A stretch of DNA of 64,000 nucleotides from Rhodospirillaceae bacterium (GTDB lineage Bacteria > Pseudomonadota > Alphaproteobacteria > Rhodospirillales > Rhodospirillaceae): positions 62,001-126,000 of the forward strand of contig JAVJSV010000016.1 in assembly GCA_040219235.1 (NCBI GenBank), in the 5' to 3' direction. Shown here in pieces: positions 1 through 64,000 of the stretch (the first letter of the stretch is position 1; each line of letters opens with the position of its first letter). The position numbers and the translations under genes were made by a program. The notes beneath the pieces are model-generated. The model made no database searches, was not told the DNA's origin, and saw only the letters and a program-made list of their open reading frames with translations.

Positions 1-2
1 AG

Positions 3-140
3 GCAAATCCTGACGTTCGTATTTATGTTCGTGCGGACAAGTCACTTGCCTATGGCACCGTTATGGACGTGATGTCAGAGATTTATCAAGCCGGGTTGAG
101 GAATGCGGCGTTGGTTACCGATCCACCGAAAGCCCGTTAG
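3..140 (+). CDS. tolR: TolR, C-terminal end (partial at window edge)
   Basis: The first 45 codons read as the C-terminal end of an ExbD/TolR protein and stop with TAG. Motifs such as VRIYVRADKSLAYGTVMDVM match the periplasmic domain of TolR, in which conserved Asp and Tyr residues precede the helix and last strand. TolR works with TolQ as the proton-driven stator that energises TolA in the inner membrane. Identity is supported by tolA starting 11 bases downstream, followed by tolB and pal. The N-terminus and transmembrane helix lie outside the window. Confidence 0.85.
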   Translation, partial: ANPDVRIYVRADKSLAYGTVMDVMSEIYQAGLRNAALVTDPPKAR

Positions 141-151
141 GCAACACAACT

Positions 152-973
152 GTGAGAAAAAGCTTCTTACTTTCGACGGTGCTGCATGGCTTCGTGATTT
201 TGGTCACGGTGGTTGGACTACCGTTTTTCGAGCGCGAAAAGATTGCGGTAGATGATACTATTGTTGTTGAGCTGGTTGAAATTGCTGAGGTGACGGCAGC
301 GCCACCACCGAAGCCAAAGCCAGAACCCGAGCCTGAACCTAAGCCCGCTCCGGCACCCCCAGAACCGGAACCTGCTCCTGCGCCCGCAACACCGCCAGAG
401 CCCGAACCTGCTCCTGCGCCACCACCGCCGCCGGAAGCTCCTGCGCCTGAGTCTGAGCCCAAGCAAGTTGCTGAAGCACCTCCCGTACCTAAGGTCAATG
501 CTCCACCCCGCAAGCCTAAGCCTCCTAAAAAAGAGGACTCTTTTGATCAACTCGTAAGTCTGGTGAAGAATTTAGAGCAGGAAGTTTCAAAAAGGCCGAC
601 GCCTCCTCAAGAGCCAAGCCAAGCTGAACCTGATGACCGTGTCAGAACCTTGCTGAATGCAGATAGAGCTACTCTGAGTGAGCGTGATGCTATACGTGCG
701 CATATTGAAAATTGCTGGCGGATTGACCCTGGTAAAGAGGGACTTCAGGACTTGACAGCGGATATCAAAGTTTCAATTCAGCCTGATGGCAGTGTGCGCC
801 AGGCTGTTATAGAAGACACAGCTCGGTATTTTTCAGATCCGCCATTTAGAACATTCGCGGACAGCGCGAGAGCTGCTGTATTGAGTTGTAGCAATATCCC
901 AATCTCGCCACAAAGATACGAAATATTTAAAGAAATCGTTTTTACATTTTCTCCACAGGGTCGCCTCAATTAA
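152..973 (+). CDS. tolA: TolA cell-envelope spanning protein
   Basis: A 273-residue protein with one N-terminal membrane helix (about residues 6-26), a Pro/Glu/Ala/Lys-rich linker (about 50-127) and a C-terminal domain (about 160-273) containing an IENCWRIDP-type segment. TolA links TolQR in the inner membrane to TolB-Pal at the outer membrane during constriction. In enterobacteria the linker is a long Ala/Lys helix; here it is shorter and proline-rich, as in other alphaproteobacteria. It starts at GTG, 11 bases after tolR, so it is very likely co-transcribed. Overall sequence similarity in this family is weak, so the call rests on architecture and on the tolR/tolB neighbours. Confidence 0.9.
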   Translation: MRKSFLLSTVLHGFVILVTVVGLPFFEREKIAVDDTIVVELVEIAEVTAAPPPKPKPEPEPEPKPAPAPPEPEPAPAPATPPEPEPAPAPPPPPEAPAPESEPKQVAEAPPVPKVNAPPRKPKPPKKEDSFDQLVSLVKNLEQEVSKRPTPPQEPSQAEPDDRVRTLLNADRATLSERDAIRAHIENCWRIDPGKEGLQDLTADIKVSIQPDGSVRQAVIEDTARYFSDPPFRTFADSARAAVLSCSNIPISPQRYEIFKEIVFTFSPQGRLN

Positions 974-1014
974 ACTCAGTTTCTTGATGGTGCTATGATG
1001 AAGGCAAAAGAAGG

Positions 1015-2349
1015 ATGTTTGGTGTGCGTATAAGCTGGCTTTCATTGGCAACAGCGTTTGCAGCGCTTTTAACTGCTGCCACAGCACAAGCCCAGGTTCA
1101 GATCGATATCACGCGGGGACGTGTCGAGCCCATGCCGATTGCGGTCGCGCTCTTCTCTGGAAACGGTGACGCCGCCGCGAGCATTGGGCAAGATGTGAGT
1201 TCTGTCATTTCTAATGACTTAGAGCGATCAGGTCTTTTTAACCCGATTGATCGGGATGCCTTTATTCAAGCCTTACCCTCGCTAGATGTGCAGCCGCGTT
1301 TTGCGGATTGGCGCGCACTGAATGCCCAAGCCTTGGTGCAAGGCGAGATAGAAACACAGCCCAATGGTCAGGTTCGGGTTGCTTTCCGCTTATGGGATGT
1401 TTTCGGCGGACAACAGATGATTGGGCAGGCCTATGTTACCCAACCAGAGAATTGGCGGCGCGTTTCGCACATTATTGCTGATGCTATTTACACTCAGATT
1501 ACCGGCGAAACCGGTTATTTTGATACGCGCGTTGTCTACGTGTCAGAGAGTGGGCCGGGTACGGCACGTGTCAAACGGCTCGCGATTATGGATCAAGATG
1601 GGGCAGGACACCGCTTTCTCACCGACGGGTCTGCGCTTGTTTTGACCCCGCGTTTCTCGCCGACAGCGCAAGAAATCACGTATCTCTCGTATTTTCGCAA
1701 TGTTCCCCGTGTCTATCTCTTTAACATTGATACGGGACGCCAAGAGCTGCTGGGGGACTTCCCGGGCATGACCTATGCGCCGCGGTTTTCACCAGATGGT
1801 AATAAAGTAACTTTTTCCATGGCCGCCGATGGCAATTCAGAAATCTATGAGATGGATCTCAGAACTCGTCGAACATTGAGGTTGACCAATCACCCTGCGA
1901 TCGACACCTCTTCCTCCTATGCCCCGGATGGTAAGCAGTTAACATTCAACTCGGATCGCGGTGGAAGCCAACAAATCTACGTGATGAACTCAGATGGATC
2001 AGAAGCGCGTAGAATTAGCTTTGGGAGTGGCCGCTACGCAACACCGGTCTGGTCGCCCAGAGGTGACCTCATTGCCTTTACACGTATGAGTGGTGGTAAC
2101 TTCTATATTGGGGTTATGGAGCCCAATGGTGAAAACGAGCGTTTGTTGGCTCAGGGCTTCCTTATGGAGTCTCCCACATGGGCCCCAAATGGCCGGGTTT
2201 TAATGTATTATGCGCAGTCACCGACCCGTGCAGACGGTTCTGGCGGACGCACTCGGCTTTATTCAATTGACTTGACCGGGTACAACCAAAGAGAGATGTT
2301 AACACCTCAAGATGCTTCAGATCCGGCGTGGTCACCCTTGATTCCTTAG
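1015..2349 (+). CDS. tolB: Tol-Pal system protein TolB
   Basis: A 444-residue periplasmic protein. Residues 1-27 form a signal peptide ending in an ATAQA-Q-type cleavage site. The N-terminal domain (to about residue 160) is followed by a beta-propeller whose blades are marked by repeated FSPDG, YAPDG, WSPRG and WAPNG motifs. TolB binds Pal and the C-terminal domain of TolA. The length fits the family. An upstream in-frame ATG pair is absent; the ATG at 1015 is preceded by AAAAGAAGG, a good ribosome binding site, and the signal peptide begins directly there. Confidence 0.96.
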
Positions 2350-2459
2350 TGAACAAGGGTGAAAAAAGGGGACCTTTTTGAGCTTTAACGTGTCTTTGTT
2401 AAGTGTGGACTTAATGGAATCACTTGCGTCCTAGTGAACAACTGATAAAAGTCCTACCG

Positions 2460-2481
2460 AACACCTAAGAAAATAGGTGTT
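2460..2481 (+). promoter_or_regulatory. Hairpin in the tolB-pal gap
   Basis: A perfect 8-bp stem (AACACCTA/TAGGTGTT) with a 6-base loop sits about 60 bases upstream of pal. It is followed by AAAA rather than a T-run, so it does not look like a classic terminator on the plus strand. It could be a processing site, attenuator or transcript stabiliser separating tolB from pal. The rest of the 190-base gap shows no gene. Confidence 0.4.
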
Positions 2482-2539
2482 AAAAGTCGCCATTTTGTGC
2501 ATATTTACGTCATTCTTGTGACCGAAGGGAAGAAATAAA

Positions 2540-3040
2540 ATGATGGTCCGTTTCACTAGCGCCGTCGCCGCTATCGCTCTTTTGGCTGCCTGTGCATCCG
2601 ATCCAAAGGATGACATGGGTTCCGACTCAATGGGAAGCACCCAGCCAGCTCCTGCTGCTCCGGCAGCACCATCCGGCCCAGCTATGGATTCTGCTGAGTA
2701 CTTCAACCAAGTGGTTGGCAATGGAGTTTACTTTGGCCTCGACCAATACGATCTGAACAGTGCAGCGCAAGCCACTCTTCGGGGTCAAGCGTCATGGTTG
2801 AGTCAAAACCCTTCACGTTCGATCGTTATTGAAGGGCACTGTGACGAGCGTGGCACCCGCGAGTACAACCTCGGTCTTGGTGAGCGCCGTGCAAATGCTG
2901 TTAAGGATTACCTCGTCTCTCTTGGTGTGACACCAAGCAGAGTTCGTACGATTTCTTATGGCAAAGAACGCCCTGTGTGTGTTGCGTCCAGTGAAGACTG
3001 CTGGAATCGTAACCGACGCGGTGTGTCTGTCGTACAATAG
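2540..3040 (+). CDS. pal: Peptidoglycan-associated lipoprotein Pal
   Basis: A 166-residue outer-membrane lipoprotein. The signal peptide ends in the lipobox LLAAC with the lipidated Cys at residue 18, followed by a Pro/Ala-rich tether and an OmpA-like peptidoglycan-binding domain (about 55-166) with IVIEGHCDERGTREYNLGLG and the NRRG motif near the end. Pal anchors the outer membrane to peptidoglycan and binds TolB. The start is the first of two adjacent ATG codons, preceded by GAAGGGAAG. The gene is followed by a strong hairpin terminator, so pal probably ends the tol transcript. Confidence 0.97.
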   Translation: MMVRFTSAVAAIALLAACASDPKDDMGSDSMGSTQPAPAAPAAPSGPAMDSAEYFNQVVGNGVYFGLDQYDLNSAAQATLRGQASWLSQNPSRSIVIEGHCDERGTREYNLGLGERRANAVKDYLVSLGVTPSRVRTISYGKERPVCVASSEDCWNRNRRGVSVVQ

Positions 3041-3081
3041 CGGTTAGCACTTCAACTCACTTCTGAGTTGTTGCGTAATTA

Positions 3082-3117
3082 AAACGGCGGCTCTCTGCAT
3101 AGCAGGAGCCGCCGTTT
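3082..3117 (+). terminator. Rho-independent-type terminator after pal
   Basis: AAACGGCGGCTC pairs with GAGCCGCCGTTT (12 bp), and the loop contains a further CTGC-ATA-GCAG stem. A T-containing tail (TTTGCCTTATTT) follows. A smaller hairpin, CAACTCA-CTTC-TGAGTTG at 3053-3070, lies just upstream, giving two tandem hairpins after the pal stop codon. Confidence 0.8.
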
Positions 3118-3179
3118 GCCTTATTTCCGCCTTGCATTCGCGATATCCAACATACTCTTTTCTGGAAGATTGCCGCGCT

Positions 3180-4487
3180 ATGTCACGTCTGTTGTTAAAT
3201 TTTACATCATTAACGAACCTTTTGGCCGTCACTTGTTTGACCTCGATGTTGGCCACCACCACGCATGCTCAGTCCCCGCTTGATGTTCGTGTTTTGAGTG
3301 AACGGGTTGAGCAGCTTGAACGACAGCTCTCCGCCCTCCAAGGACAGGGGGGCTCCTCGGTCCAAATGCCGCTTTCGCCGCAACAAACAGGCACAGACGC
3401 GCAACAGATGCCGACCGACGTGGCCAGCCGATTGCAGGTTCGTGTGCTGCAACTTGAACGCTTAGTCGAAACGATGACAGGTCAGGTGGAAGAGGCACGC
3501 TTCGAGATTTCTAGGCTGAGGTCTGAACTGCAAAGACTATCGAGTGATGTGTCTTATCGCTTGGCCGTATTGGAGCAGGCTGCTGGTATTTCTTCTGCAG
3601 TTGCTAATGCGCCAGGTGAAGCAGGAGCATTGGTTCAAGATCAATCCAATGTGACTCCTTCAGCGCAATTCGGGGGTATGGCTGAAAACAACTTTGCTCA
3701 GTCTGAAGCTCGCCCAGAAGGACGTATCGAACCAGATATGAACATGCCGATGTCCACGCCAGTTCAAGCCCAGCCTCAATTGCAATTGCAACGGCCAGCC
3801 GGGCAAGCCACTGTGACGTCTTCAGGTGTTAGCGACTTGGAGAGTGGAGGTACTTTTAGGGCACCAGTTCAGCCAGGACCAATTAATCAGGGTAATACGT
3901 TTGGCGTTCTCAGAACCGATGAAGAAGGCACTCCACTGCCTGCTGCGCCTGGTTCCACAAGCGCGCCCATTAGCCAGCCAGCTCCGCAGGCGTTTCAAGC
4001 GCCACCAGCCATGCAAGCGGCACCCTCACCTGGTCCGGTGTCAGCGGCAAGAATAGGAACAGCATCAAGCGCAAACACGGCATTTATTGCATTGCCGAAC
4101 GGTACACCCCAGCAGCAATATGATTATGCTTTTGATATCCTGCGGCAGGCTGACTATGCCAGTGCAGAACGCGCCCTTCGTCTATTTCTTGAAGCACACA
4201 GCACAGATGCCCTTGCCGGAAATGCCCAGTATTGGTTAGGTGAAACCTATTATGTCAGAGGCGATTTCGAGCAGGCGGCTGTAGAGTTCTTATCAGGATA
4301 CCAGACGTATCCGACCAGTTCTAAGGGGCCTGACAACCTTCTGAAACTTGGCCTGTCTATGGCGCGTCTGGGCCAGACTGATGGTGCCTGTACGGCACTG
4401 ACAAGATTGGCAACGGAATACCCATCAGCCAGCGACACAATCCGTCGGCGCGCGCAGACCGAGAGGGCTCGGTTAAAGTGCAGTTAA
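3180..4487 (+). CDS. cpoB: Cell division coordinator CpoB (YbgF)
   Basis: A 435-residue periplasmic protein. It has a signal peptide (about 1-31, ending THAQS), N-terminal coiled-coil segments rich in Leu, Glu and Gln (about 35-135), a long Gln/Pro/Ala-rich linker, and C-terminal TPR repeats (about 315-435) with YDYAFDILRQADYASAERAL and QYWLGETYYVRGDFEQA. CpoB binds TolA and coordinates outer-membrane constriction with PBP1B. The ATG at 3180 is chosen because the signal peptide starts there; an in-frame TTG at 3132 would add 16 residues that do not fit one. It follows the pal terminator and lies 3 bases before tilS. Confidence 0.9.
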   Translation: MSRLLLNFTSLTNLLAVTCLTSMLATTTHAQSPLDVRVLSERVEQLERQLSALQGQGGSSVQMPLSPQQTGTDAQQMPTDVASRLQVRVLQLERLVETMTGQVEEARFEISRLRSELQRLSSDVSYRLAVLEQAAGISSAVANAPGEAGALVQDQSNVTPSAQFGGMAENNFAQSEARPEGRIEPDMNMPMSTPVQAQPQLQLQRPAGQATVTSSGVSDLESGGTFRAPVQPGPINQGNTFGVLRTDEEGTPLPAAPGSTSAPISQPAPQAFQAPPAMQAAPSPGPVSAARIGTASSANTAFIALPNGTPQQQYDYAFDILRQADYASAERALRLFLEAHSTDALAGNAQYWLGETYYVRGDFEQAAVEFLSGYQTYPTSSKGPDNLLKLGLSMARLGQTDGACTALTRLATEYPSASDTIRRRAQTERARLKCS

Positions 4488-4490
4488 GCT

Positions 4491-5531
4491 ATGGTGCTGG
4501 CTGAACTCAATTCCTCAGAAACCGCCGATGACGAGGGTGCTCTCACGTCTGAGTCTTTTGCCGGGCTCATGGCGCACTATCAGGGCTTGGATGCCGGAGT
4601 GAGACTTGCGGTCGCTGTTTCGGGAGGGCCCGATAGTATGGCGCTGTGCCACCTCGTTCACGATTGGGCAAAAACGAATAACCTCACGGTCGTAGGCTTA
4701 ACAGTTGACCACCAACTCAGGCCAGAAGCAGCGGCTGAAGCTCAGAAAGTTAAGGGATGGCTCTCTGAGATTGGGATGGCACATGAGACGCTTGTCTGGG
4801 AGGAAGGGCAAAAAGTTAAGCTTTTTGATCGGAGCCCTCAGGCTGCTGCGCGTGCCGGGAGATTCGCTACAATGTTTAAATGGTGCAGGGGAAATGGTGC
4901 TCTTGCTTTGCTAACCGCGCATCATGCGGATGACCAAGCAGAGACCTTTTTGTATCGGTTAATCCGCGGGTCTGGTGTGGATGGCTTAGCATCAATCGCC
5001 AGCGAAATAGAGCGAAATGGCATAAGGGTCTTGAGACCGCTGCTCAGTGTTTCGAAAGCGTCGTTGATTGCGACGTGCGAATACTTCAAACAGGACTGGG
5101 TGACAGATTCAAGCAACACGGACACAATGTTCGCACGTGTGCGCATTCGAAAGTTGTTATCAGAACTCAGAGGAGAAGGACTGACAACAGACCGACTGCT
5201 GAAAACTGTAGGCCATATGCAGCGCGCAAAGGTTGCGATTGATGTGTCTGTTGAAGCGCTCATAGATCATGCCGTGAATAAGATGGAAATCGATTTTGTA
5301 GATCTTGATGTGGATTTACTTCTTCAAGCACCTCAGGAAGTGGGTTTGAGATGCCTCTCTCGGCTTCTGGTTCGTGTTGCCGGTTCGGATTATCCCCCTC
5401 GTTTTGACAGCTTGGAGAGCGTCTATCAGTCTCTCGAGACTAATCACTGGTCAGACAGAACTTTAAATGGTTGTCAGATCCGCCGAAAAGGCGCACGCCT
5501 ACTAATTACTAAAGAAAACAGAACTTATTGA
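4491..5531 (+). CDS. tilS: tRNA(Ile)-lysidine synthase TilS
   Basis: A 346-residue PP-loop ATPase that attaches lysine to C34 of tRNA-Ile(CAU), switching its codon from AUG to AUA. The PP-loop SGGPDS is at residues 44-49, followed by TVDHQLR and the HHADDQAET motif that is diagnostic for TilS, then RLIRGSGVDGLASI. The C-terminal part is short, as in many alphaproteobacteria, which often lack the full Escherichia coli TilS C-terminal domains. The start is 3 bases after the cpoB stop, so the two are translationally close and probably in one operon with ftsH downstream. Confidence 0.95.
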   Translation: MVLAELNSSETADDEGALTSESFAGLMAHYQGLDAGVRLAVAVSGGPDSMALCHLVHDWAKTNNLTVVGLTVDHQLRPEAAAEAQKVKGWLSEIGMAHETLVWEEGQKVKLFDRSPQAAARAGRFATMFKWCRGNGALALLTAHHADDQAETFLYRLIRGSGVDGLASIASEIERNGIRVLRPLLSVSKASLIATCEYFKQDWVTDSSNTDTMFARVRIRKLLSELRGEGLTTDRLLKTVGHMQRAKVAIDVSVEALIDHAVNKMEIDFVDLDVDLLLQAPQEVGLRCLSRLLVRVAGSDYPPRFDSLESVYQSLETNHWSDRTLNGCQIRRKGARLLITKENRTY

Positions 5532-5633
5532 TATTATTGATAAAAATTCTAAATTCATCATCGCCTAAGGCTCTGTTTTATATATGGACACTTAAGACAT
5601 TTATATGAGGCGCAATTGCCACCTTGCGTTCAT

Positions 5634-5645
5634 GGGTTCGAACCC
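5634..5645. other. T-arm-like perfect palindrome in the tilS-ftsH gap
   Basis: GGGTTCGAACCC is a 12-base perfect palindrome that also matches the T-arm and T-loop of tRNAs. No matching acceptor stem, D-arm or anticodon arm is seen around it, so it is not a tRNA gene. The rest of the 206-base gap (5532-5737) is A+T-rich and has no gene. It may be a tRNA remnant or chance. Confidence 0.4.
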
Positions 5646-5737
5646 TATTTAATTAAGGTTAGACCTGCGGTTACTTGCTGGTGAACGCGGAACGGCATGA
5701 TAAAAAGCTACACGTAAAGTTTAGAGAAGGGTTAGAC

Positions 5738-7675
5738 GTGAACATCAGTAAAAACCTTGTCCTTTGGGTCGTAATCCTTGTTTTGATTGTAGCGCTATTC
5801 AATCTATTCCAGGCTCCAACAACCCGTAATCAAAGTCGTGAAGTCTCCTTCACTGAATTTATGGCCTCAGTCGAAGGCAACGAGGTGACAAGTGTCACCA
5901 TTCAAGGCGACAACATTACCGGAAAGACGCGTGAGGGTGTGCAGTTTCGCACATATGCGCCAAATGATCCGACGCTGGTGCCTGCGTTGCGTTCAAATGG
6001 TGTAGACATCAAAGCTGTTCCTGCTACGGACGGTGAAACGACATTGTGGAGTATTTTAATATCTTGGTTCCCGATGTTGTTGCTGATCGGGGTCTGGATC
6101 TTTTTTATGCGTCAGATGCAGGGTGGCGGCGGCAAGGCCATGGGTTTTGGCAAATCTCGCGCCAAGCTTCTGACTGAGAAGCAAGGACGTGTGACATTTG
6201 AAGACGTCGCAGGTATTGATGAAGCTAAACAGGAACTCGAAGAAGTCGTCGAGTTCTTGCGTGATCCGGGCAAATTCCAACGTTTGGGCGGAAAAATACC
6301 CAAGGGTGTTCTGCTTGTGGGGCCTCCTGGGACAGGTAAAACATTGTTGGCGCGCTCAATTGCGGGTGAAGCAAACGTTCCATTCTTTACGATATCGGGT
6401 TCAGATTTTGTCGAAATGTTTGTTGGCGTCGGCGCTAGCCGGGTGCGCGACATGTTCGAGCAGGGCAAGAAAAATGCACCTTGCATTATCTTTATTGATG
6501 AAATTGATGCTGTCGGCCGGCATCGCGGTGCTGGTCTTGGCGGTGGCAATGATGAACGAGAGCAAACCCTCAACCAGTTGCTGGTTGAGATGGATGGGTT
6601 TGAGGCCAATGAAGGTGTGATCCTAATTGCAGCAACAAACCGTCCGGATGTTCTTGACCCGGCTTTGTTGCGCCCCGGTCGTTTTGATCGTCAAGTTGTT
6701 GTGCCGAACCCCGACATCTTGGGTCGCGAAAAAATTCTAAAGGTACATACCCGCAAGACACCAATTTCTCCCGACGTGGATTTGAAGGTGATTGCTCGTG
6801 GGTCTCCTGGCTTCTCCGGCGCGGATCTGGCGAACCTCGTGAATGAAGCTGCGCTGTTGGCCGCTCGAAAAGCCAAGCGTGTGATCACGATGTTAGAATT
6901 CGAAGAGGCCAAAGATAAAGTGATGATGGGCGCTGAACGGCGGTCCATGGTCATGACTGAGGATGAGAAAAAGCTCACCGCTTATCATGAGGCCGGACAC
7001 GCATTGATTATGATGCATGCTGAAGGGCATGAGCCGCTGCATAAAGTGACGATTATTCCGCGCGGTAGAGCCCTTGGTCTCACTATGTTTTTGCCAGAGC
7101 GAGACAAATATAGTCAGTCACAAATGGAACTGAAGGCCATGATCGCAAGTCTCTTTGGTGGTCGGGTCGCTGAAGAAATGATTTTTGGTATTGAGCGAGT
7201 TACCACGGGCGCATCAGATGATCTGAAACGTGCGACGGACATTGCGCGTCGTATGGTGACCGAGTTCGGGTTCTCAGATAAGCTGGGTCCACTGCGTTAT
7301 AATGCGGATCAAGAAGAAGTGTTTTTGGGTCACTCTGTGTCCCAACAGAAAAATGTGTCAGACGCCACTGCTGAACTGATCGACCAAGAAGTGCGGCGCT
7401 TTGTGGAAGAGGGTGAGAAAAAGGCCCGCCAGATACTTGAAGAACGCAAGGACGATCTCGAAGTTATTGCTAAAGGTTTGCTCGAGTACGAGACACTCTC
7501 GCGCGCTGAGATCGACGCTTTACTTCGTGGAGAGGACATTGATAAGTCGGACAAACCGACAACGCGCCCTCGTCCTCCAGGGCGCAGAACATCTGTACCC
7601 ACAACGGATGGTAGTGACGAAGAGTCAGATTCCGGTGGCATAAGCCCTGAACCGGAACCCCAACCCAATACGTGA
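5738..7675 (+). CDS. ftsH: ATP-dependent zinc metalloprotease FtsH
   Basis: A membrane-anchored AAA+ protease that degrades misassembled membrane proteins and regulators. Counting from the GTG at 5738 (645 residues), there is a membrane helix at about 5-25, a periplasmic domain, a second helix at about 105-125, Walker A GPPGTGKT at 195-202, DEID at 254-257, and the zinc site HEAGH at 417-421. The C-terminal tail is Pro/Ser-rich. The GTG at 5738 is chosen because AGAAGG lies at good spacing and the family usually begins a few residues before the first helix. In-frame TTG and GTG codons at 5675 and 5681 would add about 20 charged residues. The stop overlaps folP by 4 bases. Confidence 0.97.
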
Positions 7676-8799
7676 TCGCGTTTAAAAGTGGGCTGCCAAA
7701 TCCGGCCTCGCTCAGAAATGAGCGGGGCCTGTCCATTTATTGTATTCCCAGCGGACTGGTTTCTGGCCCATTGGCGAGGTACTTGGTTAAGGGGGGGTAC
7801 GCCCTACCATTTCTTGGTGTATCGCAAGCATTTGCAGCCGTTGAGGTGATTACTGACCAAGAGGGGCTCCTTACTAGGTATGGTGCTTCCGTCGCTGCGT
7901 TTGAGCCATGGCGCCAGGTTCTGCATGGTGAGGTAAAGTCTCGGCTATCAACCTTGTTAGATTTCTTTTCGTCCGAAAGACCTCCTTATACAGACTTAGA
8001 CTTGAACGTTCCTAAAATTATGGGCGTTGTGAATGTTACTCCTGACAGTTTTTCTGACGGCGGCGACCATGACACAGTAGAACGTGCAATCGCTCATGGC
8101 ATATATTTAGCAGAAGCAGGAGCGGACATACTAGACGTTGGTGGTGAGTCAACTCGACCGGGTGCCACGCAAGTATCGCCGGAGACTGAGCAGCAGCGCG
8201 TTCTACCGGTTGTCAGAGCTCTTTCATCACGCGGATTCACGGTTTCGATTGATACGCGCCATGCGCCTACCATGGCTGCTGCAATAGAGGCAGGCGCAAA
8301 GATCGTTAATGATGTGACAGCTCTTACAGGAGACTCCGCCGCGCTCGGCTTGGTGCGACGGAAAAAGTGCTGTGTGGTCCTGATGCATATGCAGGGTGCG
8401 CCAAAGACAATGCAGGATAAGCCCACATACACCTGGGCACCTATGGATGTCTTTGACTACTTAGAAGCACGTGTTCAAACATGTATCGATGCTGGGATAG
8501 ACCGAAGAAAAATCTGTATCGATCCTGGGATTGGTTTCGGTAAAACTGAAGACCACAACTTGGATTTGTTGAAATACTTATCAATTCTCCATGGGGTGGG
8601 ATGTCCGATTCTGCTTGGTGCATCCCGGAAGAGTTTCATTGGTAGAGTGTCGGGTGTAGATAACCCAAAAGCGCGACTACCTGGGTCACTCGCCGTTGCT
8701 TTGGATGGCGTACGCCAAGGGGCACAGATCATTCGTGTTCACGATGTCGCTGAAACACACCAAGCTATTCTTATGTTAAATGCCGTTCAGGGCAGATAA
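7672..8799 (+). CDS. folP: Dihydropteroate synthase FolP with N-terminal extension
   Basis: The synthase joins p-aminobenzoate to 6-hydroxymethyl-dihydropterin pyrophosphate in folate synthesis. The TIM-barrel core starts at about residue 115 with [16 protein letters not shown] (about 116-131), followed by [34 protein letters not shown] and [11 protein letters not shown], all standard DHPS motifs. The first ~115 residues are an extra domain without a motif I recognise; longer FolP proteins are known in alphaproteobacteria. The GTG start overlaps the ftsH stop (GTGA), so coupled translation is likely. An internal start near residue 115 would give a protein of ordinary length, but I see no reason to prefer it. 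Confidence 0.93.
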
Positions 8800-8800
8800 A

Positions 8801-8828
8801 GCCCTTGTGGCTTGATTCACACGAGGGC
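8801..8828 (+). terminator. Hairpin after folP
   Basis: GCCCTTGTG pairs with CACGAGGGC through a 10-base loop (one G-T pair), starting right after the folP stop. No clear T-run follows, so it may be a weak or Rho-assisted terminator or a transcript-end stabiliser between folP and glmM. Confidence 0.45.
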
Positions 8829-8891
8829 CTAGGTCATTTACTTGACCTGAATTAATATCGACAATCTGAAGAGTTAAGTGGTTGGGGCACT

Positions 8892-10259
8892 ATGGCAATG
8901 ACGCGCCTATTCGGAACAGACGGGATACGTGGCACTGCGAATACGGCCCCGATGACCGCAGAAATGGCATTGAAGCTTGGAATGGCGGCTGGTCACACGT
9001 TTCTACGTGGTCAGCATAGACATACCGTTGTTATTGGAAAAGATACCAGGCTGTCTGGTTATATGCTGGAGCCGGCCCTAACGGCGGGCTTTACATCTGT
9101 GGGTATGGACGTTGTTTTGGTTGGTCCAATACCTACGCCTGGCATTGCAATGCTGACGCGGTCTTTAAGGTGTGACTTAGGTGTAATGCTCTCTGCATCT
9201 CATAACGCGTACGAAGACAACGGTATTAAGATTTTTGGGCCAGATGGTTTCAAGCTGTCAGACGAGATAGAAGAGGGTATCGAAGACTTAATGGCCAGAG
9301 GTACAGATGACTTACGTGTTGAGTCTTCTAAGCTTGGTCGTGCACGGCGCCTCGATAACGGGACTGGAGCTGTTCGTTATATTGAATTTGTCAAAAACAC
9401 CTTTCCAAGGAGTTTGAGACTCGATGGTCTCAAGATTGTGGTCGATTGCGGTCATGGTGCAGCCTATAAAGTTGCTCCTGCAGTTTTGTGGGAACTGGGT
9501 GCAGATGTTGTAACGCTTGGTGTTGATCCCGACGGTTTTAATATCAACAAAGACAGCGGATCCTTGCACCCGCACCTGATGGCAGAGCAAGTCAAAGCAA
9601 ATCATGCTGATTTTGGAATGGCGCTAGACGGTGATGCTGATCGCATCGTCGTATGTGATGAGAAGGGTGTCGTTGTAGATGGCGATCAAATCTTAGCTGC
9701 AATCGCTAAACGGTGGCAGGTATCTGGTGAACTTACAGGTAATTCCGTTGTTGCTACTGTTATGAGTAATTTGGGACTAGAGAGATACCTTCAAACTCTT
9801 GGGTTAACTCTTGAGCGTACACAAGTCGGAGACCGCTACGTTTCTGCTCGGATGGAAGAAGGGGGGTTTAATCTGGGCGGAGAGCAGTCAGGTCATGTTA
9901 TTCTGGGCCGTCATGCAACTACTGGGGACGGTTTGATGGCCGGACTCCAATTGCTTGCGGCCCTGGTTGAAAGTGAAAAACCAGCCAGCGAAATGTTATC
10001 ATCCTTTCAACCGGTGCCCCAGATTTTGAAAAATATCCGCATGCAAGACCGGTCCACAGCAGAGCGTGCTCTTGATCATTCCGATGTTAAGAGTGCTATC
10101 GCTGATGCGGAAAGCGAAATTGCTGGCTCGGGGAGAATTTTAATTCGGCAATCAGGCACTGAACCTTTGGTAAGGGTTATGGCCGAAGGGGATGACTCGG
10201 CAAAAGTGAACGCCGTTGTGGATACTTTAGTATCCATCATCAAAAAGGCTGCTGTATAG
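8892..10259 (+). CDS. glmM: Phosphoglucosamine mutase GlmM
   Basis: Converts glucosamine-6-phosphate to glucosamine-1-phosphate, feeding UDP-GlcNAc for peptidoglycan and lipopolysaccharide. The 455-residue protein starts with FGTDGIRG, carries the catalytic phosphoserine in LSASHN (Ser103), the metal loop LDGDADR (about 244-250), the sugar-binding GGEQSGH, and the phosphate-binding [12 protein letters not shown] near the C-terminus. The folP-glmM order downstream of ftsH is common in proteobacteria. A second in-frame ATG two codons on (8898) is an equally good start and matches the usual N-terminus more closely. Confidence 0.97.
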
Positions 10260-10283
10260 TGGGCAAGCTGCAGGTGCGAAGAT

Positions 10284-11120
10284 ATGTCTATTAGTCCCAA
10301 TTTGGGTCGCATACTTATTGTGGCAGGCTCAGACTCTTCTGGCGGAGCTGGAATACAAGCTGACATTAAAACTGTGACGGCATTAGGTGGTTATGCAGCA
10401 ACAGCGATAACAGCCGTGACGAATCAAGATACAACAGGGGTGCACAGCGTTCATACGGTGCCGTCCAATTTTATTGGACAACAGATTACTTCGGTCTTGG
10501 CGGATATTGGCGCTGACGTGATCAAAACGGGTATGCTTGCCAGCGCAGAAATTGTTGGCGTCGTAGCCAAGGTGTTGACAGATTATGGAAAAATTATACC
10601 GCGCGTTGTTGATCCGGTTATGGTTGCCAAAGGTGGGCATCATTTGAGTGATGCTGACGCGATTGATTTTCTAAAAAACAAACTGCTAGCAGGCGCTGCA
10701 GTTGTCACACCTAATTTACCAGAGGCAGAAGTCTTGACCGGGCGACGTATCAAGACGCTATCCGATATGGAAGACGCAATCCCAGATCTTGTTTCTTTAG
10801 GCGCGCAAGCAGTTTTGTTGAAAGGCGGGCACCTTGAGGGAGATTCTCTTGTAGATATTCTAATTGATAGCGATCAGGTCCATAGATTTGAAGGACCAAG
10901 AATAACAACCACATCTACGCACGGAACTGGATGTACACTTGCATCGGCGATCGCGACCGGACTGGCCCAAGGGCTTAGTCTTTATGACGCGGTCACCCGT
11001 GCTCGAAAGTATGTGTTTGATGCGATCAAGAGTGCGCCCGGGTTAGGGCGTGGTCACGGCCCACTAAATCACGCCCATACGGTTCAAGAGTCCTGGACCG
11101 CCAATGGCTTGCAGGCTTAA
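10284..11120 (+). CDS. thiD: Hydroxymethylpyrimidine/phosphomethylpyrimidine kinase ThiD
   Basis: A 278-residue ribokinase-fold enzyme that phosphorylates HMP twice in thiamine synthesis. It shows VAGSDSSGGAGIQADIKT near the N-terminus, VDPVMVAKGG in the middle, and THGTGCTLASAIA with the anion hole and catalytic Asp-equivalent region near the C-terminus. It lies 24 bases after glmM and 10 bases before the SLC13-type permease. No TPP riboswitch is apparent in the short gap, so its expression probably follows the upstream operon. Confidence 0.95.
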   Translation: MSISPNLGRILIVAGSDSSGGAGIQADIKTVTALGGYAATAITAVTNQDTTGVHSVHTVPSNFIGQQITSVLADIGADVIKTGMLASAEIVGVVAKVLTDYGKIIPRVVDPVMVAKGGHHLSDADAIDFLKNKLLAGAAVVTPNLPEAEVLTGRRIKTLSDMEDAIPDLVSLGAQAVLLKGGHLEGDSLVDILIDSDQVHRFEGPRITTTSTHGTGCTLASAIATGLAQGLSLYDAVTRARKYVFDAIKSAPGLGRGHGPLNHAHTVQESWTANGLQA

Positions 11121-11130
11121 CTGAATTATT

Positions 11131-13008
11131 ATGGCTGGTTTTGAAGCAACGTTTCAGATGTGGGTGGTATTAGGTTTGGCAGTGACCCTGCTGACTCTTT
11201 ATGTCACCCAATGGCTTTCTCTAGAAATCAGTTCTCTCGTCGTCCTAACAGTCCTGCTCCTTTTCTTTCAGATATTTCCACTGACAGGCACCTATGATGT
11301 AAATCTTCTAAATGCGGAAGTTTTACTAGGCGGTTTTTCTAATTCAGCTTTAATTGCGGTGATGGCTCTTCTTGTGGTCGGTGAGGGCATCGTTAGAACA
11401 GGTGCCCTGGAAAGTCTGGGCTCGGTCATATCAAGCACGCGGCTTCCGTCCATCGTCTTGCTCGCCTTTGTATTGCTCTTGGTCGCCGGATTGTCGGCGT
11501 TTCTAAATAATACACCTATCGTGCTGATCTTTATTCCGATCCTTCAGGCTTTGGCGCATAAATCTGGTTTGTCAGCCAGCCGTACGATGATGCCTTTGTC
11601 GTACGCGGCCATTCTTGGTGGCATGACGACGCTGGTTGGATCGAGCACGAACTTGCTAATCTCCAGTTCCATGAGTCAGCAGGGCTTACGGCCACTTACA
11701 TTCTTTGAAATCACACCGCTAGGACTGATACTCGCGGCCGTCGCGATTATTTATGTATTGTTTATTCTTCCTGTGATTATGCCAGAACGCAAGTCTGCGT
11801 CATCAAAGGTGCAAAGCGGACGTCACTACATCTCGCAATTCGTTGTTCCAGCCGACTCAGACCTCATGGGCGAAAAAGCTGCTGCTGGTGCCTTTAAATC
11901 TTTGCCAAATGCAACTATACGGATGATTTATAGAGGGAACGAGGCCGTATTCCCGCCCTTCGATGACTACGTTATTCATGCAGGCGATACATTTGTATTG
12001 GCCGCGACCCGCCAGACGCTGATTAAAATAGCCAGTAAGCACCCTGGCCTTTTCCATCCGCCACTTCCTTACGGTCTGGACCTACAAGAAACTCGCGTCA
12101 AAGAGTATGAAGAGGCCTCTGATGCAGATGAGTCCGAAACACCGGAGGATCGCGACACTGTTCTTGTGGAGGCAATGATTACGCCGACATCTCGAATGGT
12201 AGGTTTAACGCTTGAGCAGTTCGAGCTTCAGCAAAGCCAAAGAGCTATCTTTTTAGGTATTCAGCGTCGTGCTCAAATGACTGCCGCACGGATGACGAAT
12301 ATCAGATTGCAATCCGGTGATGTATTGTTGCTCAAAGGGCGACCGGATCGTTTAGAGGCATTGCGGCCTGAGCGCGATGTCGTGCTGATTTCAGGAACAC
12401 GCGGTATTATTCCAAACCGCACACATGCAAAGCGGGCTGTGTTGATTTTCGGCGGAGCAATTGGGTGCGCGGCGGTTGGTCTTATTAGCATAACCACCGC
12501 CGCAATAGCCGCTGCAACACTTATGATCCTGACTGGGTGCATGAACTTGAGGCAGGCCGGCCGTGCAATCGACAAGACAATTTACTTGTTGGTTGGAACG
12601 TCTTTAGCACTTGGAACGGCTATGACGGCAACGGGAGGCGCTGCTTATTTAGCTAATGTCATTGTCTCAGTGTTCGGTGCGGCATCGCCGCCGGTTATTC
12701 TCTCCGTCTTTTTTCTTGTGGTTGCGCTTTTCACAAATGTTTTGAGTAACAACGCGTGTGCTGTTCTTTTTACACCCATAGGGGTGGGGCTGGCGGCCAA
12801 CTTAGGAATTGACCCCCGTTTGTTTGCCATCACATGTTTGTTTGCCTGCAACTGCTCTTTTGCAACCCCTATGGGCTATCAAACAAACCTGTTGGTCATG
12901 GGGCCAGGGCAATATCAATTTGGTGATTTTGTCCGTGCTGGGTTGCCTCTTGTTATATTGGTTTGGTTGGCCTTTTCTTTCGCGGCGCCTTGGTATTGGG
13001 GGCTCTAA
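11131..13008 (+). CDS. SLC13-family permease with two TrkA-C (RCK_C) domains
   Basis: A 625-residue inner-membrane protein. It has clusters of hydrophobic helices at both ends (about 10-225 and 430-625), with the family motifs FLNNTPIV and GSSTNLLIS in the first half and SNNACAVL and TPMGYQTNLLVMGPGQY in the second. The central soluble part (about 225-430) contains two RCK_C-like beta-alpha modules with AGDTFVLAA and SGDVLLLKG. Members transport sulfate, dicarboxylates or other anions with sodium or protons. The substrate cannot be read from the sequence. The position between thiD and serC gives no clear hint. Confidence 0.88.
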   Translation: MAGFEATFQMWVVLGLAVTLLTLYVTQWLSLEISSLVVLTVLLLFFQIFPLTGTYDVNLLNAEVLLGGFSNSALIAVMALLVVGEGIVRTGALESLGSVISSTRLPSIVLLAFVLLLVAGLSAFLNNTPIVLIFIPILQALAHKSGLSASRTMMPLSYAAILGGMTTLVGSSTNLLISSSMSQQGLRPLTFFEITPLGLILAAVAIIYVLFILPVIMPERKSASSKVQSGRHYISQFVVPADSDLMGEKAAAGAFKSLPNATIRMIYRGNEAVFPPFDDYVIHAGDTFVLAATRQTLIKIASKHPGLFHPPLPYGLDLQETRVKEYEEASDADESETPEDRDTVLVEAMITPTSRMVGLTLEQFELQQSQRAIFLGIQRRAQMTAARMTNIRLQSGDVLLLKGRPDRLEALRPERDVVLISGTRGIIPNRTHAKRAVLIFGGAIGCAAVGLISITTAAIAAATLMILTGCMNLRQAGRAIDKTIYLLVGTSLALGTAMTATGGAAYLANVIVSVFGAASPPVILSVFFLVVALFTNVLSNNACAVLFTPIGVGLAANLGIDPRLFAITCLFACNCSFATPMGYQTNLLVMGPGQYQFGDFVRAGLPLVILVWLAFSFAAPWYWGL

Positions 13009-13140
13009 GCCAGAAAATTGGCTCCGTTGACGCCGTGTGATGGCCTCCGTAGTATTCGCGCCGACTGAGGCAGCAGGTTGCATGTATGATGCCCAACTTC
13101 ACAGTCCATTGCTTGAGTGTATTAGGAAGGTTTCATCAAG

Positions 13141-14310
13141 ATGAACGTCATCGCAAAGCCCAAGGCTAGGCCCAGTAATCCGAATTTCTCATCAGGCCCC
13201 TGTGCCAAGCGCCCAGGGTGGTCACCAGAGGTTCTTGCTGACGCGCTTGTTGGTCGCTCGCATCGAGCGAAACCTGCGAAAGCTAGAATTCAAGCTGTTT
13301 CAGACCTCTCAAGAGAGATTCTCGGTATTCCAGACGATTACTATATTGGCATCGTTCCCGCGTCAGATACGGGGGCAATGGAAATGTCCATGTGGTCCAT
13401 GCTTGGAGAACGTGGCGTCGAGATGTTGGCCTGGGAGAGCTTTGGTGATGGCTGGGTGACAGACGTCGTAAAGCAGCTAAAGCTCAAGGATACCCGGACG
13501 CTGAAAGCTGACTATGGCCAATTGCCAGACCTGAGCGCGGTTGATTTCGACAGGGACGTTATTTTCACATGGAATGGAACGACATCAGGTGTGCGCGTGC
13601 CAGATGGCAACTGGATTTCTGATGATCGCAAGGGGCTGACATTTTGTGATGCAACCTCAGCAGTTTTTGCGATGGATCTACCGTGGCAGAAATTAGATGT
13701 GACTACCTATTCCTGGCAGAAGGTGCTCGGCGGTGAAGCTCAACACGGGATGCTGGTTCTCAGCCCTCGCGCAGTAGAACGTCTTGAATCTTACTCTCCA
13801 CCTTGGCCGATGCCGAAACTGTTCCGTATGGCGAAGGGGGGAGAGTTCGACGCTAGTATTTTCTCAGGTGCAACCATCAATACCGTTTCTATGCTTTGTG
13901 TCGAGGACGCCTTGGACGCCCTTAAGTGGGTTCAATCTGTCGGTGGTCAAACCGGTGTGCAGAAACGTTCAGAGGATAATCTCGCCGCGTTGTCGGCTTG
14001 GGTAGAAAAGACGAGTTGGATCGAGTTCTTAGCCAGTGACACGGCCGAACGGTCTTGCACATCAATATGTCTCATTATTACGGCTGACTGGTTTACGTCT
14101 CTGCCGGTTGACGGACAGGAGGCGGCGGCAAAGAAAATGGTGTCGTTGCTGGATGGTGAAGGCGCTGCGTTTGATATCGGAGCATATCGAGACGCACCGC
14201 CGGGTCTGCGCATTTGGGGTGGGGCCACAGTTGAAACCAAAGATATTGAAGCTCTGTGTCCGTGGCTTGAGTGGGCTTATGAGCAAGTCATGACCGAGCA
14301 CGTGGGATAA
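13141..14310 (+). CDS. serC: Phosphoserine aminotransferase SerC
   Basis: Transfers the amino group of glutamate to 3-phosphohydroxypyruvate in serine synthesis. The 389-residue protein starts [15 protein letters not shown], which is typical of the alphaproteobacterial form. The PLP lysine is in [15 protein letters not shown] (Lys194), and GTTSGVR and [14 protein letters not shown] mark the cofactor site. The gene is 5 bases upstream of serA, so the two pathway steps form an operon. The ATG at 13141 follows AGGAAGG. A 132-base gap separates it from the SLC13 gene and probably holds the promoter. Confidence 0.96.
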
Positions 14311-14315
14311 GAGAT

Positions 14316-15893
14316 ATGCCAAAGGTACTTATTTCTGACAAGCTGAGTGAGCAATCTGTCCAGGTCTTCAAAGACCGCGGTATAGATGTTGATGTTAAAA
14401 CTGGGATGTCTGCGGAGGAACTGATTGCTTGCATTGGCGAGTATGATGGCCTCGCGATTAGGTCGAGCACAAAAGTAACCCCAGACGTTCTGGCTGCTGC
14501 GAAGAACCTCAAGGTTGTCGGGCGTGCAGGCATTGGCGTTGACAATGTCGATACACCAGCAGCAACACAAAGTGGTGTTGTGGTTATGAACACGCCGTTC
14601 GGCAATGCCATAACGACGGCTGAGCACGCGATATCCATGATGATGGCGCTCGCCCGGCAGATTCCTCAAGCCAATGAGTCGACGCACCAGGGCAAGTGGG
14701 AGAAGAGCCGCTTCATGGGGGTTGAGCTCTATGGCAAAACCCTTGGTTTAATCGGGTGCGGCAACATTGGGGCTATTGTTGCTGACCGGGCCCTTGGGCT
14801 TAAAATGAAGGTTGTTGCTTTTGACCCGTATCTTTCGGCTGATCGTGCAATTGAACTAGGCGTAGAAAAAGCCGAGTTTGAAGAGCTGCTATCTCGTGCA
14901 GATTTCATCACCTTGCATACGCCGTTAACCGATCAAACGCGCGGCCTGATTAATGCCTCTGCTCTTGCCAAGATGAAAAAAGGTGTGCGCATTGTTAATT
15001 GCGCAAGAGGCGGACTTGTCATTGAATCCGACCTTAAAAAAGCGCTCGAAGACGGTCACGTTGCTGGTGCAGCGTTTGATGTTTTTGAGAACGAACCAGC
15101 AAAAGAAAATATTCTGTTTGGAATGGAGAACGTCGTCTGCACGCCACATCTCGGGGCGTCAACGTCTGAGGCGCAAGAAAATGTAGCTATCCAAGTGGCT
15201 GAGCAAATGTCGGATTACCTTAACACTGGTGCCGTCACCAACGCTCTCAATATGGCTTCTGTTAGCGCTGAGGATGCGCCACGTCTTAAGCCATATATGA
15301 AATTGGTAGAGCAACTTGGCGGCTTTGCAGGGCAGATTACACAGAGTAGCATTAGTGAAGTCACGGTTACTTACTCTGGTGCTGTTGCCCAGTTAAACAC
15401 GCGACCGCTTACAGCCATTGCGATTCAAGGATTGCTGTCGCCGCTCATGGAAAGCGTTAATATGGTCAACGCTCCGGTTATTGCGCGAGAGCGCGACATC
15501 GAAATCACAGAAGTCAAAAAAGAAGACTGTGAACAGTATCATACGCTAGTTACGTTAACGGTTAAGACTGAGCGTCAAACCAGGACGGTTTCAGGGACTC
15601 TTTTTGGCGACAGTTTACCGCGGTTGGTAGAGGTTAACGGCATTAACTTAGAGGCTGAAGTTGGTCCTCACATGCTGTTCCTCACTAACGACGATACGCC
15701 GGGATTTATTGGTGCTTTGGGTACGACCCTTGGAAATGCAGGCGTCAATATTGCATCTTTTCACCTTGGGCGGCCAACAAAGGGAAGCGAAGCTATCGCA
15801 CTTCTCCTACTTGATCAGGAAATAGGAGATGACTTGCTATCCGAAGTCAGAAAATTACCACAAGTCCATCAAGCGCAAACGCTAGACTTCTAG
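14316..15893 (+). CDS. serA: D-3-phosphoglycerate dehydrogenase SerA
   Basis: Oxidises 3-phosphoglycerate to 3-phosphohydroxypyruvate, the first step of serine synthesis. The 525-residue long form has a substrate domain, a Rossmann domain with LIGCGNIGAIVADRA (about 147), a catalytic Arg in NCARGGLV, Glu in FENEPA and His in CTPHLGAS. It ends with an intervening domain and a C-terminal ACT domain (about 450-525, TPGFIGALGTTLGNAGVNIA) that normally senses serine. The order serC-serA matches the pathway partner upstream. Confidence 0.97.
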   Translation: MPKVLISDKLSEQSVQVFKDRGIDVDVKTGMSAEELIACIGEYDGLAIRSSTKVTPDVLAAAKNLKVVGRAGIGVDNVDTPAATQSGVVVMNTPFGNAITTAEHAISMMMALARQIPQANESTHQGKWEKSRFMGVELYGKTLGLIGCGNIGAIVADRALGLKMKVVAFDPYLSADRAIELGVEKAEFEELLSRADFITLHTPLTDQTRGLINASALAKMKKGVRIVNCARGGLVIESDLKKALEDGHVAGAAFDVFENEPAKENILFGMENVVCTPHLGASTSEAQENVAIQVAEQMSDYLNTGAVTNALNMASVSAEDAPRLKPYMKLVEQLGGFAGQITQSSISEVTVTYSGAVAQLNTRPLTAIAIQGLLSPLMESVNMVNAPVIARERDIEITEVKKEDCEQYHTLVTLTVKTERQTRTVSGTLFGDSLPRLVEVNGINLEAEVGPHMLFLTNDDTPGFIGALGTTLGNAGVNIASFHLGRPTKGSEAIALLLLDQEIGDDLLSEVRKLPQVHQAQTLDF

Positions 15894-16024
15894 GAATTGT
15901 CTGGGAATTAGATTGCTCTTGAGGGGGCAGACGGTTAGAACATCTTTATACGAAGGGGTGAGGGCGCTTCACTCGTGTATTAGTGCGCTTGCTGCTCCCT
16001 GAGACCAATCAGGCCTATAATCTT

Positions 16025-17185
16025 ATGTCCGATACAGCTAGCCAGACCTTGCTGCCAGAAGGCTTGCGCGACGTGCTCTCACCGGATGCCGCTCGCGAAG
16101 CGACGGTTGTTGAGACCCTTTCCTCATGCTTTGAAGCAAATGGGTACGAGCGTGTGTCGCCCCCACTTGTAGAGTTTGAAAGCACTCTTCTGTCTGGGAT
16201 GGGCGCTGCGACAGCAGATCGAATATTTCGGATGGTTGATCCGATTTCACAGCGCACTCTTGGGATCCGAGCGGACGTCACGGCACAGATCGCACGCCTA
16301 GCATCAACAAGACTGCAGAGGGCACCTCGGCCTTTGCGATTGATGTATGCAGGCCAAGTCCTGCGTGTGAAAGGTCATCAGTTGAGGCCCGAACGACAAT
16401 TCTCACAGGTTGGAATTGAGTTGGTTGGCCCGGACAGTGTTGCAGCAGATGCTGAGGCTATCATGGTTGCTGCGGAGGCGGTCATGGCACTCGGCGTCAA
16501 GGGTCTGACAATTGACTTGGCGCTGCCGCCGTTGGTGCCGGCTATACTTGAGGCTACAAGGGTAGAAATTACCTCTGACGATGAACTTTATTCAGCACTC
16601 AACCAAAAAGACACAAAACGCATTCAGGAACTTGGCGGCGATTGTGCACAGGTTTTAGTTGAATTGGTTGAGGCATCGGGTCCTATAGACTCTGCTAAAC
16701 GAAAGCTAAAAAATATCAAGCTGCCGGAAAAGGCGTCCGCATACTTGACGACACTTTTTACAGTAGGAGATCGACTGAGCCATGAGGCACCTGGATTGTC
16801 TCTTACCGTAGATATGGTCGAGAATAGAGGCATTCAGTATCATACAGGACTAACCTTTTTTCTTTTTGCCAAGGGGAGCATGAGAGAAATCGGGCGCGGG
16901 GGGCGCTACGAAATCGACCACGGCGAAGGTGTCATTGAACGGGCAACCGGCGCGACGCTGTTTGTCGACTCTTTGCTGCCAGTTTGCCCAGCAGAGAACC
17001 AAGCTCCACGTCTTTATGTTTCGTTTGGTACGCCGCGAGAAGACATTAAGAAGCTGCAGACTGATGGGTTTAGGATAATAGCATCGCTATCCACTGATGA
17101 TGATTCAATGGAAAATGCAGTTAAATTAGGATGCACACATATTTTACAAAACGGTGTCGTGACCGATGTTCCCAGTAAAGGATAA
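16025..17185 (+). CDS. hisZ: ATP phosphoribosyltransferase regulatory subunit HisZ
   Basis: A 386-residue paralogue of histidyl-tRNA synthetase that activates short-form HisG in histidine synthesis. The N-terminus LLPEGLRDVLSPDAA and the class II motif region RADVTAQIARLAS and LMYAGQVLRV fit HisZ; the C-terminal anticodon-binding domain of true HisRS is missing. The ATG at 16025 is preferred to a GTG at 15983 because the family normally begins shortly before the LPEG motif. No hisG is present in the window. The serA-hisZ-purA order is common in alphaproteobacteria. purA starts 6 bases downstream. Confidence 0.92.
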   Translation: MSDTASQTLLPEGLRDVLSPDAAREATVVETLSSCFEANGYERVSPPLVEFESTLLSGMGAATADRIFRMVDPISQRTLGIRADVTAQIARLASTRLQRAPRPLRLMYAGQVLRVKGHQLRPERQFSQVGIELVGPDSVAADAEAIMVAAEAVMALGVKGLTIDLALPPLVPAILEATRVEITSDDELYSALNQKDTKRIQELGGDCAQVLVELVEASGPIDSAKRKLKNIKLPEKASAYLTTLFTVGDRLSHEAPGLSLTVDMVENRGIQYHTGLTFFLFAKGSMREIGRGGRYEIDHGEGVIERATGATLFVDSLLPVCPAENQAPRLYVSFGTPREDIKKLQTDGFRIIASLSTDDDSMENAVKLGCTHILQNGVVTDVPSKG

Positions 17186-17191
17186 AGCGAC

Positions 17192-18481
17192 GTGACAAAT
17201 GTAGCAGTGATCGGCGCACAATGGGGCGACGAGGGAAAAGGCAAGGTTGTTGATTGGCTCTCTGAGAGGGCCGACATGGTAGTGCGTTTCCAAGGTGGTC
17301 ACAATGCAGGCCACACTTTAGTGATTGACGGCGAAACCTATAAACTTAGTCTCCTGCCATCAGGTGCTGTTCGCGGTAAACCCTCCATTATTGGCAATGG
17401 CGTAGTGATAGATCCCTGGGCCTTATTTGAAGAAATTGACAGGGTAACTGGCCAAGGTGTTCGTATTGATCCTGATATTCTTCAGATTGCTGACAATGCG
17501 TGTCTGATCCTGCCACTTCACCGGAATTTAGACTTAGCAAGAGAAGACGCGGCTGGAACTGCCAAAATTGGTACCACTGGCCGTGGCATAGGCCCAGCCT
17601 ACGAAGATAAGGTTGCTCGTCGAGCCATTCGAGTTTGTGACCTTGCAGATCCGGACACGATAAAATTCAAAGTTGATCGTTTATTGGCTCATCACAACGC
17701 TTTGCTTAAAGGTCTTGGACAAGCTGAAATTGATCGCCAGGAGTTGATTACGGCCATTACAGAGATGGCGCCAAAAATACTGCCGTACGCAACTTCTACG
17801 TGGGAGAAACTTGATGAAGCACGCCGAAGCGGTAAGCGGATTTTATTTGAAGGTGCCCAGGGGATAATGTTGGACCTGGATCATGGAACATATCCTTACG
17901 TCACGTCTTCTAACACGGTTGCTGGACAAGCGGCAGTTGGCTCAGGGCTAGGTCCTGATGCCGTCGGCTATGTTCTTGGAATCACCAAGTCTTATACGAC
18001 GCGCGTTGGTTCCGGACCGTTTCCCACGGAATTAGACGATGATGTTGGCAAGACCCTTGGCACCCGAGGCCGGGAATTTGGTACTGTGACTGGCCGCCAG
18101 CGCAGATGCGGCTGGTTTGACGCGGTCATGGTCCGGCAAGCCGTTAAGGTTGGTGGAATTACAGGGATTGCCTTAACTAAATTAGATGTCTTGGATACGT
18201 TGAAGGAACTCAAGGTTTGCGTTGCTTATGAGTTGAAAGGCAAGACAATCATGCGTTTTCCATCCGCAATGGCAGAGCAGGCAGCTGTAAAACCAGTATA
18301 TGAAACGCTTGACGGGTGGAACCAAAGTACCGAAGGCGCGAGATCATGGGCTGATTTGCCTGCGGAAGCGATCAAGTATATCCGCAGAATTGAAGAGCTT
18401 ATTGATGCTCCGGTCGCATTATTATCGACCAGTCCAGAACGCGAAGACACTATTCTAGTGCGCGATCCGTTTGCGGATTAG
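17192..18481 (+). CDS. purA: Adenylosuccinate synthase PurA
   Basis: Makes adenylosuccinate from IMP, aspartate and GTP in AMP synthesis. The 429-residue protein has the signature [11 protein letters not shown] at about residues 8-18, GGHNAGHT, the switch region [14 protein letters not shown] and the GTP-base loop LTKLDVLD. The GTG start follows GGATAAAG. It is followed by a hairpin terminator, so hisZ-purA probably ends a transcript. Confidence 0.98.
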
Positions 18482-18567
18482 GGGAAGTCGTCAGCTTGTA
18501 TCGGCAAACGGAAATGATCTAGCGGTTAATTGTTCTGTAATTGTCATATGTTGATGTAAACTGCCGA

Positions 18568-18597
18568 AATTGCCGTTTACCCGGCAATTGTCCTTTT
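18568..18597 (+). terminator. Rho-independent terminator after purA
   Basis: AATTGCCG and CGGCAATT form an 8-bp stem with a 6-base loop, followed by GTCCTTTTT. It lies 87 bases after the purA stop and about 26 bases before the next start codon, separating purA from the pseudokinase gene. Confidence 0.75.
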
Positions 18598-18622
18598 TGC
18601 GTGCGCGAGTATACGACGCTCC

Positions 18623-20785
18623 ATGGCTGAACAGGTAGCAGATTTAGAAACGGAATTGGCTTCGCCCAGTGATCAGGCGTCGTCGAATACTGGTGAGTCT
18701 GGCGCCAAAGCGGATTCAAAAGTGCCAAACGAAGCTGGACGCCAGGCTGAAAATGCGAAACAGCCCATTCCACCGCCTGAACAAGCCGTTGGCGGTAATG
18801 CTATAACCGTTCGTGATCGCTACAGTATTTATTACGACAAGCCTATTCCCAGCCTTGATATGCCTAACGCTTTAGCTTTTGAGGTCGAGGATAGAAAGCA
18901 GCCCGGACGTGCTTTGTATGCACTCGTCAGTAAGCCGGAGATGTTGGCCCGCATTAGTGTGATGCGGATTCTCAAGAGCAATGAGATTCCACACATGCTT
19001 CCGATGGTCGATTGGGGAGCCGCTGATTGGCCTCCGGCTGAGCGCAAGTGCATCATCATCATCTATCATCGACCGCTTGGCGGTCGGGTGATGGATAGCT
19101 TGACGGTCGTTCGTGACAGAATTCCGGATCATCAGTTTCCGAAGCTCATCATTAAACCTATTGCAGATGCTCTGATTGAGCTTGGCCAAAAAGGGATTAC
19201 TCACCGCGCTATTCGACCAGACAATCTCTACTTCATGGACGAGACTCGCCAAAAGATTGTCCTGGGGGATTGTTGTACCGCGGTTGCCGCCAGTGAACAG
19301 CCGGCTGTGGTTGAATCAATCGAGTCTGGCATGAGCAACGTTTATGGTCGCGGCTCCGGCATGTACGCAGATGATATGTACGCCTTTGGCGTCAGCCTCA
19401 TCATTCTCGCGCTTGGGCGAAATCCTATGGCTGGGAAATCTGATGCGGATGTTATTGATCGTAAAATCAAAGAAGGCTCGTATGCAGCGTTGGTTGGGGA
19501 CGAGCGTCTGCCGGTCTCTTTGATTGAGTGTTTGCGCGGCTTAGTAACGGATGACCCAGAGCAGCGGTGGCAAGTTCAAAATATTGACCTTTGGATCAAT
19601 GGTAAGCGGCTGACACCTGTTCAAGCGAAGGCCGAGGCGCATTCACAGCGCAGTTTCAAATTCGCTGGGAAGGAGTTTTGGTCATGCCGTCCCCTCGCTG
19701 TGGAGTTGCACCGCCATTGGGATGAGGCTGTTAAAGTTATAAGCGATGGCACATTAGAAATATGGATACGTCGTGGCTTAGAGCAGTCAGACCTTGCGGA
19801 TGCAATCTCCGCTGCGACAAAGACGTCAAAAGCTATGCCCGGAGACCAGAAAGAATCCGATGATGTTCTGGTCGCTAGAATTCTTATGCTGATGGATCCA
19901 ACAGCACCTATTCGATATCGCACTTTTTGTTGTCATATCGAGGGCTTTGGATCGGCATTGGCAATCGCGATGCTGCAGAAAAAATCGCTCCAGCCATATA
20001 TTGATTTTATCAATAAGGATCTATGGCGTTATTGGGTTTCGGCCCAAACGACTTATCATCCTGATCATGGCCAATGGGAAGGCGTGTTCAGAGATCTAAA
20101 AAACTATCTCAAGGATACAAATTCAGGGGCAGGGATAGAACGCGTCGTTTATGAACTTAATGAGTGGCTGTATTGCCTAAGTCCCCTTATTGCCAATCAA
20201 TACGTATTAGAAGTTAAGAGCGTACTGCCAGCCCTTGATATCGTCTCGAAGACAGCAAATACAAAAATGTGGCCGGTAGACCGTCACGTTGCGGCTTTTC
20301 TAAGGGCACGTTATGCGAAGGGGACTGGAACGCAAATTGACGCGATGAATGATGATCGACCGGACCGCGCAGCGACAGGAATGTTGAGTGTTTTGGCGAT
20401 TGTGCAATGGCGGCTGGGACCAGAAGCTGTTTTTGGTCTTGCGAGTTGGGTTGGTGGTCTCATGGGGCCTATTATCAACAGCTACCAGAATCGCCAGAAG
20501 CGTAAAGAAATTGAAAAAGAAATTCCTAAATTAGTGCGCAAAGGCAACTTACCGGAGCTTTATAATTTTCTCGATAATCCTGAAGAGCGGCAACGAGATG
20601 CCGAGGGTTTTGCTTGGGCTAAAGCTGAGTATGCTGCGGCTGAGAAGCAGATGTACGAGCTTCAGCATGGCCAGATGGACCGCGATGAAAATGCGTTGAA
20701 GACGGGGCGTCAGGCCGGGGCAGCTGTTGCTGTTGTGATCATGCTGTTGGCTTATGCGGTTGCCCTTATTGGAGAGGCGTTTTAG
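18623..20785 (+). CDS. Protein-kinase-fold protein, probable pseudokinase, with C-terminal membrane anchor
   Basis: A 720-residue protein. After a disordered Ser/Glu/Pro-rich N-terminus (1-60), residues about 65-330 show a protein-kinase fold. Visible elements are GITHRAIRPDNLYF (catalytic loop, 192-204), LGDCCTA at the DFG position (214-220), ADDMYAFGVSLIILALGRNP (helix F, 249-268) and DPEQRW (311-316). In the HRD motif the catalytic Asp is Ala196 and the loop Lys is Arg198, so normal phosphotransfer is doubtful; Asn201 and Asp216 remain. A possible beta-3 Lys is Lys104. Residues about 330-690 are a long helical region I do not recognise, and about 695-718 is a membrane helix. The next gene, a membrane protein, starts at the base after the stop. 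Confidence 0.8.
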   Translation: MAEQVADLETELASPSDQASSNTGESGAKADSKVPNEAGRQAENAKQPIPPPEQAVGGNAITVRDRYSIYYDKPIPSLDMPNALAFEVEDRKQPGRALYALVSKPEMLARISVMRILKSNEIPHMLPMVDWGAADWPPAERKCIIIIYHRPLGGRVMDSLTVVRDRIPDHQFPKLIIKPIADALIELGQKGITHRAIRPDNLYFMDETRQKIVLGDCCTAVAASEQPAVVESIESGMSNVYGRGSGMYADDMYAFGVSLIILALGRNPMAGKSDADVIDRKIKEGSYAALVGDERLPVSLIECLRGLVTDDPEQRWQVQNIDLWINGKRLTPVQAKAEAHSQRSFKFAGKEFWSCRPLAVELHRHWDEAVKVISDGTLEIWIRRGLEQSDLADAISAATKTSKAMPGDQKESDDVLVARILMLMDPTAPIRYRTFCCHIEGFGSALAIAMLQKKSLQPYIDFINKDLWRYWVSAQTTYHPDHGQWEGVFRDLKNYLKDTNSGAGIERVVYELNEWLYCLSPLIANQYVLEVKSVLPALDIVSKTANTKMWPVDRHVAAFLRARYAKGTGTQIDAMNDDRPDRAATGMLSVLAIVQWRLGPEAVFGLASWVGGLMGPIINSYQNRQKRKEIEKEIPKLVRKGNLPELYNFLDNPEERQRDAEGFAWAKAEYAAAEKQMYELQHGQMDRDENALKTGRQAGAAVAVVIMLLAYAVALIGEAF

Positions 20786-21265
20786 ATGTCTAGTACGCCA
20801 GGCCGCAGTAAAATGAATAAGAGCCGGATTTTCTTGTACCTCATGTTGGCGATTCCGATTGGTTTGATGATCGTGCCAACGATGATCGTGCTTATGTTCT
20901 CGCTGTTACCAAGCGCTGTAGCTTTTTTGATGGAGCGTGGAAAAGGCATCTATGCTGGACTTTGCGTGGGCGCTATGAATCTTGCGGGGGCATCACCTTA
21001 TCTTGCTGACCTATGGTTTTCAGGTCACACCACAGAAGGTGCCTTTGAAATTATCACGGACGTTTTTGCCGTGCTTGTTATATACGGATGTGCAGCTTTC
21101 GGGTGGGCCATCTATGCGTTCACGCCGTCTTTTGTTTCAGCCTTCATGGCAATGACGGCCGGCCGGCGGATCGCTGCGTTGCAGACCACTCAAAAAGATC
21201 TCGTTTTAAAGTGGGGCTCAGACGTGCAGTCTGTGTATGAACCGGAGGCCGAGAAAAAGAACTAA
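20786..21265 (+). CDS. Small multi-pass membrane protein coupled to the pseudokinase gene
   Basis: A 159-residue protein with about four hydrophobic helices (roughly 14-48, 52-72, 83-108 and 110-125) and a charged cytosolic tail ending EPEAEKKN. I recognise no family. Its ATG directly abuts the stop codon of the pseudokinase gene, so the two should be translated from one message and may form a membrane complex. The stop codon overlaps the stop of rluD on the other strand (CTAA). Confidence 0.75.
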   Translation: MSSTPGRSKMNKSRIFLYLMLAIPIGLMIVPTMIVLMFSLLPSAVAFLMERGKGIYAGLCVGAMNLAGASPYLADLWFSGHTTEGAFEIITDVFAVLVIYGCAAFGWAIYAFTPSFVSAFMAMTAGRRIAALQTTQKDLVLKWGSDVQSVYEPEAEKKN

Positions 21266-22257
21266 CGCTCTTTCTTGTCCGTTTGGATCGCGTCTAATTT
21301 TGACACAAGTATGGTGAAATCGTTAGGTAGCGTGGCCTCAAAGGTAAGTTTCTCATGGGTCTCCGGGTGTTCAAAACCAAGAACGGCAGCATGCAATGCC
21401 TGCCGCCCTAATACTTTTATAGCCTCTACAATATTTGGAGGTGTTCCGCGTTTGGCATCCCGCCCGTAGACCTGATCTCCCAATAAAGAGTGTCCTAAGC
21501 TTGTCATATGAACGCGTATTTGATGAGTGCGGCCAGTTTCCAATTCGCAAGATACATGACTGACCAAATGACCGAAGGTTCGCATCACCTTGTAGTGTGT
21601 GATAGCTATTTTTCCACCGACAGCGATGACAGACATCTTTTTTCTATTTCTAGTACTTCTTCCAATAGAGTTTTCCACGGTTCCACTCAATGGAGAGGGG
21701 ACACCCCATACCAGGGCATCGTATCGTCGTTTGATCGTATGGGAAGAGAATTGCTCACTAAGGCTATGATGGGCTCGTTCCGTTTTTGCGATGACCAAAA
21801 GACCTGACGTGTCTTTGTCGATTCTGTGGACAATACCTGGACGCTTCACGCCGCCTATTCCACTCAAGGATTCTCCGCAATGCGCAAGAAGCGCATTTAC
21901 AAGGGTTCCGTCGGCATTACCTGCGCCGGGGTGAACAACAAGACCCGAAGGTTTGTTGAGAACAATCAGATGGTCATCTTCATATTGAATGTCGAGCGGA
22001 ATTTCTTGCGGTATTGGGTAGTCTGGTTTTGGAAGTGGTGGCGAGAGTAAAAGAGTATCGCCAGTTCTTACGCGATGGTTTGGGTCTTTTACAACTTCAC
22101 CATCAAGTGTGGCATAGCCATCCTCGATTAGGGCTTTAACGCGAGAGCGCGATAGATCAGGTATGATGTCGGTTAAAATGCGGTCAAGTCGGATGCCATG
22201 TTGCTCTTCTTTGACCGTGCAACGAAAATGATTTTCAGACAATTCAACACCAAACAC
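21262..22257 (-). CDS. rluD: Ribosomal large subunit pseudouridine synthase, RluD family
   Basis: A 331-residue enzyme with an N-terminal S4 RNA-binding domain (about 15-75, GIRLDRILTDIIPDLSRSRV) and a RluA-type catalytic domain with HRIDKDTSGLLVIAKT (catalytic Asp) and LETGRTHQIRVHM. RluD makes the pseudouridines of helix 69 in 23S rRNA; RluC or RluA specificity cannot be excluded by eye. It starts at GTG. It is convergent with the membrane-protein gene, overlapping by 4 bases, and divergent from the gene at 22325. Confidence 0.92.
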   Translation of the reverse strand: MFGVELSENHFRCTVKEEQHGIRLDRILTDIIPDLSRSRVKALIEDGYATLDGEVVKDPNHRVRTGDTLLLSPPLPKPDYPIPQEIPLDIQYEDDHLIVLNKPSGLVVHPGAGNADGTLVNALLAHCGESLSGIGGVKRPGIVHRIDKDTSGLLVIAKTERAHHSLSEQFSSHTIKRRYDALVWGVPSPLSGTVENSIGRSTRNRKKMSVIAVGGKIAITHYKVMRTFGHLVSHVSCELETGRTHQIRVHMTSLGHSLLGDQVYGRDAKRGTPPNIVEAIKVLGRQALHAAVLGFEHPETHEKLTFEATLPNDFTILVSKLDAIQTDKKER

Positions 22258-22324
22258 GTTAAGAGCAAATGTGGTACAAGAGGCGCATCAATTATAAAGT
22301 AAGTTAGTTAATGAGGGTCTTAGC

Positions 22325-22639
22325 ATGAAAGCAGCGCAAATGCTTGTGTGGGTTATGTCTGGTATGCTGATTGCATTACTGGCCCTTTTGGTTGTTGGGT
22401 TGTCCCTTGGTTGGCATATCGACGATGATTTCGTTGTGGCGACGCCTCAAGAAACTTTAAGCGAAAAATTTTCTCTTACACTTCAACAGCCCGCCGGAAC
22501 GATGATCGGTAATGTTTCTGAAGTTAACGGGCTTGCAGCCGTGTCCTTATCTGGAGGTGGCATAGGCCCACGTGTCTTATTTCTTAACCTGACAACAGGC
22601 GCGGTCGTTGGTGATTTAACTTTGGAATTTTCAGATTAA
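22325..22639 (+). CDS. Small single-pass membrane protein of unknown function
   Basis: 104 residues with an N-terminal membrane helix (about 5-29) and a hydrophilic, probably periplasmic, domain containing VSEVNGLAAVSLSGGG and ending LEFSD. I do not recognise a family with certainty. The start is preceded by GAGGG at suitable spacing. It is divergent from rluD across 67 bases and lies 14 bases before the JAMM protease gene, so the two may share a transcript. Confidence 0.7.
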   Translation: MKAAQMLVWVMSGMLIALLALLVVGLSLGWHIDDDFVVATPQETLSEKFSLTLQQPAGTMIGNVSEVNGLAAVSLSGGGIGPRVLFLNLTTGAVVGDLTLEFSD

Positions 22640-22653
22640 GTGATCCCGAAAAA

Positions 22654-23076
22654 ATGACTAGCACTTTAAGTATCTCAGATGAGGCGCGAGCTCTAATGTG
22701 TGAAGCGGCGGAGCACGCCTTTCCAAAAGAATGTTGCGGTTTGCTGATCGGTGCGGGCGCGGACTCCGTCATTGTTTCCCAGGCGGTTGTTGCTCCAAAC
22801 CTTTCAGAAGATCCGAACCGGTTTCTGATAGACCCACAGGTTCAGTTTGATTGGCTACGAAAGCTGAGGGGCACAAAAGAACGCATTGTGGGCCACTTTC
22901 ATAGCCATCCAAATGGGTGTTCTGAACCTTCAAAAATTGATGCTGAAATGGCCATAGAAAGAGATCAATATTGGGTCATTATTCCTGTAAAAGATGGTGT
23001 GTCAGGCTGTCCACATGCCTATATAACACGGCAATCAGAAAGCCCTTTTTTGAAAGCAGCGCTCATTATTGAGTGA
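22654..23076 (+). CDS. JAMM/MPN-domain metalloprotease (M67 family)
   Basis: A 140-residue stand-alone JAB1/MPN domain. All zinc-site residues of the JAMM motif are present: Glu26 (KECCG), His83 and His85 in GHFHSHPNG, Ser93 and Asp96 in PSKIDAE. In bacteria, related M67 enzymes trim C-terminal extensions from ubiquitin-like sulfur carriers or cleave isopeptide-like bonds, often beside moeB/thiF or thiS-type genes. None of those is adjacent here, so the substrate is unknown. It is predicted to be cytosolic. Confidence 0.88.
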   Translation: MTSTLSISDEARALMCEAAEHAFPKECCGLLIGAGADSVIVSQAVVAPNLSEDPNRFLIDPQVQFDWLRKLRGTKERIVGHFHSHPNGCSEPSKIDAEMAIERDQYWVIIPVKDGVSGCPHAYITRQSESPFLKAALIIE

Positions 23077-23169
23077 CTGCCAAGCGTGGCTTACACATTG
23101 TTGCCCAGCTGTTCTTCTGGCATGCTCAAGGATGTGCAGAGCAGAAACAGGCAATAGGCTCAATTCCAC

Positions 23170-24294
23170 ATGAAGACTTTAAAAAACTCAGGTTTTGATC
23201 GTCGACATCTCTTCAAATCCGTCAGCGCAGTGATTGCTGGTGTGGCCGTCAGTGGGCTTCGGCCTGCTAGTGTTTCAACAGTTTATGCGGCAGCTGTAAA
23301 TAATCCTATTCGGCTATTGGCAAACGAGAACCCATATGGGCCGTCTGAAAGCGCTCAGTCAGCAATGGCGGGGTCCTTGGCCGATGGCTGGCAATATGTA
23401 GGATCTGATATCCGCACCTTAACAACCCTCATCGCAGAACGTGAAGGCGTGCCTACAGACCATGTATTCGTGACTGCGGGGTCTGGTGAACTCTTGAAGA
23501 TGGCCGGGTTGAGTTTTGGGTTAGAGGGCGAAATTGTTGCCGCGCGACCTACATTCTCCATGTTGATTGCCTATGCCAAACAAATAGGCGGCACAGTTCA
23601 TGAAGTCGACGTTGATCAGAGCATGCAGCATGACTTGGCGACTATGGAAGAAAAAGTCACCAAGGATACGAGTCTTGTTTACGTCTGCAATCCAAACAAT
23701 CCGACCGGAACATTACTGGACGCTGATGTGTTGCGGTCTTTCATTAACAGTGTCGAGCCGCGAGCGACTGTTTTTGTTGATGAAGCATATGTAGACCTAC
23801 TGACTGACTATGAACACAATACTATGATGGACCAAGTCAAGGCGGGTAAAAACGTTATTCTGGCGAGAACCTTCTCTAAAATTCATGGAATGGCTGGCTT
23901 GCGTGTCGGTTACGCGATTGCACGGCCTGATCTCATTCAAAGGCTCAGGCCGTTGCAAATGAGTTTCGCCAACGTGATGGGAATACGTGCAGCGATTGCA
24001 AGTTATCAGGATGCCGAATTTCAGACCTTTAGCCGCACCAAAATAAGGCAATGTATTGATCTTACCCAAACCGCTTTTGAGGATCTGGGTCTAGCATACA
24101 CGCCATCGGAAACGAATTTTGTAATGTTCGACACGCGCGGCTCGGTTAAAGACTTCGCCACCGCAATGCGTGAGCGAGGATTGTTGGTGGGGCGGTCCTA
24201 TGCTCCCTTCAACAGTTGGTGCCGTGTCAGTATGGGAACTGTTGAACAAATGGCCATTTTTGCAGAAGCCACACGCAACTATTTTACGGGGTAA
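23170..24294 (+). CDS. PLP aminotransferase (HisC-like) with Tat signal peptide
   Basis: A 374-residue fold-type I aminotransferase. The N-terminus has twin arginines (DRRHLFKS, Arg11-Arg12), a hydrophobic stretch to about residue 32 and an Ala-rich cleavage region near 40, which indicates Tat export of the folded, PLP-loaded enzyme. The catalytic domain shows LLANENPYGPSE, CNPNNPTG, VDEAYVDL and the PLP lysine in ARTFSKIHGMAGLRVGYA (Lys237), all as in histidinol-phosphate aminotransferases. No histidine genes surround it, and periplasmic location argues against a role in histidine synthesis. The next gene, a racemase-superfamily protein, starts 3 bases after its stop. Confidence 0.88.
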   Translation: MKTLKNSGFDRRHLFKSVSAVIAGVAVSGLRPASVSTVYAAAVNNPIRLLANENPYGPSESAQSAMAGSLADGWQYVGSDIRTLTTLIAEREGVPTDHVFVTAGSGELLKMAGLSFGLEGEIVAARPTFSMLIAYAKQIGGTVHEVDVDQSMQHDLATMEEKVTKDTSLVYVCNPNNPTGTLLDADVLRSFINSVEPRATVFVDEAYVDLLTDYEHNTMMDQVKAGKNVILARTFSKIHGMAGLRVGYAIARPDLIQRLRPLQMSFANVMGIRAAIASYQDAEFQTFSRTKIRQCIDLTQTAFEDLGLAYTPSETNFVMFDTRGSVKDFATAMRERGLLVGRSYAPFNSWCRVSMGTVEQMAIFAEATRNYFTG

Positions 24295-24297
24295 AGA

Positions 24298-25131
24298 GTG
24301 ACGTATCGTATTGGGGTTATTGGAACGGGTGGAGGGCCAGCCAACAGCAGTGCGCCGCCTGCGGGTATTGCAGAGATCGCAGGTGATCGTTTTGCACCCG
24401 AACTTATCGAGACACGTTTGCGCACCTTTCCGATGACTCCCTATGATCGAAGCTTAACAACATTGGCCTATATCGACTGTGCCATAGAAGCAGAGAAAAA
24501 CGGCTTTGATGCGGTATTTATAAATACCGTTGGCGACTATGGCCTCGGAGAAATACGTTCAGCGACAGATATGGTTGTTGTTGGCGCGGGTGAGGCCACC
24601 ATGGCTATGACGTGCCAAACCGGAGCCCGGTTTTCCATTGTTACCATTTGGCCACCGAAGCTCAATTTTATCTACCAAGAACGCTTGCGGACCTGTGGCA
24701 TGGAAGGCCGGTGTTCATCTGTGCGCAACGTACTGAGTGATAATGAGGTAGAGGGTGTTGAAGGCGCCGGAAGTACGGTTTTAGGACTGGCTGATCATAA
24801 TGCGCAATTGATCGATCGGGTGCTTCAAGAGATTGAAAATGCGGTTCTAGAAGATGGTGCAGATACAATCATGCTCGGATGTACATGCATGGCACCGATT
24901 GGGCCCCAGATTGCGGCGCAGTCCGCTGTCCCGGTTTTAGAATCTATGCGGACAGGCTATGCGGCTGTTGAGTCTCTGTTGACCCTGGGCCTTCGCCACA
25001 GTCAGATAACTTATCCAAAAGCGCGCAAAGAGAACTTAAGCGCGGTTGATAAGCTGATTTCAGGACAAGGCAATCTTGACTTGGGCGGAGATTGTGAAGT
25101 GTGCATCGTTTCTGATATGGCCGCAGAATAA
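24298..25131 (+). CDS. Asp/Glu/hydantoin racemase-superfamily protein
   Basis: A 277-residue protein with the two-domain racemase fold. The C-terminal catalytic Cys is in IMLGCTCMAP (Cys195), but the N-terminal position, FINTVGDYG, has Thr77 where hydantoin racemases carry Cys. A single catalytic Cys is also seen in arylmalonate decarboxylase and related enzymes, so racemase activity should not be assumed. It starts at GTG and is coupled to the aminotransferase gene. It lacks a signal peptide, so the two products would sit on opposite sides of the membrane. Confidence 0.8.
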   Translation: MTYRIGVIGTGGGPANSSAPPAGIAEIAGDRFAPELIETRLRTFPMTPYDRSLTTLAYIDCAIEAEKNGFDAVFINTVGDYGLGEIRSATDMVVVGAGEATMAMTCQTGARFSIVTIWPPKLNFIYQERLRTCGMEGRCSSVRNVLSDNEVEGVEGAGSTVLGLADHNAQLIDRVLQEIENAVLEDGADTIMLGCTCMAPIGPQIAAQSAVPVLESMRTGYAAVESLLTLGLRHSQITYPKARKENLSAVDKLISGQGNLDLGGDCEVCIVSDMAAE

Positions 25132-25136
25132 ATGCC

Positions 25137-25772
25137 TTAGAGCGTGCTTGCAATTTTGTATATTCTTACGGACTCGACCCTTGCCACTGGCTGTGGCGTT
25201 TGTGAGGATACTGTTTGGGCAAGCTGACGGCAACGCTTAAACCCCTTCCACCAATGCCGCATTGAGGCCGCAATAGGTTGTGCCATGTCCTGCCTAAAGA
25301 CGATGTCGTTGAACAGTTCTTTTGTATCCTCAAGTGTATGAAGATGAAGGAGTTCAGAAATCCGTTTCATTACAATGTCATGGGATTTTTTTGTGTCATC
25401 GGAGTCTGCGATCCGCACACGTTGCATAATGTCGAACACGAGGTCAGAGACCAGTCGATCTGACCGATCAGCAACGGTATCAATGCTTTCATTAATATCA
25501 GCGAGAATATCTTCTGCGATGTCGTCCTGATAAAGTGTTCGTATCTTTGCGGCTTCCATCGCGACGATGGCAGCATAGTAATAATAACGGAGCGGATGAG
25601 CTTCGAGGATGCCTCTTTTGTCTTCTAAACTCAGAGGCGTATCATCTAAGAAATTTGCTAGGCGATGCTCCCAAATAGGATAGCTTTTTTCAACAGTTTC
25701 GGCGACATCGTAGAGAAAAAGCTCTGCCGCATCTCGTGTTGTAACTGTGATTTTCGGAACCTGTTTTTCCAT
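25137..25772 (-). CDS. Uncharacterised helical protein
   Basis: A 211-residue protein, rich in Glu, Asp, Arg and Leu and predicted to be mostly helical and cytosolic. Segments such as HPLRYYYYAAIVAMEAAKIR and a basic C-terminus (HWWKGFKRCRQLAQ) stand out, but I recognise no domain. The ATG at 25772 is preferred over a GTG at 25784; an ACAGAG sits before it. It ends 5 bases from the racemase-like gene on the opposite strand. It is divergent from the unknown gene at 25968. Confidence 0.65.
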   Translation of the reverse strand: MEKQVPKITVTTRDAAELFLYDVAETVEKSYPIWEHRLANFLDDTPLSLEDKRGILEAHPLRYYYYAAIVAMEAAKIRTLYQDDIAEDILADINESIDTVADRSDRLVSDLVFDIMQRVRIADSDDTKKSHDIVMKRISELLHLHTLEDTKELFNDIVFRQDMAQPIAASMRHWWKGFKRCRQLAQTVSSQTPQPVARVESVRIYKIASTL

Positions 25773-25777
25773 CTCTG

Positions 25778-25888
25778 TCACCACATGTTGTACGTTCCAG
25801 TTATGATAACAACGTTTTGTGGCTCATCAGGTTGCATCGATATTTGAGGCTTAGCTGTAAAGCCCAGCAAAATAGTACTTTTAGTCAT
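25778..25888 (-). CDS. Possible 36-residue leader peptide
   Basis: A short frame beginning MTKSTILLGF and ending with TGA, located 5 bases upstream of the preferred ATG of the gene at 25772. The arrangement TGA-cagag-ATG would allow translational coupling. The residue composition is protein-like, but the only ribosome binding site (GCGAGAG) is very close to its ATG. It could equally be chance in the 183-base divergent gap (25785-25967). Confidence 0.25.
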   Translation of the reverse strand: MTKSTILLGFTAKPQISMQPDEPQNVVIITGTYNMW

Positions 25889-25967
25889 CTCTCGCGCAGA
25901 TACGACTTTTAAATGTTTTGTATAGAACTTCGCGCGAAGATAGACGTTGATGTCATAAAGCCTCAAA

Positions 25968-27347
25968 ATGTGGCTAATGCAGGATGTTCTGATGGCGGCC
26001 AAGGCGACAATACAGGAAGAACGACAGGAGCGGCGTGGTTCGCCAGAATTCCGGCTGCGGGCGCAGCAGGGTTATTCGGTGTTGCGCAAGATGATAACCA
26101 GTCATGGCAGCTCGGAGATCGGTGATGATCTCAAAAACATGCCAATGATTGAAGATGTCATGCGACAAAAGCCAGAGTTGGTTGGCGCTCTGCTAAAATC
26201 TGCCTGGCAATTACGTTCAAATGAAAAACTAGCAGAGTTTTTTAAGTCGGCTGTGACGCCCGAAAAAGTTGTAGACGGGCAAGATGAATCTATCTTGCCC
26301 TGTGATCGGACGTACGAAAGCACACTCCAGTCGCATCTGTTTGGTACCGTGCGTCTTTACATGAAACAGAAAGAGAATGCTTGGGTCCAGCGAAGAGTGT
26401 CGCGTCCTGAAAGTTTAGACAAAGAAGCCGTCGGTGGGTTTGTTAACTTTTTTCGCAAGCTGTTCGGTATGAAGCCTATCGTTAACGAAAATGTGGTCCG
26501 TGAATCCTACCCGAGCCGTGGGCTCTATGAGATATTAAAGCCTTACCTGTTGCACGCAGACCAATTTAAATACATCACGGCTTACTCGGGCCTGAGTGCT
26601 AAAGGTGCCTCGATTATTGGCGACATATTTGAGAATCTCAGGTCATCTACAGCGCTAAAGGTCGCTTGCACATTAAGCCCTGACGCTTTGTTAAGCGCCC
26701 GTGGATGCGCCCGTGCTTACGCTGAGTCCGGGATCTTCGCCGAGGTATTGGAAGAAGAAAAAGAAGTCGCTAGAAAACGCACACCACAAGAGATGCGGCG
26801 CGACAGTGAAATTGCACTGCGGATCAAACAAGATACGACCGTAATTTTTGCTGACATTCTCAATAATCATATTGAAAGCTTAGACTTTGTGAAACGCCAT
26901 AAAGCAGGGGCTGAAGCTGTTGTCAGAGCACTTGCGCCGCTTTACCAGGAGGAAACGTGGTCTATTTTGGCAGAGGATGGAGCCGTTGAGAACGTTATCA
27001 ACTGTCCGCCGACTGTCGCAAAGGAACTTGGCAAAGATGCGCGATATATTAACGCGCAAGTTTCTAAGTACATCACTCAGATGCATTATCCCGATATCGG
27101 AAGAGATATTATTGCGATTCTCCGTAAAGAGTTGAATGAAGAAAATTTCAGACGCTCTTTGCAAGATGAAGCAGCCATTAAGGTATGGGAGACCGTTCCA
27201 GGTACCTTTAACAATCGGTTCAAGTACCAACACGATGCTAAGGCTGGAGTTAAAGAGATCAAAAATTTCAAAGACTTATTGGGTGAAGCGAAACCCATCG
27301 TTGCTGATATGAGGAACGCTTTGGGACTTGAAAAACCAAAGCGGTAA
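25968..27347 (+). CDS. Uncharacterised 459-residue protein
   Basis: A large soluble protein rich in charged residues, with no membrane helix and no signal peptide. Segments include GLYEILKPYLLHADQFKYIT, ARKRTPQEMRRDSEIALRIK and a C-terminus NALGLEKPKR. I recognise no domain or catalytic motif. Internal ATG codons at 25977 and 25992 are alternative starts; the sequence does not decide. It is divergent from the gene at 25772 and lies 118 bases before the next unknown gene on the same strand. Confidence 0.7.
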   Translation: MWLMQDVLMAAKATIQEERQERRGSPEFRLRAQQGYSVLRKMITSHGSSEIGDDLKNMPMIEDVMRQKPELVGALLKSAWQLRSNEKLAEFFKSAVTPEKVVDGQDESILPCDRTYESTLQSHLFGTVRLYMKQKENAWVQRRVSRPESLDKEAVGGFVNFFRKLFGMKPIVNENVVRESYPSRGLYEILKPYLLHADQFKYITAYSGLSAKGASIIGDIFENLRSSTALKVACTLSPDALLSARGCARAYAESGIFAEVLEEEKEVARKRTPQEMRRDSEIALRIKQDTTVIFADILNNHIESLDFVKRHKAGAEAVVRALAPLYQEETWSILAEDGAVENVINCPPTVAKELGKDARYINAQVSKYITQMHYPDIGRDIIAILRKELNEENFRRSLQDEAAIKVWETVPGTFNNRFKYQHDAKAGVKEIKNFKDLLGEAKPIVADMRNALGLEKPKR

Positions 27348-27464
27348 TTTATTGGATTTTAGGGCACATTATAGTTTTACGAATAGAGAACCAGATTTGC
27401 GCAAATCCTATGCGACGAGTAGTTTACAAAAATATTTTACAGCTAACGTAACGGGGCGGCAGCA

Positions 27465-28112
27465 ATGGGCGATACGGAACGGGCACATCCAGATGCAATT
27501 TTTCTACGCTTTACCGGCTCAAAGGGCTATGGCTTTACCTATATAGACGAAGAGGCCTACGCAGCGGCGGCGGATCATTTTCTAGCCATAGCACTCGCGC
27601 GGGAAGAAGAAGATACCCCAGCAATGCGGCGAAAGGTCTGTCATGATCAGTTATGGCGGGTGTTTTCTGATCCCATGGGAGAACAGTATTCCTGGCATAA
27701 TGTCCGATGGATTGCGGCAGCTACGGTGCGCGATAAGTTCGGCTACGAAGGCCCTTCACCTCGCGTAGTTGTTGTTGAAAATGCTGAGGATGACTCTGGT
27801 ATCGTTATTCGTTCTGGCGACGAATTTCTGAGTCACCCCGGCTGGCCGAGGGCTTTAATCATTGGTCACCCTGCGATTGGCGGTGGGCCGGCTACATTTT
27901 TTTCGTCGGATGAGAGTTTTCAACTGACGGCTAAAAGCCCGATGTCAGATGACCTGTGGTTGCCGCAAATCGTTGCGCGTCTGTATGAAGTAACCCCATC
28001 TGTTGTAATGGGAATGCCGAAATCTGACAAAGAGGGGAAGATGCAGGTTCAATGCAGAGCGCTCGCGTTTGGGACAAAAGCGAGCTTAAAAGAACGAGTG
28101 AACGCGGCTTAA
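27465..28112 (+). CDS. Uncharacterised 215-residue protein
   Basis: A soluble protein with no recognisable motif; a Gly/Pro-rich segment, IIGHPAIGGGPATFFSSDES, is the most distinctive. The start ATG at 27465 is preceded by GGGGCGG at fair spacing. Its stop TAA and the stop of the next gene on the minus strand share the palindrome TTAA, so the two genes converge with a 4-base overlap. Confidence 0.65.
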   Translation: MGDTERAHPDAIFLRFTGSKGYGFTYIDEEAYAAAADHFLAIALAREEEDTPAMRRKVCHDQLWRVFSDPMGEQYSWHNVRWIAAATVRDKFGYEGPSPRVVVVENAEDDSGIVIRSGDEFLSHPGWPRALIIGHPAIGGGPATFFSSDESFQLTAKSPMSDDLWLPQIVARLYEVTPSVVMGMPKSDKEGKMQVQCRALAFGTKASLKERVNAA

Positions 28113-28546
28113 GAGTCGTCTGTATCTTCGAGGCTGATCAGGGCCTCAATATCGCGATCTGCCAGCTTCACCGCTAAGATGAGTTTGGTCACTCTAACGT
28201 CTAGCGGTTCTTTTTCATTCTCGTTGTCGTCCGCATTAAGGCCATCAGCGTGCACTGCCGCTTCAAGCCGTTCTGACATTGCTGCGACACCATCGTGACC
28301 CAGAGCCCTCACGCTTAGCTCCGGGCCACGCATCAAAAATCCAGAGAATTTTGCAATGTCTTCCAGAATCGAATCCAGAGCGTCTTGATCATGGCTGTAT
28401 TGCTGTGCCCATGTGTACAATAGCTGCCGGATACCGCCGTCAATGGGCCGTATATCAATGTCTTGGGCAACCCATGCCCGATCTAAGACCTGAAATGCCG
28501 ATTTTCGCTTGCTTCCGAAGCCAAGGATATCGAGACTAAGAGCCAT
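28109..28546 (-). CDS. Uncharacterised 145-residue protein
   Basis: Begins MALSLDILGFGSKRK and is acidic towards the C-terminus (SLEDTDDS). Helical, soluble, no motif recognised. The ATG at 28546 is preferred to an in-frame TTG at 28570, because the upstream eight residues would run into the divergent gene. Its start codon overlaps the start codon of that gene (CATG), and its stop overlaps the stop of the gene at 27465. Confidence 0.65.
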   Translation of the reverse strand: MALSLDILGFGSKRKSAFQVLDRAWVAQDIDIRPIDGGIRQLLYTWAQQYSHDQDALDSILEDIAKFSGFLMRGPELSVRALGHDGVAAMSERLEAAVHADGLNADDNENEKEPLDVRVTKLILAVKLADRDIEALISLEDTDDS

Positions 28547-28745
28547 GGTAGATGATCCAAATACGCCCAAGCCCGACTTGCCTGGTGTTCAAGAGTGCCA
28601 AAAGTGCTCCGCGACCTTCAGGTGGGAGCCCAGTAACCCTTTAGCGGAAACGTCTCCACTTGTCGCCCGCTTGGTTAAACCAAGTGATACCTGCGATTGT
28701 GGATACGGTAAAATCGGTTCTACGACTCCAACAACGGCAGATTAG
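28545..28745 (+). CDS. Small zinc-ribbon-like protein
   Basis: A 66-residue protein with two Cys pairs, ECQKC (CxxC) and CDCGYG (CxC), about 35 residues apart, suggesting a zinc-binding knuckle. The residues between are Pro- and Ser-containing. It starts at an ATG inside the palindrome CATG that also provides the start of the minus-strand gene; AAGAG precedes it. No function can be assigned. It converges on modC, leaving 18 bases between the two stops. Confidence 0.5.
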   Translation: MVDDPNTPKPDLPGVQECQKCSATFRWEPSNPLAETSPLVARLVKPSDTCDCGYGKIGSTTPTTAD

Positions 28746-28763
28746 GGCCTTAGCAATCCTGGC

Positions 28764-29885
28764 CTAGGATAATCCGATTCTATCATTGTCGAGCGTGACA
28801 GCTTTGATGAGCGAATAGATAGGCATATTTTTTTGGAGACTCAATCTCTCCGCTGCCAGTCGCGTAATCTGGGCCCAAAGAAAAACAGGTCGCTTTGCAG
28901 AACCAATGTTAACCTGCACATCGACCACTGGCCGTCGTGGAGATTCTAGAATTGAGTTGATGTTACCTTCCAGGATGTTCAACACGCTTACTTTTTCAGG
29001 ACGTTCCAAAGCTAAGGAAACATCCTGAGGTCTAACTTGGACCCGCACATGTGCGCCTGCAGGAAGGTTGAGCTTTGTGACCATTAGGACTTGGCTGGAG
29101 ACGGAAAGGCGTGAAAGGCCATGCCTTTGATCATGGTCGGTTACGATCGCCGCTAATACAGTTCCCGCATCGCCACCTTCAGCCAAAGGAGTCAGATCCA
29201 TTTGCCCCGTGATGTCTTCAACAGAACCAAACGCTTTGACCTGCCCATGGTCGAGGACGGCGAGCCACGTTGCGAGCCGGCGGATCTCAGACAAGCTATG
29301 AGAAACGTAGAGGATCGGTAGGTTCAAGTTGTGTCGAAGGTTTTCCAGATAAGGCAAAATTTCGGCTTTATGGCTCGGGTCTAGCGCCGCGAGAGGCTCG
29401 TCCAACAACAGAAGGCGGGGGTTCGCCAACAACGCTCGTCCAATGGCGACGCGCTGACTCTCGCCCCCCGATAAACGGTGAATGGGCCGGTCTAAGAAAC
29501 CTTCTAATTCCAACATTTTGACAATGGCGTCGAAGGAGAGTTCCGGACGTTCTGACGGGGGATTAAACCGTCGGCCAAAGTTTAGGTTACCCTTGACGTT
29601 CAGGTGAGGGAACAAACGGGTGTCTTGGAAGACGTATCCTATTCGACGTTGTTCCGGCGGCACCCAGGCCCCGTTTTGGGTGTCGCACAATACGGTGCTA
29701 TCGACTTCGACGCGGACAAAGTCAGGACGAAGAAGTCCTGCGATAATTTTGAGAAGAGTTGTTTTTCCAGAACCTGAACGCCCGAATATTGCGGTTACGC
29801 CGGTATCGGGTGTCTTGAGGCTGGCGTCTAGACTAAAGACGTTTGAGCCATCTACAAATCGATGTCCTGCTTCAACTGTGAGCAT
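28764..29885 (-). CDS. modC: Molybdate ABC transporter ATP-binding protein ModC
   Basis: A 373-residue ABC ATPase. It has Walker A GRSGSGKTTLL at about 35-45, the signature LSGGESQRVAIGRAL, Walker B LLLLDEPLAALD and the switch His in LYVSHSLSEI. The C-terminal ~90 residues form a Mop/TOBE oxyanion-binding domain, characteristic of ModC. It powers uptake of molybdate or tungstate through ModB. The ATG at 29885 is preferred to a TTG one codon upstream. It lies 3 bases after modB, at the distal end of a minus-strand gene run that begins with cysK. Confidence 0.93.
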   Translation of the reverse strand: MLTVEAGHRFVDGSNVFSLDASLKTPDTGVTAIFGRSGSGKTTLLKIIAGLLRPDFVRVEVDSTVLCDTQNGAWVPPEQRRIGYVFQDTRLFPHLNVKGNLNFGRRFNPPSERPELSFDAIVKMLELEGFLDRPIHRLSGGESQRVAIGRALLANPRLLLLDEPLAALDPSHKAEILPYLENLRHNLNLPILYVSHSLSEIRRLATWLAVLDHGQVKAFGSVEDITGQMDLTPLAEGGDAGTVLAAIVTDHDQRHGLSRLSVSSQVLMVTKLNLPAGAHVRVQVRPQDVSLALERPEKVSVLNILEGNINSILESPRRPVVDVQVNIGSAKRPVFLWAQITRLAAERLSLQKNMPIYSLIKAVTLDNDRIGLS

Positions 29886-29888
29886 CAA

Positions 29889-30584
29889 TCACTTCCCAAT
29901 CAGCTGAATACTGCTGCGGCGGGCTAACCATTCCGAAACGAGCAAAGCAACAAATGCCAGAAGCAATGAGAGCGCCATAATGCGCAAGGCTACCGGGTCA
30001 CCACCCGGCGTTTGAGTGGCTGTATACAGAGCTAGTGGCAAGGTCTGGGTTTCACCAGGAATGTTCGCAGCAAAGGTTATGGTCGCGCCAAATTCACCAA
30101 GAGCACGGGCAAAGAACAGCAACGCACCGGTCAGAATTCCAGGCATCACCATAGGAAGCGTAACAGCAAAAAAGGCTTGCCGGTGATTGGCTCCGAGTGT
30201 GGTCGCAGCTTCTTCTAAACGAGGGTCAACAGCTTCTAGCGCTTGGCGAATGGGGCGCACGAAAAGCGGGAAAGCGACCACAGAGGCGGCAATGGCTGCA
30301 CCTTGCCACGTAAACACAAGGCTTACACCGAACCAATCGAAAAGCGATGCTCCGATTACGCCTTGCCGCCCGAGTAAGATCAGCAAGAGATAGCCGATGA
30401 CGACGGGCGGCATAACCAGGGGAATGTGCACGATCGCGTTCAGCACAGATTTCCCCCTGAAGTCTTTTCGCGCCAAGACCCAGGACAGAGCGAGCGCGAC
30501 AGGAAACGTCCACACAATACTCCAGATCGAGATTTTCAGGCTGACCTGCAGGGCCTCGAGTTCGAGCGGGGAAAGGGCGATCAT
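29889..30584 (-). CDS. modB: Molybdate ABC transporter permease ModB
   Basis: A 231-residue permease with about five membrane helices. The PxVxGYLLLILLGRQGVIG region and the cytosolic coupling loop EEAATTLGANHRQAFFAVTLP match ModB, and FARALGEFGATITFAANIPG is the family's best-known motif. It would carry molybdate delivered by a periplasmic ModA, yet no modA is present next to it or anywhere in the window. It starts 4 bases after the metC stop. Confidence 0.95.
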   Translation of the reverse strand: MIALSPLELEALQVSLKISIWSIVWTFPVALALSWVLARKDFRGKSVLNAIVHIPLVMPPVVIGYLLLILLGRQGVIGASLFDWFGVSLVFTWQGAAIAASVVAFPLFVRPIRQALEAVDPRLEEAATTLGANHRQAFFAVTLPMVMPGILTGALLFFARALGEFGATITFAANIPGETQTLPLALYTATQTPGGDPVALRIMALSLLLAFVALLVSEWLARRSSIQLIGK

Positions 30585-30588
30585 GTTT

Positions 30589-31794
30589 TTATGCGGCCGC
30601 GCTAAAGGAATTCATTGCATCAAAAGCTTGCGCGAGGTCATCAATCAGGTCTTTGGGGTTTTCTAATCCAACGTGCAGGCGAATGGTTGGGCCTGTGGCC
30701 TTCCATTCTGAAACTGGGCGTTTGATAGAGTCTCCGGACGTTGACATGGCGAGGCTTTCATAACCGCCCCAACTGAAACCGCGCAGAAAGATGTTCAGCG
30801 CATTCAGAAAATGATCGACTGCGGCCTGACTGACGCGCTGCTTAAACATAACACCGAACAAGCCGTTTGCTCCCGAAAAATCGCGCTGCCATATTGTGTA
30901 TCCTGGGTCTGACTTAAGAGCTGGATACATCACCCGTTCGACTTCGTCCCGCTCGCTTAGCCAAGTGGTTACGGTGCGTGCGTTTTCTTCGTGACGTTGC
31001 AGCCGAACACCAAGAGTGCGTAGTCCACGGAGTGCCAGGTAGGCATCGTCCGGGCTTAGTCCATAGCCAAACAAAAGGGAGGTCCATTTTAATTTTTGAT
31101 GCATGTCGTCGTCGTCAACACACAGCGTACCGATGGCAACATCTGAGTGGCCGCCAATGTATTTGGTACCTGACTGCACAGAGATATCAATGCCAAGCGC
31201 GGGGGAGTCGATGAGCAACGGCGTCGCCCAGGTGTTGTCGGCCATGATAAGAATGCCATGCTGTTTAGCGACGGCTGCTATTGCTGGAATGTCGGTCATG
31301 TCGAATGTGAGTGAGCCGGGACTCTCAAGAATAATCATTTTGGTGTTTGGCCGGATGAGCTTTTCGACGTTTGCTCCAATTGACGAGTCAAACAGTTCGG
31401 CATTTAATCCCCAGCCCTTCAGGCGGTCGCAGCAGACAAGGCGAATAGGGCCATACACATTTTCGGCCACCAGTATATGATCACTGCTGCTGCACAATCC
31501 CAATATTGAGATGAGAATCCCAGCCATGCCGCTGGGCAGGGCCAAGCAGTGCTTGTACCCTTCTAGATCAGCGATGGCCTCTTGCAATGCCCAATGGGTC
31601 GGTGTTCCGGCGCGACCATAGGCGAGCACACCAGGTGGATGCTTGGATCGCTGCCGCATTTCTTCAACGGTTGCTGAGACAACGGTCGAGACCCTGAAGA
31701 CCGGGGGATTTACAGCACCATCAAAGCGCTCTGGGTGCGCTCCACCATGAACGAGGCGCGTATCCTGATGCCGTCCGTCCCTCTTGTTTGACAT
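30589..31794 (-). CDS. metC: Cystathionine beta-lyase
   Basis: A 401-residue Cys/Met-metabolism PLP enzyme that splits cystathionine into homocysteine, pyruvate and ammonia. It shows YGRAGTPTHWALQEAIADLE, ADNTWATPL and the PLP lysine in QSGTKYIGGHSDVAIG. The MetC-type substrate loops and the WGGYESL motif favour beta-lyase over gamma-synthase. It lies between the CMD-family gene (67 bases) and modB (4 bases), all on the minus strand. Confidence 0.9.
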   Translation of the reverse strand: MSNKRDGRHQDTRLVHGGAHPERFDGAVNPPVFRVSTVVSATVEEMRQRSKHPPGVLAYGRAGTPTHWALQEAIADLEGYKHCLALPSGMAGILISILGLCSSSDHILVAENVYGPIRLVCCDRLKGWGLNAELFDSSIGANVEKLIRPNTKMIILESPGSLTFDMTDIPAIAAVAKQHGILIMADNTWATPLLIDSPALGIDISVQSGTKYIGGHSDVAIGTLCVDDDDMHQKLKWTSLLFGYGLSPDDAYLALRGLRTLGVRLQRHEENARTVTTWLSERDEVERVMYPALKSDPGYTIWQRDFSGANGLFGVMFKQRVSQAAVDHFLNALNIFLRGFSWGGYESLAMSTSGDSIKRPVSEWKATGPTIRLHVGLENPKDLIDDLAQAFDAMNSFSAAA

Positions 31795-31861
31795 TCTGTG
31801 AATCCCCCACCGTACCTTGACCGCATTGTGGCCTGAGTCGGGAGAAAACGAAAGCAGTAGC

Positions 31862-32440
31862 TCAAGCTGCGTCGGCGTTAGGCCCCAGTTTCTTTAGAGC
31901 CGCCAGTGGGCTGGCTTCTATGTCTGTGGACAAGGTTGCATTCCATTTGTTGAGAAAACCGAAGAGGGCGATGACGCTCACAATTTCGCAGATTTGGTTG
32001 TCGTCAAAGTGCTTCTTGAGTTCATCAAAATCTTCATCTGTGACTTCAACCGGAGCATGGCCTGCGCCCTGTGCGACCCGCATCGCGGCGCGCTCTGCAT
32101 CGCTAAACAGAGGGCTGCGCTCGTAGTCCCAGATGGCTCTAATTTTCTCTTCATCAATACCGGCCATATCAGCGCCGTGCACAGTGTGAGACTGACAATA
32201 AACACAGCCAGCAGCGGAGCTGGTGATGATGGAAACCAGGCGTTTAATTTCATTCGAGACCAAGCCGTCTTTTCCGTAAATGGCCCAGGTCAAGCCGCTG
32301 AGACCTTCCATCAAGCCAGGCACACGAGCAAAGGTCAGGCCATCATTGGCCTTGAACCCCATCTTGGATTGGCCCTGCTTCATGCGCTCCTGAAACTCAG
32401 CGGGCAAGGATTCTATGGGAAGGGGATCAATACGTGGCAT
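31862..32440 (-). CDS. Carboxymuconolactone decarboxylase / AhpD-like peroxidase-family protein
   Basis: A 192-residue all-helical protein with the redox motif AAGCVYCQSHTVHGA (CxxC followed by His), as in AhpD and uncharacterised peroxidase-related enzymes. Proteins of this type reduce peroxides with an external thiol donor or act as thiol switches. Its place between sseA and metC suggests a link to sulfur-compound redox handling, which is inference. It starts 23 bases after the sseA stop. Confidence 0.85.
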   Translation of the reverse strand: MPRIDPLPIESLPAEFQERMKQGQSKMGFKANDGLTFARVPGLMEGLSGLTWAIYGKDGLVSNEIKRLVSIITSSAAGCVYCQSHTVHGADMAGIDEEKIRAIWDYERSPLFSDAERAAMRVAQGAGHAPVEVTDEDFDELKKHFDDNQICEIVSVIALFGFLNKWNATLSTDIEASPLAALKKLGPNADAA

Positions 32441-32463
32441 GAAAAATCCTTTGCGAGTGTTGA

Positions 32464-33333
32464 TTAGGCGGTCGGTCCCGTGACCACTGGCGTATCAGCA
32501 TCACTTCCCCAGTCAATCCAGGAGCCATCGTATATGGCGACATCCTCTTTGCCGAGCAGATAAGCCCCAAGAGCAACGGTGCAGGCTGTTACGCCAGAGC
32601 CACAGGTTGTGGTGACAGGCTTCGAGAGGTCAATGCCTGCGGCCTCAAATTCAGATTTAAGGCCATCAGCCGATTTGAAGGTTTTCGTTTCTGGCGTGAA
32701 TAAGTAATTCCATGGCAGATTCAGGCTATTGGGAATATGGCCAGAGCGCAGTCCTGCTTTGGGTTCTGGGTCCGTCCCAGCAAATCGTCCGGCCGCGCGT
32801 GCATCAACAACTTGGTAGGCTGCGGCCTCAATGTTGTTTTGAATGTCCGACTTATTGCGGACACGCGGTTGAGCGTCTTGGCTTGCTCTGTAGGTCTGAG
32901 GAGTAACGTCGGGAACATCAGTTTCCAAGGTCCGGCCTTCGGCTTTCCATTTCGACAGGCCGCCATTCAAAACAGCCACTTTTTTATGGCCAAAGGCTCG
33001 GAACATCCACCACACACGTGCGGCAGCGCAGCCGCCACCAGCGGCATCATAGATCACCACAAGGGATTGATTGCTGACGCCGAGAGCTCCGACTTTTTGG
33101 TTAAAGACTGCCGCAGACGGCATGGTGTGATCTTGGTCGGCGTCTGGGTCGGCAACGTCATTAATGTCGAAGAAAACTGCGCCGGGCAGGTGACCGCTTG
33201 CGTACTGTTCTGTGGCTGGTCCTGTGCCGCCGGGCACAAAATATGAGGCGTCTAAAACGATGATATTCTCGTCGGCGAGGTGATTAGCGAGCCACTCCGT
33301 GGAAACGAGGGCGTCGGGATTGGCGTAACTCAT
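32464..33333 (-). CDS. sseA: 3-mercaptopyruvate sulfurtransferase SseA
   Basis: A 289-residue protein with two rhodanese domains. The active-site Cys is in TTCGSGVTACTVALG; the loop CGSGVTA is the signature of mercaptopyruvate rather than thiosulfate sulfurtransferases. The ATG at 33333 follows GGAAG at good spacing; a TTG at 33372 would overlap the cysK end. It moves sulfane sulfur from 3-mercaptopyruvate to thiols, and relatives supply sulfur for molybdopterin or tRNA thiolation. It sits 23 bases after cysK. Confidence 0.93.
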   Translation of the reverse strand: MSYANPDALVSTEWLANHLADENIIVLDASYFVPGGTGPATEQYASGHLPGAVFFDINDVADPDADQDHTMPSAAVFNQKVGALGVSNQSLVVIYDAAGGGCAAARVWWMFRAFGHKKVAVLNGGLSKWKAEGRTLETDVPDVTPQTYRASQDAQPRVRNKSDIQNNIEAAAYQVVDARAAGRFAGTDPEPKAGLRSGHIPNSLNLPWNYLFTPETKTFKSADGLKSEFEAAGIDLSKPVTTTCGSGVTACTVALGAYLLGKEDVAIYDGSWIDWGSDADTPVVTGPTA

Positions 33334-33356
33334 GGACGGGCTTCCGTGTCTGTCGG

Positions 33357-34349
33357 TTAGTCCCCCATCCAAGGCGGGATTGGAAGGCCCTTGGAGCGGA
33401 GAAATTCAGGATTATAAATCTTACTCTGATAACGGCTGCCATGATCGCACAAAATTGTGACGACGTTCGCGCCGGGATTTAACTTTTTCCCAATACGGAT
33501 GGCTGCTGCCACGTTAATTCCGGTCGAACCGCCCATCACCAGGCCATCATGCAATACCAGATTGTAAATGGTCTCTAGCGCTTCTGGGTCGAGGATCCGT
33601 TCTGAGTCATCTATGGGGGCGTCTTTGAGGTTGAGCGTGACACGGCCTTGCCCAATCCCCTCAGTGATTGAGCCGCCTTCGCTGGTGAGTTCGCCCTTTT
33701 TGATGAAGTTATGAATCACCGATCCGCCCGGATCAGCGGCGACGGTGAGAACGTCTTTAGACCGTTCTTTGAGCGCTATGGATATCCCCGCGAGGGTACC
33801 CCCGGTGCCAACAGCGGTGGTGAAGGCATCGACTTTACCGTCCAGGGCGTCCCAAATCTCAGGGCCTGTGCTTTGAATATGGCCGTCGCGATTGGCGATA
33901 TTGTCAAACTGGTTGCAGAAATAGCCACCAACCTCATCAGCCAGGCGTTTCGCCACATGAACATAGTTGTTCGGGTCTTTATAAGGAACAGCGGGCACTT
34001 CCTTCAGAACAGCCCCGCAGGCTCTGACCGTATCTTTTTTCTCCTGGGCTTGGGTGTCTGGCATCACAATGATCGATTTATAACCCAGCGCGTTGCCGAC
34101 CAGGGCGACGCCGATGCCCGTATTACCGCCAGTCGCCTCCACCAGAGTACCGCCGGGCTTGAGCAGACCACGTTTTTCGGCATCTTTGATCATGTATAAG
34201 GCGGCGCGATCCTTTACAGAACCGCCTGGGTTCATGAATTCAGCTTTGCCGTAGATATTGGCACCCGAGACCTCTGAGGCCCATTTCAGACGAATGAGGG
34301 GCGTATTACCAATGGCGGCGATAAAATCTCCGTGTACGGGAGTCTTCAT
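33357..34349 (-). CDS. cysK: Cysteine synthase (O-acetylserine sulfhydrylase family)
   Basis: A 330-residue PLP enzyme that makes cysteine from O-acetylserine and sulfide. The PLP lysine is Lys46 in NPGGSVKDRAA, followed by EATGGNTGIGVALVG and the cofactor-ring Ser/Gly loop VGTGGTLAG. The C-terminal ~30 residues are longer than in the Escherichia coli CysK and resemble the CysK/CBS-like subgroup common in alphaproteobacteria. It is the first gene of the minus-strand run to modC; the 119-base gap to the divergent gene at 34469 probably holds both promoters. Confidence 0.92.
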   Translation of the reverse strand: MKTPVHGDFIAAIGNTPLIRLKWASEVSGANIYGKAEFMNPGGSVKDRAALYMIKDAEKRGLLKPGGTLVEATGGNTGIGVALVGNALGYKSIIVMPDTQAQEKKDTVRACGAVLKEVPAVPYKDPNNYVHVAKRLADEVGGYFCNQFDNIANRDGHIQSTGPEIWDALDGKVDAFTTAVGTGGTLAGISIALKERSKDVLTVAADPGGSVIHNFIKKGELTSEGGSITEGIGQGRVTLNLKDAPIDDSERILDPEALETIYNLVLHDGLVMGGSTGINVAAAIRIGKKLNPGANVVTILCDHGSRYQSKIYNPEFLRSKGLPIPPWMGD

Positions 34350-34468
34350 GGTTTTGTCCTAGAACTTGCGATGATAGGACCGCAGCATAGGATTAAGCAC
34401 CGCGCGGTCCAAGAAGAAGCCGGCCCAGATGGGCTCACATGTCTGTCATATGAGAAGGATTCCCCAAA

Positions 34469-35707
34469 ATGGTTGAGAGCCGTAAAATAGAATTCCCCGG
34501 TCATTCAGGCGAAGCCCTGGCTGCACGCCTGGATATGCCGGACGGAGACCCTAAAGCTTATGCGTTATTTGCCCACTGCTTTACCTGCTCAAAAGACGTT
34601 TTTGCGGCGTCTCGGATCGCCTCTGAACTGAGTGCCCATGGGATTGCGGTGCTGCGGTTTGACTTTACGGGGCTGGGAGCTTCCGAGGGCGAATTTGCCA
34701 ATACGAATTTTTCTTCAAACGTCCAAGACCTGCTGCACGCCGCAGACTATTTGAGAGATAATTTTGAAGCACCCGCTTTGCTGATCGGGCATTCCCTGGG
34801 CGGTGCTGCGGTTCTGGCTGCGGCCCCCGAGGTGGGGGAGGCGAAAGCTGTTGTGACCATCGGCGCACCCTCGGATGCAGCGCATGTGTCTCATAACTTT
34901 GGCGCAAAGCTCGATGACATTGCCAAAGACGGTGAGGCGGAGGTGGAACTGGCGGGCCGCACGTTCAAGATTAAGAAACAGTTTCTGGACGACATTGAGG
35001 GGCAGAATGTGCTGGACGCGGTGGCTGGCATGAAAAAGGCGCTGTTGGTCTGCCAGGCCCCGCTTGATGAAACCGTGGGCATCGACAATGCCACCAAGAT
35101 TTTCGTGGCGGCGAAACACCCCAAGAGCTTTTTGTCGCTGGACAGCGCCAATCATCTTTTGAGCAAGAAATCCGATGCGATTTATGCGGCGCAATGCATT
35201 GCGGCCTGGGCGACACGTTATATCGGTGTGCTGGAAACCAAGGCTGATGCAAGCAAGTCTGAATCCGATCAACCGGAAGAGGGCACCGTTGAAGTCGCAG
35301 AAGCCGGGACGGGTCAGTTTACACAGACCATCCGCGTCGGGCCGCATGTGCTGACGGCGGATGAGCCTGCGGGAGTTGGGGGTGATAACCGAGGCCCGAC
35401 GCCCTATGACTATATTTTAAGTGGTCTGGGGGCTTGCACCACAATGACGCTGAGAATGTACGCCAATCGTAAAGACTTGCCCTTGGAGAAGGTTTCTGTG
35501 GTTTTGAAACACTCAAAAATTCATGCTGAGGCGTGTGCTGACTGCGAGACCAAAGAGGGTAAAATCGATGAAATCTCCCGCACCATAACTTTGACGGGAG
35601 ACCTCAGCGAAGAACAGCGTGCAAAACTGCTCGAAATAGCCGACAAATGTCCCGTGCACCGCACTTTGGAGAGTGAGGTCAAGATCCGCACAAAGCTTGA
35701 TGATTAG
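34469..35707 (+). CDS. Alpha/beta-hydrolase fused to OsmC-type domain
   Basis: A 412-residue fusion. Residues about 1-255 form an alpha/beta-hydrolase with the nucleophile elbow GHSLGG and a conserved acidic/His pair (PLDE and SANHLL). Residues about 270-410 form an OsmC/Ohr-like domain with the two redox cysteines in GLGACTTMTLRMY and ADKCPVHRTLES. OsmC-like domains reduce organic peroxides. The fusion is a known two-domain family, but its substrate is undefined. It is divergent from cysK and 30 bases before the oxidoreductase gene. Confidence 0.9.
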   Translation: MVESRKIEFPGHSGEALAARLDMPDGDPKAYALFAHCFTCSKDVFAASRIASELSAHGIAVLRFDFTGLGASEGEFANTNFSSNVQDLLHAADYLRDNFEAPALLIGHSLGGAAVLAAAPEVGEAKAVVTIGAPSDAAHVSHNFGAKLDDIAKDGEAEVELAGRTFKIKKQFLDDIEGQNVLDAVAGMKKALLVCQAPLDETVGIDNATKIFVAAKHPKSFLSLDSANHLLSKKSDAIYAAQCIAAWATRYIGVLETKADASKSESDQPEEGTVEVAEAGTGQFTQTIRVGPHVLTADEPAGVGGDNRGPTPYDYILSGLGACTTMTLRMYANRKDLPLEKVSVVLKHSKIHAEACADCETKEGKIDEISRTITLTGDLSEEQRAKLLEIADKCPVHRTLESEVKIRTKLDD

Positions 35708-35737
35708 CCGAAGCAAAGAACCTGAAAGACGCCACGT

Positions 35738-36775
35738 ATGAGTTCCGAACCGAAGATGAACACGCAATGGGTTCTGGCTGAACGGCCGGTAGACCGCGCG
35801 GTCCGGAAAACGGACTTCAGGCTTCAGGAAACACCGATTCCAAAGCCCAAAAAGGGCGAGTTCGTCATCCGGGTGATTTATGCCTCTCTGGCCCCGGTGA
35901 TGCGGTTTTACATGCTTGATGGCGCTGGGATCGAAGCCCCACTTGAGATTGGCGAGGTGATGCGCGGTCGTGGTGTTGGGCAGGTGGTCAGTTCTAAGAA
36001 CCCAGATTACGTCGCCGGAGACATCGTCCACGGCAAGATGGGCTGGCAAGAATACGCGGTTGCCGACGGCTCAGACTACTATCTGATGTTTAAGGTCAAT
36101 CAGCGCGTTGTGCCGGTTTCAACGGCACTCGGTGTATTGGGTATGACAGGTTTTACGGCCTATTTCGGGCTGTTTGACATTGGCAAACCCAAGGCTGGCG
36201 AGACGGTTCTGGTGTCGGGCGCGGCAGGCGGTGTTGGTTCTAATGTGGGGCAAATAGCCAAGATCAGAGGCTGCAAAACCGTTGGCATCGCGGGCTCGCA
36301 CGAGAAGTGTAAGCTGCTGACGGAACGCCTTGGCTACGATGCCGCGATCAATTATCGCGATGGCGATATAGGCGCGCAGATGGATCAAACCTGCCCCAAG
36401 GGGATTGATGTGTTTTTCGACAATGTGGGCGGCGAAATCCTTGATGAAGGTTTGGCCCGGATCAACAAATACGCGCGGGTTGTGTCCTGCGGACAGATCA
36501 GTCAGTACATTGGTGATGGTAGCCCGCGACCTCTCAAAAATGCATATAAAATCGGGCGTCTCAATGCTCTGATGCAGGGCTTCCTGATTTACGACTATGC
36601 GCCACGTTTTGCTGAGGCCGAAAACGATATGGTGCAGTGGATCAACGAGGGGCGTTTGACCTATCAGGAAGATATTCTGGATGGCATCGAGCGGATGCCT
36701 GAAGCTCTGATCCGGCTGTATGACAGCAAAAACCAGGGCAAGCAGCTGGTGAGAATTAGTCCCGATCCGTTCTAA
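35738..36775 (+). CDS. NADP-dependent medium-chain oxidoreductase (alkenal/curcumin reductase type)
   Basis: A 345-residue zinc-free MDR enzyme. It shows YASLAPVMRFYM, MRGRGVGQVV, the nucleotide-binding loop VSGAAGGVGSNVGQIAK (AxxGxxG type), DVFFDNVGGEILDE and the C-terminal MPEALIRLY. Family members reduce alpha,beta-unsaturated ketones and aldehydes with NADPH. A second ATG at 35756 gives a start closer to the family norm (MNTQWVLAERP). It probably shares the transcript with the OsmC fusion, which suggests a detoxification role. Confidence 0.9.
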   Translation: MSSEPKMNTQWVLAERPVDRAVRKTDFRLQETPIPKPKKGEFVIRVIYASLAPVMRFYMLDGAGIEAPLEIGEVMRGRGVGQVVSSKNPDYVAGDIVHGKMGWQEYAVADGSDYYLMFKVNQRVVPVSTALGVLGMTGFTAYFGLFDIGKPKAGETVLVSGAAGGVGSNVGQIAKIRGCKTVGIAGSHEKCKLLTERLGYDAAINYRDGDIGAQMDQTCPKGIDVFFDNVGGEILDEGLARINKYARVVSCGQISQYIGDGSPRPLKNAYKIGRLNALMQGFLIYDYAPRFAEAENDMVQWINEGRLTYQEDILDGIERMPEALIRLYDSKNQGKQLVRISPDPF

Positions 36776-36791
36776 TTAAGTTCAGTTTTTT

Positions 36792-36984
36792 GGCCCCCCC
36801 CCTCGGTTCGAGATTTTCTGTTGGGGCTCTCCCCCTTGGAACGAGATTTTCTTGTTGGGGCTCTCCCCTTGGTTCGAGCCCATGCACGACTGGTTCCTTA
36901 TTAACGAGCCCATGCACGTATGATTGGGGGAACGAGCCCATGGAACTGCCTCGGCCCACCCCCTTGGAACGAGCCCATGCATAA
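36792..36984. repeat. Array of about six imperfect ~30-bp intergenic repeats
   Basis: The gap between the oxidoreductase stop and the CopD-like gene carries repeated blocks. On the plus strand the core is CCCCTTGG followed by TTCGAG or AACGAG, then either ATTTTCTGTTGGGGCTCT or CCCATGCA. Six units with the CGAG core are at about 36805, 36840, 36874, 36904, 36931 and 36968. Two units contain GGGG-CTCT-CCCC, which can fold into a short hairpin. The units vary in length and order like a degenerating mosaic. No protein-coding reading is convincing here. The array lies between convergent genes, so it could end transcription from both sides. Confidence 0.75.
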
Positions 36985-37021
36985 TAAAGTTACCCGTTAG
37001 CAAAATTACGTGCTGGCAAAG

Positions 37022-37480
37022 TTACCCAGCGGCACCCCAGACGGCGACAACGATGGTCAGGATGCCAAGTGCTAAATTGGTGGCAACGATTTTGCGGACT
37101 TTCTGCAGAATCTGGCCTGCGGTGGCGAAATCGCGCGCATCGGCGGCCATCTTAAAGGCGCGGAAAGGACCGTGATTGAGATAGAAAAAGAGCCCGGTCA
37201 TGATCAAGGCCAGGGTGAACATGGTGTCCACATGGGCACCCGCGCTGCCAAAGCCCGAGAGCACAAAGAACATCATGTGAATGCCCGTGGCCCAGAGAAT
37301 GATGACGGTCACGGCAACCCAGCGGAGGAATTTCTGTAGGGTTCTGCGCCACAAGGGCAGGGCTTCTTCCGGCGGAACCCCAGCCATGGAGGGCCGCAGC
37401 GCCATGTAGGCAAAGAACATTCCGCCCACCCAAATCACGGCGGCGAGGGTATGAAGGGTATTGGATAGGTTCCACAGCAT
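37022..37480 (-). CDS. Small CopD-like membrane protein
   Basis: A 152-residue protein with about four membrane helices and an N-terminal LHTLAAVIWVGGMFFAYMALR typical of CopD/DUF-type b-haem or copper-resistance membrane proteins. The His in LHTLA and the His in TGIHMMFF could be ligands. The substrate is unknown. Its 3' end runs into the repeat array. It is divergent from the SnoaL-like gene over about 150 bases, which are A+T-rich in the middle and probably hold promoters. Confidence 0.8.
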   Translation of the reverse strand: MLWNLSNTLHTLAAVIWVGGMFFAYMALRPSMAGVPPEEALPLWRRTLQKFLRWVAVTVIILWATGIHMMFFVLSGFGSAGAHVDTMFTLALIMTGLFFYLNHGPFRAFKMAADARDFATAGQILQKVRKIVATNLALGILTIVVAVWGAAG

Positions 37481-37629
37481 GGCAACAGGCTCCTAGCGGT
37501 CATATTCAACAGGGGTCTTAATTTTAAATTTTAAACGTCTATTGCAGTATTAGGCGTGGTCGCCGTGTGCAGCAAGGTTAAGATGCACGATGTTCAAAAT
37601 GGTATGCTGATCTATTTGGGAGAACGTCT

Positions 37630-38160
37630 GTGCGCAGATTGACGGCGGTTTTTGTATTTCTACTGGGCGGTCTGAGCAGCGCTGCCGCGGCCACCGAAAT
37701 CCATTGTGATGGCCAGGAAGAAAACCTGAGTCGTTATCTGGCGCTATTTGAGGTCTTGTTTGTGCAGCGGGATGGCAGCCGCGCCGGCGAGTTCTATGCA
37801 GATGAATTCATTACTCACAACAGTGATGCCAATGGGGCAGGGAAGGTTATTGGCCGTCCGGCCCAGCTTGAGCGGATGTTTAATGCGTCGAAACAGGCCT
37901 CGCCAGACCGGGTTTTGGTGAATGACCTGATCATTTGCAAAGACGATATGGTATCGACCCGGATGACCGTATCTGGCACGCAGACGGGTGTGATGATGGG
38001 CGCGCCAGCAACGGGCCGGAAATTTCAGTTCACGGCGATGGATATTTTCCGGTTTGAGGACGGCAAGGTGTTGGAGCGGTGGGGCAATGCGGATCATCTT
38101 GTGCTGATCCGGCAGTTGGGCCTGGACGTTGACCTCGCATTGCAACCCATTTCCGACTGA
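37630..38160 (+). CDS. Secreted SnoaL/NTF2-like protein
   Basis: A 176-residue protein with a signal peptide (about 1-20, ending AAAA-TEI) and a SnoaL-like NTF2-fold domain. The motifs DEFITHNS and VMMGAPATGRKFQFTAMDIFRFEDGKVLERW are typical of the ester-cyclase-like subgroup. Enzymes of this fold have many substrates, so no reaction is assigned. It starts at GTG after GGGAGAA. Downstream, CCGACTGACAGT (38153-38164) and CCGACTGACAAT (38179-38190) form a near-perfect 12-base direct repeat. Confidence 0.82.
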   Translation: MRRLTAVFVFLLGGLSSAAAATEIHCDGQEENLSRYLALFEVLFVQRDGSRAGEFYADEFITHNSDANGAGKVIGRPAQLERMFNASKQASPDRVLVNDLIICKDDMVSTRMTVSGTQTGVMMGAPATGRKFQFTAMDIFRFEDGKVLERWGNADHLVLIRQLGLDVDLALQPISD

Positions 38161-38281
38161 CAGTGCCGATTAACAGTACCGACTGACAATATCCAAACGC
38201 CTGACTGAGGTTTGTCTGATTGTTAAACATCTATTCTCGCTTTGGGGCCGTATAGAATGCGACCCTAATAGGAGAATATGA

Positions 38282-39376
38282 ATGCAATGCCCTGAGTGTG
38301 AATCCTTTGTTGATATTTCGTTTCCTGAGACGGACCTCATATTTTGGCTACCCTTGGAATATTCCCATGAAAAGGTGATGTCGCTGTTGCAAGAGAGCAA
38401 TTTCAAGTATGAAGTGCTTGAGCCGCAAGTTATTCGGGCGTCGCTGACAACGTCCTCTCTCAATCCGTTTCTGATTCAAATCGGCGGCACGCTGACCGGG
38501 CAGGAACAGCGCGGCTCAAATGCCCTGGCGCTGCCCAGAGGCACGAAGCCAGATTTTCGTAATCTGGCCCGCACGATGACGTTGGAGCGTATGGTGGGGC
38601 TGTCGGGTGGGCAGTGGCTGCAACACCTGATTCAAGAAGACCGGTTTACATCTTTTTTTCAGCCCATCATCTGGGCCGAAACCGGCGAACTGAAAGGGTA
38701 TGAAGCCCTCTTTCGGGGCATGGAACCTGACGGCAGTATTTTGTCGCCAGGATACATCTTCGACACAGCAGAAACAGCTGGCATGATGTTCCAGGTCGAC
38801 CTGGCGGGACGGCGGTCTGCGGTGCAAAACGCCGCGAAGCAAAGCATTGGCGATGCAAAATTGTTTATCAATTTCAATCCGACGGCGATCTATGACCCGT
38901 CTTATTGTTTGCGCACCACGGTGTCTGCGTGTGAGGAACTTGGGCTGAGGCCAGGACAAATTGTATTTGAGGTGACGGAAACGGATGAAGTGACCGACGT
39001 TAATCATCTGCGAGGCATCCTCAAATTTTACCGCAAAGCCGGGTTCCGCGTGGCGCTCGACGATGTCGGTGCGGGCTACGCGGGCCTCAATTTGCTGAGA
39101 GATTTAGAGCCCGATTATATGAAGATCGACCGGCATCTGATCATCGATATTGATGCCGACGATTTTAAGCAAAATATCGTTCAGCATCTGATTTCCATGG
39201 CCCACCGTCAAAGAATTAAAGTGATCGCTGAAGGCATTGAGACCCAGGCCGAGAGTGAGTGGTTAAAGGACGCCGGTGTCGATTTGGTGCAAGGATATTA
39301 CTATGCCCGCCCAAGCGCTGAACTTCTGAGCAATGAGCAAAAGACCTCTGTCAGAGAGATTTTCAAACACCAGTGA
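38282..39376 (+). CDS. EAL-domain cyclic-di-GMP phosphodiesterase
   Basis: A 364-residue protein. Residues about 1-110 are an N-terminal region beginning MQCPEC with no domain I recognise. Residues about 115-360 form an EAL domain with all catalytic motifs: YEALFRG, INFNPTAI, FEVTETD, ALDDVGAGYAGL, YMKIDRHLI, AEGIETQAE and VQGYYYARP. The enzyme should hydrolyse c-di-GMP to pGpG. There is no GGDEF domain and no membrane helix. It converges on the sulfotransferase-like gene, overlapping its end by 14 bases. Confidence 0.92.
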   Translation: MQCPECESFVDISFPETDLIFWLPLEYSHEKVMSLLQESNFKYEVLEPQVIRASLTTSSLNPFLIQIGGTLTGQEQRGSNALALPRGTKPDFRNLARTMTLERMVGLSGGQWLQHLIQEDRFTSFFQPIIWAETGELKGYEALFRGMEPDGSILSPGYIFDTAETAGMMFQVDLAGRRSAVQNAAKQSIGDAKLFINFNPTAIYDPSYCLRTTVSACEELGLRPGQIVFEVTETDEVTDVNHLRGILKFYRKAGFRVALDDVGAGYAGLNLLRDLEPDYMKIDRHLIIDIDADDFKQNIVQHLISMAHRQRIKVIAEGIETQAESEWLKDAGVDLVQGYYYARPSAELLSNEQKTSVREIFKHQ

Positions 39377-40298
39377 ATTTTACTTTGATGGAGTTTGGCG
39401 CAATTCTTGTTAGAGACTTTTTGACGCCATTTAAATCCTGCGTTGAGGCGGGGATCACGTCAATTAAGCCGTTAGATTTGCGAAGAAGAACGTCAACGTG
39501 GTCAGACCTAGAGCGATGTTTAACGGAGTTCAAAAAGTTGGGTTGAGACTCTAACTGCCTCAACAATACGTTGTCGTATTGATTAACCTCATCCGAGAAA
39601 CCTTTGATTTTTTTCCTGATAGTTGAGGAGATGTCAGACCTAGCTTGGTTGGAGACTTGATAAAGTAAGTCGTTTTGACTGTATGTTTCAAGCAGCACAG
39701 AGACCAAATCGTCAAGACGTTCAGTTTTGCAAATTGCCATGAATTTTTTAGAGTTTGTTAGCGCCCGTTCAAATGTGCTCTCATCTACAGGTGAAGTTAA
39801 ATCTGTGTCTCCAGCAAATTGCCGGGTCATCGGATTTGCGATGAGTTTGCCGCTTTCAAAAAGGGATTCGATGCTGTCCTCAACGCTCCAGCCACCCTTA
39901 TGAGATCCAAATATGTAGTGAGATATGAGTCTTTCTGCCGGATTTCTGACAACTGATATCCAATTTGTGTGATCAGTTTTAAAGGGTGGCATGCCAAAGG
40001 GTATATGCCCTGAAGCAGACATAAATGAGTCAATGCCTGCGTTCAGCTGTGTTGTTGTTTCGGGTTTATCTTGTCCAAGGAATTGTTGGTAAAGGGTGCC
40101 TTGAACGTTAACAAACTGACCGTCACCTTTTTGACTCAAGGCCAGGAGTATAGTGCGCAAACTTGTGCCGCCCGATCTTGGAACATGCATAAAAACGATG
40201 GGTCTACGAGGATCGTTTTCATCAGTTTTGGCGGTCTTTGCGCGACGCACATATCGAAATTCTTCGGTGTTGCTTCGAGCTTTATTGGGAAGCGGCAT
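39363..40298 (-). CDS. Sulfotransferase-family protein
   Basis: A 311-residue protein from the ATG at 40298 (a TTG at 40352 would add 18 residues). The PAPS 5'-phosphosulfate loop is recognisable as FMHVPRSGGTSLRTIL, and a 3'-phosphate-type segment as SVVRNPAERLISHYIFG. Family members sulfate carbohydrates or peptides. The acceptor is unknown. The gene is visibly more A+T-rich than its neighbours, which suggests transfer. Its last codons overlap the 3' end of the EAL gene on the other strand. Confidence 0.8.
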   Translation of the reverse strand: MPLPNKARSNTEEFRYVRRAKTAKTDENDPRRPIVFMHVPRSGGTSLRTILLALSQKGDGQFVNVQGTLYQQFLGQDKPETTTQLNAGIDSFMSASGHIPFGMPPFKTDHTNWISVVRNPAERLISHYIFGSHKGGWSVEDSIESLFESGKLIANPMTRQFAGDTDLTSPVDESTFERALTNSKKFMAICKTERLDDLVSVLLETYSQNDLLYQVSNQARSDISSTIRKKIKGFSDEVNQYDNVLLRQLESQPNFLNSVKHRSRSDHVDVLLRKSNGLIDVIPASTQDLNGVKKSLTRIAPNSIKVKFTGV

Positions 40299-40420
40299 GT
40301 TTTTATTTCTACCCGGCGAAAGATTAGCTTTCCTAGCGCCGAACCTTAGCAAGGTTCAAGCGCCGGACGGGATATATTGTTGACCAGAGCTCGTTTTAAA
40401 ACGGGTCTTTATTGGTAAGT

Positions 40421-40458
40421 GTGCTCAGCACTGAATTGGCAAAAGTGCTCAGTACTGA
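40421..40458. repeat. Paired direct repeat upstream of the sulfotransferase-like gene
   Basis: GTGCTCAGCACTGA (40421-40434) and GTGCTCAGTACTGA (40445-40458) differ by one base and are 24 bases apart, start to start. The first contains GTGCTCAGCAC, an 11-base palindrome. A palindrome CGTTTTAAAACG lies at 40392-40403. Both are in the gap between the membrane-protein stop (40523) and the sulfotransferase start, so they could be operator or terminator elements. No gene is seen in the gap. Confidence 0.45.
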
Positions 40459-40522
40459 CTCGTCATGGCACCATCGTCCGCGCCGTCATAAGTGAGGAAA
40501 CTGCTTTGTCTTACGATTAAGG

Positions 40523-40831
40523 CTAAACGGCTAACAGGAGCATAACTGTCAGACCAGCTATGAAGACTGCTGCTGCCACTAAAGAAGCGCCTAGGCTTAT
40601 AAGAGTTGCCAATGCCTGACTGTTCCATGATGGATTATCAAATATCTCAGAAACCAGCCGCCACGCTGGGGCTGAACTGCGCGCAAGATAGCGTGCGACC
40701 GTCGCGCCGATGCCGCGGCGATGGGTTGTCTTGAAGGCATCGAGGGTGCGTGCCTTTGCGGTAGCCCGTCGCGCAGGGCGAGGGGCAGGGACATCCAGGG
40801 CCAGCAGGCTTTCAAGATCAACATCACGCAT
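40523..40831 (-). CDS. Small single-pass membrane protein, candidate anti-sigma factor
   Basis: A 102-residue protein with a hydrophilic basic N-terminal part (MRDVDLESLLALDVPAPRP, then Arg/Lys-rich) and one C-terminal membrane helix (about 78-101). Its start overlaps the end of the sigma-factor gene by 8 bases, so it is translationally coupled to it. Small membrane partners encoded directly after ECF sigma genes are usually their anti-sigma factors. No zinc-binding anti-sigma motif is present, so the role is inference. Confidence 0.7.
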   Translation of the reverse strand: MRDVDLESLLALDVPAPRPARRATAKARTLDAFKTTHRRGIGATVARYLARSSAPAWRLVSEIFDNPSWNSQALATLISLGASLVAAAVFIAGLTVMLLLAV

Positions 40832-41435
40832 GGGTGGGCCTCGCAGTGTCGTCCGGCTGTAAGGTGCCGCTCAAGATTTTCCGGGCCTCATGAATACGCC
40901 AAGACACTGTGGTTTCGGCGCAACCTAGTGTATCAGCGGCTTCGCGGTGGCTGAGACCGTCGCGAAAGACCAGCAGCACAGCCGCTTTGATTTTGCGCGG
41001 GAGCTGATCAATCAGCCCCAGGGTTTCCCGTGCCGCGGCCTGACGCTCGGGAGAGGGCGTATTGGCGACCATATCGAACCCCTCGGGCAGGGGGCGCTCG
41101 TGCTTGCGGTAGGCTTTGCGCAACCAATCCTTGGCCGTGTTCTGGGTTAGGCGGTACAGCCACGTGGTGAATTTCGCCTCAAATTTATAGGTATGGAGCT
41201 TACGGGCCATTTTGATGCAGGTGTCTTGGGCGATGTCTTCCGCATCGGATCGGTTGCGGATCATCTGAAAGGCGATGCGGTAGATCAGCTCGTAGTGCTG
41301 ATCGAACAGAACGGTGAAGGCGTTGTGGTCACCTGCGATGGCAGATTTAAGCAGGTCTGACTCAGGTGAAAACTCTACACTCCCGCTGTCGGCGGGCTGC
41401 TCTGGATATGGCTCGTATGGCACCTTCTCCGGCAT
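40824..41435 (-). CDS. ECF-family RNA polymerase sigma factor
   Basis: A 203-residue sigma-70 family member. Region 2 (about 35-105) contains YRIAFQMIRNRSDAEDIAQDT and FTTWLYRLTQNTAKDWLRK. Region 4 (about 135-190) contains IDQLPRKIKAAVLLVFRDGLSHREAADTLG, followed by AETTVSWRIHEARKILSG. The N-terminal extension of ~30 residues is acidic and Pro-rich. The ATG at 41435 follows AAGGGAGAG. It is transcribed towards the overlapping candidate anti-sigma gene. Confidence 0.93.
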   Translation of the reverse strand: MPEKVPYEPYPEQPADSGSVEFSPESDLLKSAIAGDHNAFTVLFDQHYELIYRIAFQMIRNRSDAEDIAQDTCIKMARKLHTYKFEAKFTTWLYRLTQNTAKDWLRKAYRKHERPLPEGFDMVANTPSPERQAAARETLGLIDQLPRKIKAAVLLVFRDGLSHREAADTLGCAETTVSWRIHEARKILSGTLQPDDTARPTHA

Positions 41436-41460
41436 CTGTGCTCTCCCTTCAGTATAGGGA

Positions 41461-41574
41461 CGTGATAGAGCGTGATAGCCTTGGGTGAATTTGTGGCTTT
41501 TTTCAGGTCAACATAATTGAATTAATATTATTCATATAAAACAATAAGATATTTATTTTTTCTCATGTAAAAAA
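41461..41574 (-). promoter_or_regulatory. A+T-rich control region upstream of the ECF sigma gene
   Basis: The gap between dadA and the sigma gene contains a very A+T-rich run (about 41508-41574). Closer to the sigma start are two direct repeats of CGTGATAG (41461-41468 and 41471-41478), one helical turn apart, as expected for a regulator dimer site. No gene is seen here. The role is inferred from position only. Confidence 0.4.
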
Positions 41575-42834
41575 TTAGCTATAAAAGCGATCTAACCCAA
41601 GTCCATCCAGGTCGATTTCTGGCGTGCGGCCAGAGATGAGATCGGCCAGCGCCTGCGCTGCGCCGCAGGCCATCGTCCATCCCAGGGTGCCATGGCCGGT
41701 GTTGAGGAATAGATTTGCATAGGATGTGCCGCCGATAATGGGCACGGAATCAGGTGTGGCGGCTCTAAGACCGCACCAGGGTTCGATTTGAGAATAGTCC
41801 GCAGCTTTGGGAAACAGCGATTGGGTGTCTTGGATGATGGGAGCCAGGCGGCGTGGATTGAGGGATTTATCCCAACCGGCTAGTTCTGCCGTGCCAGCGG
41901 CCCGCAAACGGTCGCCCAGACGCGTAACAACGATGAACTTGCTTTCGTCGGTAATGCTGCGGCTGGGCGCGGCGGGGGCGGCGGTGATGGCCGTTGTGAG
42001 CGAGTATCCCTTGGCAGGGTAAATCGGCACATCCAGACCTAATGGCCGCAGGAGCCGGGGTGTTTCACTGGCCAAGCAGACCACATAGGCATCCGCTTCG
42101 AGGGTGCCCTGATCTGTGGCGAGGCCCGTAATCTCGCGGTTGCGGGTGACTAGTGCCCTGACCGACGTGCCATAGCGGAAGGTGACGTTAGAGTCAGAAG
42201 CCACTTTTGCCAGCGCCTGGCTGAACAGCTGGGCATCACCGGTTTCATCATCTGGACTGAGCACGCCGCCAACCAAAGTTGTTCGCGCGTCGGCCAGGGC
42301 TGGTTCTTCGGCTAAGACCCCGTCGTGATCCAATATTGTTTGAGGAAAGCCCAAATCGGTCAGCTTTCTAGCCATTTCCTGGCCTTTTGCGGCGGCCTGT
42401 TGATCGCGGTAAATGTAGAGGATGCCGCCGGTGCTTTGGTCATACTGCAGGTTATAGCGCTGCCTGAGGGCTCCTAGCACCGTCCGGCTATAAGTGGCGA
42501 CACGCAGGGCGCGTTCGAAATTAGTCGCTGAACGTGCCGTTGTGCAGTTGGCCAGAAACCTCAAACCCCAACGCCACAGGGCTGGATCCCATCTTAGGGG
42601 TTTAAACAGCAGCGGTGCGTCGGCCTGAAACATCCACTTAAACGCCTGAAACGGCATCGCCGGCGACGCCCAGGGGGCGGCATGGGTGGCCGAGACCTGA
42701 CCGCCATTGGCGAAGCTGGTTTCCTGGGCGGCGCTGTTCTGGCGATCAATCACCACAACGTCATGCCCCGCCACGCTAAGCGCTTGTGCGGTTGTGATGC
42801 CGATCACGCCAGCGCCGAGGACCACCACCTTCAT
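41575..42834 (-). CDS. dadA: D-amino acid dehydrogenase, DadA family
   Basis: A 419-residue FAD enzyme that oxidatively deaminates D-amino acids and passes electrons to the respiratory chain. The N-terminal dinucleotide motif VVVLGAGVIGITTAQ lies at residues 3-17, and FANGGQVSATHAAPWASP, YPAKGYSLT and LNTGHGTLGWTMACG are family motifs. The ATG at 42834 is preferred to a GTG at 42843, which lies inside the AGGTGG ribosome binding site. It is divergent from the NAD(P)HX enzyme gene across 182 bases that hold no gene. Confidence 0.92.
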   Translation of the reverse strand: MKVVVLGAGVIGITTAQALSVAGHDVVVIDRQNSAAQETSFANGGQVSATHAAPWASPAMPFQAFKWMFQADAPLLFKPLRWDPALWRWGLRFLANCTTARSATNFERALRVATYSRTVLGALRQRYNLQYDQSTGGILYIYRDQQAAAKGQEMARKLTDLGFPQTILDHDGVLAEEPALADARTTLVGGVLSPDDETGDAQLFSQALAKVASDSNVTFRYGTSVRALVTRNREITGLATDQGTLEADAYVVCLASETPRLLRPLGLDVPIYPAKGYSLTTAITAAPAAPSRSITDESKFIVVTRLGDRLRAAGTAELAGWDKSLNPRRLAPIIQDTQSLFPKAADYSQIEPWCGLRAATPDSVPIIGGTSYANLFLNTGHGTLGWTMACGAAQALADLISGRTPEIDLDGLGLDRFYS

Positions 42835-43016
42835 TGGGGCCACCTGTATTGCTGGTGGTCTGTCGTTCCGGATTTGAGGGTATGAGGCTGAGACATTATC
42901 ACTTCGGACGTTATCACTCTATTTTCAGGCGATGTATAGACGATCCTAGGTCTCGGTGCCATGCTATGAAACGCAGGTCTAATCTGATCACAACAAGTAA
43001 ATAGTCAACTATTTAA

Positions 43017-44561
43017 ATGAACTCCATGCATGAGATTGAAGGCTTAGAGATCCTGAGCACGGCCCAAATGTATGCCGCCGATGCCGCCGCGATTGGGGCC
43101 GGCAGATCAGGAGATGCCCTGATGGAGGCCGCAGGGTTTCATGTTGCGGTCGAAATACGCAAGCGTTGGTCGCGACGGCGGGTCTTGGTGCTGTGTGGCC
43201 CAGGTAACAATGGCGGCGATGGATTTGTGGTTGCGCGGTTGCTGAAAAAGGCAGGGTGGCCGGTCCGGCTTGGGCTGCTGGGGGAATCTGACAAACTTAA
43301 AGGTGAGGCGGCCTTGAATCTTAAAAGATGGCAGGCCGTTGGCGGGCCTGTTGAGGACTTGGCCCCGGACCACGTGCCTTGGGCAGATTTGGTGGTCGAT
43401 GGCCTGTTCGGGGCCGGCTTGGCACGGCCTTTAGACGGGGCTGCTCGGGAAACCATTGCAGCGGTGATTGAGCGCGGAGCCCCGTGCGTGGCCATCGACG
43501 TGCCCAGCGGTGTGTCGGGGGATACGGCTGAGATTATCGGGGACGCTGAGGGATTGGCACCGCCTTGCCATCTGACGGTGACGTTTTTTCGGCCTAAACC
43601 AGCGCATGTGCTGCTGCCGGGCCGGGATTTGTGCGGTGAGGTGCAGGTGGTCGACATCGGCATTCCAGACAGCGTACTCGACCAGATCAAGCCTTCAGCA
43701 CGCGTCAATGGACCGGAAATCTGGGATCTGCGGTCTGCGACGCCGTTTGATCATAAGTACAGTCGCGGACATGCCGTGGTGTTCGGCAGTGCTGAAATGT
43801 CGGGCGCAGCGCGGCTGGCCGCTGCGGCGGCGCGACGGACTGGTGCGGGTCTGGTGACTGTCGCTGGTCCAGGGGACGCGCGTGCAGAATATGTTTGTGA
43901 CGCCCCAGGGCTAATGTTTCAGGCGATCACCGAGGGGACGTTCACAGAGGCGTTGGCCGATCCGAGACGCACTGCCGTGGTGATGGGGCCAGGGTATGGG
44001 ACTGGCGATCGGACCCAAGCGCAGGTGCTGGAGGTTTTGCGGGCCTCGAAATCTGGTGCGCGGGGTGTGGTTCTGGATGCGGATGCTCTGACCAGCTTTG
44101 CGGATCAGGCGGAAACCTTGTGGGCCGCGTGCAGGGATGCCGGATCTGTTGTTCTGACGCCGCATGAAGGTGAATTCTTTCGTCTTTTCAATGGAATAGA
44201 CCACACTCTTGATAAAATAAATCGGGTGCAATTGGCGGCCCAAATGAGTGGCGCGACGGTTGTACTCAAGGGCAGCGACACCGTTATCGCGGCGCCTGAT
44301 GGCCGCGTTGCTGTCAACGTCAACGCACCGCCTTGGTTGGCCACGGCGGGCTCCGGCGATGTGCTGGCGGGGGCCATCGGGGGGCTTTTGGCAGCGGGCA
44401 TGCCTGCTTGGGCGGCGGCCTGCGCGGGCGTCTGGCTGCATGGGGCCGCGGCTCAGAAAGCGGGGGTGGGTCTCGTTGCCGAGGATCTTGTGACAGCTTT
44501 GCCTATCGTCTTGGGCTCCGCCTTGCCCGGCACTTTGGAGCAGATTGAAGGCCGACTTTAA
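43017..44561 (+). CDS. nnr: Bifunctional NAD(P)H-hydrate epimerase/dehydratase
   Basis: A 514-residue fusion that repairs hydrated NAD(P)H. The N-terminal epimerase domain (about 1-215) has LCGPGNNGGDGFVVARLL and DGLFGAGLARPL. The C-terminal ribokinase-like ADP-dependent dehydratase domain (about 225-514) has HKYSRGHAVVFGS, VMGPGYGTG, LTPHEGEFFRL, VVLKGSDTVI and the ATAGSGDVLAGAIGGLLA loop. The length fits the family. It is preceded by a small A+T-rich stretch and followed by tRNA-Leu. Confidence 0.95.
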   Translation: MNSMHEIEGLEILSTAQMYAADAAAIGAGRSGDALMEAAGFHVAVEIRKRWSRRRVLVLCGPGNNGGDGFVVARLLKKAGWPVRLGLLGESDKLKGEAALNLKRWQAVGGPVEDLAPDHVPWADLVVDGLFGAGLARPLDGAARETIAAVIERGAPCVAIDVPSGVSGDTAEIIGDAEGLAPPCHLTVTFFRPKPAHVLLPGRDLCGEVQVVDIGIPDSVLDQIKPSARVNGPEIWDLRSATPFDHKYSRGHAVVFGSAEMSGAARLAAAAARRTGAGLVTVAGPGDARAEYVCDAPGLMFQAITEGTFTEALADPRRTAVVMGPGYGTGDRTQAQVLEVLRASKSGARGVVLDADALTSFADQAETLWAACRDAGSVVLTPHEGEFFRLFNGIDHTLDKINRVQLAAQMSGATVVLKGSDTVIAAPDGRVAVNVNAPPWLATAGSGDVLAGAIGGLLAAGMPAWAAACAGVWLHGAAAQKAGVGLVAEDLVTALPIVLGSALPGTLEQIEGRL

Positions 44562-44696
44562 CCAATTTGTTGAGTGGTGGCTGCTGAACCTGTCGGATTT
44601 ATCCACCATTTCGTCCCCGTATAGCGTGGAAGAGTGTTGCGTATTGGCGGCCTTACGATTAAACGAATGCGGCGTTACAGCCAGTTTGGCCGGAAT

Positions 44697-44783
44697 GCGG
44701 GTGTGGCGGAATTGGTAGACGCGCCAGGTTTAGGTCCTGGTGGCTGCAAAGTCGTGGGGGTTCAAGTCCCTTCACCCGCACCA
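44697..44783 (+). tRNA. tRNA-Leu(UAG)
   Basis: An 87-base class II tRNA with acceptor stem GCGGGTG/CACCCGC, D-arm containing TTGGTAGAC, anticodon stem CCAGG/CCTGG with loop TTTAGGT (anticodon TAG at 44731-44733), a long variable arm, and T-arm GGGTTCAAGTCCC; CCA is encoded. It reads CUN leucine codons. The flanks CCGGAAT and ATTCCGG are complementary and could extend the precursor helix. Confidence 0.97.
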
Positions 44784-44914
44784 TTCCGGGATAAATGGCC
44801 GCTCCTGGCGATCCATTGTCAGGTTTGACGACGCACTAATTTATGGCGGAGACGCCGCATATTCAGTCGAGCCAATAGGGCACGCTGATAGGACGCATGA
44901 CTAAGGGTGAAAAG

Positions 44915-46270
44915 ATGCAGATTACCGAAAAGACCTCTGAGGGCCTGAAGCGCGAATTAAGCGTAATCATTGCCGCCACGGAAATTGATGGAAAAGTGAC
45001 CGATCGCTTGACTGAAGTGGGCAAGCAAGTCCGCCTTCCTGGCTTCCGCCCCGGTAAAGTGCCCATGAGCCTGCTGAGAAAGCGCTTTGGGGAATCTGTG
45101 CGTGGCGAGGTGATTGAAGCCACCATTCAGGAATCAACGCAGAAAGCCATTGAAGAAAAAGCACTAAAACCCGCCGTTCAGCCCAAGATTGATCTGGTGG
45201 CGTTTGAAGACGGCAAAGATCTTGAGTTCTCCATCGAGCTCGAGCTTCTGCCTGATATTGAAATGGCTGATATTTCCGCGTTTAAGGTTGAGAAACTGGT
45301 GGCCAAGGCTGGCGACTCTCAAATTGACGAGACCCTCACCAAGATGCTGGAAAACAACAAGAAATCCGTGCCCCTGGAAGATAAACGGCCAGCGGCAGAG
45401 GGGGATGTTGTGGTCATGGACTTTGTCGGTAGCGTTGACGGCGAGGAATTTGAAGGCGGCAAGGGCGATGATTTCCAGTTGGAGTTGGGCTCTGGACGGT
45501 TCATCCCCGGCTTTGAAGATCAAGTGGTCGGTATGGAAATCGATGGCAAAAAAGACGTCAAAGTGACCTTCCCGGAAGACTACCACAGCAGTGATTTGGC
45601 CGGGAAATCTGCCGTTTTTGCGGTCACACTCAAGGGCATCGAAGTGCTCGAAACGCCTGAGGCCGATGATGAATTTGCGAAGTCGATGGGCTTTGAAGAT
45701 TTGGCCAAACTGCGCACGGCAATCGGCGAGCAGATCGAACAGGATTACACCTACCTGTCGCGCATGAAGGTGAAGCGGGAATTGCTCGACCATCTGGCTG
45801 ACCATCACAGCTTCGATGTTCCAGAAACGATGCTGGACGCTGAATTCGACACCATTTGGAAGCAGGTTGAGCAAGCCAAAGAGACAGATCAACTTGACCC
45901 CGACGATAAAGGTAAGAGCGACGATGAACTGCGCAGCGATTACCGCGGTATTGCCGAACGCCGCGTCCGTCTTGGTCTGCTGCTGTCTGATGTCGGCGCC
46001 AAGAACAGCCTGACGGTTGCGCCCGAAGAACTGTCCCAGGCGATTGCCAGGGAAGCCTCAAGGTTCCCCGGCCAGGAACAAGCAGTGGTGAACTATTACC
46101 AGAGTAATCCTCAGGCCATTGAGCAGGTCCGTGCACCGCTTTTTGAAGACAAGATCATTGACTTCCTGCTTGAGCTTGCCCAGGTGACAGAGAAGACTGT
46201 GACGCCGGAAGAGTTGATTGAGCTGGCCGGAGCCACAGAAACCGATGGCCCCGTGCCAAGCGCGAACTAG
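44915..46270 (+). CDS. tig: Trigger factor
   Basis: A 451-residue ribosome-associated chaperone. The ribosome-binding domain (about 1-110) has the docking signature GFRPGKVPMSLLRKRFG. The FKBP-type PPIase domain (about 150-245) has VVMDFVGSVDGEEFEGGKG and GFEDQVVGMEIDGKKDV. The rest is the helical substrate cradle. The ATG at 44915 (MQITEK) is chosen because family members start there and AAGGG precedes it; an ATG at 44897 would add six residues. It lies at the head of the tig-clpP-clpX-lon set. Confidence 0.97.
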   Translation: MQITEKTSEGLKRELSVIIAATEIDGKVTDRLTEVGKQVRLPGFRPGKVPMSLLRKRFGESVRGEVIEATIQESTQKAIEEKALKPAVQPKIDLVAFEDGKDLEFSIELELLPDIEMADISAFKVEKLVAKAGDSQIDETLTKMLENNKKSVPLEDKRPAAEGDVVVMDFVGSVDGEEFEGGKGDDFQLELGSGRFIPGFEDQVVGMEIDGKKDVKVTFPEDYHSSDLAGKSAVFAVTLKGIEVLETPEADDEFAKSMGFEDLAKLRTAIGEQIEQDYTYLSRMKVKRELLDHLADHHSFDVPETMLDAEFDTIWKQVEQAKETDQLDPDDKGKSDDELRSDYRGIAERRVRLGLLLSDVGAKNSLTVAPEELSQAIAREASRFPGQEQAVVNYYQSNPQAIEQVRAPLFEDKIIDFLLELAQVTEKTVTPEELIELAGATETDGPVPSAN

Positions 46271-46273
46271 AAA

Positions 46274-46298
46274 TTTAAAGCTGGGACTTTAAAGCTGG
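46274..46298. repeat. Direct repeat between tig and clpP
   Basis: TTTAAAGCTGG occurs at 46274-46284 and 46288-46298, a 14-base period in a 61-base gap. It may be a small duplication or a binding site. Nothing else is recognisable in the gap. Confidence 0.5.
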
Positions 46299-46331
46299 CC
46301 GCGTTTTAACCTGAATTGTTGAGAGACCCGT

Positions 46332-46991
46332 ATGCAGGACCGCGATCCGATTGAAGTTTATAACAATACCCTGGTGCCCATGGTGGTCGAGCAGACCAAC
46401 AGGGGTGAGCGGTCTTATGACATTTACTCCCGGCTGCTGAAGGAACGCATTATCTTCCTGACGGGACAAGTGAACGACCAGGTTTCAACGTTGATTTGTG
46501 CACAACTTCTGTTTCTTGAGTCTGAAAACCCGACCAAAGACATCGCGTTTTACATCAACTCCCCTGGGGGTGTGGTGACGTCTGGTCTGGCGATCTACGA
46601 CACCATGAAATACATCCGTCCAGATGTGTCGACGGTGTGCGTGGGCCAAGCCGCTTCCATGGGGTCGTTGCTCTTGGCCGGTGGTAAGGCGGAAAAGCGC
46701 TATGCCTTGCCAAATGCACGGATCATGATCCACCAGCCCTCGGGCGGGTTCCAAGGTCAGGCGGCGGATATCGAAATACAGGCGCGTGAAATTCTCGCCC
46801 TGAGAGCGCGCTTAAACCAGATTTATGTGGATCATACCGGTCAGACTCTCAAGGCCATCGAAAAAGCCATGGACCGTGACAATTACATGACGTCGGAAGA
46901 AGCCAAAGCCTTCGGCCTGATCGACACGGTTGTTACCAAACGGCCTAAGCCAGACGGTGATGAAGACGGCGATTCTGATAGCTCAAAGTGA
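46332..46991 (+). CDS. clpP: ATP-dependent Clp protease proteolytic subunit ClpP
   Basis: A 219-residue serine protease. The catalytic triad is Ser109 ([11 protein letters not shown]), His134 (IMIHQPSGG) and Asp183 (MDRDNYM), with the oxyanion loop INSPGGVV at 75-82. It assembles into a double heptamer that degrades substrates unfolded by ClpX, encoded next. The C-terminal tail is Asp/Ser-rich. A 209-base gap with a small GCCCT/AGGGC hairpin (47054-47072) separates it from clpX. Confidence 0.98.
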
Positions 46992-47200
46992 GCGGACAAA
47001 GCGTTCATCGACGGGCTTTCCAGGGCGAATAGAGGGGTAAGACTGTTTGGGCCGCCCTTTCACAAATAGGGCATTAACCTGATATAGACGGATTTGTCGT
47101 TGTATTTGGCGGAAAGCCTCGTCTAACATCAGGCAACGCAAGATGTGGTGGCTAGACTGACGTGTACCCACAGAATCGGTTTAGCGCGCGGAGATAAAGA

Positions 47201-48466
47201 ATGACTAAATCGTCCAGTGGCGATTCCAAGAATACCCTGTACTGCTCTTTCTGCGGAAAGAGCCAGCATGAAGTGCGCAAGCTCATTGCCGGGCCGACGG
47301 TGTTCATTTGTGATGAATGCGTTGAACTGTGCATGGACATCATCCGGGAAGAGAACAAGACCAACCTGGTGAAGTCTAAAGAAGGGGTGCCGACACCGCA
47401 GGATATCCTGACCGTGCTGGACGACTACGTGATCGGTCAGGCACATGCGAAACGTGTGCTGTCGGTGGCCGTGCACAACCACTACAAGCGTCTCAGCTCC
47501 AACGCCAAGAATGATGACATCGAGATTGCCAAATCCAACATCCTGCTGATCGGCCCAACGGGCTGCGGTAAGACCCTGTTGGCCCAAACATTGGCGCGGA
47601 TTTTGGATGTGCCGTTCACAATGGCTGACGCCACGACGTTGACCGAAGCTGGCTATGTTGGGGAAGACGTTGAGAACATTATCCTCAAGCTGCTGCAAGC
47701 GGCCGACTATAATGTCGAGCGCGCCCAGCGCGGCATTGTCTACATTGATGAGATCGACAAGATCAGCCGCAAGTCGGATAACCCCTCTATCACCCGTGAT
47801 GTTTCAGGTGAGGGTGTGCAACAAGCCCTGCTGAAAATCATGGAAGGCACCGTTGCCTCGGTCCCGCCACAAGGGGGACGTAAGCATCCGCAGCAAGAAT
47901 TCCTGCAAGTGGATACAACAAACATTCTGTTTATCTGTGGGGGCGCTTTCGCCGGCTTGGACAAACTAATTGCCCGCCGTGGTAAGGGCACCTCAATTGG
48001 GTTCGGCGCAGACGTCCGCAGCGATGATGATCGCCAGACCGGTGAGATTTTGCGCGATATTGAACCTGAGGATCTGCTGAAATACGGCCTGATTCCTGAG
48101 TTCGTCGGACGTGTGCCGGTGCTGGCGACGCTGGAAGACCTCGACGAAGGGGCCTTGATCGAGATTCTGACGGCTCCCAAGAATGCGCTGGTGAAGCAGT
48201 ATCAGCGTCTGTTCGATATTGAAAACGTCAATTTGAGCTTTACGGAAGATGCGCTGGCCGTGATTGCGCGCAAAGCCATTGCCCGCAAAACCGGTGCCCG
48301 TGGATTACGCTCGATCATGGAAAGCATTCTGCTCGACACCATGTTTGATCTGCCAAGCCTGGATGGCGTGGAAGAAATCGTGGTCAACGGCGAAGTCACA
48401 GAAGGCCGGGCCAAACCGCTTTATATCTATGCGGACCGCAAGGAAGACCTGAGCACGCCGGCCTAA
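47201..48466 (+). CDS. clpX: ATP-dependent Clp protease ATP-binding subunit ClpX
   Basis: A 421-residue AAA+ unfoldase. The N-terminal zinc finger uses Cys15, Cys18, Cys37 and Cys40 (LYCSFCGK and [10 protein letters not shown]). Walker A GPTGCGKT is at 118-125 and Walker B is YIDEIDKI. The ClpP-docking loop (IGF-type, here SIGFGADV) is present at about residue 265, and sensor 2 lies in KTGARGLRS. The start follows GGAGATAAAG. Confidence 0.98.
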
Positions 48467-48478
48467 AATCTTCCGGGT

Positions 48479-48506
48479 GAGCCGATTGCGCCAGCAGCAT
48501 CGGCTC
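48479..48506 (+). terminator. Hairpin after clpX
   Basis: GAGCCGAT and ATCGGCTC form an 8-bp stem with a 12-base loop, 12 bases after the clpX stop. There is no T-run, so termination may be weak, or the element may protect the transcript end. About 130 bases remain before lon and probably hold its promoter. Confidence 0.45.
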
Positions 48507-48634
48507 CCTACATAGAGTTATGTTCCTTGAAGCTGCCAAGCACTTCAGGTCAAAAAAATAACAAAAGGTGTCTCTAAAGTTTAGACGCCGGGTGCGTTCT
48601 TCCCCTGGATGCGCCATTTAGCGAGGTAAAACAC

Positions 48635-51043
48635 GTGAGTTCCAATAAAGGTCAGCTTTATCCAGTTCTGCCGCTGCGCGATATTGTGGTTTTTCCGCAT
48701 ATGATTGTGCCGCTCTTCGTGGGGCGTGAAAAATCAGTGAAGGCCCTGGAAGATGTCATGGGGGATGATAAGCAAATCATGCTTGTTGCCCAACGTGATG
48801 CGGCTGTGGACGATCCAGCTGCTGACGACATATATGAGATTGGCACCATTTCGACGGTGTTGCAGCTTTTGAAACTGCCAGATGGGACCGTGAAAGTACT
48901 GGTCGAAGGCGGGCAACGGGCCAAGATTGTCGGCTACAAAGAAAACACCGAGTTTTTTGAAGCTTATGCCGAGGCTTTTGCTGAAGAGGCGGATGAAGAG
49001 CCGGACCTTGAAGCTTTGGCGCGCTCGGTGGTCACTGAGTTTGAGCAGTACATCAAACTGAACAAAAAGATTCCGCCGGAAGTGTTGGTGTCGATCAATC
49101 AGATTGAAGAGCCTGCCAAGCTCGCGGATACGGTTGCATCGCATCTGGCGCTTAAAATTTCTGACAAACAGGAATTGTTAGAGCTTGGTACGGTCGCTGA
49201 GCGCCTTGAGAAAATTTACGGCGTGATGGAAGGCGAAATCAGCGTTCTTCAGGTTGAAAAACGTATTCGCAACCGGGTTAAACGTCAGATGGAGAAAACC
49301 CAGCGCGAGTATTATTTGAATGAGCAAATGAAGGCCATTCAGAAAGAGCTCGGTGAAACCGAAGACGGGCGTGATGAAGCGTCCGAGTATGAAGAAAAAA
49401 TTGCCAAATCGCGGATGCCCAAGGAAGCACGCGAAAAAGCTGTGGCCGAGCTTAAGAAGCTTAAGGCGATGAGCCCAATGTCGGCAGAGGCGACGGTGGT
49501 CCGCAATTACCTCGAATGGATCACTGACATTCCGTGGAAGAAGCGCTCGAAGGTCAACAAAGACCTTAAAGTTGCCGAAGACCAGTTGGACAAGGACCAC
49601 TTTGGTCTCGATAAGGTCAAAGAACGCATTATCGAATATCTCGCTGTGCAACAACGGACCAAGAAACTCAAAGGCCCGATTTTGTGTCTCGTCGGTCCTC
49701 CGGGTGTTGGTAAAACATCGCTCGGCAAATCTGTGGCCAAGGCGACAGGCCGCAACTTTGTGCGGATGTCATTGGGTGGGGTGCGTGACGAGGCAGAAGT
49801 GCGTGGTCACCGCCGGACTTACATTGGGTCCATGCCCGGTAAAATTATTCAGGGCATGAAGAAGGCGAAAACGTCCAACCCCTTGTTCCTGCTCGATGAG
49901 ATTGACAAGCTTGGTAATGACTGGCGTGGTGATCCGTCATCGGCGTTGCTTGAAGTGCTTGATCCCGAACAGAATGCGACTTTCCAAGATCACTATCTTG
50001 AAGTCGATTACGACCTTTCAGATGTTCTGTTCCTGACCACATCCAACTCGCTGCGCATGCCCGGACCACTGCTGGATCGCATGGAGATCATCCGGTTGTC
50101 CGGTTACACGGAAGACGAAAAGCTGGAGATTGCCAAGCGTCACTTGATCAGCAAGCAGATCGAAGTTCACGGTTTGAAGGAGCACGAGTGGAGCATTTCA
50201 GAACAGGCGCTGCGTGACCTGATCCGTTACTACACCCGTGAAGCTGGCGTCCGTAGCCTGGAACGTGAACTCGCGCGTTTGATCCGCAAGGCCACCAAAG
50301 AGATCATTGTTGATGAACTTGAGAGCATCAAAGTCACGCGCCAAAATCTAAAAAAATACGCTGGCATCAAAAAGTACCGCTATGGCGAAGCCGAGCGGGA
50401 AGACCTGGTTGGCGTCGTGACAGGCTTGGCGTGGACTGAAGTCGGTGGTGAGTTGCTGTCGATTGAAGCCGTGGTCATGCCAGGTAAAGGGCAGGTAACA
50501 CTGACCGGTAAACTTGGCGATGTGATGAAGGAATCCATCCAGGCGGCGCGTTCGTTTGTGCGCAGCCGGGCTTTGGTTTATGGCATCAAACCGCGTGTCT
50601 TTGAAAAGAATGATATTCACTTGCATGTGCCGGAAGGCGCAACACCAAAGGACGGCCCGTCTGCTGGTGTGGGGATGTGCACGTCCATCGTTTCGGCGTT
50701 GACCGGAATTCCGGTGCGTAAAGATATTGCCATGACGGGCGAGATCACGTTACGCGGCCGGGTGCTGCCAATTGGCGGCCTCAAGGAGAAACTGCTGGCC
50801 GCGTTGCGCGGTGGTATCAAGACGGTGTTGATTCCAAAAGAGAATGAGAAAGACCTGGAAGAGATTCCAGATAACGTGAAACGGGATTTGAAAATCATTC
50901 CGGTCTCAACCGCTGATGAAGTTCTCGAGAAGGCTTTGACCCGGCCGTTGGTGCCATTGAGTCTTGAGGACGATGACAGTGATGAGCCAACGCCAACGAG
51001 CAAAGATGGGGATGCGGACGACGACGTTCTGGTCACGCATTAA
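48635..51043 (+). CDS. lon: ATP-dependent protease Lon
   Basis: An 802-residue cytosolic protease. It has an N-terminal substrate-binding domain (about 8-205), coiled-coil (about 210-280), AAA+ module with Walker A GPPGVGKT at 354-361 and Walker B FLLDEIDK, and a C-terminal protease domain with the Ser in [12 protein letters not shown] (about 676) and Lys in [14 protein letters not shown] (about 720). The GTG start is preceded by GCGAGG. It degrades misfolded and regulatory proteins such as CcrM in alphaproteobacteria. It is followed by a strong terminator. Confidence 0.98.
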
Positions 51044-51072
51044 GGCGGTTCGCCCGAGTCTTTTATGACTAT

Positions 51073-51120
51073 AAAAAGCCCGGATTCTCAAGGTTTTCGC
51101 CTTGAAGATCCGGGCTTTTT
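51073..51120 (+). terminator. Strong Rho-independent terminator after lon
   Basis: AAAAAGCCCGGATTCTCAAGG and CCTTGAAGATCCGGGCTTTTT form a long stem around TTTTCG, starting 29 bases after the lon stop. The A-run and T-run on both sides make it usable in either direction. Confidence 0.92.
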
Positions 51121-51398
51121 CGTGAAAAATACGGTTTTTCCCAACTTGACATCCCTAAAAGTGCATTTTTCGGCAGTTTTCCACAGTTTTCCTTGGTTTT
51201 TTAGGAGTCGATGGATTGACGACGAAGGTATCCGGAAGCAAACTCCAGACCATCCCAGCGTTGAGAAACTGCGGTTTTTGAGCTGATTGTGAAAATGCCT
51301 GATTGTGAAAAAACCGTGGTCGTTAGAGAACACCATAACGTAGCTGGGATGTTCTCATTTAGATTCACCCAATAGACTTACAGATTAAGGGGTCAAAC
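51121..51398 (+). promoter_or_regulatory. Promoter and regulatory region upstream of hupB
   Basis: About 280 bases without a gene. TTGACA (51146-51151) could be a -35 element, although no good -10 is seen at 17 bases. CTGATTGTGAAAA is directly repeated at 51283-51295 and 51299-51311. GAGAACA (51326-51332) and TGTTCTC (51350-51356) form an inverted repeat centred about 60 bases before the hupB start. These could be operator sites for controlled HU expression. AGTTTTCC is also repeated near 51175-51192. Confidence 0.5.
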
Positions 51399-51674
51399 AT
51401 GAATAAAAACGACCTGATTGCCGCAGTGGCAGACGGTACCGGATTGACGAAGGCAGATGCCGCTAAGTCAGTGGATAGCGTATTCGATACAATTACTGCC
51501 TCACTCAAATCAGGCGGCGAAGTCCGTTTGGTTGGTTTCGGGACCTTCAGTGTTGCCAATCGTGCGGCAAGCGAAGGCCGCAATCCCCGTACCGGTGAAA
51601 AAATCCAAATCCCTGCGTCCAAGCAGCCTAAGTTTAAGGCAGGCAAGGGCCTCAAGGATGCGGTGAACAAATAG
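51399..51674 (+). CDS. hupB: DNA-binding protein HU
   Basis: A 91-residue histone-like protein. [21 protein letters not shown] starts the helical dimerisation domain, and [22 protein letters not shown] with [19 protein letters not shown] forms the beta-arm with the intercalating Pro. It bends and compacts DNA. The beta-ribbon sequence favours HU over IHF. It follows lon as in many proteobacteria, with its own control region. It ends before a terminator. Confidence 0.96.
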
Positions 51675-51700
51675 ACGGCCAGTCTATAAGGGTTCCGCAC

Positions 51701-51732
51701 AAGTGCCGGTTGTTAACGCAGCCGGCACTTTT
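51701..51732 (+). terminator. Terminator after hupB
   Basis: AAGTGCCGG and CCGGCACTT form a 9-bp stem with a further T-G pair, a TGTTAACGCA-type loop and a TTTTCGTTTC tail, 26 bases after the hupB stop. Confidence 0.85.
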
Positions 51733-51807
51733 CGTTTCTTGAGACTTTTCATTTTGATAAAGCTGGCATAGTGTGCGGCGCTTGCTGTTATAGAGGCAGA
51801 ATATTAA

Positions 51808-51883
51808 GGGCGATTAGCTCAGCTGGAAGAGCATCTCGTTTACACCGAGAAGATCGGCAGTTCGAACCTGTCATCGCCCACCA
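51808..51883 (+). tRNA. tRNA-Val(UAC)
   Basis: A 76-base tRNA with acceptor stem GGGCGAT/ATCGCCC, D-arm TAGCTCAGCTGGAAGAGC, anticodon stem TCTCG/CGAGA with loop TTTACAC (anticodon TAC at 51841-51843), and T-arm with GTTCGAAC; CCA is encoded. A tRNA-Val between hupB and the nuo operon is a common alphaproteobacterial arrangement. Confidence 0.98.
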
Positions 51884-51895
51884 TTTTTACAAAAG

Positions 51896-51934
51896 CGGGG
51901 CCAACCCAATAGAGGGGAATGGCCCTGTTTTTTT
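51896..51934 (+). terminator. Terminator after tRNA-Val, abutting the next ribosome binding site
   Basis: GGGGCCA pairs with TGGCCCT (one G-T pair) around a 16-base loop that itself is GC-rich, followed by GTTTTTTTG. It lies 13 bases after the tRNA. The GGAGG of the next gene begins within a few bases of the T-run. Confidence 0.75.
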
Positions 51935-51946
51935 GTGGAGGATGCT

Positions 51947-52735
51947 ATGGTGAAGCTTGGCCTGATCGGAAATGGCGCAATTGCTGGCATTGTGACACGT
52001 CACTGCGAGGCATCGGGGGGACGGCTGTCGATTGTCGGTGCGGCGGTCACGCCAGAAGATGGGCCAAGCGTCGGGCAACACCCGACCTTCTTAGAACTCT
52101 CAAAAGTTTTGGCGCTCAAGCCCAGCCTGGTGGTTGAATGTGCCGGCCAGCAAGCGGTTCAAGCGCATGGCCCGGCCATTCTGAGCGCGGGTATTGACCT
52201 GATGATCATCTCGGTCGGGGCCTTGGCCAATGATGCTTTGACAGAGGAATTACAGACAAAAGCCTCGCAAAACGGCGCGAAAATCTTGATTCCAGCAGGG
52301 GCGTTGGCCGGTTTAGATGCCATAACGGCGGCAAAGACGGCGGGGCTCACGTCGGTCAGTTTGACAACGCGCAAGCCGCCGCAATCCTGGTCCGGAGCAC
52401 CGGGCGTAGCGGGAATTGATCTTGGTGCGATCACAGAGGCGACGGTTCTCTTTACCGGGACATCCCGCGCGGCGGCCCTGGCATTTCCCAAAAATGCCAA
52501 TGTGGCTGCGGCTGTGGCGCTCGCCGGCCTGGGGCTGGATGACACCAGGGTCGAGCTGATTGCGGACCCAACGGTGTCGCGCAACATCCATAAAATTACG
52601 GCAGAGGGCGCTTTTGGTATCCTGAACGTGGAAGTTCAGGCCGAACCATCGCCGGACAATCCAAAGACCTCATATTTGGCCGCTTTGAGCATCATGCGCC
52701 AATTGGACCGGTTGACAGAGACGCTTGTTATTTGA
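51947..52735 (+). CDS. Aspartate dehydrogenase-like protein
   Basis: A 262-residue NAD(P)-dependent enzyme. The Rossmann loop is GLIGNGAIAG at about 4-13. VVECAGQQAVQAHGPAILSAG, ISVGALAND, IPAGALAGLDAI and a C-terminal domain with SYLAALSIMRQL match L-aspartate dehydrogenases, which interconvert aspartate and oxaloacetate or make iminoaspartate for NAD synthesis. The ATG at 51947 follows GGAGG; a GTG at 51935 is upstream of this site. No nadA or nadC gene is adjacent, so the pathway is not settled. Confidence 0.85.
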   Translation: MVKLGLIGNGAIAGIVTRHCEASGGRLSIVGAAVTPEDGPSVGQHPTFLELSKVLALKPSLVVECAGQQAVQAHGPAILSAGIDLMIISVGALANDALTEELQTKASQNGAKILIPAGALAGLDAITAAKTAGLTSVSLTTRKPPQSWSGAPGVAGIDLGAITEATVLFTGTSRAAALAFPKNANVAAAVALAGLGLDDTRVELIADPTVSRNIHKITAEGAFGILNVEVQAEPSPDNPKTSYLAALSIMRQLDRLTETLVI

Positions 52736-53057
52736 CGGATATGGCGAATTGATTTCGCCGCAAATTAAGGTTCTTTCCAGAGTCGTATGACGACGTCCGG
52801 TAATGCGGCCCGAAACCGCAGAAAACCCATATTTGTCAATGGTTAAGTTAGGGCTAAGTTGAGCGTGAGGTAGAGGTAAGTTGGCTTGACTTGTCTACGC
52901 AGCAACGGCTACACCAACGCCGGGTCAAGGACATTCAAAAACCGTTGCGAACGTTAAGATTGGTTCGCAGAAAAGAGTCTGAGTGTCTTGAGGATAGAAT
53001 GACAAAAATAAGGGTTTGGCCCTCATCTTGGGTTAACCAAATGGGACCGAGAAACGC
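52736..53057 (+). promoter_or_regulatory. Non-coding gap upstream of the nuo operon
   Basis: About 320 bases between the aspartate-dehydrogenase-like gene and nuoA. I see no convincing gene. A short palindrome GTCGT-ATG-ACGAC is near 52783-52795 and GGTTAACC is at 53031-53038. The promoter of the complex I operon is expected here, but no clear -35/-10 pair can be named. Confidence 0.5.
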
Positions 53058-53423
53058 ATGCAAGACCTGTTGACCGAGTATTTGCCGATCTTGATATTTA
53101 TGGGCATCGCGTTTGGTTTGGCGCTGGTGATTGTGATCGCCTCATTGATTGCGGGCCCTTCGAATCCTGACCCTGAAAAAACATCTGCTTATGAGTGCGG
53201 TTTCGAACCTTTTGACGATACCCGCTCTAAGTTTGACGTGCGGTTTTATCTGGTCGCCATTCTCTTCATTATTTTTGACTTGGAAGTTGCCTTCCTCTTT
53301 CCGTGGGCGGTGAGCTTGTCTGACATCGGGATGTTCGGATTCTGGTCGATGATGGTGTTTCTGGGCGTGTTAACCGTCGGCTTTATTTACGAATGGCGAA
53401 AAGGAGCTCTGGAATGGGAGTGA
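53058..53423 (+). CDS. nuoA: NADH-quinone oxidoreductase subunit A
   Basis: A 121-residue membrane subunit of complex I with three helices. [42 protein letters not shown] is diagnostic in its parts: the conserved Cys-containing loop, the FDVRFY motif, and the acidic residues of helix 2. It begins the nuo operon and overlaps nuoB by 10 bases. Confidence 0.98.
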
Positions 53424-53968
53424 CGATTCCGGCTCAAGTCGAAAGCGATCCAATCCGGGCCACCACGGATGCAGATCAAAATGTCGTCGCCCGCGTGGCG
53501 GAAGAACTGCAAAGCAAGGGCTTTGTGTTGTCATCGGTCGATAAGCTTGCCAATTGGGCGCGCACTGGCTCGATGTGGCCGATGTCGTTCGGTTTGGCCT
53601 GTTGCGCTGTTGAGATGATGCATTCCGCCATGGCGCGTTATGATCTTGATCGCTTCGGCATGGTGTTTCGTCCGAGCCCACGGCAGTCTGACGTGATGAT
53701 CGTTGCTGGTACCTTGACCAATAAAATGGCACCTGCACTGCGCAAAGTTTACGATCAAATGCCCGAGCCGCGCTGGGTGATCTCTATGGGGTCCTGCGCA
53801 AACGGCGGGGGCTACTATCATTACTCTTATTCCGTCGTGCGCGGTTGTGACCGCGTTGTGCCGGTCGATATTTATGTGCCGGGATGCCCGCCTACCGCTG
53901 AAGCCTTGTTGTACGGTATTCTGCAGTTGCACAAAAAAATCCGCCGTGTCGGCACATTGGATCGTTAA
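53414..53968 (+). CDS. nuoB: NADH-quinone oxidoreductase subunit B
   Basis: A 184-residue subunit carrying the N2 [4Fe-4S] cluster, the final electron donor to quinone. Cluster ligands are Cys63 and Cys64 ([10 protein letters not shown]), Cys128 (MGSCANGGG) and Cys158 ([12 protein letters not shown]). The ATG at 53414 follows AAGGAG at good spacing; an ATG at 53393 would lengthen the overlap with nuoA to 31 bases. Confidence 0.98.
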
Positions 53969-53991
53969 GCAGACGATCAAGGAGAAGGCGG

Positions 53992-54621
53992 ATGGAAAAA
54001 AATTCAGAAAACACATCGGCGCTGGCCGACTTGGCGGAAGCTCTCAGTTTGTCGCTAACGGATGACATCATCAGTGCGACGGTTGAGCGGGAAGACTTAA
54101 CGGTATGGGTGCAACCGCCCTCCATTGTTAAAGTGCTCAAGCATTTACGCGATGACAGCAATTGTCAGTTTACACAATTGGTCGATATCTGTGGTGTTGA
54201 TTTTCTCGATCGCGAAAAGCGTTTTGAAGTTGTTTATCATCTGCTCAGTATGAAGCAGAACCTGCGTGTGCGGGTTAAGGTGGCAGCAAGCGAAGACACG
54301 ACGGTGCCTTCTGTGGCGAGTATTTTTTCCTGCGCTGATTGGTTCGAACGCGAAATTTGGGACATGTATGGCGTGTTCTTCTCGGATCATCCTGACTTGC
54401 GCCGTATTTTGACCGATTACGGTTTTGATGGACATCCCCAACGCAAAGACTTTCCGCTCACCGGCTATGTTGAAGTGCGTTACGACGAAACCCAAAAACG
54501 GGTCGTCTATGAGCCGGTTAAACTGACCCAAGATTTCCGCACTTTTGACTTCATGAGTCCATGGGAGGGTGCCGAACACGCACACCAGCAAATGCTCCCG
54601 GGCGATGAGAAAGCATCCTAA
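53992..54621 (+). CDS. nuoC: NADH-quinone oxidoreductase subunit C
   Basis: A 209-residue hydrophilic subunit of the connecting arm. The signature [22 protein letters not shown] is present in the family form, followed by [21 protein letters not shown]. The C-terminal tail is [17 protein letters not shown]. It stands separate from NuoD, unlike the fused NuoCD of enterobacteria. nuoD starts one base after its stop codon. Confidence 0.98.
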
Positions 54622-54622
54622 G

Positions 54623-55810
54623 ATGGCTGAATCCATAGAAGCCGAGATTGAGAACTACACCGTTAACTTCGGGCCACAGCATCCGGCGGCGCACGGCGTA
54701 TTGCGTTTGGTGCTGGAGATGGGGGGCGAGACGATTGATCGTGTTGATCCGCATATCGGGTTACTCCATCGCGGCACGGAAAAGCTGATTGAACACAAAA
54801 CCTATCTGCAGGCGGTGCCGTATTTTGACCGCCTTGATTACGTGTCGCCGATGAACCAAGAGCAGGCGTATGCGATTGCGGTTGAGCGCCTGCTCGGCAT
54901 CGATGTGCCGAAGCGCGGCCAGTATATTCGTATGTTGTTCTGCGAGCTGACGCGCATTTTGAATCACATCATGAACATTGCGTCCTACGCCATGGACGTT
55001 GGTGCCATGACGCCGTTTCTGTGGACCTTTGAAGAGCGCGAAAAGCTGATGGGCTTTTACGACGATGTTTCGGGGGCCCGCATGCACGCGGCTTATGTGC
55101 GTCCGGGGGGCGTTGCCAGAGACTTGCCGCCGGGATTGGCCGAACGGATTGCCGCATGGGCTGAGAATTTTCCGAAAGTCCTCGACGACATGGAGGGCCT
55201 GTTAACCAATAACCGGATTTTTAAACAACGCACCGTCGATATTGGAACCGTTAGCAAGGAAGAGGCGCTGGACTGGGGCTTCACCGGGCCGAACCTGCGG
55301 GCCAGTGGATATGCGTGGGATTTGCGAAAAGCCCAGCCTTATGACGGCTATGACGAAATGGATTTCGACATCCCCATCGGTAAGCATGGCGATTGCTACG
55401 ACCGCTATATCGTGCGTGTTGCTGAAATGCGTGAGTCGCTGCGCATCATTCATCAGTGTTTGAAAAAGATGCCGACTGGTCCGGTGAAAGTTCAAGACCG
55501 CAAGATCAGCCCGCCACCCCGGGGCGATATGAAAGGCTCAATGGAAGCCTTGATCCATCACTTCAAGCTGTACACTGAGGGCTATCATGTGCCGCGCGGG
55601 GAAACCTATGCGGCCGTAGAAGCGCCCAAAGGTGAGTTTGCAGTTTATCTGGTTTCTGATGGGTCTAATAAGCCTTATCGCTGTCGCATTCGTGCCCCAG
55701 GCTTTGTGCATATGCAGGGCATGGATTTCATGCTGCGCGGTCACATGTTGGCGGACGTCCCAGCGGTGCTGGGGTCCCTTGATATTGTGTTCGGTGAGGT
55801 CGACCGATGA
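54623..55810 (+). CDS. nuoD: NADH-quinone oxidoreductase subunit D
   Basis: A 395-residue subunit that forms the quinone pocket with Nuo[20 protein letters not shown] near the N-terminus has the quinone-site His, and [17 protein letters not shown] and the C-terminal DIVFGEVDR fit the family. The ATG at 54623 gives the family N-terminus; an upstream in-frame ATG at 54569 lies inside nuoC. nuoE overlaps its stop by 4 bases (ATGA). Confidence 0.97.
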
Positions 55811-56517
55811 GCACGCGTAACCTTGCCAAAGAGCAACCAGAGCACTTCGCATTTACGGACGAGAGTAAAGCACGGGCCGAAAGAATTATTGCCAAGTATC
55901 CAAAAGGGCGCCAGCAAAGCGCGGTCATTCCTTTGCTGGATCTTGCGCAACGCCAAGAGGGCTGGGTGACGAAGCCTGCGATCGAAGTGGTTGCCGAGAT
56001 GTTGAGCATGCCGGTGATCCGGGTGCTTGAGGTCGCGACCTTTTACACGATGTTCAACCTTCACCCCGTTGGCAAATGTCATCTGCAAGTGTGCACGAGT
56101 CTGTCGTGCTGGTTGCGCGGGTCCGATGATGTGGTGAAGGCGTGCGAAGATAAACTGGGCATAAAGTTCGGTGGGACAACACCTGATGGGGCGTTCACGT
56201 TGAGCGAAGTGGAATGCGCAGGTGCCTGTGTGAATGCGCCGGTGGTTGCCGTCGGCGATGATTATTACGAAGACCTGGATTATGACCGCATGGCCTCGTT
56301 GATTGAGGCCATTAAAGCGGGCACTCCACCTGAGCCAGGGTCCGCCGCTGGCCGCCAAGGGGCGGAGCCGGAAGGACAGCGCTCGACGTTGACCGAGGAT
56401 CCAAACTCACCGCCGCAGATGCAAGATCTGGCATCTGCAAAGCAGAAGTATGAAGAGGCCAAAGAGGCCGCTCGCAAAGCGAAAGAGGCCGAAATGAAGG
56501 CCAAGGAAAACGCGTGA
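55807..56517 (+). CDS. nuoE: NADH-quinone oxidoreductase subunit E with C-terminal tail
   Basis: A 236-residue thioredoxin-like subunit with the N1a [2Fe-2S] cluster, whose ligands lie in VCTSLSC and [10 protein letters not shown]. The core (about 1-170) is of ordinary length. The last ~65 residues are a Pro/Glu-rich stretch followed by a Lys/Ala/Glu-rich helix ([20 protein letters not shown]). Such tails are known in alphaproteobacterial NuoE. It overlaps nuoD by 4 bases and nuoF by one. Confidence 0.97.
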
Positions 56518-57806
56518 TGTTGCAAGATAAAGACCGCATTTTCACCAATCTCTATGGCGAGCACGACTGGGGCCTCGCTGGCGCCCGTGCTCGTGGCGAT
56601 TGGGATGGAACCAAAGACCTGATGGCGATGGGCCAGGAATGGATCATTGATGAGATGAAAGCCTCTGGGCTGCGTGGTCGTGGCGGCGCTGGTTTCCCGA
56701 CGGGCCTGAAGTGGTCCTTCATGCCCAAGACGGTTGGTGAGCGTCCGCATTATCTTGTGGTGAATGCGGACGAGGGCGAGCCCGGCACCTGTAAAGACCG
56801 CGACATGATGCGGTTTGACCCGCACAAGCTGGTGGAAGGGTGCTTGCTGGCCAGCTTCGCGATGAATGCGCATGCCTGCTACATCTACATTCGCGGTGAG
56901 TTCTATCAGGAAGCCTCGAACCTGCAGGTGGCCATTGATGAGGCTTACGAAGCCGGTTTGATTGGTAAAAATGCCTGCGGCTCGGGGTGGGACTTTGATC
57001 TATACCTGCATCGCGGCGCGGGGGCTTACATCTGCGGCGAAGAAACAGCCTTGATCGAAAGCCTCGAAGGTAAAAAGGGTCAGCCAAGACTGAAGCCACC
57101 GTTTCCGGCTGGCGTTGGTTTGTACGGTTGCCCGACGACGGTAAACAATGTTGAGAGCATCGCGGTTGCCCCAACAATTTTGAGACGCGGTGCGTCATGG
57201 TTTGCTGGTTTTGGCCGACCCAACAATACGGGCACAAAAGTTTTCTGCATTTCTGGCCATGTGAACCGTCCATGCAATGTGGAAGAAGAGATGAGCATTC
57301 CGCTGAAGGAGCTCATCGACAAGCATTGCGGTGGCGTCATTGGCGGATGGGATAATCTTCAGGCAATTATTCCCGGCGGGAGTTCTGTGCCGTGTTTGCC
57401 GAAAGAAATCTGCGACACTGTTCTGATGGATTTTGATTCTCTGCGCGACGTGAAGTCGGGTCTTGGGACTGCCGCCGTTATGGTGATGGATAAATCCGCC
57501 GATATGATTGCTTCGATCACACGTCTGTCTGCCTTTTATAAACACGAAAGTTGCGGACAGTGCACGCCGTGTCGTGAAGGGACGGGGTGGCTGTATCGGG
57601 TGATGAAGCGGATGGTGACGGGCGAAGCGTCGCTTGAAGAAATTGATATGCTGGAACAGGTCTCCTATCAGATCGAAGGGCATACGATTTGTGCTCTTGG
57701 GGATGCGGCCGCTTGGCCGGTGCAGGGATTGATCCGGCATTTCAGACCTGAATTAGAACAACGCATCAAAGACTATCGTGACGGCAAATTGCCGCGTGCG
57801 GCGTAA
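56517..57806 (+). CDS. nuoF: NADH-quinone oxidoreductase subunit F
   Basis: A 429-residue subunit with the NADH site, FMN and cluster N3. [13 protein letters not shown] and [19 protein letters not shown] mark the NADH and FMN sites, and the cluster ligands are [12 protein letters not shown] plus the distal Cys in [10 protein letters not shown]. The ATG at 56517 shares its first base with the nuoE stop (TGATG); a GTG one codon upstream is also possible. Confidence 0.98.
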
Positions 57807-57815
57807 GGACAAGGT

Positions 57816-59882
57816 ATGCCTAAGCTCACTATTGACGGGGTCGAGATAGAAGTAGAACCCGGGATTACCATCATGCAGGCCGCTGAAGAAGCGGGCGCGG
57901 AGATTCCCAGGTTCTGTTATCACGACCGCTTGTCCATCGCTGGCAACTGCCGCATGTGTTTGGTTGAAGTTGAAAAGTCACCCAAACCGGTGGCGTCCTG
58001 TGCCATGCCGGTCGGCGAGGGGATGGTGGTGCACACCAAATCCGAGAAGGCTGTTAAAGCGCGCAATGGCGTGATGGAATTTCTGCTGATCAATCACCCC
58101 TTGGATTGTCCGATTTGTGACCAGGGCGGTGAGTGTGATCTGCAAGATCAAGCCTTGGCTTTTGGGTATGACCGTGGACGCTATGGAGAGCAAAAGCGGG
58201 CCGTTAAAGACAAGTACATGGGGCCGATTGTTTCGACGATTATGACCCGGTGTATTCACTGCACGCGATGTGTGCGGTTTGCCGAGGAGATTGCCGGCGT
58301 TACCGAAATTGGCGCAACGGGGCGTGGCGAAGATACCGAAATTACAACCTATCTAGAAGGGGCGTTGACCTCTGAGTTATCGGGCAACGTTGTTGATCTT
58401 TGTCCCGTTGGCGCACTGACGAATAAACCGTATGCGTTTACCGCCCGCTCCTGGGAGCTGCGTAAAACGGAATCCGTCGATGTTATGGATGCGGTGGGTA
58501 GCAACATTCGCGTTGATAGCCGTGGCCGCGAAGTGATGCGCGTTCTGCCGCGCCTGAATGAGTGGGTGAACGAAGAGTGGCTGGCGGATAAGTCACGCAA
58601 CGCGTGCGACGGACTGAAGTACCAGCGCCTCGATCAGCCTTATGTGCGTCGCGATGGCAAACTTCAGCCAGCAGAGTGGTCAGAAGCTTTTGCTGCAATC
58701 GCTGAAAAAGTCTCCGGACTCAGTGGTGATAAAATCGCGGCCCTGGTTGGGGATACGGTTGATTGTGAATCGACGCTGGCATTGAAAGATCTGATGGGGG
58801 CTTTGGGCTCACCACATATGGATTGTCGTCAAGATGGCGCAGTGTTGGACCCGAAGGTGCGCAGCTCCTACCTGTTCAACACGACCATCTCGGGGATTGA
58901 AGATGCCGACGCCATTTTGTTGGTTGGCACGAACCCCCGCAAGGAAGCACCGATTTTAAACGCGCGCCTCCGCAAACGGTATTTGGCCGGTGGTGTTAAG
59001 ATCGCAGTCATTGGGGAAGGTGCTGACCTGACCTATCCCTATGAGCACTTGGGTGAAACAGCGGACGTGCTGGCGCAGGTTGCTGACGGCACCCATGCTT
59101 TCGCAAAAACTTTGAAAGATGCAGAGCGTCCCATGGTTGTGTTTGGTATGGGCGCGCTGACCCGTGCGGATGGAGCCGCACTTCTCGCGGCAGGTTATAA
59201 GCTTGCAGAAGCGACGGGTATGGTGTCCGGCGATTGGAATGGCTTTAACGTTCTTCATACGGCTGCAGCACGTGTTGGAGCGCTGGATGTTGGATTTGTG
59301 CCCGGCGAGCACGGCAAAGACACGCGCGCTATTTTGGATGCTGCGGCCTCTGGTGCGATTGAGGTCGTTTACCTGCTCGGCGCAGACGAAATTGATACAA
59401 CGAAGCTGAAAAACGCGTTTGTCATCTATCAAGGTCATCACGGGGACGCCGGTGCCCATGTGGCTGATGTTATTCTGCCGGGTGCGGCCTATACCGAAAA
59501 GAGCGGCACGTATGTGAACACCGAGGGTCGCCCTCAATTGGGGCAGCGGGCAATTTTCCCGCCCGGTGATGCGCGCGAAGACTGGTCTATTGTTCGTGCG
59601 CTGTCTGACAGCCTCGGCAAAACACTGCCGTATGACTCGTTGGATCAAGTGCGTGCGGCTTTGGCCGAGTGTAATTCTATCTTCACGCATATTGATGAAG
59701 TTATCGTTGAAGATTGGTCTGCGTTTGGCACAGCAGGCGCTATCGAGGCTACACCTTTGGTGTCGCCTGTAACGAACTATTATCAGACAGACCCGATCAG
59801 TCGCGCCTCACGTACGATGGCGCAATGCACCCAAGAGTTTGTGATCGGCAAGTCCGGGAAAGTGACGGGCACCTATGGCTGA
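57816..59882 (+). CDS. nuoG: NADH-quinone oxidoreductase subunit G
   Basis: A 688-residue iron-sulfur subunit. The N-terminal [2Fe-2S] domain has [20 protein letters not shown] in family form; [18 protein letters not shown] holds His/Cys ligands, and [14 protein letters not shown] with a CPVGAL motif holds the N4-type cluster. The C-terminal part (about 220-688) is a molybdopterin-oxidoreductase-like domain without a molybdenum site. It is shorter than the enterobacterial NuoG, as in alphaproteobacteria and mitochondria. nuoH overlaps its end by 8 bases. Confidence 0.98.
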
Positions 59883-60906
59883 GTTATGGACAGGTTACAT
59901 TTGGCCTGTGCTCTGGATCGTAATTCAGATCCTGATGTTTATGGTTCCTATTCTGGTGAGTGTCGCTTATCTCACTTACGCTGAACGCCGTATTATTGGG
60001 GCGATGCAAATGCGGATTGGCCCGAACGTTGTGGGCTGGTTTGGATTGCTGCAACCGATTGCGGATGCCCTAAAGCTTTTAACCAAAGAAACAGTGTTGC
60101 CATCCGGGGCGAGCCCGATGGTCTTCTTCCTGGCACCGATGGTGACCTTCTCGCTGGCGATGCTGGCCTGGGCCGTTATTCCCGTGAATGCGGGTTGGGT
60201 GATCTCCGACCTGAACGTCGGTGTGCTGTATCTGTTTGCGATTTCATCACTTGGCGTCTATGGCGTGGTGATGGCGGGTTGGGCCTCTAACTCGCGCTAT
60301 GCGTTTTTGGGCGCGATGCGCTCTGCCGCGCAAATGGTGTCGTACGAAGTCTCCATCGGTTTCATCATGATTACGGTTCTAGTGACTGCCGGGACTTTAA
60401 ATTTGAGTGAACTGGTTCAGGCACAATCGGAGCCATTGTTTGGCTTCCTGCCGGGCTGGTACTTTATTCCGCACCTGCCAATGTTCATTGTATTCTTTAT
60501 CTCAGTATTGGCGGAAACAAACCGTCACCCGTTTGACTTGCCAGAGGCTGAGTCAGAACTGGTCGCTGGCTTCATGACCGAATACTCATCGATGTCATTT
60601 GCTCTGTTCTTCCTGGGCGAATACGCCAACATGATTATGATGAGCGGCATGGTGACCATTCTGTTCCTCGGCGGTTGGTTGCCCCCGTATGACGTTGCTC
60701 CGTTGAACATGATACCGGGCGTGGTCTGGTTCGCGGCCAAAATCGCTTTCTGCTTGTTTGTGTTCATCTGGGTCCGGGCAACCTTCCCACGATATCGCTA
60801 TGACCAACTGATGCGCCTGGGATGGAAAGTGTTCTTGCCGCTGTCGCTGATTTGGTTGGTGCTGACAGCCGGTTTCCTCGTCTACTTTGATAAATTGCCG
60901 GCATAA
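59875..60906 (+). CDS. nuoH: NADH-quinone oxidoreductase subunit H
   Basis: A 343-residue membrane subunit with about eight helices that links the quinone site to the proton channels. The motifs [54 protein letters not shown] and the C-terminal [19 protein letters not shown] are all present. It starts inside the end of nuoG (8-base overlap). Confidence 0.98.
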
Positions 60907-60921
60907 GGAACGGACTTAGCC

Positions 60922-61410
60922 ATGGCATCTTTTGATCGTACCGCGCGTTCTTTTCTGCTCAGTGAATTGCTGAGTGGCATGTGGTTGACGCTGAAGTATA
61001 TGTTTGGTCCGAAAGTGACCATTAACTACCCGTTTGAAAAAGGGCCATTGAGCCCGCGCTTCAGAGGGGAGCACGCCTTGCGTCGTTATCCCAATGGTGA
61101 AGAGCGCTGCATCGCCTGCAAACTGTGTGAAGCCATTTGTCCGGCACAAGCCATCACCATTGAAGCGGTGCCGCGCGAAGATGGCAGTCGACGCACAACG
61201 CGTTACGACATTGATATGACCAAATGTATCTATTGCGGTTTCTGCGAAGAAGCTTGCCCGGTAGATGCCATTGTCGAAGGTCCGAACTTTGAGTTCGCGA
61301 CCGAGACGCGGGAAGAATTGCTCTACAACAAAGATAAGCTGCTGGCCAATGGTGACCGGTGGGAGTCTGAGCTCGCAAAGCGGCTCGAGCTCGACGCACC
61401 TTACCGGTAA
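60922..61410 (+). CDS. nuoI: NADH-quinone oxidoreductase subunit I
   Basis: A 162-residue ferredoxin-like subunit with clusters N6a and N6b. Two CxxCxxCxxxCP motifs are visible: [17 protein letters not shown] and [17 protein letters not shown]. The N-terminal amphipathic region ([13 protein letters not shown]) sits at the membrane. It lies 15 bases after nuoH. Confidence 0.98.
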
Positions 61411-61486
61411 TTCAGGTCAGACGACGGGGAAGACGAATGCAGCAGGTTAACACTAAAAAGACGGTATGCACCATCGGGGGCGCGCG

Positions 61487-62101
61487 ATGATTGCGGCTAC
61501 GCTGGCGTTTTATCTGTTCGCGGCCCTTGCGGTTATTGGGGCGCTGAACGTTATTTTTCAGAAGAACCCTGTTCACTCTGTGCTGTGGTTGATTTTCACG
61601 TTCTTCAATGGCGCCGGACTGTTTGTTCTGCTGGGTGCTGAATTCGTCGCGATGATTTTGGTCGTAGTGTACGTGGGTGCTGTCGCGGTGTTGTTCCTGT
61701 TTGTGGTGATGATGCTCGACATCAACATTACGGTGGTGCGGGAAGGGTTCCTGAAGTATTTGCCCGCGGGTCTTCTCGTCGGGGGACTGTTGCTGGCTGA
61801 ACTGGTCACCGTGTTCGTGGCGTGGCAGGTTTCTGACAGTGCAGAGGCCATGCGTGCTGCGCCAACGCCCGACCCTGCGGTGATTACGAACACCGAAGCT
61901 ATTGGTCAGATTCTATATACGGATTATCTCTACGTCTTCCAGGCCTCCGGATTAATTCTGCTGGTGGCTATGATTGGATCTATTGTTCTGACGCACCGTT
62001 CTCGTGCAGGCGTGCGTAAGCAAGTGATTGCGGACCAGAATGCCCGTCGCCCTGAAGACACCCTTGAGATCGTTAAGGTCGAGTCAGGGAAGGGGCTATA
62101 A
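61487..62101 (+). CDS. nuoJ: NADH-quinone oxidoreductase subunit J
   Basis: A 204-residue membrane subunit with five helices. The motifs [20 protein letters not shown] and [24 protein letters not shown], with the conserved pi-bulge region, identify it. The ATG at 61487 follows GGGGG and gives the family N-terminus [11 protein letters not shown]; an in-frame ATG at 61466 would add seven residues. Confidence 0.97.
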
Positions 62102-62103
62102 TT

Positions 62104-62412
62104 ATGGTTGTCAGTCTCGCGCACTTTCTCACTGTTGCTGCGATTTTGTTTACGCTCGGTATCTTTGGGATTTTCCTTAACCGGAAAAACCTGATCGTTA
62201 TTTTGATGTCGATCGAGTTGATGCTGTTGGCGGTGAACATCAATTTCGTCGCGTTCTCGGCCTACCTCGGTGATTTGGTTGGGCAAATTTTCACCATGCT
62301 GGTGCTAACTGTTGCCGCCGCTGAAGCGGCCATCGGCTTGGCCATTGTTGTGGTGTTCTATCGTTCTCACCGGTCTATCGCGGTGGAAGATATTAACGAG
62401 TTGAAGGGGTAG
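62104..62412 (+). CDS. nuoK: NADH-quinone oxidoreductase subunit K
   Basis: A 102-residue subunit with three helices and two buried Glu residues of the proton path ([11 protein letters not shown] and [12 protein letters not shown]). It begins 2 bases after nuoJ and is followed by nuoL 7 bases on. Confidence 0.98.
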
Positions 62413-62419
62413 GGGCATC

Positions 62420-64000
62420 ATGGAAGCTGCCGCAATTTTCCTGCCTCTGTTAGGGGCACTTATCGCTGGGTTCTTTGGCCGCCAGATTGGTGACCGGGCC
62501 TCTCAGGTTGTGACATGCGTGGGCGTTGGGTCCGCTGCTGTTTTATCGATCCCACTGTTCTTTGATGTGGCGATTGGCGGCAACGAGCGCGTTGTGACAC
62601 TGATGAGCTGGATTAACTCCGGCACCTTTGAAACATCCTGGGCGCTGCGTTTTGACACTTTGTCTGCTGTCATGGTGATGACGGTGACCTGTGTGTCCAC
62701 ACTGATTCACGTCTACTCGGTTGGCTACATGAGCCATGATGACTCGAAGCCCCGGTTTATGGCGTATCTGTCGCTGTTTACCTTTGCGATGCTGATGCTG
62801 GTGACCGCCGATAACCTGGTGCAGTTGTTCTTTGGCTGGGAAGGCGTCGGCGTTGTCTCCTACCTGCTGATCGGGTTCTGGTTTAAGAAGCCCTCGGCTA
62901 ACGCGGCGGCCATCAAAGCGTTTGTGGTCAACCGGGTTGGAGACTTTGGCTTCCTGCTGGGGATCTTTGGCATTTACATGCTGTTTGACGCGGTCACGTT
63001 TGACGCGATTTTTAATGCGGTGCCGAACCATGTGGATGACAGGGTAACGTTCTTTGGCATTGAAGGGCATGCGCTAACATTGATCTCGCTGCTGCTGTTT
63101 GTCGGTGCCATGGGCAAGTCAGCTCAGTTGTTGCTGCACACCTGGTTGCCAGATGCCATGGAAGGTCCGACACCGGTGTCGGCGTTGATTCATGCCGCAA
63201 CCATGGTGACGGCGGGTGTGTTCCTGGTGGCACGGATGTCGCCGGTGTTTGAATATGCCCCATCGGCGTTGCAAGTTGTGACCATTGTTGGGGCTTCGAC
63301 AGCCTTTTTTGCGGCCACCATTGGCTGTGTACAGAACGATATCAAGCGCGTGATAGCCTATTCGACCTGTTCGCAGTTGGGCTATATGTTTTTTGCCTGT
63401 GGTGTCGGGGCCTATTCAGCCGCCATCTTCCACCTGATGACTCACGCCTGGTTTAAAGCTTTACTTTTCCTTGGCTCAGGGTCGGTCATTCACGCCATGT
63501 CCGACGAGCAAGACATGCGCAAGATGGGTGGCATCTGGAAGCACATTAAGTTCACCTATGCGATGATGTGGATTGGCACGTTGGCTTTGGTCGCGGTGCC
63601 GCCTTTTGCGGGATACTATTCTAAGGACCTCGTGCTTGAAGCGGCTTACGCGGCACATTCCAGCGTGGGCACCTATGCCTTTGTGATGGGCATTGGCGCG
63701 GCGTTGCTAACGGCATTCTATTCTGGGCGGCTGTTGTTCATGACGTTCCACGGCAAGCCGCGTGCGGATAAGGATGTGATGGACCATGTCCATGAGAGCC
63801 CATTGTCTATGACGATTCCCCTGGCTGGTCTGGCCCTTGGTGCCATCTTTGCTGGCATGGTTGGCTATGATGTGTTTGTCGGCGATGGCCGACTAGACTT
63901 CTGGCGTGATGCGCTGGCCGTGGTTGGGGCAGATGCTGTTGAAGACGCGCATCATGTACCGGCGTGGGTGGTGTGGTCGCCATTGGTTGTGACGGCGATT
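62420..64000 (+). CDS. nuoL: NADH-quinone oxidoreductase subunit L (partial at window edge)
   Basis: 527 codons are open from the ATG at 62420 to the window edge with no stop. This is an antiporter-like proton-pumping subunit. [33 protein letters not shown] with the key Glu, [30 protein letters not shown] in family form, and [13 protein letters not shown] are typical. nuoL usually has about 600-650 residues, so roughly 100 residues are missing. nuoM and nuoN are expected beyond the edge. Confidence 0.97.

Follow-up and report, generated by a model that had tools for sequence, protein, structure and literature searches.

Bacterial pseudokinases are mostly known from sequence, and few have assigned functions, according to a survey (PMC12599244). 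Among the systems covered there is EssB/YukC, a membrane pseudokinase of the type VII secretion system b of Firmicutes, which acts as the scaffold of a membrane machine (PMC12599244). The sections consulted set out the bacterial pseudokinase families GLW, ActPs1-3, CP1, DYD and DLHK, and they describe SelO AMPylation and SidJ glutamylation as other chemistry carried out on a kinase fold (PMC12599244). The gene pair analysed here, termed A and B, lies in the window, i.e., the whole 64,000-nucleotide stretch of a Rhodospirillaceae genome that was examined, and resembles several of these systems in part. EssB/YukC shares with A a catalytically dead kinase fold that is anchored to the membrane (PMC12599244). 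The two are set apart by description, since EssB/YukC belongs to secretion in Firmicutes, whereas A-B occurs in Alphaproteobacteria, shows a flagellar association and includes, besides the partner B, an extra helical domain of about 310 residues. With GLW, ActPs1-3, CP1, DYD and DLHK, protein A has the family-wide loss of catalysis in common, and several of these families also carry a C-terminal membrane helix (PMC12599244). GLW, CP1 and DLHK are listed there from proteobacteria, where A also occurs, whereas DYD is a family of actinobacteria and firmicutes; moreover, GLW has the residues GLW at HRD and DLHK keeps the HRD Asp (PMC12599244). An HRA motif, a helical domain of the A type or a B-like partner is described for none of GLW, ActPs, CP1, DYD and DLHK in those sections (PMC12599244). 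MviN of Mycobacterium (ActPs3) is likewise a pseudokinase coupled to the membrane, but its domain lies within a transmembrane protein for peptidoglycan synthesis, whereas A and B are separate genes and the partner is a different one.

Gene A (18623..20785, + strand) codes for a pseudokinase of 720 aa, probably tail-anchored as judged from its open reading frame, kinase fold and C-tail hydropathy, and gene B (20786..21265, + strand) for a small membrane protein of 159 aa recognized from its open reading frame, alignment and hydropathy. The TAG stop of A occupies positions 20783-20785 and the ATG of B begins at 20786, with zero bases between them; these coordinates agree with the first-pass annotation of the region, in which a kinase-type frame was followed by a membrane-protein frame starting right after its stop. 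Upstream lies purA (17192..18481, + strand), a neighbour kept in relatives that serves as a landmark outside the pair, and a record of Azospirillum thermophilum carries an adenylosuccinate synthase annotation adjoining A. The downstream landmark is a convergent gene for an rluD-type pseudouridine synthase (21262..22257, - strand; Pfam PseudoU_synth_2 and S4). By the locus criterion for EssB/YukC, the A-B locus is not one of type VII secretion, its nearest neighbours being hisZ, purA and the rluD-type gene.

The kinase-like domain of A spans about residues 60-335 (18800..19627, + strand), as delimited by AlphaFold2 secondary structure and Foldseek likeness to kinases. Its motifs can be read directly from the frame. 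The HRD-loop equivalent HRAIRPDN (residues 194-201; 19202..19225, + strand) comprises H194, R, A196, I, R198, P, D and N201, with the codon of Ala196 (19208-19210) at the position of the catalytic Asp; the DFG equivalent is G215-D216-C217 (19265..19273, + strand), followed by D251-M-Y-A-F-G, and Val102 occupies the beta-3 Lys position. The Pfam profile Pkinase (PF00069) matches the window's A with E 6e-6 and 26.3 bits, under its gathering cut-off of 31.7; it matches 54 of the 58 A-family members at E<=0.1, the best at 8e-10, and the A-family profile compared with solved kinases reaches E 2e-13. In the AlphaFold2 model, built with 58 aligned homologues as input (pLDDT 89.8, pTM 0.82), residues 1-57 are predicted with low confidence, about 60-335 contain the kinase elements in their expected order, 344-650 make up the helical domain and 653-719 a single helix. 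The best Foldseek matches, with E between 2e-8 and 3e-7, were all kinases, among them WNK3 (E 2e-8), PknB (6e-8) and ULK1; the fold is thus common to A and the PknB-type Ser/Thr kinases, from which A differs in the loss of the beta-3 Lys and the HRD Asp and in its extra helical domain. A complete bilobal kinase fold, beyond chance likeness, is confirmed for A at the level of the predicted structure, and the motifs, the Pfam match, the AlphaFold2 model and the Foldseek matches all agree with the kinase fold with Ala196 in place of the HRD Asp that had been read from the sequence at first pass. Two more specific assignments were tried and rejected, namely the MADS6 antiphage kinase (NF047741; 36.7 bits against an NCBIfam cut-off of 460, over residues 176-317 only) and the class IV lanthionine synthetase LanL (NF038150; 34.3 bits against a cut-off of 650, over residues 177-331 only).

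Residue counts were made over 161 distinct A copies from the order and class, including the window's own; copies with an open frame of <600 aa, hence most split or frameshifted ones, do not enter this set. The position of the HRD Asp, 196, holds A in 99 copies, S in 21, G in 17, N in 10, Q, E and R in 3 each, T in 2, and D, C and M in 1 each. The sole Asp is that of copy L091, and an earlier count had found Asp at this position in 0 of 71 A sequences of the order. The homologues thus do not keep HRD, which bears out the Ala of the window as part of a family-wide state. At the beta-3 position we counted V in 83 copies, I in 54, L in 14, M in 3, A and K in 2 each, R and T in 1 each, and one gap, and none of the 161 copies combines the HRD Asp with a beta-3 Lys or Arg. 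Mostly kept are His194 (153/161), Arg198 (143/161), Asn201 (155/161), Gly215 (157/161) and Asp251 (161/161), and position 216, that of the DFG Asp, is D in 96, E in 48, P in 9, Q in 7 and A in 1, being acidic in 144 copies. Judged by these residues, the A family has lost those for phosphotransfer and retains parts of the metal site, and the pseudokinase status of A is well supported. Because Asn201 and the acidic residue at 216 persist, A may still bind a ligand. Assignment of A as an active Ser/Thr protein kinase was rejected, the beta-3 Lys and HRD Asp never occurring together, as was its assignment as a GLW pseudokinase, given HRA in the window and the family's first-position His. Two Azospirillum records label A-family proteins 'serine/threonine protein kinase', a label that is at odds with the residues of the family, by which we judged it rather than by those two copies, and that appears not to be supported.

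The residues that remain in the pocket also bear on whether A could be an enzyme of other chemistry on the kinase fold, such as AMPylation by SelO or glutamylation by SidJ. These two proteins provide precedents (PMC12599244), and the polar residues His194, Asn201 and acidic 216 are mostly in place. However, a table in the survey gives SelO and SidJ a Lys at the ATP-binding motif (PMC12599244), where 151 of the 161 A copies carry V, I or L, and we consider such an enzyme very unlikely. The narrower candidate of a SelO-type AMPylator, recognized by that Lys, was rejected on the same position, with Lys in 2 copies and Arg in 1.

The kinase-like part is followed by a helical domain of ~310 residues (338-655 as modelled alone; 19634..20587, + strand), whose separate model has a pLDDT of 94.3. 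Foldseek against solved structures gave nothing for it at E<=0.001, no VIA-align row among 861 chains reached Z>=5, sequence matches to solved structures were unconvincing (best E 0.02 over 23 residues) and no Pfam family covers it in the window's A. The domain has no clear solved relative, and a new fold is not thereby proven. The last 26 residues of A form one hydrophobic stretch by hydropathy (695-720; 20705..20782, + strand) at the end of the helix predicted from residue 653, in line with the C-terminal membrane helix first annotated there. Because of this stretch, and because a hydrophobic C-tail recurs in 106 of 111 A homologues, A is probably held in the membrane by its tail, its domains lying in the cytosol.

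B had been described as a four-helix membrane protein, of which the membrane protein stands; the count of four is provisional, since hydropathy gives two hydrophobic blocks, at 12-52 and 85-114. Invariant among 52 aligned members are P42, N65, G106, P114, Q136, W143 and G144. The window's B has no Pfam match at E<=1 and no NCBIfam match, and Pfam matches among its homologues are scattered, each in one or two of the 52 members. An hhalign comparison of B with a single MotA, from L085, gave E 0.34 over 8 columns.

The two genes are tightly coupled across the window's order. At E<=1e-3, A was found in 255 of 297 genomes, mostly as a single copy, by which the window's A as a lone mutant or pseudogene is ruled out; in good-quality genomes of the order the count is 189 of 210. 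B was found in 254 of the 297. Both genes occur in 251 genomes, A only in 4 (G024, G048, G122, G289), B only in 3 (G072, plus relics in G242 and G266) and neither in 39, i.e., 290 genomes are concordant. B lies on the same strand <=700 nt downstream of A in 153 of the 161 copies, the others being L103, L198, L169, L102, L148, L149, L147 and L090. Ten order genomes keep B on a different contig from A; in G126, A stands at a contig end and the separation is unsure. These co-occurrence data, together with the residues of the A family, support the initial view that the kinase domain is inactive and that its gene is coupled to one for a membrane partner, and A-B as an old conserved pair, mostly single-copy in its order, is well supported. 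In the class, the A profile matches 144 of 385 genomes, 131 of them at E<1e-15. Two tandem A-B units each are present in G647 and G570. Between these genomes identity is 68% for A1-A1 and 57-71% for B1-B1, higher than the 43-46% for A1-A2 and about 31% for B1-B2, so A and B were duplicated together, as one block.

Among 120 genomes of the phylum, which include some Alphaproteobacteria, full-length A matches were not found outside the class, the four that were found being all within it; the remaining matches are confined to the kinase region or nearly so. One genome outside the class, G684, contains an open frame of 907 residues in which Lys, HRD and DFG are all present; this frame matches A over the kinase and the beginning of the helical domain, and it adjoins genes resembling those for a PP2C phosphatase and an FHA protein (neighbours named by eye). 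As far as can be read from such a relative, the A family may have descended from an active kinase. The reading of A itself as an active but atypical protein kinase, which finds its point of departure in this distant relative, is most improbable in view of the single Asp at position 196 in 161 copies, never accompanied by a beta-3 Lys or Arg.

In genome G428, a tandem A-B unit directly precedes flhA, motA and the gene of a sigma-54 activator, in the row A-B-A-B-flhA-motA-sigma54 activator. On account of this row, the association of A with FlhA was tested, with FlhA (PF00771) and rod proteins (PF00460) identified by profile search of the same genomes. In the class, FlhA is present in 118 of 131 genomes with A versus 103 of 254 without (13 and 151 FlhA-negative), 13 weak A matches with E above 1e-15 having been dropped or reset. 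In the order, the figures are 230 of 252 versus 18 of 45 (22 and 27 FlhA-negative), after G048, G174 and G289 with weak or relic A and G242 with weak FlhA were dropped or reset. Many of the genomes are MAGs or drafts, in which absences and frameshifts may be assembly faults. Because many FlhA-negative genomes are incomplete, rod proteins were sought as well. At class level this search was limited to the 13 genomes with A and without FlhA, 10 of which have at least two rod-protein genes; at order level the same holds for 19 of the 22 such genomes and for 10 of the 27 with neither A nor FlhA. When FlhA or at least two rod genes are counted, 248 of 252 order genomes with A are positive versus 28 of 45 without (4 and 17 negative; G223 with its FlhA relic reset). 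Given this refined table, A is nearly always accompanied by flagellar genes, and flagella often occur without A. A branch of the order (G031, G048, G062, G074, G086, G105) has FlhA without A, and in one genome of the class with an intact A (G408) neither FlhA nor a rod match was found.

The window's family was examined alone, so as to reduce the influence of relatedness. Among its 54 genomes, intact A and intact FlhA coincide in 39, intact A without intact FlhA is found in 2, intact FlhA without intact A in 2 and neither in 11 (Fisher p 6e-8, relatedness ignored); intactness was taken from reading frames, and G236, which a contig end interrupts, was included among the intact ones. The discordant genomes are G193 and G223, in which FlhA is absent or a relic (residues 1-105 only in G223) and one weak rod match each was seen, and G227 and G263, which have an intact FlhA without an intact A. 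A table based on rod genes, which counts a broken A as present and leaves out the rod genes of G251, has 43 genomes with A and flagellum, 2 with A only, 3 with flagellum only and 6 with neither (Fisher p 8e-5, relatedness ignored). It is weaker because G018, G183, G280 and G291, which are without FlhA, still have six, three, three and six rod genes, respectively. PhaC, the single control gene, showed no association in 48 family genomes (cells 27, 8, 11, 2; p 0.71), where the weak matches in G291 and G295 were scored as absence; its search covered 59 genomes, 11 of which were without A data.

The lesions themselves can be followed in the window's genus, where G000 and G295 have A and FlhA both intact and G242, G266 and G269 have neither intact. 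In G251, of the same genus, A carries a frameshift near residue 118, and FlhA is reduced to residues 340-726, contains an in-frame stop and lies mid-way along a contig of 67 kb. Between purA and rluD, G242 and G266 retain a remnant of B from residue 100, i.e., the C-terminal part only, and G289 a fragment of A that is 57 residues long. G266 and G289 have no FlhA, and in G242 only a relic of it survives (residues 18-98 and 705-726), next to a sigma-54 activator that is also broken. Frameshifts in A occur in G018, G183 and G280 too, all of them FlhA-less. The lesions lie in different places, so several of them arose separately, barring assembly faults among them. Loss of A-B tends to accompany loss of the flagellum, an association that is strong but correlative.

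A shared lifestyle could produce a similar correlation if A-B were a general envelope or cell-pole module of free-living bacteria with larger genomes, which would vanish with the flagellum on genome reduction. The neighbourhood of A would suit such a module, since hisZ, purA, rpoH or rluD lies close to A in 54 of 83 class-level loci (the other 29 include some from contig ends) and most sampled copies adjoin purA, rpoH or rluD, few of them flagellar genes; moreover, some flagellum-less genomes are small, such as G198 and G219 with 1.3-1.4 Mb. Yet G242, G266 and G289, with 3.1-3.5 Mb, lost both, A and FlhA are both broken in G251 with its 3.6 Mb, and PhaC is kept in 11 of the 13 family genomes without intact FlhA, which makes this explanation unlikely.

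From the loss of the pair alongside the flagellum it follows that A-B probably serves swimming. We propose, as the probable explanation, that A-B has no catalytic role and acts, anchored in the membrane, as a scaffold or regulator for the flagellum or motility. In many flagellated Alphaproteobacteria the two proteins would make up a single inner-membrane module, in which the C-terminal anchor of A would hold the cytosolic dead kinase fold and the helical domain on the membrane and B would be the membrane partner. Such a module would serve the flagellum or motility without phosphotransfer, and most likely it would scaffold or regulate a flagellar membrane structure (export apparatus, basal body, motor) or its placement. 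We infer that A binds B, that the role of A is non-catalytic and that the pair acts at the flagellum itself, rather than on flagellar regulation or chemotaxis. By analogy with EssB/YukC (PMC12599244), the dead kinase fold of A would act as a scaffold. A stricter version, which we put forward tentatively, makes A-B a built-in and so far unrecognized flagellar part in a large group of Alphaproteobacteria, with the dead kinase as a structural or gating component of the export apparatus or motor, which would parallel EssB/YukC in type VII secretion. Evidence to the contrary comes from G193, G223 and G408, where A is intact and FlhA is not, and from the order branch that has FlhA but lacks A. A may also be an accessory, not an essential part, or have a second role. 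The alternatives discussed here are partly compatible with the scaffold or regulator that we favour, and the likelihoods assigned to them need not sum to one.

A special form of the favoured explanation would see in A a switch that binds a nucleotide or ligand and thereby influences flagellar gene expression or chemotaxis, with B as the membrane sensor. The preserved Asn201 and acidic DFG-position residue are consistent with it, as are the sigma-54 activator beside flhA and motA in one gene row and an orphan B copy in G310 that adjoins a hybrid histidine kinase and a response regulator. It is made doubtful by the beta-3 Lys, present in just 2 of 161 copies, and by the finding that Pfam and NCBIfam profiles detected no output domain of a known signalling family in A or B.

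The distribution of A-B provides a concrete function to test, i.e., motility. If the flagellar link is true, the flagellum of A-B bacteria has a two-protein membrane accessory that is undescribed in the literature searched. Membrane pseudokinases as such are known; what is new in A-B is a membrane pseudokinase with a new partner and flagellar tracking. The literature searched, which covered few subscription journals, held no description of the pair or of a pseudokinase tied in this way to the flagellum; a study by Kwon et al. from 2019 is said to be on pseudokinases. The loss or decay of A-B alongside flagellar genes, and its old, mostly single-copy state in the order, go beyond what the first-pass annotation contained.

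Flagellar contexts were seen in two distant genomes, G428 and G327, i.e., in 2 of the 29 class-level loci that have none of hisZ, purA, rpoH and rluD near A, which is little above possible chance; they are only suggestive, and we gave them low weight as independent proof. In G327, A stands at the end of a row of flgI, a rod-binding (flgJ-type) gene, an flgN-like gene with an FlgN match below cut-off, flgK and a gene of 639 residues that has no Pfam match and is flgL-like by position. The gene that comes after A in this row is not B but one for a DUF3137 protein.

The tail-anchored pseudokinase A and the small membrane protein B are both retained in ten genomes in which they lie on separate contigs (G118, G126, G146, G164, G176, G185, G190, G213, G230 and G258; in G126 A sits at a contig end), thus their co-occurrence does not reflect linkage alone. 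In the plasmid records of Azospirillum ramasamyi and A. thermophilum (L117 and L118), A is annotated as a serine/threonine protein kinase and B as a hypothetical protein. The A. thermophilum pair belongs to a row of consecutive genes on an 883-kb plasmid, in which the phosphoserine transaminase gene and then one hypothetical gene precede hisZ, purA, A, B and rpoH, in that order.

B homologues without an adjoining A were found at three loci of G310 (L135, L136 and L137) and one of G597 (L138), and the neighbours of the L135 homologue encode a hybrid histidine kinase (HisKA, HATPase, receiver and Hpt domains) and a response regulator. Two other open reading frames of the window, at 25140-25784 (minus strand, 215 aa) and 25968-27344 (plus strand, 459 aa), had no Pfam match at E<=0.001.

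The start of the helical domain of A is also present in a kinase from G684, a genome outside the Alphaproteobacteria (locus L139, G684:C21:436000-442500, ORF 988-3627, minus strand). This kinase has intact Lys, HRD and DFG motifs, has a PP2C phosphatase-like gene and an FHA protein-like gene beside it, and possibly represents an active ancestor type. Among the A copies themselves, that of the metagenome-assembled genome A_MB309 (L003, CALSLN010000002.1) carries a frameshift near residue 586. Second A copies occur in G391 (L147) and G339 (L153) with TPR genes nearby, which resemble a TPR/glycosyltransferase-41 gene and others in the flagellar region of the window genome (L142 and L143).
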